The notes under the pieces were generated by a model, which was not told the origin of the DNA, ran no database searches, and saw only the letters and a list, made by a program, of their open reading frames with translations. Of a stretch of 53,745 nt of DNA, positions 1-53,745 are shown piece after piece; the stretch's first letter is position 1; the number at the start of each line of letters is the position of its first letter. Both the position numbers and the translations under genes were made by a program. Origin of the DNA: Longicatena caecimuris (lineage in GTDB: Bacteria > Bacillota_I > Bacilli_A > Erysipelotrichales > Erysipelotrichaceae); the NCBI RefSeq assembly GCF_004341945.1, contig NZ_SMBP01000022.1, positions 1-53,745 on the forward strand, in the 5' to 3' direction.

Positions 1-93
1 TAGAGAGACACGCTTTGAAATTAAAACGAACCGCCGTATACGGAACCGTACGTACGGTGGTGTGAGAGGGTGATTTATTTCACCCTACTCGAT
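1..93 (+). mobile_element. 3' end of a group II intron (domains V and VI), truncated by the window edge
   Basis: Bases 28-62 fold as a domain V hairpin: the arm ACCGCCGTA pairs with TACGGTGGT (one G-U), with a short inner helix capped by a GGAACC-like loop. This is the usual form of group II intron domain V. Bases 64-93 form a domain VI-like hairpin, GGGTGA pairing with TCACCC around TTTATT, followed by an unpaired A and the 3' end CTACTCGAT. The reverse transcriptase and domains I-IV would lie upstream, outside the window. The exact 3' splice site near base 92 cannot be fixed without the 5' exon. Confidence 0.75.
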
Positions 94-187
94 TGTTAAA
101 ACATAAAGAGAGGATGGCGAATACATGATGTTATATGACACTTTTCATAAGCACGCTGGTTCATCCATCGTTGATTAATAGAAATAT

Positions 188-209
188 AACCGGAATCTTA
201 GCGGTTTTT
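188..209 (+). terminator. Weak candidate terminator
   Basis: AACCG (188-192) pairs with CGGTT (202-206), and the T run starts inside the stem. Five base pairs with a nine-base loop is marginal. The placement between the intron end and the promoter of the next gene is what makes it plausible. Confidence 0.3.
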
Positions 210-223
210 CTTTCAATGATAAA

Positions 224-253
224 GTAACATAAACGTATATGACATGTTATAAT
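224..253 (+). promoter_or_regulatory. Candidate promoter for the 289-3106 cassette
   Basis: A perfect -10 box TATAAT (248-253) lies 18 bases after a weak -35 GTAACA (224-229). It sits about 30 bases before the first gene's ribosome binding site. Confidence 0.5.
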
Positions 254-288
254 AAATGCATGAAAAACATTAGAAATGAGGGGATCCT

Positions 289-1020
289 ATGCTGAAAATT
301 GCGCATTTGATGGTAAAACGACATCATAAGACCATCATCCATAATTTAAATGTAGAAATACCACCGGCCTCATGTACCCTTTTTTGTGGAGATGACACAA
401 GTGGTGTAAAAGAGCTGCTGGCTTGTCTGGCAGGTATACAAGAGTATCAAAGTGGTCAAATTCTGTGGGAAGAGCAACCGTTACAAAAGATGGATGTTGT
501 TTATGCCTCAGGAAACGGCAGTGTTTTCATTGAACAAACGATACTTGCATATGGGAAGTTTCTGGCGCAATTTTATCCTGCGTTTTCTTTAACAATCTAT
601 CAACAGCTATTGCACACTTGTCATTTGGATGCTGCGAAACGTATATATCGTTTACAAAGAGAAGAAAGAGCAATACTGGAAATCATTGCCGCTTATGCTA
701 CACAATGTCCGCTGATGATCTTCGATGATGTGGTATCTTCTTTGTCCTTAAAGAAATGGCAATTTTTATGGCAAGAATGTCTTACCCTTGGTCATGTACC
801 GACCTTACTATTAGGATGTAAAGAAGAGCATGAAGCTAAAGCAATGGCGGATAACATTTTTTATCTGCAAGATGGGCAATTGCTAGTCCAACCTTTGGCA
901 AAAGAAACTATGACTGAAGAAATGGCAAAGCATGAAGATATACAAGAAAAAAATATACAGGAACCAAGCGGACGTTTATTTGATGAGAAAGGCTGGGATG
1001 ACGATGAAACAGATTGGTAA
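289..1020 (+). CDS. Degenerate ABC transporter ATP-binding protein
   Basis: A 243-residue protein with the layout of a single ABC ATPase domain: an N-terminal beta section (IAHLMVKRHHKTIIHNLNVE), a P-loop position, a signature position and a Walker B strand. The nucleotide-binding motifs are damaged. The P-loop reads GDDTSGVKE, without the GK[ST] ending. The signature region reads RLQREERAI instead of LSGGQ. Walker B ends MIFDDVV, so the catalytic Glu after the Asp is absent. The start is ATG after GAGGGG. The next gene starts at 998, overlapping the end of this one, and encodes a six-helix permease, so the pair resembles YtrB/bacteriocin-type exporters. It may bind ATP poorly or serve as a structural subunit. 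Substrate unknown. Confidence 0.7.
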   Translation: MLKIAHLMVKRHHKTIIHNLNVEIPPASCTLFCGDDTSGVKELLACLAGIQEYQSGQILWEEQPLQKMDVVYASGNGSVFIEQTILAYGKFLAQFYPAFSLTIYQQLLHTCHLDAAKRIYRLQREERAILEIIAAYATQCPLMIFDDVVSSLSLKKWQFLWQECLTLGHVPTLLLGCKEEHEAKAMADNIFYLQDGQLLVQPLAKETMTEEMAKHEDIQEKNIQEPSGRLFDEKGWDDDETDW

Positions 1021-1835
1021 ACAGCTGCGCCAATGTGCGTATATCATGCAAGAAGAATTGCTGCATCATGCGATCTTTGTAATTCCGCTAGTCGTGCTTG
1101 TCGTGTTGGCTCATCTTGTACAGGCGTTTACCTATCATGGTGCCCTCTTGCCCTTCCATGTCGTATATTATCAGCAATTTCTTTTTTGGAAGCTTGATAT
1201 CCTGGTGGGAGTGCTTTTATTAAGTTACCTGCTTTTTTCACAGCTATGGCGGCAAAAGCAACATCGTCTTTTTCGTTATGAGCTGCTGCCTGCGCCTTCC
1301 TATGTCAGTGTGATCGGAAGACTTTTTGCCATCGTTTTTCTCTTGCTTTCCTATTGCTTTATTATTGATCTGCTTTATCTTGCGACGTATCAAATCATGG
1401 CAGGACAACTTACACAAACAATGACTTCGGCAGGGTTGTTTCGCTCCATTCTGCATGCATATTATCTTCATACGATATTGCCTATAACATGGGAACAATT
1501 CCTGCTTCTTTTCTTACTATGTGTTATCTTTGCTTTCTTTAGTGTTACCATAGCGAAGGCATGGAAACATCCCCTCTCATGGTATCTATTTTTTGATACT
1601 GTTTGCTATCATTTTCCTACTATTTGGCTGGTATCGTTTAAGTCATTTATCGACTTCTATTATTGACTTTCTCCAGACGCATCCATCGCTGCAAGAACCG
1701 ATTGAGCAGGTGCTGCAATTTATGCAAATTCCTTATCTTTTGGATGGTATTTTGTTGATTGCAGGAAGTGTTGCGATATTCAACTATTGGCTGATACAGC
1801 ATCGTCTGCAGAAAAGAAGGGAGAAGGGACTATGA
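998..1835 (+). pseudogene. ABC-type membrane permease, interrupted by a frameshift
   Basis: Two overlapping reading frames make one six-helix protein. The first (998-1666) carries helices 1-4 and then runs out of frame. The second, readable from about 1593 to 1835, supplies helix 5 (LILFAIIFLLFGWY) and helix 6 (LLDGILLIAGSVAIFNYWLI) and a basic tail. Removing one T from the T6 tract at 1589-1594 joins them as ...SWYLF-LILFA..., a continuous hydrophobic helix. The full product would be about 278 residues. The start at 998 (or ATG 1004) follows a GAAAGG site and overlaps the end of the ATPase gene. The end overlaps the next gene by ATGA. It may be a true mutation, a sequencing error, or less likely a recoding site. 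Substrate unknown. Confidence 0.65.
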
Positions 1836-3106
1836 AAAAATATACCTTGCTGTTGTTACCGATGATCATGCTTTGTTTCTTTGTGCTGTATCTTGGAATA
1901 TCCCAACAACGTGATGATTTGCAATTTTACATTCAAACGGATCATGGCGACAGTTCCGTTTTAGATACATTAGGTTATGAATTTAAGATACAGGAAGGGT
2001 ATGTACAATGGCTTGTCAAAGGGAAAGGCAAGCAAACAAAGGCGACTTATCTAGGTAAACAAAAGGAAAATAGTGATCCTAATGAAATCTATGTGCTGGC
2101 AGAACCAATGGCAGACGATGCCTCTATGCAAGACATTGCGGCATTATGTGATGCAGACAGCAATCAGGAGCAAATCGGTTGTTACTTTGCTAAAAAAGAA
2201 GAGGAAGTCCGTTATCGTCTGACGATCGATCATATTGATGAAGCGCATACGATGAATGTTATCGCGCTTCCTGATGATATGAAACAAACCTTAACTATCA
2301 TGCGAAAAGATAAGAAGAAAATACCGGTGCTGTATGTAAAAGATGCTGAAAATCAGTACAGCATCCATGAGCTGGGAGACGAAGGCACTTACGATATATT
2401 TTTCAATTATGCACATCAGCCAATTCGCCAGGCGAATAAGAAAGATTACTATTTTTTCATCAGTGAAGCCTATCTCATGAGCGATTTATCTAAGCAGGGC
2501 TATGTCTGTAAAGAAGATATCGGCGGTATTTATCATGTGGATGAAAAAGGGGAAGTAAAACGTATTACAGCGATGAAGATAGGTGAAGAAGATCCTTATT
2601 TTATGAGCATTCAAGAACATCAGCTCACCTGCTTTATCCGTCGTAACGATCACGATTATCTTGTTTCTTATGATTTTGCAGGTAAGAAATTAAAAGAAGT
2701 GGAATTGCCTGAGGTAGCCATGGTACAAAGATTTATTACGTTGGCAAATGATGAATTGCTTGTGTCGTTCTTAAAAACCGATGGTGGAGAGGTTGTAAAG
2801 GTATATGATAAGCAGCTGCATCAGATTGATGAAATTCCACTTATTCAGGAATTGAGTGATAATATTCATTGTATCTATCATGACAAGATCCTTTATACCA
2901 TGGAAGAAAACGGAAACAATGGTCTTAAAATTGTGGTTTATGATGCACAACAAACGTTGTATGAAGGGTATTTGCTAATGAAAAATGATGCCGTCTCTTT
3001 GTATGATCAAATTTATCAAAAAGAAAATTATGAGGAGCTTGCTACGCGTATGAATGTTTCAGGCATGTGGCAATTTGATGTGAAATTATATATAGCAGAT
3101 AACTAA
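1832..3106 (+). CDS. Membrane-anchored exported protein of the ABC cassette, propeller-like
   Basis: Start is ATG at 1832, overlapping the permease stop as ATGA, with AAGGGA upstream, so translation is probably coupled. The product is 424 residues. One N-terminal hydrophobic helix (YTLLLLPMIMLCFFVLYLGI) acts as signal or anchor, leaving the rest outside the cell. The C-terminal half has repeated beta-rich units of the kind '...IYHVDEKGEVKRI...', '...YLVSYDFAGKKLKEVEL...' and '...VVKVYDKQLHQIDEI...'. These look like blades of a beta-propeller. I do not recognise a named family. By position it is likely an extracellular partner or sensor of the ABC-type complex encoded just upstream. Confidence 0.6.
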   Translation: MKKYTLLLLPMIMLCFFVLYLGISQQRDDLQFYIQTDHGDSSVLDTLGYEFKIQEGYVQWLVKGKGKQTKATYLGKQKENSDPNEIYVLAEPMADDASMQDIAALCDADSNQEQIGCYFAKKEEEVRYRLTIDHIDEAHTMNVIALPDDMKQTLTIMRKDKKKIPVLYVKDAENQYSIHELGDEGTYDIFFNYAHQPIRQANKKDYYFFISEAYLMSDLSKQGYVCKEDIGGIYHVDEKGEVKRITAMKIGEEDPYFMSIQEHQLTCFIRRNDHDYLVSYDFAGKKLKEVELPEVAMVQRFITLANDELLVSFLKTDGGEVVKVYDKQLHQIDEIPLIQELSDNIHCIYHDKILYTMEENGNNGLKIVVYDAQQTLYEGYLLMKNDAVSLYDQIYQKENYEELATRMNVSGMWQFDVKLYIADN

Positions 3107-3159
3107 GCATTGCAAAGATTCGTTGGTTTTATCCCTTTGGGAATTTTTATGAAAAAACA

Positions 3160-3187
3160 TTGACGGTCGAAAAGAAACCAGTATACT
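3160..3187 (+). promoter_or_regulatory. Promoter of the DUF1836 gene
   Basis: TTGACG (3160-3165) and TATACT (3182-3187) are separated by 16 bases and lie about 25 bases before the start codon at 3212. Confidence 0.7.
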
Positions 3188-3211
3188 AAAATAAGAAAGA
3201 AGTGATGCCAC

Positions 3212-3760
3212 ATGGATACACGGAAAGAATTGATGGCCTGGAGCGATACATTGTTTACCTTTCATCTTCCCCGTTGGGAAGAGTTACCGGCCTTTGATTT
3301 ATATATGGATCAGGTGATTACCTTATTGGAAACCTATTTACGTCCTTTGTTAGGGGATGTACGAGAGGAAACGATTTTAACCAGTGCCATGATCAATAAT
3401 TATGTGAAGTTGAAATTAATACCAAAAGCAGAAAAGAAACGTTATAGTCGCATGCATCTTGCATATCTCATCGCAATTACGGTGTTAAAACAAGTGTTGA
3501 CCATCAGTGAGGTAAAGCGGGGAATTGAGTATCAGGCAAATTTATCCGGTTTAAAAGAAGCGTATAATTTATTTTGTGAAGAATTGGAACTCGCATTGAT
3601 GGCGGTAGCTAAACATATTCAAGAGGGAAAAGGAAGCCTGCGTTTAGAAGGTATCACCTTACAAAATACGGCGATGAAGATGGCCGCAATGTCGTTAGCA
3701 GGTAAATTAGTCGCACGTAAGATTTTATTGTTGCAAGATGATTATCAAAATACACTTTAA
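3212..3760 (+). CDS. DUF1836 domain-containing protein
   Basis: A 182-residue soluble protein. The stretch TSAMINNYVKLKLIP (about residues 62-76), followed by a KKRYSRMHLAYLIAI segment and an ISEVKRGI segment, is characteristic of DUF1836. That family is found in Firmicutes and has an HTH/MerR-like N-terminal half suggesting a regulatory role, but its function is unknown. The gene has its own promoter (TTGACG-N16-TATACT) and a GAAAGAAG-type ribosome binding site. It appears monocistronic, since a strong bidirectional terminator lies downstream at 3944-3994. No membrane segment or catalytic motif is visible. Confidence 0.8.
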   Translation: MDTRKELMAWSDTLFTFHLPRWEELPAFDLYMDQVITLLETYLRPLLGDVREETILTSAMINNYVKLKLIPKAEKKRYSRMHLAYLIAITVLKQVLTISEVKRGIEYQANLSGLKEAYNLFCEELELALMAVAKHIQEGKGSLRLEGITLQNTAMKMAAMSLAGKLVARKILLLQDDYQNTL

Positions 3761-3943
3761 AAAGGGAAAGCCTAAGGTACGCTGTTGGGTATAGATAACG
3801 TGTATGTAACACTTGCAGGGCATAAGTGACTTAGGAAAAAGCATCATTGAATCAGAAGTTATTTATTCTTAGTCTAAATGAGTTGCCCAAAGAAGGAAAG
3901 AAGCATCATAAGAAGAAAAATGGATACGCGAAAGGAAAGTCAG

Positions 3944-3994
3944 AAAAAAGGAAGTCATCCTCTGTGTGTGGCAGAGTTTAGACTTCCTTTTTTT
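3944..3994. terminator. Bidirectional intrinsic terminator
   Basis: AAAAAAGGAAGTC (3944-3956) pairs with GACTTCCTTTTTTT (3981-3994), and an inner CTCTG/CAGAG hairpin sits between. The A and T flanks let it stop transcripts from both sides: the DUF1836 gene on plus and the PRD regulator on minus. Confidence 0.85.
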
Positions 3995-4024
3995 GCTTGA
4001 TGTTTGTAAAACTTTGATATAAAT

Positions 4025-6019
4025 TCAGTTCTCTTCCTGTGGTAAAGTCGGTGGGCCTGCCGTTAATCCTATCTCATTTAATACTTCCATGACCTCACTA
4101 GCATCTTGGGATTGACGGATGCGATCTAACAGACTTTCGTTTTCAATCAACTCATAAAAATGGGCGAAGAAGGATCCAATCTCACTGTTTTTTGTAAAAT
4201 CTAAAGCCATCGTAAAGACTAAATCAACCTTTTCATCTTTTGCCCAGATAATTGGATGATCTAAGATTAAGACAGAGATAGCACCTTGATTGACATGTTT
4301 TTTATATTCATGAGGAATACTGACTCCATTCCCGATTGAGGTAGGTAAGATAGATTCTCTTACCTTGATGTTTGTAATGAATTCCGGTGTTACATAGTGA
4401 TGCTGTTCCAAAAGGGAAGAACCATATGCTAAGGCTTCATCTTTTGTTTTCGCATGATAATGTAAAGCAATTAGATTTTCATGGAACAGATTATTTGATA
4501 CTAAAATGGATTGTTTTTCCTTTTGGATCTGTTTCAAACGCTCATCAATCAATAAGATATCTTGATTATCGAAGCGTGGACTAATCAATAAATACTCTTC
4601 TTCGCTTTTATCTGTAAGCGGCAAAGGACTGACTAAGAGGTCGTATTCCTGATCAATCTGATTGATTTGTTCATAATGCAAAGTGGAGATTGTGTTAAGA
4701 AAGGACAGACTCTTTGATACTTTTTGACGGATATAACGGGAGGTGTTTTCATCCTTTGTCGTCACTAAGATGATACGCAGGGTAAATAAATCATCTTTTA
4801 AGGCATTGCTTAACAGCATCGTAATGTAGGCAATATCATTTTCACTGAATTTAATGTGTAACTTTTGTTCAATTGGTTGAATGTTCGTTAAAACAATTCC
4901 ATACAAGGAAGGTAAATCTTTTTTGATATCGCGGATAAAGGAAGTGCCATTCATCATCTGATAGCTTTTTTGTAGTTTCTTCTTTTGAAACAGCATGCCC
5001 AAATCACTGATCAGACCATCGTTGGTGATGATTTTTTTATTGACGATGATGGATTTCAGCTTTTGGATAAATTGCTCGGCAATGGCTTCATAATAATCCA
5101 TTTTGATGGTGCTGGAGGCCCTGTCATAAGCGCCGTTCAAAGCGAATTGTGCCGCCAAACAATGATATTCCATTGTAAGGTTTTCTTTATTGTAAAAAGG
5201 CAATGCTGTATTAATAAGCGTGCGTGAGGCTTCGTATTGCAGATCGCTGATCTTAGCACGGTTTAAGATATTTGCCTCTTCGATGATATTACCGGTCGAG
5301 ATGCGAATCAGACTAAGCGCGATATATTCACAGAGTTGTGTGAAAGAAATTTCATCATAAGTAAATTTCAGCGTCGTTTCAGCATCCAATAATAGTTTCT
5401 GCAACATCATTAGATCCTGGTTGGGATAGCAGTGCAGAAAGTAATGATAAAAATGGGCATCAATGCGATAATCGATGCCGTCCATCATCGGCGTTTGTGT
5501 TTCTTCTTCATTGAAATAGGAATTATTTTCAAAAATAATGGCCTGTCGTTTATTAAATTCGTTCCCCTGCAGACAGACCCCGCGATTCTTAATGATCGAT
5601 AGTTTTAAATCAAAATACGATAACCAGTTTTTTATTAATTCCAGATCTTTTGTGATGATCGTTCGGCCTACGGCTAAATCATCTGCAAAAATCTGTACGG
5701 TATAATTTGAATTTCGCTGAAATAAAATATCTAAAATATAATGTTTACGAAAATCAAAGGAGTAGGCTTTGTTTCGAGGATCATTACTTGTATTGGCCAA
5801 TTCCTGCAAACGCTTTTCTTCCCCCTGTAGCAAAAATCCTTTCCGCGGCAGTAGCTGTAATTCGGCACCACAGGATTCGATATATTCACGGACATAACGC
5901 ATATTGTGTTTCACGGTGCTTAAGGACATATTGATCTCTTTGGCGATCTGTTTTGATGTTATCGGTTCGTCCTTTTCCAGAAGAATATGGATAATTTTCT
6001 CCGTTGTTATATCTAGCAT
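4025..6019 (-). CDS. BglG-family PRD/EIIA transcriptional regulator of the sugar operon
   Basis: A 664-residue regulator. Residues about 5-70 form a winged HTH (TSKQIAKEINMSLSTVKHNM helix pair, then a LLPRKGFLL wing). Two PRD-like helical domains follow (about 195-410), then an EIIB-like segment, then a C-terminal fructose/mannitol-type EIIA (about 515-655) with the phospho-acceptor His570 in GNGVSIPH. This is the architecture of DNA-binding activators such as MtlR, ManR and LicR, which are controlled by PTS phosphorylation. The conserved histidines of both PRDs seem to be replaced (EYIALSL, YHCLAAQF, LGMLF, YITMLL), leaving the EIIA site as the main PTS input. It starts at ATG 6019 after GAGGTGAT. 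It diverges from the operon at 6326 and very likely controls it through the inverted repeats between them. Confidence 0.85.
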   Translation of the reverse strand: MLDITTEKIIHILLEKDEPITSKQIAKEINMSLSTVKHNMRYVREYIESCGAELQLLPRKGFLLQGEEKRLQELANTSNDPRNKAYSFDFRKHYILDILFQRNSNYTVQIFADDLAVGRTIITKDLELIKNWLSYFDLKLSIIKNRGVCLQGNEFNKRQAIIFENNSYFNEEETQTPMMDGIDYRIDAHFYHYFLHCYPNQDLMMLQKLLLDAETTLKFTYDEISFTQLCEYIALSLIRISTGNIIEEANILNRAKISDLQYEASRTLINTALPFYNKENLTMEYHCLAAQFALNGAYDRASSTIKMDYYEAIAEQFIQKLKSIIVNKKIITNDGLISDLGMLFQKKKLQKSYQMMNGTSFIRDIKKDLPSLYGIVLTNIQPIEQKLHIKFSENDIAYITMLLSNALKDDLFTLRIILVTTKDENTSRYIRQKVSKSLSFLNTISTLHYEQINQIDQEYDLLVSPLPLTDKSEEEYLLISPRFDNQDILLIDERLKQIQKEKQSILVSNNLFHENLIALHYHAKTKDEALAYGSSLLEQHHYVTPEFITNIKVRESILPTSIGNGVSIPHEYKKHVNQGAISVLILDHPIIWAKDEKVDLVFTMALDFTKNSEIGSFFAHFYELIENESLLDRIRQSQDASEVMEVLNEIGLTAGPPTLPQEEN

Positions 6020-6038
6020 TCACATCACCTCAGTACAT

Positions 6039-6047
6039 ATTATAGCA
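6039..6047 (-). promoter_or_regulatory. Extended -10 promoter of the regulator gene
   Basis: Read on the minus strand, TGCTATAAT is an extended -10 element with a perfect TATAAT, 20 bases before the start codon at 6019. The -35 region (CTTTCT, 17 bases upstream) is poor, as is usual with an extended -10. Confidence 0.6.
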
Positions 6048-6142
6048 ATTTTATGAGTAAAAGAAAGCATTTTCAAAGAAAAAGAAACAAATTCACAGTA
6101 AGTGGAAATGGCTCAAAAAAGCAAGTTTCTTTTTTACTTTTT

Positions 6143-6241
6143 TTGCACGGAAAGCGGTGCAATTCGGATAAAAGTCATTGCACGGATGGAGCTTTATCGG
6201 TGCGAAAAGAAGGGCATCTTTTTGCACATACATTCGTGCAA
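6143..6241. promoter_or_regulatory. Three inverted-repeat operators in the divergent region
   Basis: Two copies of TTGCAC-N8-GTGCAA are exact in both half sites (6143-6162 and 6222-6241). Between them a third pair has wider spacing and one mismatch (TTGCAC 6178-6183, GTGCGA 6200-6205). Left half sites are 35 and 44 bases apart. They lie between the divergent regulator and the operon it faces, so they are best read as binding sites for that regulator. The rest of 6020-6325 holds only the two promoters and ribosome binding sites. Confidence 0.75.
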
Positions 6242-6259
6242 AAGGAAGCTTTATGATAT

Positions 6260-6289
6260 TTGCTTTCTGTACTTGCCATACGGTATCAT
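6260..6289 (+). promoter_or_regulatory. Candidate activator-dependent promoter of the sugar operon
   Basis: TTGCTT (6260-6265) and TATCAT (6284-6289) are 18 bases apart, directly downstream of the third operator. Both boxes are weak, which fits a promoter needing an activator. Start of transcription is inferred. Confidence 0.4.
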
Positions 6290-6325
6290 GAAGGCAGCAA
6301 AGGAAACAGGAAAGGAGGATGAAAC

Positions 6326-7189
6326 ATGAAGATCACATTTGGCGTGGATAGTTTCATCTGGACAGAAAACTTCTCTGAAAAAGATCTTTGGATCATCAAG
6401 AAAGCGGAAGAATTGGGATTTGAGGTAATTGATTTTGCGATTGCCCATCCTGAAACCTTCCCCACGGAACGGGTCAAAGAAGAGCTTGCGAAAACTCACT
6501 TAAGAGCCGTGACAACGACGACCTTGGATGCTTCTACCAACTTGATCAGTGAAGATGAAAAAGTCAGAAGATGCGGTATTGAAGCGATGAAACAATTGGT
6601 TGATATCAATAAAGAATTAAGCAGCACGATTCTTGGCGGTGTCAATTATGCCGGCTGGGGATGCTTAAGCGGAAAACCGCGAACCGAAGAAGAATGGAAG
6701 CATTCTGTGGAAGCGATGCGAGAAGTTGGTGAATATGCGTTAAAGGTACATCCACAACTTAATATTTGTGTCGAAGCGGTGAATCGCTTTGAAACCCATT
6801 TTATTAACATCGCAGAAGATGGCGTTCGCTATTGCAAAGATGTTGGCACCGGAAACATCAAGGTGCATTTGGATTGTTTCCATATGATTCGTGAGGAGAA
6901 AAGCTTTACCAAAGCGGTAGAAACATGCGGCAAGGAATATCTGGGATATGTCCATGTAAATGAAAATGATCGTGGGATTCCGGGAACCGGCATGGTACCA
7001 TTCAAGGAATTTTTTACCGCCTTAAAAAAGATCGGTTACAGTGAACCATGCACGATCGAAAGCTTTGATCCAAGCTTTGAAGAATTGAATAAGAATTGTG
7101 CAATTTGGCGCAGCTTTGCGAAAACCGGCGAAGAGCTGGCAGTGAAGGGACTGGCAAATCTGCAAAAGATTGCGGATGAAATTAACTAG
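6326..7189 (+). CDS. TIM-barrel sugar epimerase/isomerase (D-tagatose/D-psicose 3-epimerase-like)
   Basis: A 287-residue AP-endonuclease-2-type TIM barrel. The four metal and catalytic residues of ketose 3-epimerases are present with the usual spacing: Glu150 (CVEAVNRFETH), Asp183 (VHLDCFHM), His210 (GYVHVNENDRG) and Glu245 (CTIESFDP). Members interconvert ketoses or their phosphates at C3, or isomerise related sugars, using Mn2+ or Co2+ in the cytoplasm. First gene of the operon, start ATG after AAAGGAGG. The aldolase gene follows 12 bases later. In context it probably epimerises the incoming ketose phosphate so that the aldolase can cleave it. The exact substrate cannot be read from sequence; an L-erythrulose-phosphate-type isomerase is an alternative. 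Confidence 0.8.
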   Translation: MKITFGVDSFIWTENFSEKDLWIIKKAEELGFEVIDFAIAHPETFPTERVKEELAKTHLRAVTTTTLDASTNLISEDEKVRRCGIEAMKQLVDINKELSSTILGGVNYAGWGCLSGKPRTEEEWKHSVEAMREVGEYALKVHPQLNICVEAVNRFETHFINIAEDGVRYCKDVGTGNIKVHLDCFHMIREEKSFTKAVETCGKEYLGYVHVNENDRGIPGTGMVPFKEFFTALKKIGYSEPCTIESFDPSFEELNKNCAIWRSFAKTGEELAVKGLANLQKIADEIN

Positions 7190-7201
7190 GAGGATAAGAA
7201 A

Positions 7202-8086
7202 ATGTTAGTAAATTTAGAGAAAATTTTAAAGGATGCAGAAGCGGGAGGATATGCCATCGGATGTATCAACACACCAAACATGACAACATTGCGTGCAGTT
7301 GTCGATGCTGCTGAAGAAATGCAGACACCAATCATCATTGACCATGCACAGGTGCATGATCCATTGATTCCTATTGAATTGATCGGACCTAAAATGGTGG
7401 AATATGCAAAACAGGCAAGTGTTCCGGTATGTGTACATTTGGATCATGGCAGTGATTATAATTTCGTTATGCGTGCATTGCGCTGTGGATTCAGCTCAAT
7501 CATGTATGATTTGAGTGCAAAGCCATTTGAAGAGAACGTGGAAAACTTAAAAGTATTTACGGAAATGGCACACAAGTTAGGTGTTACCGTGGAAGCAGAA
7601 TTAGGAGTAATGACTTCCACAGAAGATGATACGCATGGTGATGGTGGAGGATGGACACATGAAACTATCAAGAAAACCTTTACCGATCCTGCACAGGCTG
7701 CTGAATTTGCACAGCGTACCGGGGTTGATGCATTAGCTGTATGCTTTGGTACGGCACATGGTATTTATGCCGAACCACCAGTATTGGATATCGAACGTGT
7801 AAAAGCCATTCGGGAAGCTATGCCAAAAGATTGTCGTGTGGTCATGCATGGTGGCAGCGGTGTTGATGCTGATCAGGTACGTGCAGCTATCAATGAAGGG
7901 GTATCCAAAGTAAATTATTACTCTTATATGGCAAAAGCTTGCAGCAAGCACATGTATGAATATCTGAAAGATAGAGATGGCAATGCATACTGGCATGAAG
8001 CCGATGAAGAAGCTTATCGTTTCATGAAGGAATACGCAAAAGAAGTGCTGGCTGTATTTAAAAACGGCAAAACCTGTACGTTATAG
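7202..8086 (+). CDS. Class II (zinc) ketose-phosphate aldolase, FbaA/GatY family
   Basis: A 294-residue class II aldolase. Visible motifs: HLDHG at 79-83 with catalytic Asp81 and zinc ligand His82, EAELG at 131-135, TAHG with zinc ligand His186, and HGGSG at 216-220 with the third zinc ligand His216. The family cleaves ketose (bis)phosphates to DHAP and an aldehyde. Where fructose- and tagatose-bisphosphate aldolases have a conserved NVNTD-like phosphate-binding segment after the last strand, this protein has KVNYYSYM (237-244), hinting at a different substrate. Start ATG after AGGAGG. It is in tight operon order after the epimerase and before PTS genes, so it probably splits the phosphorylated, epimerised ketose. 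Confidence 0.85.
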   Translation: MLVNLEKILKDAEAGGYAIGCINTPNMTTLRAVVDAAEEMQTPIIIDHAQVHDPLIPIELIGPKMVEYAKQASVPVCVHLDHGSDYNFVMRALRCGFSSIMYDLSAKPFEENVENLKVFTEMAHKLGVTVEAELGVMTSTEDDTHGDGGGWTHETIKKTFTDPAQAAEFAQRTGVDALAVCFGTAHGIYAEPPVLDIERVKAIREAMPKDCRVVMHGGSGVDADQVRAAINEGVSKVNYYSYMAKACSKHMYEYLKDRDGNAYWHEADEEAYRFMKEYAKEVLAVFKNGKTCTL

Positions 8087-8101
8087 GAAGGGTAAGCGCA
8101 T

Positions 8102-8572
8102 ATGGCGGATATTCAGTTAGGAAATGTGCTGACAAAGGAAGCGATGATCTTAGATCATACGCCCTTTAACAGCAAGGAAGAAATGTTTCAGCTATTGAGT
8201 GAAAAGTTTTTCGAAGCCGGTGTTATAACCAATCAGCAAGCGTATCTTACTGCACTTCGTGAGCGCGAAGCTATGGGACCTACGTATATGGGAAATCTCA
8301 TCGGTCTTCCTCATGGTCGCTGTGATGAAGTGGTAAAATCCGGAATTGCGTTTTGTCGCTGTTCCTCTCCCTTCCTATATCAGAGCTGTGGAGAAGAGGG
8401 CGATGTAAAATATGTCTTTATGCTTGCGATTCCAGGGAATCAAAGTGCAGATCAATACATGCGCGTATTGGCAACTTTAGCCGGCTTGCTGGCAAAAGAA
8501 GAATTTGTCGATCAGTTGGATTCGGTGCACAGCTATGATGAAATGTTGGCACTGATGAAGGCTTGTTCATAA
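8102..8572 (+). CDS. PTS fructose-family EIIA component
   Basis: A 156-residue stand-alone EIIA of the fructose/mannitol fold. The phospho-acceptor is His71 in the motif LIGLPHGR. The Glu-rich N-terminal part and the REREAMGPTYMGN segment before the active site are typical. It takes phosphate from HPr-His-P and passes it to the EIIB encoded next. Start ATG after GGAAGGGTAAGC. The gene sits between the aldolase and EIIB and belongs to a three-gene EIIA-EIIB-EIIC permease. It could also phosphorylate or bind the regulator encoded at 4025-6019. Confidence 0.88.
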   Translation: MADIQLGNVLTKEAMILDHTPFNSKEEMFQLLSEKFFEAGVITNQQAYLTALREREAMGPTYMGNLIGLPHGRCDEVVKSGIAFCRCSSPFLYQSCGEEGDVKYVFMLAIPGNQSADQYMRVLATLAGLLAKEEFVDQLDSVHSYDEMLALMKACS

Positions 8573-8592
8573 AAAAGAAAGGAGGGTTTGTG

Positions 8593-8886
8593 ATGAAGAT
8601 CGTAGCTATCACATCATGTGCAACGGGGATTGCGCATACTTACATGGCTGCTGAAGCATTAAAAAAATTCTGCAAGAAAAACCATCATGAATGTAAGGTG
8701 GAAACACAAGGGGCATTGGGCATTGAAAATCAGCTGAAACCTTACGAAATTGAAGCTGCTGATTTGATCGTATTCGCTAACGATGTCGGCATCAGTAAGG
8801 CAGAACGCTTTGATAAATATAAAGATAAGATCAAAAAGTTCTCACCCCATGATGTCATCAAAGATCCAAGCATTATTTTGAAATAA
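8593..8886 (+). CDS. PTS fructose-family EIIB component
   Basis: A 97-residue EIIB of the fructose type. The phospho-acceptor is Cys9 in ITSCATGIAHTYMAAEAL, the standard P-loop-like signature of this family. Start chosen at ATG 8593 because AAAGGAGG lies just upstream; a longer in-frame reading from 8563 would put that site inside the gene. It accepts phosphate from EIIA His71 and phosphorylates the sugar as it passes through EIIC. Separate A, B and C subunits, rather than the fused FruA form, are common for secondary ketose or hexitol systems in Firmicutes. Confidence 0.88.
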   Translation: MKIVAITSCATGIAHTYMAAEALKKFCKKNHHECKVETQGALGIENQLKPYEIEAADLIVFANDVGISKAERFDKYKDKIKKFSPHDVIKDPSIILK

Positions 8887-8911
8887 TCTTAATGAAAAGG
8901 AGATAGAAAAC

Positions 8912-9961
8912 ATGAAAGATAAATTAAAAGAGATACAGGAGGCCCTACTTACCGGCGTTTCCTACATGCTTCCATTCGTTATTTCCGGCGGTTTGTTAAT
9001 TGCCATAGGTTTCCTGCTGGGGGGCTATAATATTCCAAATGATGTTGCGCAAGGGGGCAACTTCGCTTCTACAATGTTCTGGTTAGGAAAAGCAGCCTTT
9101 GGCTTGATGGTACCTATCCTGGGTGCTTATACGGCTTATAGTATTGCCGATAAGCCAGGTATTGCGCCAGGTATGATCGCTGGTTGGATGGCTACCGATC
9201 CTTGGGGCTTAAATCAGGCTTCTGGTTTCCTTGGCGGTTTGATCGGTGGTATCATCGCTGGTTACTTAGTCTTATTATTAAAGAAGATCCCTATGCCAAT
9301 GACGCTGCGCAGCTTGCTGCCTACATTGATCATTCCATTATTAGGCGTTACAGCTATGGGTCTAATTATGGTATACATCATCGGTGGTCCTATCGCTGCG
9401 GTTACCAATGCATTAACTGATATGCTGAATTCTCTGGGAACCGGAAACTTACTGCTGTTAGGTATCATTCAAGGATGCATGTTGGCATTTGATATGGGCG
9501 GTCCTTGTAATAAAGTTGCTTATGCATTCGCTTTGGCTGCTATGGATACTGGAAACTATATGGTCATGGGTGCAAACTTCGTTGGTTCCATCACACCTCC
9601 ATTAGGTATTGCAATTGCTATCCTTGTTAAGAAAAGCAAATTTACAAGCTCTGAAAGAAACTCTTTAGCTGGTTTACTTGCAGGTGCTGCTGGTATGATT
9701 ACAGAATTTGCAATTCCATTTGCTGCCAGTGATCCAGTAAAAGTAATTCCATCTTTGATGGCTGGTTCTGCTGTTGGTTGTACCGTATCTTATATGCTAG
9801 GCTTAACCATTCAGGCTCCACATGGTGGTTTGTTTGTAGCCTTTGCAATGAATAATCCAATCTACTTCATCATTGCTGCGGTAGTTGGGGCAATTGTTAC
9901 GGCTGCTTTATTAGTCGTATTAAAAAAGGATGTTCCCGCCGAAGAAGTTGAAGCTGAATAA
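8912..9961 (+). CDS. PTS fructose-family EIIC permease
   Basis: A 349-residue integral membrane protein with about eight to ten helices. Family signatures include the N-terminal LLTGVSYMLPFVISGGLLIA, the loop DMGGPCNKVAYAFALAAMD, and the late SDPVKVIPSLMAGSAVG and APHGGLFVAF segments, all typical of fructose-family EIIC. It moves the sugar inward while EIIB phosphorylates it, normally at C1 of a ketose. Start ATG after AAAAGGAGAT. With the neighbouring EIIA and EIIB it makes a complete permease dedicated to the substrate of this operon. The sugar is not fructose-specific by any residue I can identify. Confidence 0.87.
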   Translation: MKDKLKEIQEALLTGVSYMLPFVISGGLLIAIGFLLGGYNIPNDVAQGGNFASTMFWLGKAAFGLMVPILGAYTAYSIADKPGIAPGMIAGWMATDPWGLNQASGFLGGLIGGIIAGYLVLLLKKIPMPMTLRSLLPTLIIPLLGVTAMGLIMVYIIGGPIAAVTNALTDMLNSLGTGNLLLLGIIQGCMLAFDMGGPCNKVAYAFALAAMDTGNYMVMGANFVGSITPPLGIAIAILVKKSKFTSSERNSLAGLLAGAAGMITEFAIPFAASDPVKVIPSLMAGSAVGCTVSYMLGLTIQAPHGGLFVAFAMNNPIYFIIAAVVGAIVTAALLVVLKKDVPAEEVEAE

Positions 9962-9985
9962 GAAAAGAGGAGAAAAGACAAGTTT

Positions 9986-10900
9986 ATGGCAAAATTATTT
10001 GATATCATGGGAAATTTCCCATTCAAACCTGAGGATAAAAAACCAATGCTGATTCGTAAACAGGATTATTCTACAGCATTGTATCCACCAAACAACGCAT
10101 TTACCAGTGATAATACGTTCACGATGATTACAACCGATACCTTCATGCTGGGTATCTATGAATTAGGACCTGGTGGTGTATTTGCACCATTGGATATCCA
10201 TCCTGGTGATGAATCTTACTACATCCTGGATGGACCGGTCGTACAGCGCAGCGGCAATGGCCAGTTTGCTTACTTAGAAACCGGAGAAGGTCTGTTCATG
10301 CCGGAAGGCGCATGGCATTGTTGTCATAATTTCTCAGATCGCAAAGCGCGTATTCTGTACTTCATCACACCAAAGGCATGGAGCGAACAGATTCCACCGG
10401 CAGTTATTCCAACCGATGAAGAAACAAAGTTCTACAAAGGACCGAACAACGATGCATTACCAAATATGCGCGATAAGATTCATGATATTTCCCGTCAGGG
10501 CTGTACCGATGATATCGGACATTGGCCAGTGGATGCAAAAGAAGCTAGAGAAACCGGTGCCGTTTATGCCGTTCGTGACTTTGAAAAATTAAACAATGTG
10601 CATGGAACCAGTCATCCAATGCTAATGCGTTTCATCACCAGCAATGACTATGGACATTTTGGTGAATTTATCTTGCCGGCCGGTGGTTATGGGCCTCGCT
10701 GCTCTGATCCTGATACACATAAAGGAGATGCCGCCTTGTATTGTGTGGATGGACCGGTAACGGTGAATTTGGTAGAGCTGGAAGAAAGCTTCGTCATGGA
10801 ACCGGAAGATACTTTCTTTATTCCAGCTGGTGTTAGCTATCAGTTGGTAAACTTTGAAGCAAAACCGGTGAAAGTAGTCTTTGCGATTACCGAGCTGTAA
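9986..10900 (+). CDS. Bicupin domain protein
   Basis: A 304-residue protein with two cupin barrels. The first (about 55-130) keeps a metal site: His72 and Glu76 in IHPGDESYYILDG, then PEGAWHCCHNF with His111 and His114. The second (about 205-300) has the PAGGYG...THKGDAALYCVDGP and FFIPAGVSYQLVNF segments but lacks the final histidine, so it is probably structural. Cupins in sugar operons are often isomerases, epimerases or lactone-acting enzymes, but I cannot assign a reaction. Start ATG after AAAGAGGAG. It follows EIIC directly in the operon, so a catabolic or mutarotase-like role on the same sugar is the reasonable inference. Confidence 0.75.
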   Translation: MAKLFDIMGNFPFKPEDKKPMLIRKQDYSTALYPPNNAFTSDNTFTMITTDTFMLGIYELGPGGVFAPLDIHPGDESYYILDGPVVQRSGNGQFAYLETGEGLFMPEGAWHCCHNFSDRKARILYFITPKAWSEQIPPAVIPTDEETKFYKGPNNDALPNMRDKIHDISRQGCTDDIGHWPVDAKEARETGAVYAVRDFEKLNNVHGTSHPMLMRFITSNDYGHFGEFILPAGGYGPRCSDPDTHKGDAALYCVDGPVTVNLVELEESFVMEPEDTFFIPAGVSYQLVNFEAKPVKVVFAITEL

Positions 10901-10983
10901 TAATAACTACTGTCTGAGAAGAAAACAAGAAAGGGAAAACGTGTTCTTCGTATTACAGACTTGCGAAAGGAATTCGTCGATGA

Positions 10984-11008
10984 GATGAGTGGAATTGCTC
11001 CACTCATC
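10984..11008 (+). other. Perfect intra-operon hairpin without a T run
   Basis: GATGAGTGGA (10984-10993) pairs exactly with TCCACTCATC (10999-11008) around a five-base loop. No T run follows, so it is not a normal terminator. It lies in the 137-base gap between the bicupin and rpiB-like genes and may protect or end a processed transcript. Confidence 0.55.
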
Positions 11009-11037
11009 TGATCATTATGATATAAAAGGTGAAGAAA

Positions 11038-11484
11038 ATGAAAATTGTGATTGGATGTGATGAAGCTGCTTTTGATATGAAAGAGGCAGTTCATCAGCGA
11101 TTAAAAGAACTACAGTATGATGTCATTGATGTGGGAGTCTATGATAAAAACCCATCCTTGTACCCGGACACGGCAGAAAAGCTGTGCAAAGAAATCGTCG
11201 AAGGGCGTGCCGAAAAAGGGATATTGATGTGTGGAACCGGTATCGGAATGGCGATCACAGCCAACAAAATACCAGGCATTCGCGCAGCCGTAGGGCATGA
11301 TGTCTTTTCCGTAGAACGCAGCCGTAAAAGCAATGACTGTCAAGTTCTCTGCATGGGAGCCAGAGTAATTGCCATCCAATCTGCATTGATGTTGATGGAA
11401 CGCTGGCTGCAGTGTGAATTTGCCGGTGGGGCAAGTAAGGCAAAGGTAGATAGGATCAGGGAAATCGAGTGTCAATACAGATAG
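11038..11484 (+). CDS. RpiB/LacAB-family sugar-phosphate isomerase
   Basis: A 148-residue aldose-ketose phosphate isomerase. The family core is clear: KIVIGCDEAAFDMKEAV at the N-terminus, GILMCGTGIGMAITANKIPGI carrying the catalytic Cys, and a CQVLCMGARVI strand. Three positions differ from E. coli RpiB as I recall it: the His after CD is Glu (CDEAAF), the active-site His of SRxHND is Ser (SRKSND), and the C-terminal GGRH is GGAS. These changes argue for a substrate other than ribose 5-phosphate. Relatives act on galactose 6-phosphate or erythrulose phosphates. Start ATG 11038 after AAGGTGAAG. DhaK follows with 11 bases between. Confidence 0.82.
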   Translation: MKIVIGCDEAAFDMKEAVHQRLKELQYDVIDVGVYDKNPSLYPDTAEKLCKEIVEGRAEKGILMCGTGIGMAITANKIPGIRAAVGHDVFSVERSRKSNDCQVLCMGARVIAIQSALMLMERWLQCEFAGGASKAKVDRIREIECQYR

Positions 11485-11495
11485 GAGGAAACAAC

Positions 11496-12506
11496 ATGCA
11501 AAGAATCATTAACAATTGTGATGAAGTCGTTGAAGATATGCTGAAAGGTTTTGAGCGCTGTCATCATGATCTGATACGCGTTGATGAAAATAATCCTCGT
11601 GTTGTCATTTCAAAAGAAGCTACTAAGAAGCGAAAGGTTGGTATCGTTACCGGAGGCGGCAGTGGGCATAAACCAGCGTTTATCGGCTATTGCGGAAAGA
11701 ATATGGTCGATGCCGTGGCCGTTGGTGAAATTTTCTCTTCTCCTACGGCAAAATCATTTTACGATGCTTTCTGTGCGGTTGATCAAGGTATGGGCGTTGC
11801 CTGCTTGTATGGCAATTATGCCGGTGATAACATGAATGTAAAGATGGCGATGGAATTAGCGGAAGATGATGATATCGTCGTAAAAACAGTCGTTGCCAAT
11901 GATGATGTGGCCAGTGCTGATAAAGCAGATCGTACGAAACGTCGCGGTGTTGCCGGAGAAATCTTCATGTGGAAGGTTGGCGGTGCCAAGGCAGCGATGG
12001 GAGCTAGCTTGGATGAAGTGATTGCTGCTGCCCAAAAGGCCATTGATCATACACGCAGTGTCGGTGTTGGGTTAAGCCCATGTACGATACCGGCGAATGG
12101 AAAACCGAATTTCACCATTGAAGAAGGAACGATGGAATTTGGTATCGGTCATCATGGGGAACCGGGTATTAAAGTTGAAAAACTTGGTACGGCAAAAGAA
12201 ATGGCGAAAGAAATGACCCGTTTGGTCATTGAAGATAAACCATTTAAAGCAGGCAGTGAAGTCGCTGTGTTGGTATCTGGTTTAGGGGCAACACCGGTCA
12301 TGGAACAATATATCTTCTTTGAAGAAGTCGCCAAGCTCTTAGAGGAACAGGGTATTTGTATTTATAAATCTTATGTCGGCAATTACTTTACGTCCTTGGA
12401 AATGAATGGTGTAACCTTAACGATCATGGAATTGGATGAGGAATTAAAGGAATGTGTCGATATGGAAGTAGAAACCATGGGTATGACCCAGTTGGCAAGG
12501 AGATAA
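11496..12506 (+). CDS. dhaK: Dihydroxyacetone kinase-like subunit DhaK
   Basis: A 336-residue DhaK. Substrate-binding features are intact: GGGSGHKP with His58, GNYAGDNMNVKMAME with the active Asp111, and GIGHHGEPGI, where His220 is the residue that forms a hemiaminal with the ketone substrate in known DhaK. It works with DhaL, encoded three bases downstream. Start ATG 11496 after AGGAGG; a longer in-frame reading from 11469 was rejected because it contains this site. No dhaM gene is in the window. The pair may therefore use ATP like eukaryotic triokinase, or borrow a DhaM encoded elsewhere. The substrate may be dihydroxyacetone, glyceraldehyde or a small ketose. Confidence 0.87.
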   Translation: MQRIINNCDEVVEDMLKGFERCHHDLIRVDENNPRVVISKEATKKRKVGIVTGGGSGHKPAFIGYCGKNMVDAVAVGEIFSSPTAKSFYDAFCAVDQGMGVACLYGNYAGDNMNVKMAMELAEDDDIVVKTVVANDDVASADKADRTKRRGVAGEIFMWKVGGAKAAMGASLDEVIAAAQKAIDHTRSVGVGLSPCTIPANGKPNFTIEEGTMEFGIGHHGEPGIKVEKLGTAKEMAKEMTRLVIEDKPFKAGSEVAVLVSGLGATPVMEQYIFFEEVAKLLEEQGICIYKSYVGNYFTSLEMNGVTLTIMELDEELKECVDMEVETMGMTQLARR

Positions 12507-12509
12507 CTT

Positions 12510-13157
12510 ATGGAAACCTTACGTAATCAAGGAAATGCCGGTATCGTTTTGCAAGTCATCGATGCCATTCATGAACAAGCATCTTACTTGAGTGAGATTG
12601 ATGGTGCAACCGGAGATGGAGATCACGGCATTAATATGAATAAAGGCTTTATGATGGCAAAGGAGCGCATTGAGCCAAGCGATTCTTTTGCGGAAGCTTT
12701 AAAAATCTTAGGACGTACCTTAGTCATGGACATTGGCGGCAGTATGGGACCTATTTACGGCACCATGTTTTCTAAGCTGAGCCGGGTTTTAAAAAAGGCA
12801 GAGCCTATCACGAAAGAAGCTTTTTTAGAAGCATTGGAAAATGCGGTACAAGGTTTGATGGATCTGGCTGGAGCTAAGGTTGGCGATAAGACATTAGTGG
12901 ATACGATTTATCCGGCTTGTCAGGCCTATCAAGCAGCTATGAAACAAGATGCAGAGTTTTCACAGTGCTTAAGAGAAATGGCGAAAGGGGCAGAAGCCGG
13001 TAAAGAAAGCACAAAGGATTTAGTAGCGAAAATCGGCAGAGCTGCTCGTTTAGGCGAACGCAGCCGCGGTCATCTGGATGCAGGAGCTACCTCCTGTTGG
13101 ATCATTTTAACAACGATGGCAAATGCGATGTTAGCGCAGCTGCAGTCACGAGAGTAG
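12510..13157 (+). CDS. dhaL: Dihydroxyacetone kinase-like nucleotide-binding subunit DhaL
   Basis: A 215-residue all-helical DhaL. The two-magnesium nucleotide site is intact: Asp31, Asp36 and Asp38 in DGATGDGDHGINM. Later GGSMGPIYGTMF and the DAGATSC C-terminal loop also fit the family. DhaL carries ADP or ATP and transfers phosphate to the substrate bound by DhaK. It starts three bases after the dhaK stop with AAGGAGA at the end of that gene as its ribosome binding site, so the two are translated together. A terminator-like hairpin follows at 13161-13190, which may lower expression of the last three genes. Confidence 0.87.
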   Translation: METLRNQGNAGIVLQVIDAIHEQASYLSEIDGATGDGDHGINMNKGFMMAKERIEPSDSFAEALKILGRTLVMDIGGSMGPIYGTMFSKLSRVLKKAEPITKEAFLEALENAVQGLMDLAGAKVGDKTLVDTIYPACQAYQAAMKQDAEFSQCLREMAKGAEAGKESTKDLVAKIGRAARLGERSRGHLDAGATSCWIILTTMANAMLAQLQSRE

Positions 13158-13160
13158 ACA

Positions 13161-13190
13161 GATGATTTTCTTTTGAGAATCATCTTTTCT
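13161..13190 (+). terminator. Intra-operon terminator or attenuator after dhaL
   Basis: GATGATTTTC (13161-13170) pairs with GAGAATCATC (13175-13184), one G-U, around TTTT, followed by TTTTCT. It looks like a moderate intrinsic terminator that would let some transcripts pass to the downstream HAD and transketolase genes. Confidence 0.6.
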
Positions 13191-13210
13191 CTAGAAAGGA
13201 AAAGGTAGAA

Positions 13211-13270
13211 ATGTTTGATATGTACATGACTACCAGGAAAAAAGATGCACAAGAAATATTTTTTCTTTGA
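13211..13270 (+). CDS. Possible 19-residue leader peptide overlapping the HAD gene
   Basis: A short frame, MFDMYMTTRKKDAQEIFFL, starts at ATG 13211 after a good AAAGGAAAAGG site and ends at 13270, 26 bases inside the HAD gene that starts at 13245. The HAD gene's own site (GGAAAAAAG) lies within it. This could couple translation of the two. The peptide itself shows no known motif. It may simply be fortuitous. Confidence 0.3.
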   Translation: MFDMYMTTRKKDAQEIFFL

Positions 13271-14018
13271 TATAGATGGAACTTTAACGGATCGATCCAC
13301 GGGTGAAATTGTTCCCAGTGCGTTAGCAACGTTGAAAAAGCTGGAAGCAGCAGGCCATTTTGTCAGCATCGCTACTGGTCGTGCCCATTATAAAGCAAGA
13401 GGCTTCATGGAAAAGGTTGGCTTGTCGAATATGGTGTGTAATGGCGGTGTTGGTCTAGTCATTGATCATGAACTGGTGGAAAATCGCCCTTTGGATCTAT
13501 CGAAGGCAAAAGCGATTTGTAAACAGGCAGATGCGTTAGGTTATGGCCTTCTTTTAATGCTAGATGATTCCTTGCGTTGCTACAGCAAAGATAATCGTTT
13601 TCGTAAACAAATGGGGGAACGCTTAGAACCAACGGAATACATCATTGATGAAACCTTAGATTATGATGCACTGAGTGCTATTTATAAGATTTATATTTCC
13701 ATTCCAAAGGAAGAAGAAGAGCGTTTAACACTGCGCAATACCTTAGGACATCTGCGCTTTGCGGGCAATTATTTAATGTTTCAATATGATGAAAAGGATA
13801 AAGGCATTGAACATATGATCGAACGTATCCATGGTCGTATCGAGGATGTCGTGGTCTTTGGCGATGATACCAACGATCTTGTCATGTTTGACAAACGATG
13901 GTGTAGCATTGCGATGGGCAATGGCAGTGAAGATATCAAACAAAAAGCAGATTATGTAACGGATACGAATGTAAGGGATGGCATTCAAAAGGCATGTCAG
14001 CATTTTCACTGGATTTAA
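13245..14018 (+). CDS. Cof-type HAD-family sugar phosphatase
   Basis: A 257-residue HAD hydrolase of the Cof (IIB cap) group. Motif I is FFFDIDGTLTD with nucleophile Asp9 and acid Asp11. Motif II is SIATGR. Motif IV is VFGDDTNDLVMF with the magnesium-binding Asp207 and Asp208. These enzymes remove phosphate from sugar phosphates and related small molecules. In the operon it may clear a dead-end phosphate or relieve sugar-phosphate stress. Start ATG 13245 after GGAAAAAAG. It sits downstream of the partial terminator and a possible leader peptide, so its expression may be lower than that of the upstream genes. Confidence 0.83.
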   Translation: MHKKYFFFDIDGTLTDRSTGEIVPSALATLKKLEAAGHFVSIATGRAHYKARGFMEKVGLSNMVCNGGVGLVIDHELVENRPLDLSKAKAICKQADALGYGLLLMLDDSLRCYSKDNRFRKQMGERLEPTEYIIDETLDYDALSAIYKIYISIPKEEEERLTLRNTLGHLRFAGNYLMFQYDEKDKGIEHMIERIHGRIEDVVVFGDDTNDLVMFDKRWCSIAMGNGSEDIKQKADYVTDTNVRDGIQKACQHFHWI

Positions 14019-14089
14019 CAAAATAGAAAGAAAGGATCATTGGTAAGAGCTACAGGATGTTGTACGATTACTGATTAGGATAAAGGGAT

Positions 14090-14914
14090 ATGAAAAAAGA
14101 AGAATTACAGCAGCTAGCACGACAAGTGCGTAAGGATGTGCTGTGGGAGATCTTTAGCGCACAAAGCGGTCATCCCGGCGGTTCTTTAAGTGCTGCCGAT
14201 CTTGGTACAGTCTTATTTTTTGATGAGATGGATATAACAAAGGAAAATGCCCAAGGTCAAAAACGTGATCGTTTGGTTTTTAGCAAGGGTCATGCGGCAC
14301 CACTGCTTTATGCGTTATTGTGTGAGAAAGGACTATTGGAAAAGGATGATTTAACAACTTTTCGCCGCATCAATACCCGCTTACAAGGACATCCGAATAT
14401 GAATTATATTGATGGGGTAGATATGTCTACGGGATCTTTAGGACAAGGGATTTCCGCCGCAGTAGGGATGGCACTAGCAAATCGCTTAGATGGCAATACC
14501 CATCGCATATATGCATTGTTAGGTGATGGGGAATGTCAGGAAGGGGAAGTATGGGAGGCATTGATGAGTGCTGCCCATTATCAATTCGATAATTTATGTG
14601 TCATCATCGATCACAATGGTTTACAAATTGATGGCAAGGTGGATGATGTCATGAAGGTAGATTCGCTGTATGACAAAGCGATTGCCTTTGGCTGTCATGC
14701 CCTGCAGATCAATGGGCATGACATGGATGCTATCAAAACGGCCTTTGCACAGGCTCGTCAGATACAAGGAAAACCGACGGTGATCATTGCCGATACAATT
14801 AAAGGGAAAGGGGTATCCTTTATGGAAAATGAAGCAGGATGGCATGGCAAAGCACCAAATGCAACGCAATTTGAACAAGCTATCAAGGACTTAGGAGGTG
14901 ATGCACAATGGTAA
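14090..14914 (+). CDS. Transketolase, N-terminal (thiamine diphosphate-binding) subunit
   Basis: A 274-residue N-terminal half of a split transketolase. It has SGHPGGSLSAADLG with His28, FSKGHAAPLLYALL, STGSLGQGISAAVGMA, and the diphosphate-binding motif GDGECQEGEVWEA (145-157) with Asn176 in DHNGLQI. It binds ThDP with Mg2+. The partner subunit starts inside its last codons. Split transketolases are frequent in Firmicutes catabolic operons; AptA/AptB, which act on apulose 4-phosphate, are one characterised case. It moves two-carbon ketol units between sugar phosphates. Start ATG after AAAGGGAT. Confidence 0.88.
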   Translation: MKKEELQQLARQVRKDVLWEIFSAQSGHPGGSLSAADLGTVLFFDEMDITKENAQGQKRDRLVFSKGHAAPLLYALLCEKGLLEKDDLTTFRRINTRLQGHPNMNYIDGVDMSTGSLGQGISAAVGMALANRLDGNTHRIYALLGDGECQEGEVWEALMSAAHYQFDNLCVIIDHNGLQIDGKVDDVMKVDSLYDKAIAFGCHALQINGHDMDAIKTAFAQARQIQGKPTVIIADTIKGKGVSFMENEAGWHGKAPNATQFEQAIKDLGGDAQW

Positions 14915-15834
14915 AAAAGGCAACGCGTGAGGCGTATGGGGAAGCGTTAGCGCAACTCGTAAAACAAAATCCTGACATTGTTGTTTTAGATGCTGATTTA
15001 GCAGGAAGCACGAAAACAAGCGAAGCGAAAAAAGTATGTCCACAGCGTCATTTTGATATGGGCATCGCGGAAAGTAACATGATGGGTGTGGCAGCCGGCT
15101 TGGCAGCCAGTGGCAAGATCCCATTTGCCAGCAGCTTTGCGATGTTTGCGGCAGGAAGAGCCTATGAACAGATTCGCAATGCGATCGGGTATCCACATCT
15201 GAATGTAAAGATATGTGCAACTCATGCCGGATTAAGCGTTGGAGAAGATGGTGCTACTCATCAATGTAATGAAGATCTGGCATTGATGCGCACGATTCCC
15301 GGAATGTGTGTCTTACAGCCTTGTGATGCGCAGCAGACCACCCAGATGATCAAGGCCATAGCGAGGATGGATGGTCCTTGTTATGTTCGCTTAAGTCGAA
15401 TGGCTGTTGATGCGGTTTATGATGAAAATATGCCGTTTACGATAGGAAAAGGGAATGTCCTACAGAAAGGGGAAAAAATAGCCATCGTAGCCAGTGGAAT
15501 CATGGTCCAAGAAGCTTTACAGGCAGCAAAACAATTACCATTTGTGCCGACGATTGTCGATATGCATACCATAAAACCAATTGATAAAGCATTGTTATGT
15601 TCGCTGGCGAAGGATCATCAGCTGATCGTAACGGCAGAAGAGCATTCTATAATCGGTGGTTTAGGCAGTGCCGTTGCCGAAGTTCTTGCGCAGCAGCCAC
15701 ATGCCTGTGCGTTGCGCATGGTAGGTGTTTTCGATGTGTATGGAGAAAGTGGCACCCCTCAAGATGTCTTGCATAAATATGGCATTGATGCAAAAACTAT
15801 TGTAAACACGATTTTAACACAACCCTTTCAATAA
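14908..15834 (+). CDS. Transketolase, C-terminal (pyrimidine-binding) subunit
   Basis: A 308-residue C-terminal half of the split transketolase. Glu55 in DMGIAESNMMG is the conserved glutamate that activates the thiamine ring. SFAMFAAGRAYEQIRN, the ATHAGLSVGEDGATHQ loop and TAEEHSIIGGLGSAVAEV are further family signatures. It overlaps the N-terminal subunit gene by seven bases, with AGGAGGTG inside that gene as its ribosome binding site, so the two are made in equal amounts. It is the last gene of the operon, with a clear terminator at 15851. With RpiB it would connect the operon's product to the pentose phosphate pool. Confidence 0.88.
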   Translation: MVKKATREAYGEALAQLVKQNPDIVVLDADLAGSTKTSEAKKVCPQRHFDMGIAESNMMGVAAGLAASGKIPFASSFAMFAAGRAYEQIRNAIGYPHLNVKICATHAGLSVGEDGATHQCNEDLALMRTIPGMCVLQPCDAQQTTQMIKAIARMDGPCYVRLSRMAVDAVYDENMPFTIGKGNVLQKGEKIAIVASGIMVQEALQAAKQLPFVPTIVDMHTIKPIDKALLCSLAKDHQLIVTAEEHSIIGGLGSAVAEVLAQQPHACALRMVGVFDVYGESGTPQDVLHKYGIDAKTIVNTILTQPFQ

Positions 15835-15850
15835 CAAAGATAATTGCATA

Positions 15851-15891
15851 AACATGTTCTGTGAATGATGAGCGAGGAACATGTTTTCTTT
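15851..15891 (+). terminator. Terminator of the sugar operon
   Basis: AACATGTTC (15851-15859) pairs with GAACATGTT (15877-15885), followed by TTCTTTTT. Nine exact pairs at the end of the operon. Confidence 0.8.
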
Positions 15892-15954
15892 TTAATTAAG
15901 ATATCCTAAGAACTTTCAGTAGAAATTATGCTAAAATAAAACAGGGTGATTTAC

Positions 15955-16716
15955 ATGAAGGATTTTTTTACATATTATACCGAAATCAAGTCAATGGCTG
16001 CACCATTTCAGACTTTTTCTATTGCGCACTTGTGTTTTTTATGCCTCATGGGCATCATTATTTATGCGTTGTATCATCGTTACACCACGCTTAACACATC
16101 TAACAAACGAAAGTTTCAGATCTATATGGCTTTATATTTTCTAATCGAAGAGGCCATATATACGCTATGGCTCTTACTTAACTGTCATGAACAGGTATGG
16201 ATTCAGATCTTGCCTTTAGAACTTTGCAGCTGCTGTGTTTATATGAATGCTGCCTGTGTCTTTACACAAAAAAATAGCTTGCGTTTCTTTAGTGGGGTAG
16301 TTGGCTTAGTTGCAGGAGGGGTAGCCATGATTTATCCTGCGAATATTGCCGGCTTATATCCAATCGTATCTTATCGCACGATCAATTTCTATATCTTACA
16401 TGGCGCCTTTCTCTTATTTTCGCTCATTCAATTAAGTGATACTACGCTTTTACAATATCGCTATATGAAGAAAAACTATTTGATTATTTGCTGTATGTTT
16501 TCCATCGCCTTTATTGTCAATCTGATGCTGGATACCCAATATATGTTTGTTGGTGTTCCACCGAAAATCGCTTTGGTAGCTAGCTTATATCAGCTGACCG
16601 GTATTTTCTTATTTATGCCGGCGGTCTTAGCCGCTTTGTTTGTCATTCAATGTATTGTTGTCTATTTATTACGTAAAGTATATGGCTATCCAACCAAAGA
16701 AGAAGCAGCATCGTAG
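15955..16716 (+). CDS. YwaF/TIGR02206-family integral membrane protein
   Basis: A 253-residue membrane protein with six or seven helices. The pattern of the YwaF (TIGR02206) family is visible: a buried ILPLELCSCCVYMNA segment in the third helix, then INFYILHGAFLLFS, and a late MFVGVPP loop. The function of the family is unknown. Start ATG 15955 after AGGGTGA; the GTG at 15946 lies within that site and is unlikely to be used. It is a single-gene unit between two terminators; the downstream hairpin overlaps its stop codon. Confidence 0.75.
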   Translation: MKDFFTYYTEIKSMAAPFQTFSIAHLCFLCLMGIIIYALYHRYTTLNTSNKRKFQIYMALYFLIEEAIYTLWLLLNCHEQVWIQILPLELCSCCVYMNAACVFTQKNSLRFFSGVVGLVAGGVAMIYPANIAGLYPIVSYRTINFYILHGAFLLFSLIQLSDTTLLQYRYMKKNYLIICCMFSIAFIVNLMLDTQYMFVGVPPKIALVASLYQLTGIFLFMPAVLAALFVIQCIVVYLLRKVYGYPTKEEAAS

Positions 16717-16736
16717 AGGAAGTATGCTGTTTTCTT
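16704..16736 (+). terminator. Terminator overlapping the stop codon of the YwaF-like gene
   Basis: AGCAGCAT (16704-16711) pairs with ATGCTGTT (16724-16731), one G-U, then TTCTTT. The stop codon lies in the loop. Confidence 0.55.
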
Positions 16737-16770
16737 TATCTTTATCATGTTTAAGGAAAAGTCATCCGTA

Positions 16771-16799
16771 TTGACTATGCACAAAGCAATTCTTATAGT
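16771..16799 (+). promoter_or_regulatory. Promoter of the DUF1266/DUF2185 gene
   Basis: TTGACT (16771-16776) and TATAGT (16794-16799) with an exact 17-base spacer, about 30 bases before the start codon. Confidence 0.75.
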
Positions 16800-16830
16800 A
16801 AAATAAGAAGAAAGAAACAGGAGATTATAT

Positions 16831-17928
16831 ATGACAAAACAAAAGGAAACAACATGGAGCCACACAAAGGCATTATTGCCGCAGATACAAGAGGCATACA
16901 CTGCGATGTGTCGCAATGCTCTTTCAGGCGGGGAAATATCTTTAAAAAAATTTACATTACTGCTCAGCGGTATTTCAGCCTGCCGTAAGACACCAGGCAT
17001 CCCAGAGCATATGGGCTATGAACAGATGTATGTGTGTAATGATGAACAGGCGCAAGAAGTGCGAAACCATCTGGAAAAGCTTTATGGCATAAAGGATGTG
17101 ACAAGCTTGGAGGCCTGCTGTGAACATCTGTTTACAACACACCGTGAATATGTTCAATTTTTATCTTTTTGGAAAGAACAGCCGATGTTTGATCTTCAAG
17201 ATCTGCAGCCGGAAGCAAAAACCATGTTTGAGCATTTTCAAAGTTATGCACAGCTTTTTTATCCATTCACACAAGACAAAGGCTTTTATGCTTGGGATGC
17301 CAATGAGATCATTGGTCTATATCGCAGAGCGTATGCCTGTCATTTGATTGATGAAGAAGCCTTTTGGAAACGCTGTTTGCCAATTGCCCGCAGGGTGTCT
17401 TCCTGGTATGCGAACTGGCAAGAATTTGCCTTAAGCTCTTTATGTGGCGCCTTATATTTTAATTTGCGTAATGGTGGCACGGATGAAGAGGCAGATGGCT
17501 TATTCCAGCTGCATATGCGATTGTTGCAGCAGCTGTTGAGTGAAGGCGGTGCTTGGGGCGTACATGGCTGGTATCAGACAATGCCCAAAAAATTTGTGAA
17601 GTCCAAGGAAGAAATATTACAATTGCTCCATGATTGGGAAGGCGGAGATGGCTGTATTGCCAGTGACCGCATTTTGGTAGATGGTTGTCGAATCGGTTAT
17701 ATGTATCGACAAGAACCACAGCAGGAATGGGATAGCGGCTGGCGTTTTATGGCTGGTGATGAAACGCAGGAATATCTCGATGATCCTTATCATTGCGGCA
17801 TTTATAAATTAAATACACTATGTAATTATGACCCGGAAATTCAACCTTTCCTCACAGATGAGGTGGGCAGTGCGTATGCGCGCAAGGAAGATGATTTATT
17901 ACATAAGATTTCTTCGAAAGAAGCTTAG
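16831..17928 (+). CDS. DUF1266-DUF2185 (Imm33-like) fusion protein
   Basis: A 365-residue soluble protein with two parts. Residues about 150-270 match DUF1266: AWDANEIIGLYRRAYACHLI, then a conserved W-rich WYANWQEFALSSLCGALYF. The C-terminal part (about 300-360) matches DUF2185, also called immunity protein 33: DSGWRFMAGDETQEYLDDP, then CGIYKLNTLCNYDPEI and LTDEVGSAYAR. Imm33 domains occur as immunity proteins in polymorphic toxin systems, but also in stand-alone housekeeping-like proteins. No toxin gene is next to it, so an immunity role is unproven. It has its own promoter (TTGACT-N17-TATAGT) and start ATG after ACAGGAGA. The N-terminal 140 residues are not recognised. Confidence 0.72.
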   Translation: MTKQKETTWSHTKALLPQIQEAYTAMCRNALSGGEISLKKFTLLLSGISACRKTPGIPEHMGYEQMYVCNDEQAQEVRNHLEKLYGIKDVTSLEACCEHLFTTHREYVQFLSFWKEQPMFDLQDLQPEAKTMFEHFQSYAQLFYPFTQDKGFYAWDANEIIGLYRRAYACHLIDEEAFWKRCLPIARRVSSWYANWQEFALSSLCGALYFNLRNGGTDEEADGLFQLHMRLLQQLLSEGGAWGVHGWYQTMPKKFVKSKEEILQLLHDWEGGDGCIASDRILVDGCRIGYMYRQEPQQEWDSGWRFMAGDETQEYLDDPYHCGIYKLNTLCNYDPEIQPFLTDEVGSAYARKEDDLLHKISSKEA

Positions 17929-18003
17929 CTTGTTCTTACGATTCTCTTACAGGCATTGACTTTCTAAAGCAAATTATGCTAGTTATAAAGAGAGGTGTTG
18001 AAC

Positions 18004-20370
18004 ATGCTGAAAGTATCCCATATCACCATGACAAACAAACAGCGGCATCTGTTAACAGATGTCTCTTTTGTATTACCTGCACATGGGTTTTGTGCCATTA
18101 CGGCTAAGGAAAAAGAAACCGAAAAGGCCATCAGTTATCTTTTGGCCGGTATGAAACAAGCGGATGCCGGATTTTTACAGTGTGATGAAACAAAAGTAAC
18201 CAATTTCTCTGTGACGGAAAGAAGCCGGTATCGCACAAGCTGTGTGACTAGCTGGTTTGGCGATTTCCTTTTCTTACCATCAGCAAGTGTGAAAGAAAAT
18301 ATTGTTTTACAATATGCATATGAAAAGACAAAGGTGAAACAGGTGCTGCAAGATTGGCAATTGTCTTCCATAGCAGAAAAAAGCATTGAAGAAGTCAGCT
18401 TTCAAGATAAAGTGAAAACGATGCTTGCCCGAAGTGCTTTGCGTACCTATCGTTCGATCATTTTTTATCCCGATAGTACGCCATTTTCAAAAGAGGAGCT
18501 GCAAAGCATTTATCAATTGTTAAAAATTTATAGTGAACACATACTGGTCATCGTTGTCGGTGATCCTGCCTGTCATGCCTATAGTGAACGCATCTTGGAA
18601 TTTCGTGAAGGTATTTTAATCAGTGATAATCAAGCAGATGAAGAAGTAAAAATACAGGATATTCAACAACCTGGTGTAACCATGCAGAAAGAGGGATGGC
18701 ATGCGATGTTTGAGGAGCAACATCGTCGCTATCGCTGGCCTTATCATGCGTTAAAATTTTTAACATTGATGTCATTGATCCTTGTTTGTATCTTATGGAG
18801 CACAACGAGCTTAGATATCGTCAATATTGAGTTGGGCATGCTGCAAAAGGATAAGACGAATTCATTTGTCGTCCATAAGATAGCCCAAGGGGACGATGGG
18901 ACATTATATCCCGCTTTAAAAACGAATCTATCATCAAAGGATGTTTCAATCTTACAGAAGCATATGAAGGGCAATCTGCTATGTAGTTATGTAGCGGTCA
19001 ATGCAACCTTTGCCAATGCCTATCTGGAAGGTATTTACGATAAAGAAGCCATACCCTTAGAAAATTACTTGCCTGTGGTGGAGGCAAATACTGCCAAGCA
19101 AGCCGGGATCAAAAAATTGCAGGGGCATTATCCTACAACCTTTGATGAAGTTTGTCTTTCGTTGCAAACGGCTCATCAGCTCTTTCATCAAGAGATACCG
19201 GCAGAGAAACTGTTGCATATGACAATTTCTTGGTATGGCCTGCCTTTACGGATTTCTGGGGTTTTTGAGGATGAGGATGGGGATAAGACTGCAAATGGCG
19301 TTTTAGGAATGCATCTGGGCTATCCCTTGTATGTAAAAAGCGGTTATCTGAAACAACATCCTTTATCGAAGATGAAAAGCTTTCCTTCCAGTAACAAACG
19401 CTTATTATATCAAGATCATTTTGTAAACATTCAAGATATTCAGCCGATCGATGTCTTTTCACGTTTTTATAATGGAAAACAGATTGTGTACTACACCCCA
19501 ATTGCACAGGATGAAATTGTCCTTGATGTAGCCACCGCTATTGAAATGGGGTTCCCTTATGAACGCTATGCAAACGATGAGACAATGAGCTATCAGGAAA
19601 AATTGTATGCTTATATTCGCTTTGCTGATGAGATGATCGGTAAACAAATACAGGTACAGGCGTATACAATCGAAGCCACACCAATTAACAGTATGTTGTA
19701 TCGTAAGAATGTGAAAATTGCCGGTTTCTTATTACCGAGTATGGACATGATGGAAGGAAACGAGCAGGTAAAGGATGCTACCGTGTATATGGATGAAACC
19801 GGTTTATCGAATGTCCTGGTGAAAAATGTCCAAATCAAACAGGTAACTTATCAAGGAAACAGTGTGGAGGAAGTAAGAGAGGCATTGCAGTATCTGAATA
19901 CTAGTAATTTATATGAGATAAGCTTAAAAAATTCTTTGCTGCTGCAAGTTCTAGTCATTGATTTCAAGGAATTGTTCACCTTTTTTGCGATTGCCAGCAT
20001 CTTCTTTCTAGGAGGCAGTGTACTGCTTTATTTTCTGCTGCTGCATAAAACCATTCAGCATCAGCAACTTGCTTGCAGTGTGTATTATGTTTTTGGGGAG
20101 CGAAAGGACGCAATGCGTAAATTATATGAAAAAACCTTCTTAAGAAGATGGCGAAAATATTTGTTTGTAGCTATCTTTATAACGACCATCTTATTGTGGG
20201 ACTATATCATATTGATCTTGTTAAAGCTTTCAGCGGATGTTTCACTATTGATGTATTTGTTATTGCCCGCTTGTGTGGGTGGTTTGCTTTACTTCAGCAT
20301 GCAGCTGGCAACACGATGGTATCTGAAACATTCTTCACTGCTGCTGGATGCATATGCTGAAGAAGTATGA
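18004..20370 (+). CDS. ABC-type pseudo-ATPase fused to an FtsX/MacB-like permease
   Basis: A 788-residue fusion. Residues 1-215 have the length and strand order of an ABC ATPase but every nucleotide motif is lost: the P-loop region reads AKEKETEKAISYLLAG, the signature region EVSFQDKVKTMLAR, Walker B IIFYPDS, and the switch His is absent (VIVVGDP). One helix follows (about 248-270), then a large extracellular region of about 380 residues, then three C-terminal helices (about 655-770), the topology of MacB/FtsX permeases. Start ATG 18004 after GAGAGGTG. It may be a sensor or a non-hydrolysing partner, for example in peptide resistance. The upstream promoter is unclear: TTGACT at 17956 has only a poor -10. 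Confidence 0.65.
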   Translation: MLKVSHITMTNKQRHLLTDVSFVLPAHGFCAITAKEKETEKAISYLLAGMKQADAGFLQCDETKVTNFSVTERSRYRTSCVTSWFGDFLFLPSASVKENIVLQYAYEKTKVKQVLQDWQLSSIAEKSIEEVSFQDKVKTMLARSALRTYRSIIFYPDSTPFSKEELQSIYQLLKIYSEHILVIVVGDPACHAYSERILEFREGILISDNQADEEVKIQDIQQPGVTMQKEGWHAMFEEQHRRYRWPYHALKFLTLMSLILVCILWSTTSLDIVNIELGMLQKDKTNSFVVHKIAQGDDGTLYPALKTNLSSKDVSILQKHMKGNLLCSYVAVNATFANAYLEGIYDKEAIPLENYLPVVEANTAKQAGIKKLQGHYPTTFDEVCLSLQTAHQLFHQEIPAEKLLHMTISWYGLPLRISGVFEDEDGDKTANGVLGMHLGYPLYVKSGYLKQHPLSKMKSFPSSNKRLLYQDHFVNIQDIQPIDVFSRFYNGKQIVYYTPIAQDEIVLDVATAIEMGFPYERYANDETMSYQEKLYAYIRFADEMIGKQIQVQAYTIEATPINSMLYRKNVKIAGFLLPSMDMMEGNEQVKDATVYMDETGLSNVLVKNVQIKQVTYQGNSVEEVREALQYLNTSNLYEISLKNSLLLQVLVIDFKELFTFFAIASIFFLGGSVLLYFLLLHKTIQHQQLACSVYYVFGERKDAMRKLYEKTFLRRWRKYLFVAIFITTILLWDYIILILLKLSADVSLLMYLLLPACVGGLLYFSMQLATRWYLKHSSLLLDAYAEEV

Positions 20371-20399
20371 TAAAATACGAAGGTATTGGAGGGATGTGT

Positions 20400-21728
20400 A
20401 TGAAAGAACAATTTCTGCAGCGGATGAAGGAATATCTGCAAGAGGATTATGAGGCTTATGTAAAAACGTTAGAGGAAGATGCTTATCGTGGGTTGCGTGT
20501 TAATACGACAAAGATAAGCGTTGAGGCTTTTTTACAGCTGTCTGTTTGTGAGTGTAAGCCTTCTGCGATCTGTCCTGAAACCTTTTATATTCCGCACCAG
20601 GAAAAAGGGTTAGGCAATCATCCTGCACATCTTGCCGGTCTGTTTTATATGCAAGAGCCAAGTGCTTCCAGTGCTGTAGAAGTTTTGGATGTACAAGAGG
20701 GGGATTGGGTGTTGGATATGTGTGCAGCTCCGGGAGGCAAAAGTACACAGATTGCCGCGAAATTGCAGCACAGTGGTTTACTAGTCAGTAATGAAATAGA
20801 GGCAAAGCGGGCGGCCGTATTGATGAGCAATATGGAACGTTTAGGTTTTAGTGAATGTATGATTACCAATGCACGTCCCGATGAACTGGCCAAGGAAATG
20901 GGCGGCTGGTTTGATAAGGTCTTGGTAGATGCTCCTTGCAGTGGCGAAGGCATGTTTAAAAAACACGCCAAGGCAATGGACGATTGGAGCGTAGAACATG
21001 TGGCTTCCTGTGCAATGCGCCAAAAGCTTATTTTAGAAAGTGCCTATGAAACCTTAAAAGAAGAGGGCATTCTTGTATATTCTACCTGTACTTATTCTAT
21101 GGAAGAAAATGAAGAAGTCGTTTATGAATTTTTAAAGCATCATGACGATATGGAATTATTAGATTGCCAGGTTAACTTTGGCAGAAGCGGATTTTCTTAT
21201 CGTGATCTGGATGTGACAAAGGTGCGAAGAATTTTCCCGATGGATCAAGGGGAAGGACATTTTGTGGCCAAGATGAAGAAACATGGTCAAGCCGTCATAT
21301 CGCGGAAAAAAGAAGTGGCGGATACAGCCTTGCCAATGTTTGCCCAAGCTTTTTTAAAAAGCCAGCTGGCAAAGCAGCCTGCGCATACGTTACTATTGCA
21401 GGATAAGCTATATCTGAAACAAACGCCTTTTTTGAAACTTAAGAAAATTCATATCCTGCGCCAGGGCATCTTAGCCGGGGAAATCATGAAAAACCGCATA
21501 GAGCCACATCAGCATTTTTATAGCGCAAGTTTGCATCAGGATAAGTTTTTACAGACCTATGATATGTGTGATGAGGAATGTCACCTCTTTTTACAAGGTC
21601 ATCCTCTATCTGTCAGTGGGTATAAGGGGTATACGGCCTTATTGTGGCATCAGCATCCCATCGGCTTTGCCAAAGGGGATGGCATGGTGTTAAAAAATAA
21701 ATACCCTAAAGGAATGCGTATTCGCTGA
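20400..21728 (+). CDS. rsmF: 16S rRNA m5C methyltransferase, RsmF/YebU type
   Basis: A 442-residue NOL1/NOP2/Sun-family RNA cytosine-C5 methyltransferase. The SAM site is LDMCAAPGGKSTQIA (105-119). The two catalytic cysteines are Cys180 in DAPCSGEGMF and Cys230 in YSTCTYSMEENEEV. The C-terminal 150 residues form the PUA-like domain of RsmF, with RIEPHQHFYSASL and a KGDGMVLKNKYPKGMRI ending. It methylates a cytosine of 16S rRNA during ribosome maturation. Start ATG 20400 after GGAGGG; the in-frame ATG at 20367 overlaps the previous gene and lacks such a site. It overlaps no gene and ends in a strong terminator. Confidence 0.87.
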   Translation: MKEQFLQRMKEYLQEDYEAYVKTLEEDAYRGLRVNTTKISVEAFLQLSVCECKPSAICPETFYIPHQEKGLGNHPAHLAGLFYMQEPSASSAVEVLDVQEGDWVLDMCAAPGGKSTQIAAKLQHSGLLVSNEIEAKRAAVLMSNMERLGFSECMITNARPDELAKEMGGWFDKVLVDAPCSGEGMFKKHAKAMDDWSVEHVASCAMRQKLILESAYETLKEEGILVYSTCTYSMEENEEVVYEFLKHHDDMELLDCQVNFGRSGFSYRDLDVTKVRRIFPMDQGEGHFVAKMKKHGQAVISRKKEVADTALPMFAQAFLKSQLAKQPAHTLLLQDKLYLKQTPFLKLKKIHILRQGILAGEIMKNRIEPHQHFYSASLHQDKFLQTYDMCDEECHLFLQGHPLSVSGYKGYTALLWHQHPIGFAKGDGMVLKNKYPKGMRIR

Positions 21729-21772
21729 TCGAAAATAGAAATAACTTGACCAAATAGGTAAGGATAAATGAC

Positions 21773-21807
21773 AGGAATTTCCGATTGTATCGAGATTCCT
21801 TTTTTTA
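21773..21807 (+). terminator. Terminator of rsmF
   Basis: AGGAAT (21773-21778) pairs with ATTCCT (21795-21800), with an inner CGAT/ATCG helix, then seven T. Confidence 0.8.
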
Positions 21808-22416
21808 TTGCCCTTATGCTATAGCCACAAGGGGAAAGTATGTACGTTCATAACGATATTTCTATAATCGTATGTAAAATTTAGTAATATCTTGTTATGT
21901 TTTTCTAAGATATTGATAAAGAATTGACACACGCGTGCTTATTGATTATCCTGTACATGGGTTAAGCAAAAAGGATCCTGTACATGGGCAATGAGAGCTA
22001 TAACGAACACTGTTATAGATAAGATGTCTTTTTATGAAAACAATGAATAATGCTTTATGCAAGGTGAATGCGCTGGTATTGCTGAAGCAGCTTTATAAAT
22101 ACAAAAGGCAATGGATAGATGCTGGTAAAAATTGTCCTTCGCTATGAGAATGATCATGGATACAAGCAAATGAAAAACGTTATGATAAGGTCAACATGTC
22201 TGGGAAAATGCAACCGAAACTTAGTGAAAAAAGCGAATGCCAATGATGATCATGGGCTTTGCCATATAGAATGAAAAAACCTAGTCGAAAGATCTATAGG
22301 TATTTTCTGGTTGAATGACTTCATGGTATACAAGAAAAAGGCTTACTTTCGCATAGATGTAGATCATGTCTCATGTTTATGTTACAAAAAGTGGAAATGG
22401 AAGGGAGAACGTATAG
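21808..22416 (+). promoter_or_regulatory. Long leader region of the giant surface protein, with promoter and 14-base direct repeat
   Basis: A 600-base stretch with no supported gene. A strong promoter is present: TTGACA (21924-21929), 17 bases, TATCCT (21947-21952). The 14-base sequence ATCCTGTACATGGG occurs twice, at 21948-21961 (overlapping the -10) and 21975-21988, 27 bases apart; its core TGTACA is palindromic, so this is a candidate operator. A hairpin CTATAAC/GTTATAG lies at 21998-22018. If this promoter drives the gene at 22417, the untranslated leader is about 450 bases long. The rest shows nothing I can name. Confidence 0.5.
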
Positions 22417-25400
22417 ATGAAAAATGGTAAGAAACTTGTCTCTATGATACTGGTCATCACGATGATCGTTTTAACCTTTCCGACTTCCCTATTTGCAGAA
22501 GAGATGAAAACAACAGAGGATTCTCAAACTGTTGCTGTGGAAAGTACATTTCATCAGTTTGCAGGTGTCATCTTTGAGGATACAAATAAAAATGGTCAAA
22601 AAGATGCCAATGAAAAGGGTTATGCCGATATGGAGATTTGTTTTTTCAATTTCGACAACAAATCGCAAGAGGCTGATTATATAACGCTTACGAAAGCAGA
22701 TGGTACTTTTCAGTATCCAAAAGTGAAAGAGGGTTCATATCGTTTAAAGATACAAAGTGCGGATGCCCAATTGGATATGAAAGACTATACGATCCGAAAT
22801 CCTCAGGAAGATGGTTTTGTCATGGAGGAGAAACAAAAGAAAACCTATGTGATAAAAGACATCCATGTACCACAGACCAAGAGCATTGCTTTATCTTTAA
22901 GGAAAAAACCTAAGAAAAGAATCGAAAGTCATACGCTGCAAACAAAACAAACGGATGTGCCAAAACAGCTTGTGAAAAAAACGATAAAAGATGTAACAGA
23001 TAGCAATAAAAAGAAACTTACGGCAAAAAAAGAGGCCATGGATATAACACCTGTCAGTATGTCAGAACTAGCCTATTTACCGCTGGAAAAGACAGGCGCT
23101 GCAAGGAATACAGATACTGCATTGATGGCCAATATGCGATCTGCATTATCTGCTGAAACATGGAATTTTCAAACGTATTATGTAGGACAGGATGATGCTT
23201 ATTATGTGGATAAGAGTAATGATTTTTCCCTTAAGTATCAAATGGAGTTTCATACCAGCGTCGTTTTAGAAAAAGAAGCGGTAACGATTCGCATTCCAAA
23301 ACGTTTGTTACAAGATCGCAATGGTAAGGATATCCTGCCTACCAGTATCGCAGTGCCACAAGGAAGTAAAGAACAGCCGATTAAAAATAAAATCATCCCT
23401 TTCAATTACTATGAGGAAGGAGCGGATCTTGTCTTTTTCAACTATGATCGCATCACAGCGGGTTCCAATATCGCATTTCAGATATTGTATAAAGATGTGA
23501 ATATCATGACTATAAGAAATGGCAGTCAATGGAGTCTAACACCAAGTATTCAAATCATGACAAAGGATGGCATGGAAGAAAAGCAACTTACACCATTGCG
23601 TGGCAGTATCCATTCACAAGTTCAGCTGATGGATGTGAAAAAAAGCCCACTGCTGAATGAAAAAAGCTATTATCCGGGTATTTATACGAAAGAACAATTA
23701 CAGGAACTGGTACAAGGAACGATTGACGAGGAGTTTCTTACACGCTTTGAAGCATATCGTTTTGTCGCATGGAGAGTAGATATTAAGGGCTATGCTACAC
23801 AGCCATGGGATCTGTATATAAAAGATCAAACGAGTCATGATGGCAAAGTTGTCGGTTTTCAGCACCCTTATGAACCCATTTCTTATCACGGAGAAGCTGG
23901 CTATTACAAAATAGCGACACAAAACATGGAGAAGAAAATCAACTACACAGGACCTGAGCATGCGGTTTTGGTAGTTGTAGCCTATCCCAAAGATAAGGTC
24001 AGTGCGAATGAAGTCATTGAAAACAGTGTCGAGGTTATCGCACATCCATGTGATGGTGGAGAAGACCAAACGAAAGAAAGCAGTACTTCCTGGATCTATC
24101 AGGATTATGACTGGAATTATCATGGCGATGAGATAGGTGTTTTAAAAAGTGGCGGAGGCAACTTCAGCAGTTGGTTAGAAGTTTATAAGAGTGCCAGAAA
24201 AGCAGGACAGGATGTTGGAGATCTACCGTTTAAAGTTAATGGTATTAACCGAGGTTATGCGAAAACACACTATATACAAGCGGCAGATGGCATACAGCTG
24301 GGTGATCGCATTCCAGGTGCCAGCTATCTTATGACAACCGTGGATGATTTTCTTTATGCATATCCTAACACAGGTGATGTTGCCGATTATCAAGTATTAG
24401 ATGATCAAGATTATTATTACAGCAGCGTTAGCATTACGCAGACAGATATCGGTTATGATCCATATGAAGATCGCGAAGCAGCTCCTGAAAAGACAAAAGG
24501 AATTGTTATTGAGGCGATGTTTGCCGGCAGCCATACATGGGAAAAAGTAAAAGAAATTCCCTGGGAATCATCAGGAAGAATGCGTTATTACTTTACAAAA
24601 GAAGAACTAAAGAGAAAGCCATGGCGCGTAAAGGTCGTACATGAGTCTGTCAATTATGAGTCTGATTGTATGATCGAACTTCAAGTACGCCTTCGTCATG
24701 ATTCACCGGTATTGGCAAAGCTTGTCAAAGACAATGATGACGTGCAAGAGATAACATTAGAAAATATCGCGGGCATCATGGGGCAAAAGATGGCTTATGG
24801 CGTGCCGCAAGAGTATTACCATAGTCAGAGTATTGAAAACGGAAACTACCGTGAACCGGGCTTAATTGAAGCGACAAAGGCATTGTATGATGGCATACTG
24901 ATTACAAGAGCAAGTGCCAAAGCTACATTAACCTCTTTACAAAAACATGCAGCATCTTATAAGTATGGGCAGGCTTGGAATGATACGACATCCGGACGGG
25001 TACATCTGAAATATAATATCATGGCATTTGATGGGTATGAGGTATATGATGCAAAAGGAGTAAGCTTTCTTAAGGAATATGGCGTAACTTCACCGGGGCG
25101 AAAAGAAGTTGTCTTCTATGACTTATTGCCATATGGCATTAAATTTGATCCTTCTATTCAAATAAGGGCTGGTCGTGTTCCTTCCACTAGCAGCGAAGCG
25201 GTAAAGCAAGAAAAGGGATGGGATCAGGAGCAAGTAAAGGTCGTTGTCGATTCACAAAAAGATATTGATACCAACTATCGGGGAAGTGGAAGAACGAGAA
25301 TCGCCTTCCATATCCAATACGAAGGAGAGGATGCTTCCGGCTACTATGATAAGATGTGGATGGAAGGCTGGGGCGTCAGCTTTGGAGCATATTATGATTG

Positions 25401-28400
25401 GAAAGATGCCGATATCAGCAATGCGGCGACCAATATTGCGGCTTTTATGCCAGCCAAAACAGATGATGAAGCACTGTTAGGAACTGATAATGAAGTTATG
25501 CCGGATGATGGAAGGACCTATCCAAGTGATGAAGATAAACAACGCTATCAGATATTTGGTGAAGATATTGACGGTGATGGCAATCAAAAGGAACAAACAG
25601 TACTATATGCAAACGCATCTGTAAATGAGGACATCGTTATGGCCTCTATGAGTAAATTGGAAAAACTAGTACGTTCAGATGATGATCGCTTTGGCAGCTT
25701 CGATACCGAGGCTACAGTACTTTGTAATCATGGTTATACGTATGAAATCAGCGTTAAAAATGCAACGAAGACATTAAGCGATATGGTTGTTTTTGATCGC
25801 TTAGAAGATGCTCCTTTATACCAAGCAGATACCCATTTTGAAAACAATTGGTGGTATGGCAGCTTTACAGGTATCAATGTAAATGAACTAAAAGAAAAAG
25901 GTGTTGCTCCGATTGTCTATTACAATGCGAATCGCAATGCGAAAATCACTACTGAAGATGAGGCACCAGATGAGGTCTTAACCGTGGAACATGGCTGGAT
26001 ACGAAGTGAAGACTGGAAACGTGAGCTATCTGAGGTGAAAGCAATTGCCGTGGATATGAGAAAGGATAGGGAAGGAAATCCTTTTACCATTAAAGAGATG
26101 GGTGCGGTATCCTTTCAGATTCATATGCAATCACCAAAAGAAGACGAATCTTTGGATACCGCCAACCATGAGAATACCCATGATAAAAAACATCCTGCCA
26201 CCTATGCGTATAACGATGCCAGTTTTTATTCTAAGGTCGTTGAAGATCAAAGTGAAGGCACGGTGAATGGAAATGCAGTACGTGTGAAACAGCATCAGCC
26301 GGAAACATTGGAAGTTATTAAAACTTTGCAAGGAAAAATACCTGAGAAAAGCAAAGACATGTCTTTTCGCTTTCAGGCAAGCTATGCACAGAAACCATTT
26401 GCTACACAGGAATATCAATTGTATAAGAAAACAGGGGATGGTTGGACAGCATGTGGAACGAATCGGGTGTATGCAACAGAAGCAGATGGAAGCTTCTATC
26501 TGCATGCAGATGAAAAAGCTGTTTTTCATCTTTTAGATCAATCGCTGATGGAAATCAAAGAAGAGGAAAATCCTTTTTGGAAGGTTGACATCACAGATGT
26601 AAAGCATGAAGATACCCGGACGATGACATTTCAAAATACGTATCGCCCAGTGCTTTATGCGCAAAAGAAGGTACAAGGATATCCTGATAAAATGGATATC
26701 GCAAAAGAAACCTTTCTCTTTCAAATAAAGGCAGATGATCAGCCACTAGCCAATGCAGAATATTGGGTCGTTGACAGCATACGAAATGATGGTGGCATAC
26801 CAATGAAATTGAAAGAGGGCAAAACAGATGCGAATGGACAATTTGAAATAAAAGCAAATGAAATCATAGCTCTTTTTCCCGGAGATGAAGGTATACGCTA
26901 TGAAGTAAACGAAATATATCCCGGTAAAGATTGGTTCTGTGAACAAACCAGCGTCAGCGGCATTATGGAAACATTCGGAAATGTTGCGACGATCACAAAT
27001 CACTATAAATGGAAAGAACTGTATTTAACAAAGGAAGTAAAGCATCAAAATGCAGAGCAATGCAAGAAGGAATTCACATTTGAAGTTTCTTCAGATGATC
27101 ATTTGCTAACCGGTGCACGTTGGGTCATCTTAAATGAAGATGGATCAGAAAGCGATGTAGAAGGAATCCTTGATGAAAACGGAAGATTTTCAGCAGCATG
27201 TGCAGGAAAAATCATTAAGATCGAGGGCTTTACCGCAGGAAAAAGCTACAAGGTGAAAGAAATTGATGATACCGGTTATACGGATGGGGATTATTATGAA
27301 CCAATTAACGCTACCGTAGAAGGAATGATGCCATGCTATGCTAAGAAAGCTGAAGCAACAATCGTAAATGATTATCTATTACGTCCTCTCCAAATTACAA
27401 AGCTTGTCAGCTTTGATCTATCCAAAGTGTCAGAAAGTGAGCAACAGGCTATCGAAACAAGAGAATTTACGATGCAAATTTTAATCGAAGGCAAACCATA
27501 TGCCGATAAGGAATATCGAATCATGAAAAACGGTATGCCGGTTGGTCAGGGTAAGACATCAAACGATGGCTATTTCAGCATTCAGCATCAGCAAACTATC
27601 GTCTTTCAAGATGTGGGCGTTGAAGGAATGGAATATACGATCATTGAAACACCGGATGCCGATTATGAACAAATTTATCCGGTTGATAAAACACCGGCTA
27701 TAGGAAAATTAGCGGAAAACAGTGCGGTCACTTTTGTAAATGGGGATGCCAATACCTTCATGATTGGGAAAGAATATGTGGTCGGTGAAGAAGATAATGG
27801 AAGGGGGAATGCTTATTTAGAAGAGATCAGACAAAATGCCGATATTAGGGATAAAGAAAAGGTGCATCTGAAACTGGAAATCCAAGAGCATAACGGGGAA
27901 TGGGCTGTTTGGCCTAAGGAAACAACAGAAGTACAAGTATTGGATACCATACATCAGACACAAGCGACCTTACTATGGGAAGCCGGTAAAGAAATCCAGA
28001 TAGAACCATGGAAACGAATCATGATCAATACTTTACCGAAAGATACGCGCTATCGATTAAGCGAGAGCAGTAAAGATCGTTATAAGCTTTATAAACAGGA
28101 TGGCGGTTTTATTGAAATCACACCAAAGATAGGGGAATTGACAAATGTGATTCAACAGCAGCCACTGGCTATTTTACAGAATCAGATTAGTGGAAGAGAT
28201 CAAACGTCTGCCATTTATAAACGGATGCATTTGGGCAGCGATGAAGTGATGAAAGGAGCCAGACTAGTTTATCGTGTAGATGTATATGATGGAAAAGTAT
28301 GGAATCCAGCCGCAAATGTGGCATATATTATCGCTGATGAAAAGGGCATTTCAAGTAATCGCATCCAAAGAACACAACGTGATGGTAAGATTAGCATCGA

Positions 28401-30192
28401 GAAGAGTGCAAATGGATATCCAATCATCTATTTTAGCGAAGCAGATGTAAAAATACAGCCTAGCATTGTCAAAGATGGCACCTATCGAATCGTGGAGTTG
28501 ATAGAGGAAAGTGATGCTGAATGGGGACAGTTAAGTGGATATGTTGATGCACTGGATGATTGCTATAATGGTCGTATTGATTGCCAGGATGCCGTGGGGT
28601 TTGTGAATAGTAATCGCAAGACGGTCATTGAAATTGCGAAAGAAATGGAAAATGACAGCGATCAGGAATTCACTTTCGAGTTGCGTCAGGTACTGCGGGC
28701 TAGCCAAGAGAACATCACCGATATAAAACAAATCTTGGAAACACGCAAAGGTGTTCATCTTGCCTATACGATATATGATAGTGAAACAAATGAGATTATA
28801 GCCAAACGCACCACGCAGGCTACCGGCGAGATTACGATAAAAGCGAAACAATTTGCCAGAATAGAGGTTTGTGATGACACGGTATGGACAGTGAGTGAAA
28901 AACAGAATACACCATATGTCGTAAAGGAAGTCTCGGGGACAAAAGATAAGACAAGCAAACTATCTGAAAATACCATGTTACTGCAAGCTAAGGCACCTGT
29001 GATCTTGGCCCAGTTGTCCATAGAAGCGAAAAAGAAATTTTTTCTAAAAGAAGAACTGCTTGATAAAGATGATTTTATCGTAAGGGCAATGTATTCCGAT
29101 GGCAGTATCAAAACATTAGCGAAAGATGAATATGTAATTGATAAGGATCAAGTACCGACGAGTGCAACCTTTGATTTAACCTTTGCTTATGGCGGTTTAA
29201 AAGAAACCAAAACATTGCAGACAGCGGGAACTGTGATTTTGACAAGTGAAATGGTGGATAATGGAGTCATTGATGCCGTTACAGAAGAAAAGGTAATATT
29301 AAATCAAGGAGATGTAGTGATTCCGGAAGTCATTCTCGTGAATGACAAACCTTGTATTGTCGTGAGTATCGGAGGCAATGCTTTTAACGCAAAACATGAA
29401 GTAAAAAGTGTTGTCATGCCAGACAGTATCACCAGCATCGGTAATGCGGCATTCTATGATTGCTGGCTGAGTGATATTAAGTTATCCAACAATTTGAAAG
29501 AAATTATGCCGCAGACCTTCTGGCGAGCCGAGTATATGCTCCACATTACCATACCGGAATCCGTAACTGCTATTCGATACAGTGCGTTCCAAAGCTGTTT
29601 GCGTTTAGAAAGTGTTGAACTGCCGGATAATCTTCAGATTCTGGAACAAAGTGCCTTTAGAGGCTGCACTGCCTTGAAAGGAACATTGGTTATTCCTAAA
29701 AATATTACGGTTATCAATGAGTATTTGTTTACAAATTGTATTCATTTAGAAGGCGTTGTACTACCGGATGGATTAACGGAAATCGGTTCCCAAGCGTTTG
29801 CTGAATGTAACAGCCTTGTGAAAATCAATTTACCAGATTCAATGCAAAAGATGGGATTTGCGACATTTAATAAATGTACGAGTCTTACCCATATCACTCT
29901 CCCTGCAAAATTAAAAGAAATACCGGCAAATGGTTTTGGCTGGTGCTTGGCACTGGAAAGTATAACATTAGCTGAGGGACTGGAAGTAATTGGTACAGAT
30001 GCTTTTGTACAGTGCACAAAACTAAAAAGTATTGAAATACCTAGCACGGTTACTAGCATTAACAATGCATTTCGATTTACAGGAATCACCTCTTTCTTCA
30101 TCAAAGGAAAGAGTAAGGATCAAATTGCTGGTGCCCCATGGGGATTAAATGCTACGCAAGCTTTAAATATTGTGTGGGAGCTTGATCAATAA
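22417..30192 (+). CDS. Giant secreted surface protein with SdrD-B-like, CnaB-like and BspA-type LRR domains
   Basis: A 2591-residue exported protein. Residues 1-27 are a signal peptide (KKLVSMILVITMIVLTFPTS, then FAEE). Residues about 50-125 are an SdrD-B-like module with an acidic calcium-binding-type loop, DTNKNGQKDANEKG. A long middle section of beta-rich surface domains follows, then a series of about six CnaB/DUF5979-like repeats (about 1290-1780 and 1780-2250), recognisable by units such as 'LYLTKEVKHQNAEQCKKEFTFEV' shortened here to its lysine-rich start and by YEVNEIYPG or YKVKEID endings. Residues about 2315-2590 are BspA-type leucine-rich repeats (AFxxC...L..I.LP..). The C-terminus is NIVWELDQ: no LPXTG, no membrane helix and no basic tail, so it is not sortase-anchored. 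Start ATG after GGAGGGAG-like AAGGGAGAA. Probably an adhesin or matrix protein. Confidence 0.75.
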   Translation: MKNGKKLVSMILVITMIVLTFPTSLFAEEMKTTEDSQTVAVESTFHQFAGVIFEDTNKNGQKDANEKGYADMEICFFNFDNKSQEADYITLTKADGTFQYPKVKEGSYRLKIQSADAQLDMKDYTIRNPQEDGFVMEEKQKKTYVIKDIHVPQTKSIALSLRKKPKKRIESHTLQTKQTDVPKQLVKKTIKDVTDSNKKKLTAKKEAMDITPVSMSELAYLPLEKTGAARNTDTALMANMRSALSAETWNFQTYYVGQDDAYYVDKSNDFSLKYQMEFHTSVVLEKEAVTIRIPKRLLQDRNGKDILPTSIAVPQGSKEQPIKNKIIPFNYYEEGADLVFFNYDRITAGSNIAFQILYKDVNIMTIRNGSQWSLTPSIQIMTKDGMEEKQLTPLRGSIHSQVQLMDVKKSPLLNEKSYYPGIYTKEQLQELVQGTIDEEFLTRFEAYRFVAWRVDIKGYATQPWDLYIKDQTSHDGKVVGFQHPYEPISYHGEAGYYKIATQNMEKKINYTGPEHAVLVVVAYPKDKVSANEVIENSVEVIAHPCDGGEDQTKESSTSWIYQDYDWNYHGDEIGVLKSGGGNFSSWLEVYKSARKAGQDVGDLPFKVNGINRGYAKTHYIQAADGIQLGDRIPGASYLMTTVDDFLYAYPNTGDVADYQVLDDQDYYYSSVSITQTDIGYDPYEDREAAPEKTKGIVIEAMFAGSHTWEKVKEIPWESSGRMRYYFTKEELKRKPWRVKVVHESVNYESDCMIELQVRLRHDSPVLAKLVKDNDDVQEITLENIAGIMGQKMAYGVPQEYYHSQSIENGNYREPGLIEATKALYDGILITRASAKATLTSLQKHAASYKYGQAWNDTTSGRVHLKYNIMAFDGYEVYDAKGVSFLKEYGVTSPGRKEVVFYDLLPYGIKFDPSIQIRAGRVPSTSSEAVKQEKGWDQEQVKVVVDSQKDIDTNYRGSGRTRIAFHIQYEGEDASGYYDKMWMEGWGVSFGAYYDWKDADISNAATNIAAFMPAKTDDEALLGTDNEVMPDDGRTYPSDEDKQRYQIFGEDIDGDGNQKEQTVLYANASVNEDIVMASMSKLEKLVRSDDDRFGSFDTEATVLCNHGYTYEISVKNATKTLSDMVVFDRLEDAPLYQADTHFENNWWYGSFTGINVNELKEKGVAPIVYYNANRNAKITTEDEAPDEVLTVEHGWIRSEDWKRELSEVKAIAVDMRKDREGNPFTIKEMGAVSFQIHMQSPKEDESLDTANHENTHDKKHPATYAYNDASFYSKVVEDQSEGTVNGNAVRVKQHQPETLEVIKTLQGKIPEKSKDMSFRFQASYAQKPFATQEYQLYKKTGDGWTACGTNRVYATEADGSFYLHADEKAVFHLLDQSLMEIKEEENPFWKVDITDVKHEDTRTMTFQNTYRPVLYAQKKVQGYPDKMDIAKETFLFQIKADDQPLANAEYWVVDSIRNDGGIPMKLKEGKTDANGQFEIKANEIIALFPGDEGIRYEVNEIYPGKDWFCEQTSVSGIMETFGNVATITNHYKWKELYLTKEVKHQNAEQCKKEFTFEVSSDDHLLTGARWVILNEDGSESDVEGILDENGRFSAACAGKIIKIEGFTAGKSYKVKEIDDTGYTDGDYYEPINATVEGMMPCYAKKAEATIVNDYLLRPLQITKLVSFDLSKVSESEQQAIETREFTMQILIEGKPYADKEYRIMKNGMPVGQGKTSNDGYFSIQHQQTIVFQDVGVEGMEYTIIETPDADYEQIYPVDKTPAIGKLAENSAVTFVNGDANTFMIGKEYVVGEEDNGRGNAYLEEIRQNADIRDKEKVHLKLEIQEHNGEWAVWPKETTEVQVLDTIHQTQATLLWEAGKEIQIEPWKRIMINTLPKDTRYRLSESSKDRYKLYKQDGGFIEITPKIGELTNVIQQQPLAILQNQISGRDQTSAIYKRMHLGSDEVMKGARLVYRVDVYDGKVWNPAANVAYIIADEKGISSNRIQRTQRDGKISIEKSANGYPIIYFSEADVKIQPSIVKDGTYRIVELIEESDAEWGQLSGYVDALDDCYNGRIDCQDAVGFVNSNRKTVIEIAKEMENDSDQEFTFELRQVLRASQENITDIKQILETRKGVHLAYTIYDSETNEIIAKRTTQATGEITIKAKQFARIEVCDDTVWTVSEKQNTPYVVKEVSGTKDKTSKLSENTMLLQAKAPVILAQLSIEAKKKFFLKEELLDKDDFIVRAMYSDGSIKTLAKDEYVIDKDQVPTSATFDLTFAYGGLKETKTLQTAGTVILTSEMVDNGVIDAVTEEKVILNQGDVVIPEVILVNDKPCIVVSIGGNAFNAKHEVKSVVMPDSITSIGNAAFYDCWLSDIKLSNNLKEIMPQTFWRAEYMLHITIPESVTAIRYSAFQSCLRLESVELPDNLQILEQSAFRGCTALKGTLVIPKNITVINEYLFTNCIHLEGVVLPDGLTEIGSQAFAECNSLVKINLPDSMQKMGFATFNKCTSLTHITLPAKLKEIPANGFGWCLALESITLAEGLEVIGTDAFVQCTKLKSIEIPSTVTSINNAFRFTGITSFFIKGKSKDQIAGAPWGLNATQALNIVWELDQ

Positions 30193-30226
30193 GCAGCATA
30201 AGAGCAATAATCATATAAAATATGTC

Positions 30227-30256
30227 AAAATACCATGTGATTTCACATGGTATTTT
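30227..30256. terminator. Terminator of the giant surface protein gene
   Basis: AAAATACCATGTG pairs with CACATGGTATTTT around a four-base loop (ATTT). The symmetric A and T flanks would let it act in both directions. Confidence 0.85.
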
Positions 30257-30327
30257 AATAAATAAGTGATGCATAAAAAGGGCAAGACAAAGAAAAGTTA
30301 ATAAATTATGGAAAATCTAAGGTAAAA

Positions 30328-30362
30328 GAAATGTCATTTTCATTGTGATGTTTCTTTTTTTT
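30328..30362 (+). terminator. Second tandem terminator
   Basis: GAAATGTCA (30328-30336) pairs with TGATGTTTC (30346-30354) using two G-U pairs, followed by eight T. A backup for the terminator 70 bases upstream. Confidence 0.6.
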
Positions 30363-30640
30363 AGAAAAAAGAAGATAACCTTGTTATGACGGCAGCATAA
30401 TCTTTTTTATGCTAAAGGAAATGTTCGAAATAAGTAGATAAATATGAAGTTATGAAGGACTATGGGTTATGAAATTCACGCCAAACAAAAATATTTTGAA
30501 ATTTAATTTGTGTTATTTATGTGATTTTCTTGTGATAGAAAGATATTAATAAAACCTAAATATCATAAATGTTACATTTTTAAGCGAAGAATTTGGTTAT
30601 AAAAATGTCAATTTAGTGTGAAAACATGCCCGATAATGTC

Positions 30641-30669
30641 TTGAAATTTCCAGAAATTGCCTATATAAT
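30641..30669 (+). promoter_or_regulatory. Strong upstream promoter of the pilus operon
   Basis: TTGAAA (30641-30646) and TATAAT (30664-30669) with a 17-base spacer. A transcript from here would have a leader of about 170 bases. Confidence 0.7.
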
Positions 30670-30774
30670 TTAGACGGAAGCCTTTTCACATGGAACAACG
30701 TATACCTTTTTAAATCAAGCGAATTTTCTCTTAAACTTGATATTTAAGTGAAAAAAAGAGCATAAAAAAAGACA

Positions 30775-30803
30775 TTTACAACATAAAAGTAAATATCTAT
30801 AAA
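30775..30803 (+). promoter_or_regulatory. Proximal promoter of the pilus operon
   Basis: TTTACA (30775-30780) and TATAAA (30798-30803) are 17 bases apart, 43 bases before the first pilus gene start codon. A further TATAAT lies at 30806-30811 without a good -35. Confidence 0.5.
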
Positions 30804-30846
30804 GGTATAATATATTAAACAGAATGAATTGAGGGAGGTTAGCAAA

Positions 30847-31560
30847 ATGAGGAAAAAATTATTACTTGTTGCGACGTTTTTGTTGGCTTTTATGATCTTT
30901 CTAGTTCCGATACGTGCAGTTGAATCAGAAAGATGCATAATCAAAATTCATTTAGAGGATTTGCAAGTTCAGTCTTCTGATATGAATGGAGTCAAATTTT
31001 ATGTATATAAGATTGGAGAAATTGACAAGAACGGAGATGCAAAAATCTATCCTAAATATGGATATGAAACATATCCACAAAACGCTCACGAATTAGATTT
31101 AGTCGCTAAAATGATATCTAAAAAGTTAGAAGATAAACCGATTTTATCTAACAGTACAGACGCTAAAGGTGAGATGGAATTGGTATTGGATGAGAAAGGT
31201 GTTTACCTGCTTATGGCAGAGGACGATAATGCATACGGTGTAATTTCTCCTTTTATTGTGCACCTACCTTATTATCAAACTATAGAAGATGTTCAATATG
31301 GACCACTTTATACTGTAGATGTGGAGCCTAAAGCATCACCAAAGCCAAATACTCCTGGAGAATCCGATGGACCAAATACTCCGGATAATCCAAATACTCC
31401 AGATACGCCAACCGGCGGTGATACTCCAACAGATGAAAAAACACCAGGGAAAGAAACACAGACTGGAGATTCATCTAATACATATTTATATCTATTATTG
31501 ATTGTGATATCAGGAGCTAGTATGTGTATATGGAAAGTGAAGAAAGGACGAGGGTGCTAA
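30847..31560 (+). CDS. Small sortase-anchored pilin or basal pilus subunit
   Basis: A 237-residue surface protein. It has a signal peptide (KLLLVATFLLAFMIFLVPIRA), one SpaA/CnaB-like domain (about 28-155, with GVKFYVYKIGEIDKNG), and a Pro/Thr-rich spacer of PNTP-type repeats (about 160-200). The ending is a sorting signal with motif ETQTGD (203-208), a hydrophobic helix TYLYLLLIVISGASMCIW and a basic tail. The motif is the QTGD form lacking the usual LP. Start ATG 30847 after GGGAGG. It is the first gene of the pilus operon, two bases before the giant tip protein's start. Size and wall-spanning spacer fit a basal or minor pilin. Confidence 0.78.
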   Translation: MRKKLLLVATFLLAFMIFLVPIRAVESERCIIKIHLEDLQVQSSDMNGVKFYVYKIGEIDKNGDAKIYPKYGYETYPQNAHELDLVAKMISKKLEDKPILSNSTDAKGEMELVLDEKGVYLLMAEDDNAYGVISPFIVHLPYYQTIEDVQYGPLYTVDVEPKASPKPNTPGESDGPNTPDNPNTPDTPTGGDTPTDEKTPGKETQTGDSSNTYLYLLLIVISGASMCIWKVKKGRGC

Positions 31561-31561
31561 T

Positions 31562-34500
31562 ATGTTAAAGCGTTTATTACATAAATCATGCGTATGGATC
31601 ATGGTAACATTACTTGTTTTAACGAATATCGATTGGACTGTTTATGCTGTTGAAAAAACAACAAGTGAAGATGAAGTAGCAACATATTCTATTAGTGGTG
31701 TTATCTTTGATGATACAAATAAAAATGGTGAACAAGATAAAAATGAACCAGGTGTAAGTGGCATTGAAGTAAGAGCTATTAGCAAGGATAAAAAGACCTA
31801 TAAAGCTGTTACCGAAGAAGATGGTACCTATCATATAAAAGTAGATGAAGCTGGCAAATATGAAATTAATATGTGTGCTAAGTTTTCAGATATTGCAACA
31901 TATAATTTGAATAATACAGTAAAAAATAACAAGGATAAATTTGAAATAGGAAATTACGAAGATGATGTTTTTTTGCGCATCGCAGAATACGATGTAACAA
32001 AGAATGAAACCCTCAATTTAGGTTTAGTACAAGAAAATACGCAAGAAATAGAAAAAGAAATTGCTAAATTGAGTGCAACAAGATCAGCAGATTGCCAAAT
32101 TTTAAATTGGGTAAGTTTAAGAGTTTGGGATAATCTTCGTGTAAAAATAAGTTATTCTGTGAATGGGCATGCAGGTGGATCTGAAGGTTATGTTTTAAAG
32201 TATTTTGGGAATAATAAAAATCAACATTTATATTGCCTGCAGCCTGGTGTAGCTTTAAATGCAGGAGATGAATTATGCTATGCAGGTGGATCCCTTTATA
32301 ATAATGGATATTCAAAAGATAAAGCCTATAAATTAAGTCTTTATGCATATTATGGTATTGATAATCCAGCATGGAAGAATAAAAAACAATGGGAAAAGAA
32401 TCTTTACTTTTTGGCTGCACAATCTTTGATTTGGGAACAATGTGGTGTCAAGGGTATTAAAGTTTATTACGAAACAGGAAAAGATACATACACTTATAAA
32501 AATGAAGTCGCAATGAAACAATATCGTGATGATATTTTAGCTAAAGTAAATAATCATAACAAGGTTCCTTCCTTTAATGGAAAAACAATGACAGTAACTA
32601 GAAAAGAGGCAGGCGGTAATACATTTAGTTATACAGATAGCAATGGAATATTAGGTCAAGGAAATTGTGAAGTTACTTCAAAAAGTGAAGGTATTAAAAG
32701 TGTTAGTTTTGATGGGAATAAACTAAATGTGACCCTTTCAAATAATATTAAATATGACGGAAAGACTTTGAGTATATCCTTTGTTAAAAAATTTCCTTCG
32801 TTAGGTTGGAATGTCAAACAATATTCGGCGACTAACAGGCAACGTGTCTACTTTTATGGATCTCCTAAAGATGTAAAATTTAACATCTACATAAAAGTGA
32901 ATACAAATGGTAATATTCTTATCAAGAAAACGGATTCAAGTGGTAAGGCGAGAAAAGGAATTACTTTTAGCTATGGAATGGATAAAAATAATTTAAATGA
33001 AACAACCGAGCCAACGAATGATAAGGGTGAAACGAAACTTAAACGAAATTATGCCGCTGGTACAGTGATATATATAAAGGAAAAAACTGTTCCGAATGAT
33101 TTGATATTAGATACAACCATATACCAAAGAACAATAAAATCTGGTGAAAATATTGAGTTGGCAATTAAAAATAAAATTAAATCATTTCCTCTTAAAATTA
33201 AAAAAATAAATGAAGAAACAAACAACCCTATAGAGGGAGCAGTATTTTCCTATACTGATGGGAAAGCTACATATACTGGTGTTACAGATAAAAATGGACA
33301 ATTCACTAGTAAGGTAAGCTTCCCAGTAGGAACAAAAATTACAATAACAGAGACTTTTGCTGGGCCTGGATTTATTGCACCGACAGGTACGGAAAAGACG
33401 CAAACACTTATAATCAATGTAAATCCGGATAAGAATGTATTTACCTTTAAAAATACAGCTATAAAAGTAAAATTGGAAATTCATAAAGAGAATAGTAGAA
33501 CGCATCAACCTCTTAAAAACGTAACATTTAAAATCGGACCGAATTTAAATGGACAAGAAGGTGCTGCTAATGGTTTTGATTTTAAAACAACGGATGAAAA
33601 TGGTTATATTGAATCGCGTCTATATGATGCCAGAACTAAAATTTATTACCAGGAGTGGAGCAGTGAAGATGATAGCATCAAACTGGATAAAACTATTAAA
33701 ACAGTTACCTTTAATGATACTAATATTGGGATAACGGTTAAAAATGATGAGGAACCAGTTCAAATTAAAGTAATAAAAACAGGTAAAGATGATTTGCCTT
33801 TGGAAAATGTTGTTTTTGTAGTTCAGAAGGTTGTAGGCGCTTCATGGGTCGATGTAGAAACTGTAAAAACTGACAAGAGTGGTAAAGCAGTTACTACTAA
33901 TAAGTTTACAAGAGGTGACATAGATGCTGGCTTTATCCGTTTAGTTGAAAGAGAAACTATACCAGGATATGATAAATTAAAAGATCCGATTATGCTTTCT
34001 CTGGATAACACAATTGAGAAAAATGTCTTAGAGGTAAAGGTTGAAAATAAAGCAATCCCTACCATTTTTGAAGTGTATAAATATGATAAAGATGATAAAA
34101 ACAAACCATTATCTGGTGCAGAGTTTGAAATAACAGACACCAAAGGCAATGTTGTATGTACCCTTGTTACAAACAATGAAGGTAAGGCAAAAACAACTGA
34201 GTTGTTAGCTAACACTACATACTATATCAAGGAAACAAAGGCTCCAAAAGGCTATAAAATTATTAATGGTGAAAAAGAGGCTTTTAAAATAACAGATACT
34301 GGAAATCATCCATATTACTATAAGAAAGATGTACCTAATGAGCCTATTTATGGATATATAGAAATTTATAAGAAAAATCAAGATGGTAAAGCTTTAGCTG
34401 GTATTGAATTTACCGTTTATGATGGCGATAAAATGATTCAGACATTAAAAACAGATGAAAATGGTTATGCTAAATCTAAACCATTAATAGTTAGTAGTGT

Positions 34501-37500
34501 TTACACACTTAAAGAAACTTGGGCACCTGCAAATATTTTGGTAGATTTTGATGATCAAACAATAGATTTTAATAATGCAAAATCAAGCAGTGGAAATAAA
34601 TGGACAGGAACATTTAATCCTAACACGCTTACGATGACTTATAATATTACCAATGAGGAAACAACAGGTCTTGTAACTATTCATAAAATTGATTCTGAAA
34701 AAAATAATGTAGTAGTAAAAAATGCAACTTTCAAGCTTTATAATAGTCTTACAGGGCAATTGTTAGGTACACAGGTAACAAACGATCAGGGTATCGCAAA
34801 ATTTGTTGATGTACCATTAGTAAATGACGCAAATCCTTTACAAGGCTATTATTATCTTGAAGAAACCACCCCAGGAGATAATCATATATTGCCTGAAAAT
34901 ACGCGTAAATACTTCCAGTTAACGAAAGAACAAGCAAATTTCGAAGAATCATTTGCTAATCCACCTGTAAAAGGTAGTATAGAAATTATGAAAGTTGATG
35001 AGGAAGATCCTACTCAAAAACTTAAAGATGCAGAATTTGCAATCTATAGTAAGAATGATCTAACCAAGGCGTTAGAAACAAAATCAACGAATGAAGAAGG
35101 TATTGTAAAATTTGAAAAGTATAGATATGGTGAATATGTTGTTAAAGAAACAAAATCTTCTAAAGGACATTATAATGATCTTGTTAATGGTGGTAATGAT
35201 GATTATTGGAATGCTGAATTGCAAGGATATGTGTTTAATATTAACAAAGATAAGCAGAAGATAGAACTAAATGTAACTAATCCAAAATCTTATATTCAAA
35301 TTGAAGTTAATAAAAAGGGTGCAGGTGGGCGACCTTTAGAAAATGTTGAGTTTGAATTAAGAAATAGTAAAGATGAAGTTCTAGAGACATTAATTACAAA
35401 TAATAAAGGTTATGTAAAAAGTATGGCTTATACAGTAGATGAGTTGAATGATGCATACATAATTGAAACAAAAGAGCTTCATGGATATATATTAGATACA
35501 CAGAAACACTTTATTGATTTACCTGATAACCCTACGCACAAAATAGAATTAATAAGTTTAAAATTAACAAATGAACCTAAGCCTGTTAACTTAAGATTAT
35601 CAAAAGTTGATGATAATAATGAACCGATAAGTGCAACTTTCCATGTAAAGTTATTCAATAATTCCCAAGCAGATTCGAGAACGGGGACTCCATTTTATGA
35701 AGAAGATATAGAAATTAATACAAAAGATAATCCAAAAGATTTAAATTATCTTCTAGATAAATGTTTAGAAACGACTAGTACTAATGGTGGATATCATATT
35801 GAATTTAGCGAAACTAAAGCCTATATTACACAAAAAAAGTTAAATGGTTCTTTTTTGATAAAATATGTTCCTGGTGGAACTCCGCAATTAGATCAGGATA
35901 AAATTCTTACTAGCTCACTAGACGAAAGTGAAGCTATGCGTGATGCGTTATCTTTCGATGGTTACACAGGGATTATCAAAGTAAAGAACAGCTTAAAAGC
36001 TCCTAAAATTTATATTAAAAAAGTTGATGAGAATGGCAACCCATTAAAAGCAACATTTAAGATTACAAGTAGTAGAACTGGTAGTTATAGTGAAACAATT
36101 ACTACAAATGTTGATGATGGATTAGCTGAAATTAAATTAAATGAGTTCTATGATGGTACTGCATCAAGTTCAACTAATGTATTAAAAATCGAGGAAACTA
36201 AAGTAGAAGGGGATTTTGCCATATTAAATACTCCAATAACTTTGAATTTTAGAATGGATTCTAATAACCAATTTAATTTAATAAGTTCAACACTACCAGA
36301 TGGAGTATCATTTATTGAAAATTCATCAAAACAAATTGTGATTCAGGTTGTAAACAAAAAACCGACAACAGAATTCTATATGAAAAAATCTATGCAGTCA
36401 GAAGATAATGGTGTAATTAGTGCGATTATAGATATAGATATATATAAAAAAGGACAAACTGGAGTGCCTATTAAGACAGAAAAGGGAGTAAATATTGATA
36501 ATTATAATTCAAATACACTGACAAAAATAACCGATATTTTAACTTCTCTTCCAAGTGAAAATGATTATGATGTTTATATCACTGAAACTGCAGTAATATT
36601 TAGTAGTTCGATAGATGGTAAAATATATTCTAAACAACCTAAATTTAAAGCTTTTACTTATTGCCCAAACGAATCTAATCCTAACAAGATAAAATCATTA
36701 AGTGAACTTATTAAATTAACTACAGAAGGTGATGAGTCTTCTACTATCTATAAGTATGTAATTGATTTTAAAAATGAATATGCACCTTTAAATATACAAA
36801 TAAAAAAAGTAGATAAAGCTACTAATAAGCCTTTAAAAGATGCTGAATTCACAATTACAACGAAAGAAAATGAAGTTTACAAATTAGTAACAACAGGTGA
36901 TGTGGAAAAAGATATAATTACCATTCCGCATACAGAATCAGTTCATATAGAAGAAACCAAGTTTCCTCCTGGATACATAGCTGGAGATGCGTTTAAGCAA
37001 GATTATGTAATTAGTGATTTCCAACAAATAAAAGAAAGCCCGTCTGACTTAGTCGCAACGAAGTATTTATTGGAGTTGGATATAAATAATATTCGACAAT
37101 ACGAATTTGTATTAAATAAAACAGATGAAAATGGTTCGTTAGCTAACGCAACTTTAAATTTAAATGGTACAAGTGGAAGTCAATCAATTAGTAAAGAACT
37201 TAAAACAGTAAATGGTGTTCTTGATATTACACCAGTTTTAAGTGAAATGGCTGACCTATCAATGAGTGATTGGACATTTAGTTTGACTGAAAAAGAAACA
37301 GATGATGGTTTACTTGTACTAAACGGTGTTGCAGCTACTTTTAAATTCCATCCTACGTATTTAGGCACATCAAATACTAATAAATATCTAGAAGTGCTAT
37401 CTAAAAACGAAAATATGAGTGATTTAAAATTTGATTCACAAAATCGTTTTGCTGCTTCAATAACTCTTAAAAATAATAGTATACCAATCAGCTTAATTCT

Positions 37501-40500
37501 TAAGAAACAAGATAATAGTGGAAAACCATTAGCTGGAGCTGTATTTGAAATCAAACCTTTACATGGGAAAGCTATTGTGGTAACAACAAGTGGTACATCT
37601 TCTGGTGATAAAATTAATTTGCCATATGATGATGGATATACCTTACATGAAACAAAAGCGCCTGAGGGTTACCAGTTAGATTCTACTGTATATTACTATA
37701 CACTGAAGGACTTTACTGCTACAGGTAATCCAATTACTGCTTATAATAAGTCTGTTACTATTAAAAATAACCCTATTGTAGGTGAGTTGGAGATTACAAA
37801 ACTAGATGAAAGCACGAAAGAAAAACTTAGTGGTGCTGTATTTGAGTTATATAAGGGAAAAATGCCGACATCTGGAACAGAAAGAGAAAAGTATGACAGT
37901 GTTAATAAAGATAACCCAGCTTATAAACTTATAGAAACAATCACAATTCCAGATAGTGGGATTGAAGTAGTAAAGAATCTAGCATATGGTGAATATGTTC
38001 TGAAAGAAACAACAGCTCCGAAGGATCACGATATATCTTATGAATTACAGTCTGTTAACGTTAGTGAGCATGGGAAGGCAGTAAAACTAGATGTTGAAAA
38101 TAAACTAAGTTCTGGAAAACTTATTATTCAAAAGAGTACAGAAGATGGAAGTCCGCTTGCTAATGCAGAGTTTGAATTGCGCCGTAAAGATACAGACGAA
38201 AAGATCGGAGATAATTTAATTACTGGTGCGGACGGTATAGCGATTGTTGAAAGCTTGCCTTATGGTGAATATTATGTAAAAGAAATCAATACTCCACCGG
38301 GTTATATAACTGTTTCTGGGGCAATTACTAACGTTGTCATAAATAGTGATGAAAAAGAAGTGAAAGTCGTAAATAAAAAAGCAGAATTTAGTTTTAAATT
38401 AATTAAGCAGGATGCCGCAAGCGGTGATCGCTTAGCAGATGCAGAATTTGGTTTATTTAAGCATGGTGATTCACCATATAACACAACGAATCCTGCCCAA
38501 CCGCTCTTAAAATTTAAAACAAATGCAAACGGTGTTTATACTGGAATGTTATCAAGTGCTGGAACTTATGATATTTATGAATTAGTACCTCCAAAAGGGT
38601 ATGAACTTATTAAAGACTGTTTTGAGATAACAGTAACTAATGAAAAGCCAGCAGCGACAGAAGTAATAGTAAGTGACGATCGCTTGCCTGTTAAGGTCAC
38701 GATTTATAAAGTTGACAGCAACGGTGGTAAACCTTTATCGGGAGCTGAATTCGCTATCTTCAATAAAGAAGATCTGACTACGAAAATTGCAGATGTAACG
38801 GAAACAACTACACCAGGTACGTATACAGCTTCTATCCCAGCTGCTGCAATATCTTATGTAGTAATTGAAACAAAAGCACCAGATGGTTATGTATTAGATA
38901 CTACGCCTCATAACATTGTTATTAATCAAAAGGTACAAGCAGATATTATTGAGTTTGAAGCTGAACCACTGACAATTTCTAATGATGAAATGTCAGGAAA
39001 TGTTGAAGTTGTAAAGTATGATGAAACAACAGGAACTAAAAAATATTTAGCGGGCGCAGTATTTGAAATTTATGATAGCAGCGGTAAGGTAGTTGATACG
39101 ATAACGACAAATATCGAAGGAAAGGCAATGAGTAAAAACCTTAGCACTGGATCTTACACAATGAAAGAAATAAAGGCTCCAGAAGGTTATGAACTAGTTT
39201 CAGATGTGTATGACTTTACAATATCCCCAACTGTTAAACATAAGACGATTTCTGTTGAAAACAAGCCTTTAACCGGTTCATTCAAAGTGAAAAAAGTAGA
39301 TGCTGAGGATCAATCAAAAGTCTTAGCAAATGCTACATTCGCAATCTATAAAAGCTATGAAGATGCAAAAGCATTAAGCGGAGAGCTTAAGTCTATCAAA
39401 ACAGGAGATAGCGGAATTGCAGAATTTAGCAATTTACTTTATGGAACGTATTATGTAAGAGAAACAGGTGCCCCTAAAGGTTATTACTTATCGACTGAAA
39501 TTAAGACGGTGGAGGTAAATAAAGATTCAGGAAAAACAAATGCATTGCCATTTGTATTCACAGATGTTAAAAAACCGACCACAGGAAAATTCAGTGTGTT
39601 AAAACGTGATAAGGATACTGCTGAGGGACTGCAAGGTGCAGAATTTAAGGTAGTAGGAATTAATGTTCAATATGATAAAACCTATATGACAGACCAAAAT
39701 GGTACCTTTACTACAGATGAATTAGTGTTTGGTGAGTATAGAGTAACAGAAACAAAAGCACCAAAAGGCTATAAGCTTGCTGAAAATCCAGTACAAACTA
39801 TAAATTTGAATGCTGATTCTGATGAAGACTCATTATTGCTTATCTATGATAATGCTAAAATTAGGGCAAGTTTGGAAATTCTTAAGGTAGATAGTTCTGA
39901 TGAGCATAAACCATTGGAAAGTGCAACATTTGATATTTATTCTTTAGATGATTATGGTAATCGTGTTGAATTTATCGAACGTTTGATTACTGACAGCAAT
40001 GGTAAAGCTACATCTACTTTATTAGGTGTTGGAAAATATGAAATCGTAGAAATTAGTGTTCCAAATGGTTATAAATTATCAGAAAATAATGATTTATACT
40101 TTACTGTTAATGAAAATAGTCCAGAGGTCATAACAAAAACCATTGTAAATGATGCTATAACTGGTAGTCTTAAACTAAATAAAAAAGATTCTGAGACGAA
40201 AGAGCCTGTAGAAGGTGTTGAATTTACTGTTTATGATGCTGATGATAATGCATATGCAGTATTGAAGACAGATAAATACGGAATAGCATCACTTGATAAA
40301 ATACCATATGGTAATTACTATGTAAAAGAAACAGATGTACCTGATGGATATAAATTGAATAAAGATTTCTATGAGGCATTTGCAATCGCCAGTAAAGATG
40401 GACAAGTATATGAATATACAATTGAAAACGAACCTATCAAAGGAGCAATTGAGTTAGTCAAAGTAGATGCTGAAGAAACAGGAATTGGTGTACCTGGAGC

Positions 40501-43500
40501 GACTTATGGAATTTTCAAAGAAGCTATATTAAATGAAGAAGGTAAGTATGAAGTTGTAGAAAGTTCCTATATGGAAGGCTATGATATGGTTACCTTACCT
40601 GATGAAATTGAAATAATGGATCCAAATGAAAATCCTGAAGAATATGCCAGCGATGGTTCAGAAGCAGAGGAATCTGATCCAAATATTGAAATTAATAACA
40701 CGCTGATTACGCATGTTCCAGTGAAATCAAAAATTCTAGATTTAGGAACATATTATGTAAAAGAAATTGAAGCACCTAAAGATTATGAAATAAACGATGC
40801 TGTTCTTGTCGCAGAAGTGAAGCAAAATGAAGATGAGGAAACCAAATATGATGATGTTTTAATTCAAGTTGAAACAAATGATGTTCCTAAAAAAGGAAAA
40901 GTAGATATTTTAAAGGTTGATGCAAAGGATTCCAAAAAGAAACTTAAAGATGCTGTCTTTGCTATATTTACAGAAGAAAGCTATAATCAATATTTAGAAG
41001 ATTTGAAGATTCTTGAAAAAGATCCTAATGCTGATATTTCTGTTACGGAAGCAGAGATTTATTTAACGACAGATGAAGAAGGAAAAGCATCCTATGATCA
41101 ACTTAAATTTAATGAGAGCTATGTATTGATTGAGTATAAAGCTCCGTTGAATTATGAATTATCCGACAGAGTTGAAAGGTTTACGCCAAGTGCAGAAAAT
41201 CCTTCATTTGATTATACGTTTGAGAATACTTATCATGATAGTATTACCATTCATAAAATAAATGAATTCGGCTTGCCATTAGAGGGAGTAACGTTTGCAC
41301 TGCATTGGGCTGGAGAAGATGGACAGGTGCAAACTGATGATGATGAAAAAATAGCTACTTTTGAAACGGGCTATGACGGTAAAGGAATTGCATCTTATCG
41401 AAGCGACCAGTTAGCTCCTGGCAGATATTATGTAACGGAAGAAAATCCTGCTAGCTACGGCTATGATAAATCAGATGAAATTAAAATCATTGATATTACG
41501 CCAGATAAGCATGATTATACCTTTTATTTCGAGAATCAGCCGTCAAAAGGTGAAATTGAATTATGGAAAACCGATGAAGCCGGTAAACCATTACCTGGAG
41601 CAAAATTCGTACTTTATAAGGCAGGCAGTTCCTGGTATCAAGATGAAGAGTTTGGCGATGTCACAGAAGATGTTAAAATTATGGATATTGAGCTTGATGA
41701 AAACCAACACGCATTAATTAAAGATTTAGATATTGGTTTCTATGTCATAAAAGAAGAGCAAGCTCCGGAGGGATATTTGCCAATCAATCCAATATTAATT
41801 AACCTATACTCTGATTCAACAGCTACGGAAAAAAATGGTAAGATTTATTATCATTATGAGAATCACATTGTGAATTATCCTATCAGTGGACAAATTGAAG
41901 TTCAAAAATCTTTAAAAGGCCCTGATGGCAATAAAGTCATTGGTAATTTAGAGAAGGCTATTTTCGAAATTCGTGATAGCAAAAATGCTGTTGTTGATAC
42001 CTTGGTAACCAATAAAGAAGGTAAGGCTACAAGTAAAACATTATCTAAAGGAACATATTCGATAGTAGAAACCAAAGCACCGGATGGAAGTATTTTAAAC
42101 GAAAATATCGGTACTGTTACGATTGATGGTTCTAAAGTTGATGAGCCATACGTTTATGAATTTACGAATGATGTATACACAGGCAAATTAAAAGTTATAA
42201 AGGTAGACGAGTACGGCAATACCTTAGCAGATGCCACTTTTGAAATAACAAGTGATGCGACGAATGAAGTGGTTGACAAAATAACAACTAAAGCAAATGG
42301 AATCGGAATCAGTAAGGATCTGCCATATGGATGGTATACAATACGTGAAACTATTGCACCACCAAACTGTGAGATTGATACGACTTCATATCACCGATTA
42401 ATAGGCGATAAAGATGCGCCAATTGTTGAAGTTAAATTGGAAAATCATACCTCTAAAGAAGGTGTTATCAAACTTCTCAAGTATGACAAGGATAATCCAG
42501 AAAAACGATTACCAGGTGCAGAATTTAAGATAACATCTGTTAATGACCCTACATTTAGTGATGTGAGAATTACAAATGATAATGGTGAGATTTTATTAAA
42601 TAATTATACACCGGGTGAATATAAAATCGTTGAAACCAGGGCACCGGAAGGATATCGCCTAGATCCTACGCCAACTTACTTTACGGTTGAAGATAAGAGC
42701 GATAGTTTCTTAATTCCTTTAACGAACGAACTTGAAAAAGGTAAAATCACATTTAGTAAAACAGGGGAAGTTCTTACTGGCTATGTGGCCGATCAGACGA
42801 TAAGTGGTTTATTGCATCTGAATTGGGAAACTAAGAATTTGGAAGATGTTACCATTGGTATTTATGCTACTGAAACATTGTATTTAGATGGTAAGAAGTA
42901 TGAAAAAGATGATTTAATACTTGAATTAAAGAGTGGTGAAACAAGTATTGATTTGCCTCTTGGAACTTACATGTATAAAGAATTGTCAGCACCATCAGAT
43001 TATTTGCTTGATACAGAGTTCCATCAAATTAAATTGACATCATCTGATACAACAGAAAATGCAGAAGCGTTTATCGATATGGATGATACGCATGCTACGT
43101 TTACGGCCAAATTAACAAAACAATTTGACGGTATGAACAATCCTGAATTATTTAAATATGTAAAATTCGGTGTCTTCACACAATATGCAATTGAATACAT
43201 TGATAACAATGGTAATCAGAATGTGATACCTGCGAATTCTATGGTTGCAATGTTTGGCATTGATTCAAATGGCAAGAGTACGATGTCTGGAATTAAATTA
43301 CCAGAAGGAAGATATTATGTAAGAGAAACGGCTACTGCACCAGGCTATGTTTTAAATACAACAACTATTCCATTTGTTATAAATTATGATAATAAAAATG
43401 TGGAATTACAAATAAGGAATGATGACGATCCGATTATCAATTATGCCGGTTATGGACAAATCAAATTACAAAAAGTCGGCGAGACCTTCACTGCAATTGA

Positions 43501-45499
43501 AACAGTTGAAGAAAATGGGCATATCGTTACAAAACCGGTATTCACAATGGATAGTTTGAGTGGTGCGGTGGTAGAAATACGTACAAAGGTTGCTGTTACA
43601 ATCGATGGAACATATTATCCAGTTGGTGCTGTCGTCGATACGCTAAAGAGCGGTACAAAGGATATTAGTAGAAAATTACCTTATGGAACCTATGTAGTTG
43701 CCGAAAAAGAAGCACCAGATGGTTTCATAGTTGATACAAGTGAGCATGAGGTTATATTAGACCAAGATATAGTAAACTTTAAACCAACGCTTGAAACTAC
43801 AACAATTGAAAACCATAGAAATAAAGTTTCGTTAACGGTTTATAAAGAATTCTATGGGGTAGCGGATGCAACGGCACTTTATCCTAAGGTTATATTTGGT
43901 ATCTTCTCTGCTGAAGAAATAAAAGGTGCTAATGATGGAGCATTAATCAAGAAAGATACACTAGTTCAGTTAATGCATGTAGACAGTGATGGTAAAGCAA
44001 CTAATAACACATTATTACCAGTTGGTAAATACTATGTGAAGGAACTCGATACAGCAGATAACTTCGCTGTTGAGACAGCGAAATATCCGTTTACCATAGA
44101 AAACAATAGTTCAGGTGCTATTGTAATTGATGGAATATCTGAGGATAAGCCAATTATTAACTATCCAGATACAGGATTTACACCATTTAAGTTCCGTAAG
44201 GTGGATGAGAGTGGCAATCCATTAGCGAACGCAACATTCCAATTATTCTCTTGTACAGAACACCATACACACGATTTATTAGCAAACCCTGATGAATCTG
44301 GCAGTTGTTGGAAACCAATGGACACTAATCCTGCGGTAACAAGTGGAGAAGACGGTATTGTAGAATTCAAGAAACTAGCTAATGGTGAGTATCGCTTAGT
44401 TGAAACGGCGGCTCCTGATGGTTATGGACTACCTGATGGACAATGGAAAGTTACCATAAATAATGAAGCAACGAAACCAGTAGTTATTAACTCATTAGAA
44501 GGTGCTCCTGATGCAACATATGTTTCAGCGAATGGCACTTATGAATATCAGATTAAAAATGTGCTAGCACATAATTTGAAATTCCGCAAAGTAGATACAG
44601 ATGGAAGTGCGTTGGCAGGTGCTAATTTCCAACTATATAGTTGTAATAATACAGCATCATCACATATTCATGATGAAACTGCGAATATCGATGGTACTAA
44701 TCTTAACTGTTGGACACCTATAAGCAATACACCACAGATAAGTGACTCTGATGGATTTGTTGAATTTAAAAGCTTAAATGATGGAGAATATCGTTTGGTT
44801 GAGACCAAAGCACCATCAGGTTATATATTACCTACAGGTCAATGGTCAGTAACGATTAAGAACTCATCACCAACACCAATCGTGTTTAAATCAATTGATG
44901 GTGCACCTGATGTGAAAACGGTAACTATTGGTACTTCTTTCGAATATCAAATAGAAAATGAGTTATCTCATAACTTTAAATTCCGTAAAGTGGATCCAGA
45001 TGGTCTTGCATTAGCAGGAGCAAGTTTCCAACTCTATAGATGTGACGATACTAGTTCAGGACATACACACGACGATCTGGCAGATATTGAAGGAAATGGC
45101 AGCAGTTGTTGGAAACCTATATCAGAAACACCGGTCGTTAGTGGTGAAAATGGATTTGTGGAATTCACAGATATTGAAGAAGGCGAATATCGTTTAGCTG
45201 AAGTAGCAGCTCCAGAAGGTTATGAACTTCCAAAAGGTCAATGGGCAATACAAGTTAATTACACTGATAAAGAAAATCCTATTAAGATTACTGCAAAAGG
45301 AAATTCGTTACCTCCAGCATTTAAGAAAGTGGAAACGAGTGATGGAAGTTATGAATATCAGGTAATTAACAGAAAGAAACAAGATTTGCCTATTATGGGT
45401 AGCACTGGAAATTCTAACTATCTGCGATATGGAAGTATAATGCTGATTCTAGCATGGTTATTAAGAAAACGTAAAAAGGAGGAATGTTATGGATCATAA
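31562..45499 (+). CDS. Giant thioester-domain pilus tip adhesin with about 38 CnaB/SpaA repeats
   Basis: A 4645-residue surface protein. Order: signal peptide (about 1-30); SdrD-B-like module with the loop DDTNKNGEQDKNEPG (about 43-130); a thioester domain (about 185-345) with Cys225 in YCLQPG and Gln287 in AAQSLIWEQ, the pair expected to form the internal thioester; then about 38 CnaB/SpaA-like repeats (about 448-4600). Most repeats start with a lysine in a K[VL]D strand, have GAxFxIY or similar, and end in an E-box such as YYVKETKAPKGY, the residues that form isopeptide bonds. The last three repeats each carry a Cys, an HxHD and a Cys-Trp. The C-terminus has LPIMG (4609-4613), a hydrophobic segment and RKRKKEE. 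Start ATG 31562. It lies between two pilin genes and shares their sortase, so it is probably the tip or a self-standing stalk adhesin. Confidence 0.83.
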   Translation: MLKRLLHKSCVWIMVTLLVLTNIDWTVYAVEKTTSEDEVATYSISGVIFDDTNKNGEQDKNEPGVSGIEVRAISKDKKTYKAVTEEDGTYHIKVDEAGKYEINMCAKFSDIATYNLNNTVKNNKDKFEIGNYEDDVFLRIAEYDVTKNETLNLGLVQENTQEIEKEIAKLSATRSADCQILNWVSLRVWDNLRVKISYSVNGHAGGSEGYVLKYFGNNKNQHLYCLQPGVALNAGDELCYAGGSLYNNGYSKDKAYKLSLYAYYGIDNPAWKNKKQWEKNLYFLAAQSLIWEQCGVKGIKVYYETGKDTYTYKNEVAMKQYRDDILAKVNNHNKVPSFNGKTMTVTRKEAGGNTFSYTDSNGILGQGNCEVTSKSEGIKSVSFDGNKLNVTLSNNIKYDGKTLSISFVKKFPSLGWNVKQYSATNRQRVYFYGSPKDVKFNIYIKVNTNGNILIKKTDSSGKARKGITFSYGMDKNNLNETTEPTNDKGETKLKRNYAAGTVIYIKEKTVPNDLILDTTIYQRTIKSGENIELAIKNKIKSFPLKIKKINEETNNPIEGAVFSYTDGKATYTGVTDKNGQFTSKVSFPVGTKITITETFAGPGFIAPTGTEKTQTLIINVNPDKNVFTFKNTAIKVKLEIHKENSRTHQPLKNVTFKIGPNLNGQEGAANGFDFKTTDENGYIESRLYDARTKIYYQEWSSEDDSIKLDKTIKTVTFNDTNIGITVKNDEEPVQIKVIKTGKDDLPLENVVFVVQKVVGASWVDVETVKTDKSGKAVTTNKFTRGDIDAGFIRLVERETIPGYDKLKDPIMLSLDNTIEKNVLEVKVENKAIPTIFEVYKYDKDDKNKPLSGAEFEITDTKGNVVCTLVTNNEGKAKTTELLANTTYYIKETKAPKGYKIINGEKEAFKITDTGNHPYYYKKDVPNEPIYGYIEIYKKNQDGKALAGIEFTVYDGDKMIQTLKTDENGYAKSKPLIVSSVYTLKETWAPANILVDFDDQTIDFNNAKSSSGNKWTGTFNPNTLTMTYNITNEETTGLVTIHKIDSEKNNVVVKNATFKLYNSLTGQLLGTQVTNDQGIAKFVDVPLVNDANPLQGYYYLEETTPGDNHILPENTRKYFQLTKEQANFEESFANPPVKGSIEIMKVDEEDPTQKLKDAEFAIYSKNDLTKALETKSTNEEGIVKFEKYRYGEYVVKETKSSKGHYNDLVNGGNDDYWNAELQGYVFNINKDKQKIELNVTNPKSYIQIEVNKKGAGGRPLENVEFELRNSKDEVLETLITNNKGYVKSMAYTVDELNDAYIIETKELHGYILDTQKHFIDLPDNPTHKIELISLKLTNEPKPVNLRLSKVDDNNEPISATFHVKLFNNSQADSRTGTPFYEEDIEINTKDNPKDLNYLLDKCLETTSTNGGYHIEFSETKAYITQKKLNGSFLIKYVPGGTPQLDQDKILTSSLDESEAMRDALSFDGYTGIIKVKNSLKAPKIYIKKVDENGNPLKATFKITSSRTGSYSETITTNVDDGLAEIKLNEFYDGTASSSTNVLKIEETKVEGDFAILNTPITLNFRMDSNNQFNLISSTLPDGVSFIENSSKQIVIQVVNKKPTTEFYMKKSMQSEDNGVISAIIDIDIYKKGQTGVPIKTEKGVNIDNYNSNTLTKITDILTSLPSENDYDVYITETAVIFSSSIDGKIYSKQPKFKAFTYCPNESNPNKIKSLSELIKLTTEGDESSTIYKYVIDFKNEYAPLNIQIKKVDKATNKPLKDAEFTITTKENEVYKLVTTGDVEKDIITIPHTESVHIEETKFPPGYIAGDAFKQDYVISDFQQIKESPSDLVATKYLLELDINNIRQYEFVLNKTDENGSLANATLNLNGTSGSQSISKELKTVNGVLDITPVLSEMADLSMSDWTFSLTEKETDDGLLVLNGVAATFKFHPTYLGTSNTNKYLEVLSKNENMSDLKFDSQNRFAASITLKNNSIPISLILKKQDNSGKPLAGAVFEIKPLHGKAIVVTTSGTSSGDKINLPYDDGYTLHETKAPEGYQLDSTVYYYTLKDFTATGNPITAYNKSVTIKNNPIVGELEITKLDESTKEKLSGAVFELYKGKMPTSGTEREKYDSVNKDNPAYKLIETITIPDSGIEVVKNLAYGEYVLKETTAPKDHDISYELQSVNVSEHGKAVKLDVENKLSSGKLIIQKSTEDGSPLANAEFELRRKDTDEKIGDNLITGADGIAIVESLPYGEYYVKEINTPPGYITVSGAITNVVINSDEKEVKVVNKKAEFSFKLIKQDAASGDRLADAEFGLFKHGDSPYNTTNPAQPLLKFKTNANGVYTGMLSSAGTYDIYELVPPKGYELIKDCFEITVTNEKPAATEVIVSDDRLPVKVTIYKVDSNGGKPLSGAEFAIFNKEDLTTKIADVTETTTPGTYTASIPAAAISYVVIETKAPDGYVLDTTPHNIVINQKVQADIIEFEAEPLTISNDEMSGNVEVVKYDETTGTKKYLAGAVFEIYDSSGKVVDTITTNIEGKAMSKNLSTGSYTMKEIKAPEGYELVSDVYDFTISPTVKHKTISVENKPLTGSFKVKKVDAEDQSKVLANATFAIYKSYEDAKALSGELKSIKTGDSGIAEFSNLLYGTYYVRETGAPKGYYLSTEIKTVEVNKDSGKTNALPFVFTDVKKPTTGKFSVLKRDKDTAEGLQGAEFKVVGINVQYDKTYMTDQNGTFTTDELVFGEYRVTETKAPKGYKLAENPVQTINLNADSDEDSLLLIYDNAKIRASLEILKVDSSDEHKPLESATFDIYSLDDYGNRVEFIERLITDSNGKATSTLLGVGKYEIVEISVPNGYKLSENNDLYFTVNENSPEVITKTIVNDAITGSLKLNKKDSETKEPVEGVEFTVYDADDNAYAVLKTDKYGIASLDKIPYGNYYVKETDVPDGYKLNKDFYEAFAIASKDGQVYEYTIENEPIKGAIELVKVDAEETGIGVPGATYGIFKEAILNEEGKYEVVESSYMEGYDMVTLPDEIEIMDPNENPEEYASDGSEAEESDPNIEINNTLITHVPVKSKILDLGTYYVKEIEAPKDYEINDAVLVAEVKQNEDEETKYDDVLIQVETNDVPKKGKVDILKVDAKDSKKKLKDAVFAIFTEESYNQYLEDLKILEKDPNADISVTEAEIYLTTDEEGKASYDQLKFNESYVLIEYKAPLNYELSDRVERFTPSAENPSFDYTFENTYHDSITIHKINEFGLPLEGVTFALHWAGEDGQVQTDDDEKIATFETGYDGKGIASYRSDQLAPGRYYVTEENPASYGYDKSDEIKIIDITPDKHDYTFYFENQPSKGEIELWKTDEAGKPLPGAKFVLYKAGSSWYQDEEFGDVTEDVKIMDIELDENQHALIKDLDIGFYVIKEEQAPEGYLPINPILINLYSDSTATEKNGKIYYHYENHIVNYPISGQIEVQKSLKGPDGNKVIGNLEKAIFEIRDSKNAVVDTLVTNKEGKATSKTLSKGTYSIVETKAPDGSILNENIGTVTIDGSKVDEPYVYEFTNDVYTGKLKVIKVDEYGNTLADATFEITSDATNEVVDKITTKANGIGISKDLPYGWYTIRETIAPPNCEIDTTSYHRLIGDKDAPIVEVKLENHTSKEGVIKLLKYDKDNPEKRLPGAEFKITSVNDPTFSDVRITNDNGEILLNNYTPGEYKIVETRAPEGYRLDPTPTYFTVEDKSDSFLIPLTNELEKGKITFSKTGEVLTGYVADQTISGLLHLNWETKNLEDVTIGIYATETLYLDGKKYEKDDLILELKSGETSIDLPLGTYMYKELSAPSDYLLDTEFHQIKLTSSDTTENAEAFIDMDDTHATFTAKLTKQFDGMNNPELFKYVKFGVFTQYAIEYIDNNGNQNVIPANSMVAMFGIDSNGKSTMSGIKLPEGRYYVRETATAPGYVLNTTTIPFVINYDNKNVELQIRNDDDPIINYAGYGQIKLQKVGETFTAIETVEENGHIVTKPVFTMDSLSGAVVEIRTKVAVTIDGTYYPVGAVVDTLKSGTKDISRKLPYGTYVVAEKEAPDGFIVDTSEHEVILDQDIVNFKPTLETTTIENHRNKVSLTVYKEFYGVADATALYPKVIFGIFSAEEIKGANDGALIKKDTLVQLMHVDSDGKATNNTLLPVGKYYVKELDTADNFAVETAKYPFTIENNSSGAIVIDGISEDKPIINYPDTGFTPFKFRKVDESGNPLANATFQLFSCTEHHTHDLLANPDESGSCWKPMDTNPAVTSGEDGIVEFKKLANGEYRLVETAAPDGYGLPDGQWKVTINNEATKPVVINSLEGAPDATYVSANGTYEYQIKNVLAHNLKFRKVDTDGSALAGANFQLYSCNNTASSHIHDETANIDGTNLNCWTPISNTPQISDSDGFVEFKSLNDGEYRLVETKAPSGYILPTGQWSVTIKNSSPTPIVFKSIDGAPDVKTVTIGTSFEYQIENELSHNFKFRKVDPDGLALAGASFQLYRCDDTSSGHTHDDLADIEGNGSSCWKPISETPVVSGENGFVEFTDIEEGEYRLAEVAAPEGYELPKGQWAIQVNYTDKENPIKITAKGNSLPPAFKKVETSDGSYEYQVINRKKQDLPIMGSTGNSNYLRYGSIMLILAWLLRKRKKEECYGS

Positions 45500-45558
45500 C
45501 CATTAAAGTTTTTCTTGATAAATTTATATAAATGTAACAGAAAGGAAAGGTAAAAGAA

Positions 45559-47103
45559 ATGAAAAACAAATTGAAAAAAATCACAGCTATGTTATTGAGC
45601 ATAGGAATGCTAATGACATTATGTGTTGGCGCAAATGTAAAGGCAGCTGAGCCTGAGACGGGTAGTATCACGATTCACAAGTTAAAAGTAGAAGAAGAGG
45701 ATGACTACAATAAATTAGTTGAGGGATTGAATAATAAAGGTACTGGACAATTATTAGAAAAAGACAATCCACTTATCAAAGATTATAAGCCATTCCCTGG
45801 TATTACATTCAAATTAACAAAACTTGTCGATGATGGAAGTGTAAAACTAGATCCTAAAGAGGCTACTGATTTATTCAATAACCATAGAGATAAGACGTTT
45901 GGTACTGATGGAACTAAAGAAGGTACAACAGATGATAATGGTGAGTATAAATTTGATAATTTGCCATTAGGTGCTTATTTATTACAAGAAGAAGACCATG
46001 CGCAAGTTAGCAAAAAAATGGCACCAGCGATTATATATGTACCAACATATAATCCTGAAAACAAAACAGATACAAATGCTCCAAAATGGTTATATGATAT
46101 TCATGTATATCCTAAGAATTTAATTCATCAAGGTGGTCCAGATATCGATAAAGATGTTGTCAATGAGGGAAATAATCATGCAGGTGAAAATATTGGTGAT
46201 GTTTTTCCTTGGATTATTACTACAACGGTTCCATTAAAAGATGATGAAGAAATTTATAACAAATATATTATTACAGATGTAATTGATTCACGCTTAGATT
46301 TTGTTAATGAAGAGAAGATTTCAATCGAAATGCGAGACTCTTATGGAAATTCACATGATTACTTAACGCGCGATGCTGATTATTATACACAATATGATGA
46401 ATCAACACGCGAATTGAAAATCACATTAACTAATGATGGTATTAGAAAGATCTGTAGTGTTGCAAGAAATGGAAAATTGGTTACGAAGTTCTATACAAAA
46501 ATAAATGATTCAGCAATTTTAGGCGATGAAATTGATAATACTGCTCATTTATCTTTTACAAACTTCAGTGGTCAAGATTATGAGAAAGATAGCGATACAC
46601 CAGAAGTACATACTGGCGGTATTAAAATGATAAAGGTTGATAAGGAAAATTCTGCAAAAGTATTGAAGGGTGCAGAATTCCAGGTTTTTGCATCTGAAGC
46701 GGATGCAAAAGCTAAAAAGAATCCAATCAGCATTAATGGTAAGAATACTTTTGTATCAAATGAACAAGGTATCGTAGAAATCTTTGGTTTAGCTTACGGT
46801 ACTTTGGGTGAGTCATATGAAGAAAACAATAATCGTTCAACGGATTATTGGATCGTAGAGACAAAAGCTCCTATTAATGAGAAAGGTGAACCATATAGCT
46901 TATTGAGTGAGCCTTTAAAAGTAACAGTTAATGCTACAAGTCATTTAGATAATCAAACAATAACTGTATACAATGCACTGACAAATACTGATCTTCCATT
47001 CACCGGTGGTATTGGTACAATTATCTTTGTTATCGGTGGTATTGCTTTAATTGGTGCAGCAGTTGTATTAAATAGAAAAGGCAGCCGTAAAGCTGTTAAG
47101 TAG
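45559..47103 (+). CDS. LPFTG major (backbone) pilin, SpaH/EbpC type
   Basis: A 514-residue isopeptide-forming pilin. After a signal peptide (KITAMLLSIGMLMTLCVGANVKA) comes an N-terminal domain beginning GSITIHKL. The pilin motif is WLYDIHVYPKN with Lys186, the residue that sortase C joins to the next subunit. The E-box is YWIVETKAP with Glu434. The sorting signal is LPFTG at 479-483, then GIGTIIFVIGGIALIGAAVV and RKGSRKAVK. It would polymerise into the pilus shaft. Start ATG after AAGGAAAGG. A hairpin with a weak T run lies between this gene and the sortase and should favour high expression of the pilin. Confidence 0.9.
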   Translation: MKNKLKKITAMLLSIGMLMTLCVGANVKAAEPETGSITIHKLKVEEEDDYNKLVEGLNNKGTGQLLEKDNPLIKDYKPFPGITFKLTKLVDDGSVKLDPKEATDLFNNHRDKTFGTDGTKEGTTDDNGEYKFDNLPLGAYLLQEEDHAQVSKKMAPAIIYVPTYNPENKTDTNAPKWLYDIHVYPKNLIHQGGPDIDKDVVNEGNNHAGENIGDVFPWIITTTVPLKDDEEIYNKYIITDVIDSRLDFVNEEKISIEMRDSYGNSHDYLTRDADYYTQYDESTRELKITLTNDGIRKICSVARNGKLVTKFYTKINDSAILGDEIDNTAHLSFTNFSGQDYEKDSDTPEVHTGGIKMIKVDKENSAKVLKGAEFQVFASEADAKAKKNPISINGKNTFVSNEQGIVEIFGLAYGTLGESYEENNNRSTDYWIVETKAPINEKGEPYSLLSEPLKVTVNATSHLDNQTITVYNALTNTDLPFTGGIGTIIFVIGGIALIGAAVVLNRKGSRKAVK

Positions 47104-47109
47104 AAAATC

Positions 47110-47131
47110 AGGGGATTCAGTTCCCCTCTTT
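47110..47131 (+). terminator. Partial terminator between the backbone pilin and the sortase
   Basis: AGGGGA (47110-47115) pairs with TCCCCT (47122-47127) around a six-base loop, followed by CTTTT. Probably an attenuator that lowers sortase expression relative to the pilin. Confidence 0.6.
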
Positions 47132-47150
47132 TCTGCTTTATACGACTAAG

Positions 47151-47984
47151 ATGAAAATACGAAAGCTAATAACAACCTTGCTGTTTCTAGGTGGTGTTAT
47201 TTTACTGGCCTATCCAAACGTAAATGTTTTATTGTCTAATCATGATCAAACCATAGCTGTAAAGAAATACAATGATAAGGCATTGCATTATGATAAAGCA
47301 ATGGTAAAAAAGGAAATTGATAAGGCAAAGGTATATAACAAAAGCATCTTAGGTACTGAGGTACATGACCCTTTTGTACCTGGAAGTGGTGTGGTTATTC
47401 CTGATAACTATAATGACATCATGAATGTTGCCTCCGGTATTATGGGCACATTGGAGATTCCTTGTATTGATTTAAACTTGCCTATTTATCATGGTGTGGC
47501 AGAAAAAGTTATCCGCAAAGGTGTTGGTCATTTACGTGAGACGCCATTTCCTATTGGAGGGAAAGGAAATCACACGGTTTTAAGTACTCACCGCGGCTTG
47601 CCTGAGGCAAAATTATTTACAGATTTGGATAAAATGGAAATTGGTGATGAATTTTACATTCATATTTATAATCAAGTTCTTGCTTATAAAGTAGATAAGA
47701 TCATCGTAGTGAAACCTAATAAAACAGAATATTTAAAACCAATTGCCGATGAAGATCATGTGACTTTATTGACCTGTACACCATATGGAATCAATTCACA
47801 TCGCTTATTGGTAAGAGGAATACGAACAAAGTACATACCAAAGCATAAAGCAATGATAACAAAGAAAACGTGGCCAAAGGAAATAATTATACTGTTAGTG
47901 CTAACTGGAGCTTTAGTATTGATGATAGGTTATAAAATAGTTAAAAAAGTAAGGAGTCGAAAAAATGAAACAAAAATCAGCTAG
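47151..47984 (+). CDS. Class C (pilus) sortase
   Basis: A 277-residue class C sortase. An N-terminal helix (about 7-30) and a C-terminal helix (about 248-265, IIILLVLTGALVLMIGY) anchor it in the membrane. Catalytic residues are His147 in STHRGLPEAKLF, Cys209 in TLLTCTPYG and Arg218 in NSHRLLVRG. A lid motif DPF at 73-75 is typical of pilus-building sortases. It should link the backbone pilin through Lys186 and LPFTG, and add the other subunits. Start ATG 47151 lacks a strong ribosome binding site, another hint of lower expression. The lipoprotein gene that follows overlaps its last 20 bases. Confidence 0.9.
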   Translation: MKIRKLITTLLFLGGVILLAYPNVNVLLSNHDQTIAVKKYNDKALHYDKAMVKKEIDKAKVYNKSILGTEVHDPFVPGSGVVIPDNYNDIMNVASGIMGTLEIPCIDLNLPIYHGVAEKVIRKGVGHLRETPFPIGGKGNHTVLSTHRGLPEAKLFTDLDKMEIGDEFYIHIYNQVLAYKVDKIIVVKPNKTEYLKPIADEDHVTLLTCTPYGINSHRLLVRGIRTKYIPKHKAMITKKTWPKEIIILLVLTGALVLMIGYKIVKKVRSRKNETKIS

Positions 47985-48504
47985 AATAAAAAAGATAATG
48001 GCAGTATTCTGCTGTATGGTGATGGCAATGGCAATTGCCGGATGCCAGCGTACGGATAAGTCTTCACCAAAAGGGTTAACAGAAGTTTATTTGGAGAAGA
48101 TGAAAGAAGGAAAGTATAAAGAAGCATGTGATACCGTCGGTGCTGAATTTGATCAAAAAAGCTATGATAAGAGTGCTAATTTGCAAAAAGAACTTATGAA
48201 GTTAACTTATGCAAATATGACCTATGAGGTTAATGAAGAAAAAATCAAAGATGATAAAGCAACAGTCAGTGTTAAAGTAAAAAACTTTAATTATATAGAT
48301 ACAATGAACGATGCTATCTATGAAACTATGAAACAAAAAAAAGATGATGAATTCACGAAAAGTGAGTTTACAAAGAAAATGAAAAAAGCAAAACAAAAAG
48401 AAGAAACTGTTTTAGTTAACTATCGCAAAGAGAATAAAAAATGGATTTTTGATGGTAGCAATTCTTTGTTGAATGCGGCTATGTTAGGATATTTGAATTC
48501 TTAA
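47965..48504 (+). CDS. Small lipoprotein, DUF4878/DUF5105-like
   Basis: A 179-residue lipoprotein. The signal sequence IMAVFCCMVMAMAIAGC ends in a lipobox with Cys27. The mature part is lysine-rich, with an alpha-plus-beta section of the kind 'GLTEVYLEKMKEGKYKEACD' and ending in WIFDGSNSLLNAAMLGYL. This resembles DUF4878/DUF5105 domains, which have a cystatin/NTF2-like fold and unknown roles. It overlaps the sortase gene by 20 bases and has AAGGAG inside that gene, so it belongs to the pilus operon. It could be an assembly helper on the outer face of the membrane, but that is only a guess from position. Confidence 0.7.
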   Translation: MKQKSARIKKIMAVFCCMVMAMAIAGCQRTDKSSPKGLTEVYLEKMKEGKYKEACDTVGAEFDQKSYDKSANLQKELMKLTYANMTYEVNEEKIKDDKATVSVKVKNFNYIDTMNDAIYETMKQKKDDEFTKSEFTKKMKKAKQKEETVLVNYRKENKKWIFDGSNSLLNAAMLGYLNS

Positions 48505-48533
48505 TTGTTAAAATTATTTAGAAATGATATAAA
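48505..48533 (+). promoter_or_regulatory. Promoter of the 147-residue gene
   Basis: TTGTTA (48505-48510) and TATAAA (48528-48533) with a 17-base spacer, beginning right after the lipoprotein stop codon. Confidence 0.55.
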
Positions 48534-48593
48534 TTTTTGTATATTTATATTATTTCTTTATATGTTTCATTCATAAGAAAGGAACAGTAAATT

Positions 48594-49037
48594 ATGCAGA
48601 CGATACACGTTCTTGAAATACAGAAATTAGATGTGATATGTGAAGATAACAGAGGCTTTGATGAGAAAAATTTATGTTTACAATTATTCTCTGATGCCAG
48701 TTATTCCATACCTGTACGCAGTTGTGATTTTTTCTATATTTGGAATATGATCACAAACTATCATCCTCGAAGTTATTGTCACAGACGGATTCATGATATA
48801 CAAGAAAACTACTTTCTGATGTGTATTGATGATAATGCAAAAATACAAAAATTAATTACAAATTTAAAAGAATTGTCTATGTCACAGGTGTATCAAGCAT
48901 TACTTAGTGAAACACACCAGCAATATCGTGGTAATTATTTAAAATGTCTGGAAAATCTAAAGAAAGTGCTCTTAGTATCTTTCCAAAAGGCTTATGATGA
49001 ACATAAAGGTATCGTATATTACAATGACGATTATTAA
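48594..49037 (+). CDS. Hypothetical protein, 147 residues
   Basis: I do not recognise this protein. It has no signal peptide or membrane helix. It is rich in Cys, Tyr and His in its first half (SCDFFYIWNMITNYHPRSYCHRRIHD) and helical in its second half (ELSMSQVYQALLSETHQQYRGNYLKC). Its own promoter and ribosome binding site (AAAGGAACAG) and a good terminator at 49056 make it a single-gene unit. It follows the pilus operon and shares its AT-rich composition, so a link to it is possible but not shown. Confidence 0.6.
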   Translation: MQTIHVLEIQKLDVICEDNRGFDEKNLCLQLFSDASYSIPVRSCDFFYIWNMITNYHPRSYCHRRIHDIQENYFLMCIDDNAKIQKLITNLKELSMSQVYQALLSETHQQYRGNYLKCLENLKKVLLVSFQKAYDEHKGIVYYNDDY

Positions 49038-49055
49038 GATAAATGAATAGGTAAG

Positions 49056-49086
49056 GGAAGTCATCTTGTGAGATGATTTCCTTTTT
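49056..49086 (+). terminator. Terminator after the 147-residue gene
   Basis: GGAAGTCATCT (49056-49066) pairs with AGATGATTTCC (49071-49081), one G-U, around TGTG, followed by five T. Confidence 0.85.
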
Positions 49087-49133
49087 CATCTGCGTATGGT
49101 AAAATAAGCAGGTAACGAAAGAGGATGATATAT

Positions 49134-50897
49134 ATGTTATTGTCAGTGGAACATTTAACAAAGCATCAGAATATAAAACCAATTGTAAAAGATGTCAGTT
49201 TTGCGATTGAAGATCATGATAAAATTGCCTTGATTGGTGTCAATGGTACTGGTAAAACGACCTTGTTACGTATCATAGCAGGTCTTGAAACGTATGAAGA
49301 GGGTAATATGATACGTAAAAATAATTTACGAATCTCTTATCTTCCCCAAGACCCTGTGTTTGATGAAGAGGATACGATCTTGCATCAAATTTTATGTATG
49401 GATAAAGATATTAAGGAATTTGAGGCAAAGGCAATATTAGGGAAACTTGGTATTTATGATACTGCGCGCATTGTGAAGCATCTTAGTGGTGGACAGCGCA
49501 AACGTGTTGCTTTAGCAAGAGCCTTGTTACAGCCTTGTGATCTTTTACTATTGGATGAGCCGACTAACCATTTGGATAATGATATGATCGAATGGCTAGA
49601 GAAGTATTTATTGCGTTATTCTCATGCGATCTTTATGGTAACACATGATCGTTATTTTTTAGAACGTATCTGTGATAAGATGATGGAAATCAATCAGGCA
49701 AACATATATACCTATGAGGCTAATTATTCACAATATTTGGAATTAAAAGCACAACGCGAAGAAATAGCGCAGGCGAATGAGCGCAAACGGCAAAATATTT
49801 TGCGTACGGAACTTGCCTGGATGCGTGCCGGTGTACAAGCCAGAGGAACAAAAAGCAAGGAACGAATCGAGCGGTTTCATAAACTTAATGCAATAGAGAA
49901 ACCGAATGAACAAGAGAATATAAAATTGGATGCTATAAGTTCTCGCTTAGGTAAGAAAATTATCGAATGTGAAAATTTATCTAAGGCGTATGGGGAACAC
50001 CTCTTGTTTCATGATTTTTCTTATCATCTTCAAAGAAATGACCGCATTGGTATTTTGGGTGCGAATGGGTGTGGAAAGACAACCTTATTGAAAATATTGG
50101 CAAAAGTATTGGCTCCAGATAGCGGTGAGGTGGTACATGGAGATACGGTTAGAATAGGCTTCTTTAAGCAAGGACATGAAGAAATGGACATGTCTATGCG
50201 CGTATTGGATTATATTCAGGAAAGCTCGAATGCCATTACGACCATGGAGGGAACATATACAGCTTCGCAAATGCTGGAACGATTCTTGTTTGATGCCAAA
50301 GCGCAATATATGCCAATTGGGCGTTTATCCGGTGGTGAACGCAGACGGTTATATTTATTAAAGGTATTGATGCAGGCACCAAATATCTTGTTTTTGGATG
50401 AACCAACCAATGATTTAGATATTCAGACCTTACAGATTCTGGAAGATTATCTGGATACATTTAATGGGGCGCTTATTACGGTGTCACATGACCGTTATTT
50501 CCTTGATCGTATTTGTGATAAGCTGTTTGTATTTAATTCGGATAAAACGATACAGCAGTTTTTGGGAGGCTATAGTGCCTTGATGGAACTAGGGGAAAAG
50601 AACACAGCAGTAGATAAGAATGAAAAAGCAGTGAAACCAAAGGTAAGTCCGCGTTTATCCAGTAAAGAGAAACAGGAACTGGAAATGATGGATGAACATA
50701 TGGAAAAGCTGCAAAAACAAATTGAAGCGATTGATGAGCAAATGGAGATGGATACACAAGATTTTGTGAAATTGCAATCTTTAAGTGAACAGCGGGAAGC
50801 CTTGGAAACCAAGATGGAAGAATTAATGGAACGCTGGGAGTATCTTAGTGAAAAACAGCAGGCCATCGAAGATTTAAAAAAAGGAAAAAGCAGATGA
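49134..50897 (+). CDS. ABC-F family ATP-binding protein (Uup-like)
   Basis: A 587-residue protein with two complete ABC ATPase domains and no membrane segment. Domain 1 has Walker A GVNGTGKTT (35-43), the signature LSGGQRKR and the Walker B LLLLDEPTNHLD. Domain 2 has GANGCGKTT, LSGGERRR and ILFLDEPTNDLD. The linker is basic and helical, and the last 90 residues form a charged coiled coil (KQELEMMDEHMEKLQKQ...), as in Uup. ABC-F proteins act on ribosomes or DNA branches. Start ATG 49134, nine bases after GAGG; ATG 49125 is too close to that site. It overlaps the WYL regulator gene by four bases. Confidence 0.87.
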   Translation: MLLSVEHLTKHQNIKPIVKDVSFAIEDHDKIALIGVNGTGKTTLLRIIAGLETYEEGNMIRKNNLRISYLPQDPVFDEEDTILHQILCMDKDIKEFEAKAILGKLGIYDTARIVKHLSGGQRKRVALARALLQPCDLLLLDEPTNHLDNDMIEWLEKYLLRYSHAIFMVTHDRYFLERICDKMMEINQANIYTYEANYSQYLELKAQREEIAQANERKRQNILRTELAWMRAGVQARGTKSKERIERFHKLNAIEKPNEQENIKLDAISSRLGKKIIECENLSKAYGEHLLFHDFSYHLQRNDRIGILGANGCGKTTLLKILAKVLAPDSGEVVHGDTVRIGFFKQGHEEMDMSMRVLDYIQESSNAITTMEGTYTASQMLERFLFDAKAQYMPIGRLSGGERRRLYLLKVLMQAPNILFLDEPTNDLDIQTLQILEDYLDTFNGALITVSHDRYFLDRICDKLFVFNSDKTIQQFLGGYSALMELGEKNTAVDKNEKAVKPKVSPRLSSKEKQELEMMDEHMEKLQKQIEAIDEQMEMDTQDFVKLQSLSEQREALETKMEELMERWEYLSEKQQAIEDLKKGKSR

Positions 50898-51805
50898 AGC
50901 GTGATCGTTTATATGGAATCACGATATATTTGTTGAATCATGGGCGTACCAGCGCCAAAACATTAGCAGAATATTTTGAGGTTTCAGTGCGCACGATTCA
51001 GCGGGATATGGATGCCTTAAGCATGGCGAAAATTCCTATTATTGCTTATCCCGGTAGTGATGGCGGTTATGAAATACAAGAAGGTTATCGCTTGGATGAA
51101 CAATGGGTGAATGAGGAAGAGTTTTCTATGATGGCTACTGCATTGCAAGGTTATTCCAGCGCAATGGGAGAAAATCAGGTAGTTGATTTATGTGAAAAGA
51201 TAGAACAACTCTCTAAAGATGATTCCCATATCCTGTTAGATTTTAGTGTTTTACAGGAACATCCGCGCATCTATCAGCATTTGCAAATCATTAAAACAGC
51301 CATGCAGAAACATTGTTGCTTACGCTTTATGTATACAAATGCGCGTAATGAACGAAAGAAGATAGTGGCAGATGCCGCCGGATGTATGTATAAATGGTAT
51401 GCTTGGTATATGATTGCCAAAATGGAAAAAGGCTATCGTATGTATAAGTTAGTGCGTATGGAAGATATTGAACTCGTTAAGGATATGCAAGCGCAGCCGC
51501 ATCCTGCATTACGTGAAATTATCGCATCTATGCATGATGAGAAACATCAACAGCCGATGATAGAAATTCGTTTGCGTTGTGATAAAGCAAAGAAACTATC
51601 AATTTTGGAATATCTGCCGGGTGAGATTTTGCAGGAAGATAAAAAAACTTTCTTATATCGTTTGTATGTGCCTAAAGATGAGCATTTCTGGTATGCGAAT
51701 CTGTTAGCCTTTGGCGATAGGATTGAAGTGTTACAGCCAATAACGTTAAGAAAACGTATCTATGAAGACAGTAAACGATGGATACAACTTTATCAAGAAC
51801 TATGA
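50894..51805 (+). CDS. YafY-type HTH/WYL domain transcriptional regulator
   Basis: A 303-residue regulator. Residues about 5-60 are an HTH_11/DeoR-like winged helix (TSAKTLAEYFEVSVRTIQRD, then a YPGSDGGYEI wing). Residues about 140-210 form the WYL domain, with KWYAWYMIAK as the W-Y-x core and KLVRMEDIELV after it. A C-terminal WCX-like extension follows. WYL domains bind ligands such as nucleic acid fragments and often control DNA-damage or defence genes. It starts in the ATGA overlap with the ABC-F gene, so the two are co-translated; it may regulate its own operon. A terminator overlaps its stop codon. Confidence 0.85.
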   Translation: MKRDRLYGITIYLLNHGRTSAKTLAEYFEVSVRTIQRDMDALSMAKIPIIAYPGSDGGYEIQEGYRLDEQWVNEEEFSMMATALQGYSSAMGENQVVDLCEKIEQLSKDDSHILLDFSVLQEHPRIYQHLQIIKTAMQKHCCLRFMYTNARNERKKIVADAAGCMYKWYAWYMIAKMEKGYRMYKLVRMEDIELVKDMQAQPHPALREIIASMHDEKHQQPMIEIRLRCDKAKKLSILEYLPGEILQEDKKTFLYRLYVPKDEHFWYANLLAFGDRIEVLQPITLRKRIYEDSKRWIQLYQEL

Positions 51806-51828
51806 CATACTGTTGTCGTAGTTTTTTT
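51800..51828 (+). terminator. Terminator of the ABC-F/WYL operon
   Basis: CTATGACA (51800-51807) pairs with TGTCGTAG (51814-51821), one G-U, followed by seven T. The stem includes the WYL gene's stop codon. Confidence 0.7.
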
Positions 51829-51861
51829 GTTATGATATAGCTGTACATAGGAGGATGCAAG

Positions 51862-52239
51862 ATGAAAAGAGAATATGGTATTGCGCGCTGTGGACTTGCC
51901 TGTTGTTTATGTAGTGAAAATACGACTTGTCAGGGGTGTTTAGGTGACAATTGTGCTTTTATGGATGCTTGTGAAAATCGCAATTGCTCAAAAGAAAAAC
52001 AATACGGACATTGTTATGAATGTGACAAGGAATGTCGTAAGGGTATGTTGAGTAAGAGCAAACCTTATGGCTTTACACTATTTGCAAAGCGATATGGCGA
52101 GGAAAAACTTTTAGATTGTCTGGCAGCGAATGAAAAGAATGGGATTGTTTATCATAGAGAAGGTATTTTTGGTGATTATGATGTGTTTGATGATGTTGAA
52201 GAATTGATACAATTTATTTTAACGGGGAAACGTGGATGA
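51862..52239 (+). CDS. DUF3795 cysteine-rich protein
   Basis: A 125-residue cytosolic protein. Eleven cysteines lie in the first 58 residues (RCGLACCLC, CQGC, NCAF, CENRNC, HCYECDKEC), the pattern of DUF3795, a family probably binding zinc or an iron-sulfur cluster. The C-terminal half (YGFTLFAKRYGEEKLLDCL...) is helical. Function unknown. Start ATG after TAGGAGG. It has a separate promoter region behind the WYL terminator: TTGTCG at 51813-51818 with TATAGC 17 bases later. Confidence 0.8.
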   Translation: MKREYGIARCGLACCLCSENTTCQGCLGDNCAFMDACENRNCSKEKQYGHCYECDKECRKGMLSKSKPYGFTLFAKRYGEEKLLDCLAANEKNGIVYHREGIFGDYDVFDDVEELIQFILTGKRG

Positions 52240-52249
52240 AATAGAATAG

Positions 52250-52301
52250 AAAAAGCTGCTCATGACAAGAGTGAAGATTGCTCTTGTCATAGGGCAGCTT
52301 T
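52250..52301. terminator. Bidirectional terminator between convergent genes
   Basis: AAAAGCTGC with ATGACAAGAG pairs with CTCTTGTCAT and GCAGCTTT around a nine-base loop, with a small internal bulge. A long stem with A and T flanks, between the DUF3795 gene and the minus-strand C_GCAxxG_C_C gene. Confidence 0.8.
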
Positions 52302-52304
52302 ATG

Positions 52305-52724
52305 TTATTGCTCTACAGTGTTGTGTTCTGCATCCCATTCCATGATAACATGTTCTAATACTTCAGCAGCAGTAGCAACTGTATTCTCACATTTTATTTC
52401 TTTATTATGAAATACCGGTTTGATTTGCGCACATAGGCGAGAACCCATGCGTTTCTGAAAAGCGATGACCAGCTTTTGCGTCAATGGGCGCATATCTGCA
52501 TAATCATGTGCTTTGGTTTCTACATAGCGAGAGCTGATGACACAAGCTGCACCGCTGAGGGCACCGCAGACATCCCCAATTTGAAAACCTCCCCCAAAAG
52601 CAGCGGTCATATTCATATCCTTATCATGTAGCCCCAGATCATAGACCTCATTTCCCGCACGGATGATACTTTCTGCACAGTTATATCCCATGCGATAATA
52701 CTTTATAGCAACTTCTTTTAACAT
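52305..52724 (-). CDS. C_GCAxxG_C_C family protein
   Basis: A 139-residue protein of the C_GCAxxG_C_C family found in clostridia and other anaerobes. The pattern is complete: Cys16 in GYNCAESII, then AAFGGGFQIGDVCGALSGA, a later Cys in GSRLCAQ and one in IKCENTV. The conserved cysteines suggest a redox or metal role, but the family has no assigned function. Start ATG 52724 on the minus strand after AAAGGAAA. It has its own promoter at 52756-52783. Confidence 0.82.
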   Translation of the reverse strand: MLKEVAIKYYRMGYNCAESIIRAGNEVYDLGLHDKDMNMTAAFGGGFQIGDVCGALSGAACVISSRYVETKAHDYADMRPLTQKLVIAFQKRMGSRLCAQIKPVFHNKEIKCENTVATAAEVLEHVIMEWDAEHNTVEQ

Positions 52725-52755
52725 AAACCAATTTCCTTTCTCTTCATACGAATTA

Positions 52756-52783
52756 ATTTTAGCATGCTTGTTTTTCGTGTCAA
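52756..52783 (-). promoter_or_regulatory. Promoter of the C_GCAxxG_C_C gene
   Basis: On the minus strand, TTGACA (52783-52778) and TAAAAT (52761-52756) are 16 bases apart, about 30 bases before the start codon. Confidence 0.7.
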
Positions 52784-52865
52784 GAAAGGGATGTGAAATT
52801 CATGCATTACCATTTATTTTTATTTGTTTTATAAGCGAATTGATACAAAAAGTGCAAGATATTTC

Positions 52866-53534
52866 TTATTCAATCTGCCAATCAATAGGTGTTTGTCCAT
52901 GCTGTTTTAAAAAGTCATTGGTTTTGGAGAAATGTCGGCAGCCAAAGAAACCGTAATCCGCACTGAATGGGCTAGGATGTGCACATGATAGAATAAGATG
53001 TGCCGGATTGGTGATAAGTGCCATTTTATTTTTGGCATTACGCCCCCATAAAAGGAAGACGATTGGCTCTTCGCGTTCATTTAACTTTTGAATAATCACG
53101 TCGGTTAATTGTTCCCAACCATGATTGGCATGAGAATTCGCCTGACCACCGCGAACGGTTAATACGGTATTTAACAATAATACGCCCTGTTTTGCCCATT
53201 TCGTTAATTCTCCATGAGAAGGGATGTTACAGCCAACATCGTTTTTTAATTCTTGAAAGATATTTTGTAAAGATGGGGGAGGGGTAACTCCTTTTTTAAC
53301 GGAGAAGCATAAGCCATGCGCCTGTCCTTTGCCATGATATGGATCTTGTCCTAAAATAACAACCTTAACACAGTGATACGGTGTATATTTTAAAGCGTTA
53401 AAGATATCATACATGCTAGGATATACCGGATGATGATTATATTCATATACTAAAAATTTGCGGATGTTCTGGTAATATTCTTTCGCAAATTCATCTTTTA
53501 ATATTTCGTCCCAATCATTGCCAATCTGTACCAT
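52866..53534 (-). CDS. ung: Uracil-DNA glycosylase, family 1
   Basis: A 222-residue family 1 uracil-DNA glycosylase, full length. The water-activating loop is GQDPYHG with catalytic Asp64. LLLNTVLTVRGGQANSH is the second conserved segment. The leucine/minor-groove loop is HPSPFSA with His186. It removes uracil from DNA in base-excision repair. Start ATG 53534 on the minus strand after AAAGAGGTG. It has its own promoter at 53556-53584 and seems to be transcribed alone. Confidence 0.93.
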   Translation of the reverse strand: MVQIGNDWDEILKDEFAKEYYQNIRKFLVYEYNHHPVYPSMYDIFNALKYTPYHCVKVVILGQDPYHGKGQAHGLCFSVKKGVTPPPSLQNIFQELKNDVGCNIPSHGELTKWAKQGVLLLNTVLTVRGGQANSHANHGWEQLTDVIIQKLNEREEPIVFLLWGRNAKNKMALITNPAHLILSCAHPSPFSADYGFFGCRHFSKTNDFLKQHGQTPIDWQIE

Positions 53535-53555
53535 AAAAACACCTCTTTCCTCTTT

Positions 53556-53584
53556 ATTTTACTCTATGTGTATCATGAAGTAAA
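53556..53584 (-). promoter_or_regulatory. Promoter of ung
   Basis: On the minus strand, TTTACT (53584-53579) and TAAAAT (53561-53556) with a 17-base spacer. Confidence 0.6.
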
Positions 53585-53672
53585 CGTTATCGAGAAGAAA
53601 ATAAGGGAAAGCAACATTCTACTATAATTTCTACTCATTTTATTATGAATCCTGTCTTTAGAAGTTAAAAGT

Positions 53673-53723
53673 AAAAAAATGGTGTAAACTCGAAATTATA
53701 GCTAACGAGTATGCATCATTTTT
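53673..53723. terminator. Bidirectional terminator at the window end
   Basis: An A run with ATGGTG (53673-53684) pairs with CATCATTTTT (53714-53723), one G-U, and an inner ACTCG/CGAGT helix extends the stem. It probably ends a gene lying beyond the right edge on the minus strand. Confidence 0.65.
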
Positions 53724-53745
53724 ATTTGTTTATTGGTAAGATAAT

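Follow-up and report, generated by a model that had tools for sequence, protein, structure and literature searches.

A conserved nine-gene PTS operon of Longicatena caecimuris that may break down a heptulose and salvage its tetrose half

Which sugar enters through the PTS gene cluster at positions 6326-15834 of the window (the whole 53,745-nucleotide stretch of Longicatena caecimuris contig NZ_SMBP01000022.1 analysed here), and how would it be broken down? The first-pass annotation described the cluster as a twelve-gene operon. All twelve genes were confirmed on the plus strand, mostly with tight spacing and with clear ribosome-binding sites before most of them. Pfam/NCBIfam assignments agreed with the families named earlier for every gene: along the cluster, an AP_endonuc_2 3-epimerase-like protein, a PF01116 aldolase, EIIA-2, fructose EIIB, fructose EIIC, a two-cupin protein (bicupin), LacAB_RpiB, Dak1, Dak2, a Cof-type HAD protein, and the N and C halves of a transketolase. 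Improved start codons were taken from the sequence for EIIB (8593), rpiB (11038), and dhaK (11496). The features are as follows.

4025-6019, minus strand: divergent regulator, likely a phosphorylation-controlled activator (Pfam HTH_11, Mga HTH, PRD, and EIIA-2 domains)
6143-6162, no strand: candidate operator, palindrome TTGCAC-N8-GTGCAA (palindrome scan)
6178-6205, no strand: candidate operator, wider imperfect palindrome (palindrome scan)
6222-6241, no strand: candidate operator, palindrome TTGCAC-N8-GTGCAA (palindrome scan)
6326-7189, plus strand: epi, ketose 3-epimerase (D-tagatose/D-psicose 3-epimerase superfamily), putatively acting on D-/L-erythrulose (NCBIfam, PDB, alternation with a TIM barrel)
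7202-8086, plus strand: ald, ketose-phosphate aldolase of class II (PF01116), putatively cleaving a heptulose 1-phosphate (family matches; 37 of 39 related loci)
8102-8572, plus strand: PTS EIIA, fructose type (Pfam/NCBIfam)
8593-8886, plus strand: PTS EIIB, fructose type (Pfam/NCBIfam; start picked by ribosome-binding site)
8912-9961, plus strand: PTS EIIC, fructose type (TIGR01427, 315.7 bits, above the cut-off of 157.55)
9986-10900, plus strand: bicupin, proposed free-aldose (aldotetrose) ketol-isomerase (slot-mates, rhizobial homologue, alignment)
11038-11484, plus strand: RpiB-like isomerase, LacAB_RpiB (NCBIfam RpiB 142.8 bits, DerI 138.7 bits)
11496-12506, plus strand: dhaK, proposed substrate-binding subunit of an erythrulose kinase (Dak1; epi-linked DhaK clade; Lys to Gly before NYxGD)
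12510-13157, plus strand: dhaL, nucleotide-binding kinase subunit (Dak2)
13160-13185, plus strand: terminator-like hairpin 3' of dhaL (11 pairs and a T-rich tail)
13245-14018, plus strand: Cof-type HAD phosphatase, accessory (family match; also in L021, L040, and L044)
14090-14914, plus strand: transketolase N-terminal half, local addition (family match; in 0 of 39 related loci)
14908-15834, plus strand: transketolase C-terminal half, local addition (the genome has three split pairs, this one included)

A scan with the bicupin as query yielded 39 related loci, in all of which the bicupin is present by design; the class II aldolase was found in 37 of them and a fructose-type PTS in 34. This core spans Erysipelotrichia, Lachnospiraceae, Negativicutes, Bacilli, and Coriobacteriia, and a phylum-wide genome search found no additional bicupin carriers. 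The conserved unit is the nine genes epi-ald-IIA-IIB-IIC-bicupin-rpiB-dhaK-dhaL (6326-13157), and Merdibacter (L021) has all nine in this order. The twelve-gene operon stands as a list of genes, but its conserved part ends at dhaL, where the hairpin lies: no more than three other loci contain the HAD gene (inverted in L021), and none contains the split transketolase. One of the other split pairs of the genome shares 68 to 70% identity with the latter.

Upstream, and outside the span first described, lie the PRD/EIIA regulator, a homologue of which is present in 26 of the 39 loci, and the palindromes. The 306-bp divergent region holds three TTGCAC-N-GTGCRA palindromes (5 strand matches against 0.16 expected), and the exact TTGCAC-N8-GTGCAA form also occurs 5' of epi in L021, L026, L045, and L057. 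A promoter scan gave fewer sites than in shuffles, and the sole match in an Rfam scan of the window was a group II intron at its edge. The structure model of a 397-aa protein family was poor (pLDDT 50) and was set aside.

The aldolase is a class II enzyme by both score (PF01116, 274.9 bits against a cut-off of 25.5; TIGR00167, 219.2 against 215.6) and motifs (HLDHG, GTAHG, and HGGSG at 79, 183, and 216), and it falls below the equivalog cut-offs for fructose-1,6-bisphosphate and tagatose-bisphosphate aldolases (228.5 against 423 and 198.3 against 443.55). The earlier proposal that an unusual ketose enters by the PTS, probably to be cleaved as a ketose 1-phosphate to DHAP and an aldehyde, is supported. 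The epimerase carries the motifs VEAVNRFE, HLDCFH, HVNENDRG, and IESFDP, mostly conserved in 27 sequences, which we take to surround the expected metal ligands of the D-tagatose 3-epimerase superfamily to which it belongs. Its best PDB match is L-ribulose 3-epimerase, and as a D-psicose 3-epimerase (NF051856, PsicseEpim) it scores 176.9 bits, below the equivalog cut-off of 300.

The genomic company of the epimerase argues against its earlier placement before aldol cleavage, since its partners are rpiB and dhaKL rather than the aldolase, and 14 of the 39 loci lack it. It occurs in 25 loci and a LerI-like TIM-barrel isomerase in 5, never both in one locus; the type of DhaK tracks epi (24/24), and epi-linked and TIM-linked DhaK form separate clades. 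The best PDB match of the TIM protein is L-erythrulose-1-phosphate isomerase, and it clusters with the TIMs of a Pasteurella multocida dhaKL-rpiB-tal-tkt operon and a Rhizobium etli oiaX-rpiB locus. Because the two enzymes alternate, together with two matching DhaK clades, the set of a DAK kinase, RpiB, and interchangeable TIM or epimerase probably marks a module that converts a tetrulose to erythrose 4-phosphate. Several loci lacking both proteins have one elsewhere in the genome (a TIM for L035 and L055, epi for L049, partial epi matches for L025 and L051); L038 and L052, also without both, are MAGs, and the L052 genome must be incomplete, as it shows no TPI. In L046 epi is absent and no LerI is clear, L043 has a second TIM only 30% identical to that of its operon, and L031 has the TIM inside the locus and epi elsewhere. 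The RpiB-like protein exceeds the cut-off for ribose-5-phosphate isomerase B (138.65) and fails that for DerI (240); the genome has a second RpiB, 34% identical to it.

The kinase bears directly on a fructolysis-like alternative, in which a hexulose such as L-sorbose, tagatose, or allulose would yield DHAP and glyceraldehyde, the bicupin would turn the latter into dihydroxyacetone, and DhaKL would return it to DHAP. Such a route needs only the core and the kinase; the fructose-type PTS and class II aldolase are present, and DhaKL belongs to the dihydroxyacetone kinase family. However, it leaves the 3-epimerase, RpiB, and the LerI-like TIM without a role, although these co-segregate with the two DhaK clades, and the Lys that precedes NYxGD in the dihydroxyacetone kinases of Escherichia coli and Lactococcus lactis is Gly in the window DhaK and in every epi-linked DhaK. 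No DhaM above the cut-off was found genome-wide (best 20.8 against 98.25 bits), which speaks against a PTS-dependent DhaKLM. We consider the hexulose route unlikely, and the triokinase role once given to DhaKL gives way to a part in the tetrulose module.

The function of the bicupin is best approached through the proteins that replace it. Among Pfam families only Cupin_2 exceeded its cut-off, with no IolB/KduI or PF07385 family match; a structure model (mean pLDDT 72) matched generic bicupins only, with a general likeness to quercetinase and oxalate decarboxylase folds, and gave no indication of function. Candidate metal ligands H72, E76, and H111 are invariant in the alignment. One relative without the bicupin has two sister PTS-aldolase-epi-rpiB-dhaKL operons in which the slot is filled by AraA (L-arabinose isomerase; 660.4 bits, equivalog cut-off 622) and by a D-lyxose-isomerase-like cupin (Lyx_isomer, PF07385; 24.6 bits, cut-off 20.8), and a PF07385 gene (280.5 bits) adjoins epi in another genome. 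The substrates of AraA and lyxose isomerase are free, unphosphorylated sugars. Because known isomerases take its place in otherwise matching operons, the most plausible role for the bicupin is that of an aldose-ketose isomerase acting on a free aldose, which would be the aldolase product, since a PTS pathway leaves no other free sugar. A rhizobial bicupin homologue with ABC, AraB (ribulokinase), and AraD neighbours, and no AraA nearby, also favours this role. It would share the cupin fold and this reaction with D-lyxose isomerase and other cupin isomerases, but it has two cupin domains and no PF07385 match.

Alternatively, the bicupin could act before the aldolase, converting the phosphorylated import product to a ketose phosphate, in the way that IolB acts ahead of IolC and IolJ when inositol is degraded. 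The bicupin, an IolC-like PfkB kinase, and the aldolase adjoin one another in L051, and the bicupin almost always lies within the aldolase operon; its slot-mates come from families using unphosphorylated sugars and it does not match IolB/KduI, so this order appears improbable.

Taken together, we propose that the unit serves the catabolism of a heptulose (C7 ketose), with tetrose salvage via erythrulose to erythrose 4-phosphate, a reading to which we give about even odds (roughly 0.5). The PTS would import a hept-2-ulose as its 1-phosphate, which the aldolase would cleave to DHAP and a free aldotetrose; the bicupin would isomerize this to erythrulose, the 3-epimerase would set its C3 configuration, DhaKL would phosphorylate it to D-erythrulose 4-phosphate, and the RpiB-like enzyme would form D-erythrose 4-phosphate, which transketolase (here a local extra copy) would hand to the pentose phosphate pathway. 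A C7 substrate would follow because a C4 product and DHAP add up to C7. The stereochemistry of the isomerases suggests L-threose or L-erythrose as the tetrose, which would make the heptulose L-configured at C6, as in perseulose (L-galacto-heptulose). The order of steps, and the reaction classes of the aldolase, bicupin, kinase, and RpiB steps, have support from comparative genomics; we infer the substrate, chain length, stereochemistry, phosphorylation sites, and all enzyme activities.

Several observations weigh against this reading. Heptuloses are rare, an EIIC of fructose type leaves the substrate undefined, the RpiB-like protein lies under the DerI cut-off, and L046, L038, L052, L043, and L031 fit imperfectly. 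Since the slot AraA exceeds its L-arabinose-isomerase cut-off and the rhizobial homologue neighbours AraB and AraD, pentoses may be what the isomerase uses. The free aldose would then be a pentose, released with DHAP from an octulose 1-phosphate, or imported separately, isomerized, epimerized, and phosphorylated by DhaKL, and the best PDB match of epi fits this. But the LerI-like TIM and the DAK-type kinases with RpiB indicate C4, octuloses are even rarer, and a free pentose leaves the PTS without explanation, which makes a pentose still less probable than the two alternatives above. Apiose or another branched sugar, proposed earlier on the strength of split transketolases such as AptA/AptB, is very improbable: in R. 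etli, LerI and RpiB homologues do adjoin the apionate-pathway gene oiaX, but the transketolase is not conserved with the operon and resembles another pair in the genome, and a transketolase route would have no need of aldolase, DhaKL, or epimerase. Formaldehyde release (erythrulose 1-phosphate to DHAP and formaldehyde), prompted by a hexulose-6-phosphate synthase in L049, was rejected, as it was seen once and makes DhaKL superfluous.

The heptulose reading draws on known chemistry. Tetritol and erythrulose pathways toward D-erythrose 4-phosphate are described (PMC10733421; PMC12780249), and those of Mycolicibacterium smegmatis and Brucella (LerK, DerK, LerI, DerI, EryC, EryH, EryI) share a DAK-family kinase, an RpiB-type isomerase, and a TIM or AP_endonuc_2 epimerase with the window operon. 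In contrast to these, the operon imports by PTS and, as first remarked, contains no dehydrogenase; its erythrulose would come from aldol cleavage and aldose isomerization rather than from a tetritol. The P. multocida operon (L079) shares DhaKL, RpiB, a LerI-clade TIM, and transketolase, but is linked to a TRAP transporter and lacks PTS, aldolase, and bicupin. With fructolysis and other ketose-1-phosphate aldolase routes the common step is cleavage to DHAP and an aldehyde; unlike in fructolysis, the proposed aldehyde here is a tetrose, which would be isomerized and salvaged to erythrose 4-phosphate. Consistent with the first-pass view, we found no described pathway that matches in full: literature searches on split transketolase, heptulose and PTS, and heptulose catabolism returned nothing on the operon and no paper linking heptuloses to a PTS, and no described route for salvage of the tetrose half through erythrulose was found.

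More tentatively, and with somewhat less confidence than in the heptulose reading of this operon, the loci may represent PTS heptulose pathways of gut bacteria that form a family not described so far. Varied aldolases and isomerases (bicupin, AraA type, lyxose-isomerase type) would cut different C7 ketoses and convert the tetrose half to erythrose 4-phosphate by way of L-erythrulose, and the bicupin would be a new family of aldotetrose isomerases. Heptuloses are present in avocado (PMC6606701). If correct, this would explain what a conserved bicupin family does, provide a test set of swappable enzymes, tie gut bacteria to rare plant C7 sugars, and point to a single salvage module common to unrelated sugar routes.

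All twelve genes that the first-pass annotation had described as a PTS operon at 6326-15834 are present and as described. The nine-gene unit at 6326-13157 comprises a ketose 3-epimerase-like gene (epi), the aldolase gene, the PTS genes for EIIA, EIIB, and EIIC, a bicupin gene, rpiB, dhaK, and dhaL; each of its enzymes is a member of a known superfamily, and their combination was not found in the literature searched, in which subscription journals were scarcely covered. The operon is preceded by a regulatory gene:

4025-6019, minus strand: divergently oriented regulator (PRD and EIIA domains), upstream of the operon

Three TTGCAC..GTGCRA palindromes lie upstream of the operon, and the N8 form of this palindrome also occurs ahead of epi at four related loci. 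Immediately after dhaL comes a hairpin with a T-rich tail. A group II intron match is seen at the window edge (29-93). The 2.9-Mb genome, from the same family as Merdibacter massiliensis, contains one DhaK, two RpiB, one TPI, six PF01116 aldolases, and three split transketolases, with a fourth transketolase match within a 622-amino-acid frame that is probably DXS. No DhaM was found in the genome, and because of this, DhaKL is probably ATP dependent.

The bicupin was used as a scan query, and the gene neighborhoods of the 39 loci returned, which span Erysipelotrichia, Lachnospiraceae, Negativicutes, Bacilli, and Coriobacteriia, were compared. The aldolase is present in 37 of the 39, followed by EIIC (34), EIIA and dhaK (32 each), EIIB (31), and epi, rpiB, and dhaL (25 each); a HAD gene occurs in three, and a transketolase gene in none of the 39 neighborhoods. 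The PTS is replaced by ABC transporters together with FGGY or PfkB kinases in three loci (L049, L051, and L052), and the class II aldolase is replaced by a class I DhnA-type aldolase in Oceanobacillus; the elements shared across loci are therefore substrate uptake and phosphorylation, an aldolase of the DHAP type, and the bicupin. Nine loci (L024, L028, L029, L031, L035, L041, L050, L055, and L058) encode a PTS enzyme I of their own within or next to the operon, some of them together with HPr. In seven others (L027, L030, L032, L033, L034, L040, and L042), the roughly 10 kb around the operon include a gene that clusters with mannitol-type PTS EII. The bicupin frame appears broken on one MAG contig (L059:9465-10375).

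The bicupin slot, too, can hold other proteins. The genome of a relative without it (G081) has two operons, each with PTS, aldolase, epi, rpiB, dhaK, and dhaL, and the remaining slot is filled by AraA in one (660.4 bits; equivalog cutoff, 622) and by a PF07385 D-lyxose-isomerase-like cupin in the other. Between these paralogous operons (L139 and L140), the aldolase differs as well as the isomerase, as though each operon were adapted to its own sugar stereoisomer. The L049 genome likewise has a PF07385 gene next to an epi (68%). On rhizobial plasmids, a split bicupin homologue (~42%) is accompanied by an ABC transporter, ribulokinase, and AraD, with no AraA nearby. In two such loci (L071:12001-12872 and L072:12001-12872), the homologue is divided between neighboring genes of one cupin each, and AraB, AraD, and an ABC transporter of the ribose type are encoded alongside. 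From these replacements we infer, as the simplest reading, that the bicupin would be an aldose-ketose isomerase acting on a free sugar; once the PTS has imported the substrate, the aldolase product would be the sole free sugar.

A further family, of 397 to 406 amino acids, adjoins epi-rpiB-dhaKL modules or ABC/bicupin loci at four sites:

L152:10782-11975, minus strand: 397-406-amino-acid family member
L150:8648-9844: 397-406-amino-acid family member
L049:484-1701: 397-406-amino-acid family member
L052:1742-2947: 397-406-amino-acid family member

It has no Pfam, NCBIfam, or PDB match, and its predicted structure model is of poor quality; the motifs KPEAYYF and GTGWYTPAGVxH appear reminiscent of type I phosphomannose isomerases. 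Downstream of the bicupin, L049 also encodes a 3-hexulose-6-phosphate synthase (11824-12453; 241.5 bits; cutoff, 200), grouped with Rpe, RpiB, and xylulokinases.

The epimerase-like gene (25 loci) and a TIM-barrel isomerase gene (5 loci) never occur in one locus, and the DhaK sequences form two clades, each accompanying one of the two. The nearest solved relative of the TIM-barrel isomerase is L-erythrulose-1-phosphate isomerase (LerI), and it groups with its counterparts in a P. multocida operon of dhaKL, rpiB, tal, and tkt and in an R. etli locus holding oiaX and rpiB. L035 and L055 have neither isomerase gene in the locus and a DhaK of the TIM clade; the prediction that the TIM-barrel isomerase lies elsewhere was borne out, with an 83% identical protein found in both genomes. 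Some other loci are exceptions to this pattern, among them L046, which has neither epi nor a clear LerI. Conversion of erythrulose phosphate to erythrose 4-phosphate is the published chemistry of this module (PMC10733421; PMC12780249).

A free four-carbon aldolase product plus DHAP would correspond to a seven-carbon ketose 1-phosphate. At C2/C3, AraA substrates share the configuration of L-threose, and substrates of D-lyxose isomerase share that of L-erythrose. L-Threose or L-erythrose would thus yield L-erythrulose by a reaction of the AraA or D-lyxose isomerase type, and D-erythrulose 4-phosphate would then be formed either by epi and a D-erythrulose kinase or, alternatively, by an L-erythrulose kinase and LerI. 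It is possible that the isomerase in the bicupin slot acts on pentose substrates instead. That both isomerase stereochemistries would converge on L-erythrulose, the starting point of either route to D-erythrulose 4-phosphate, is suggestive of a seven-carbon substrate rather than proof of one.
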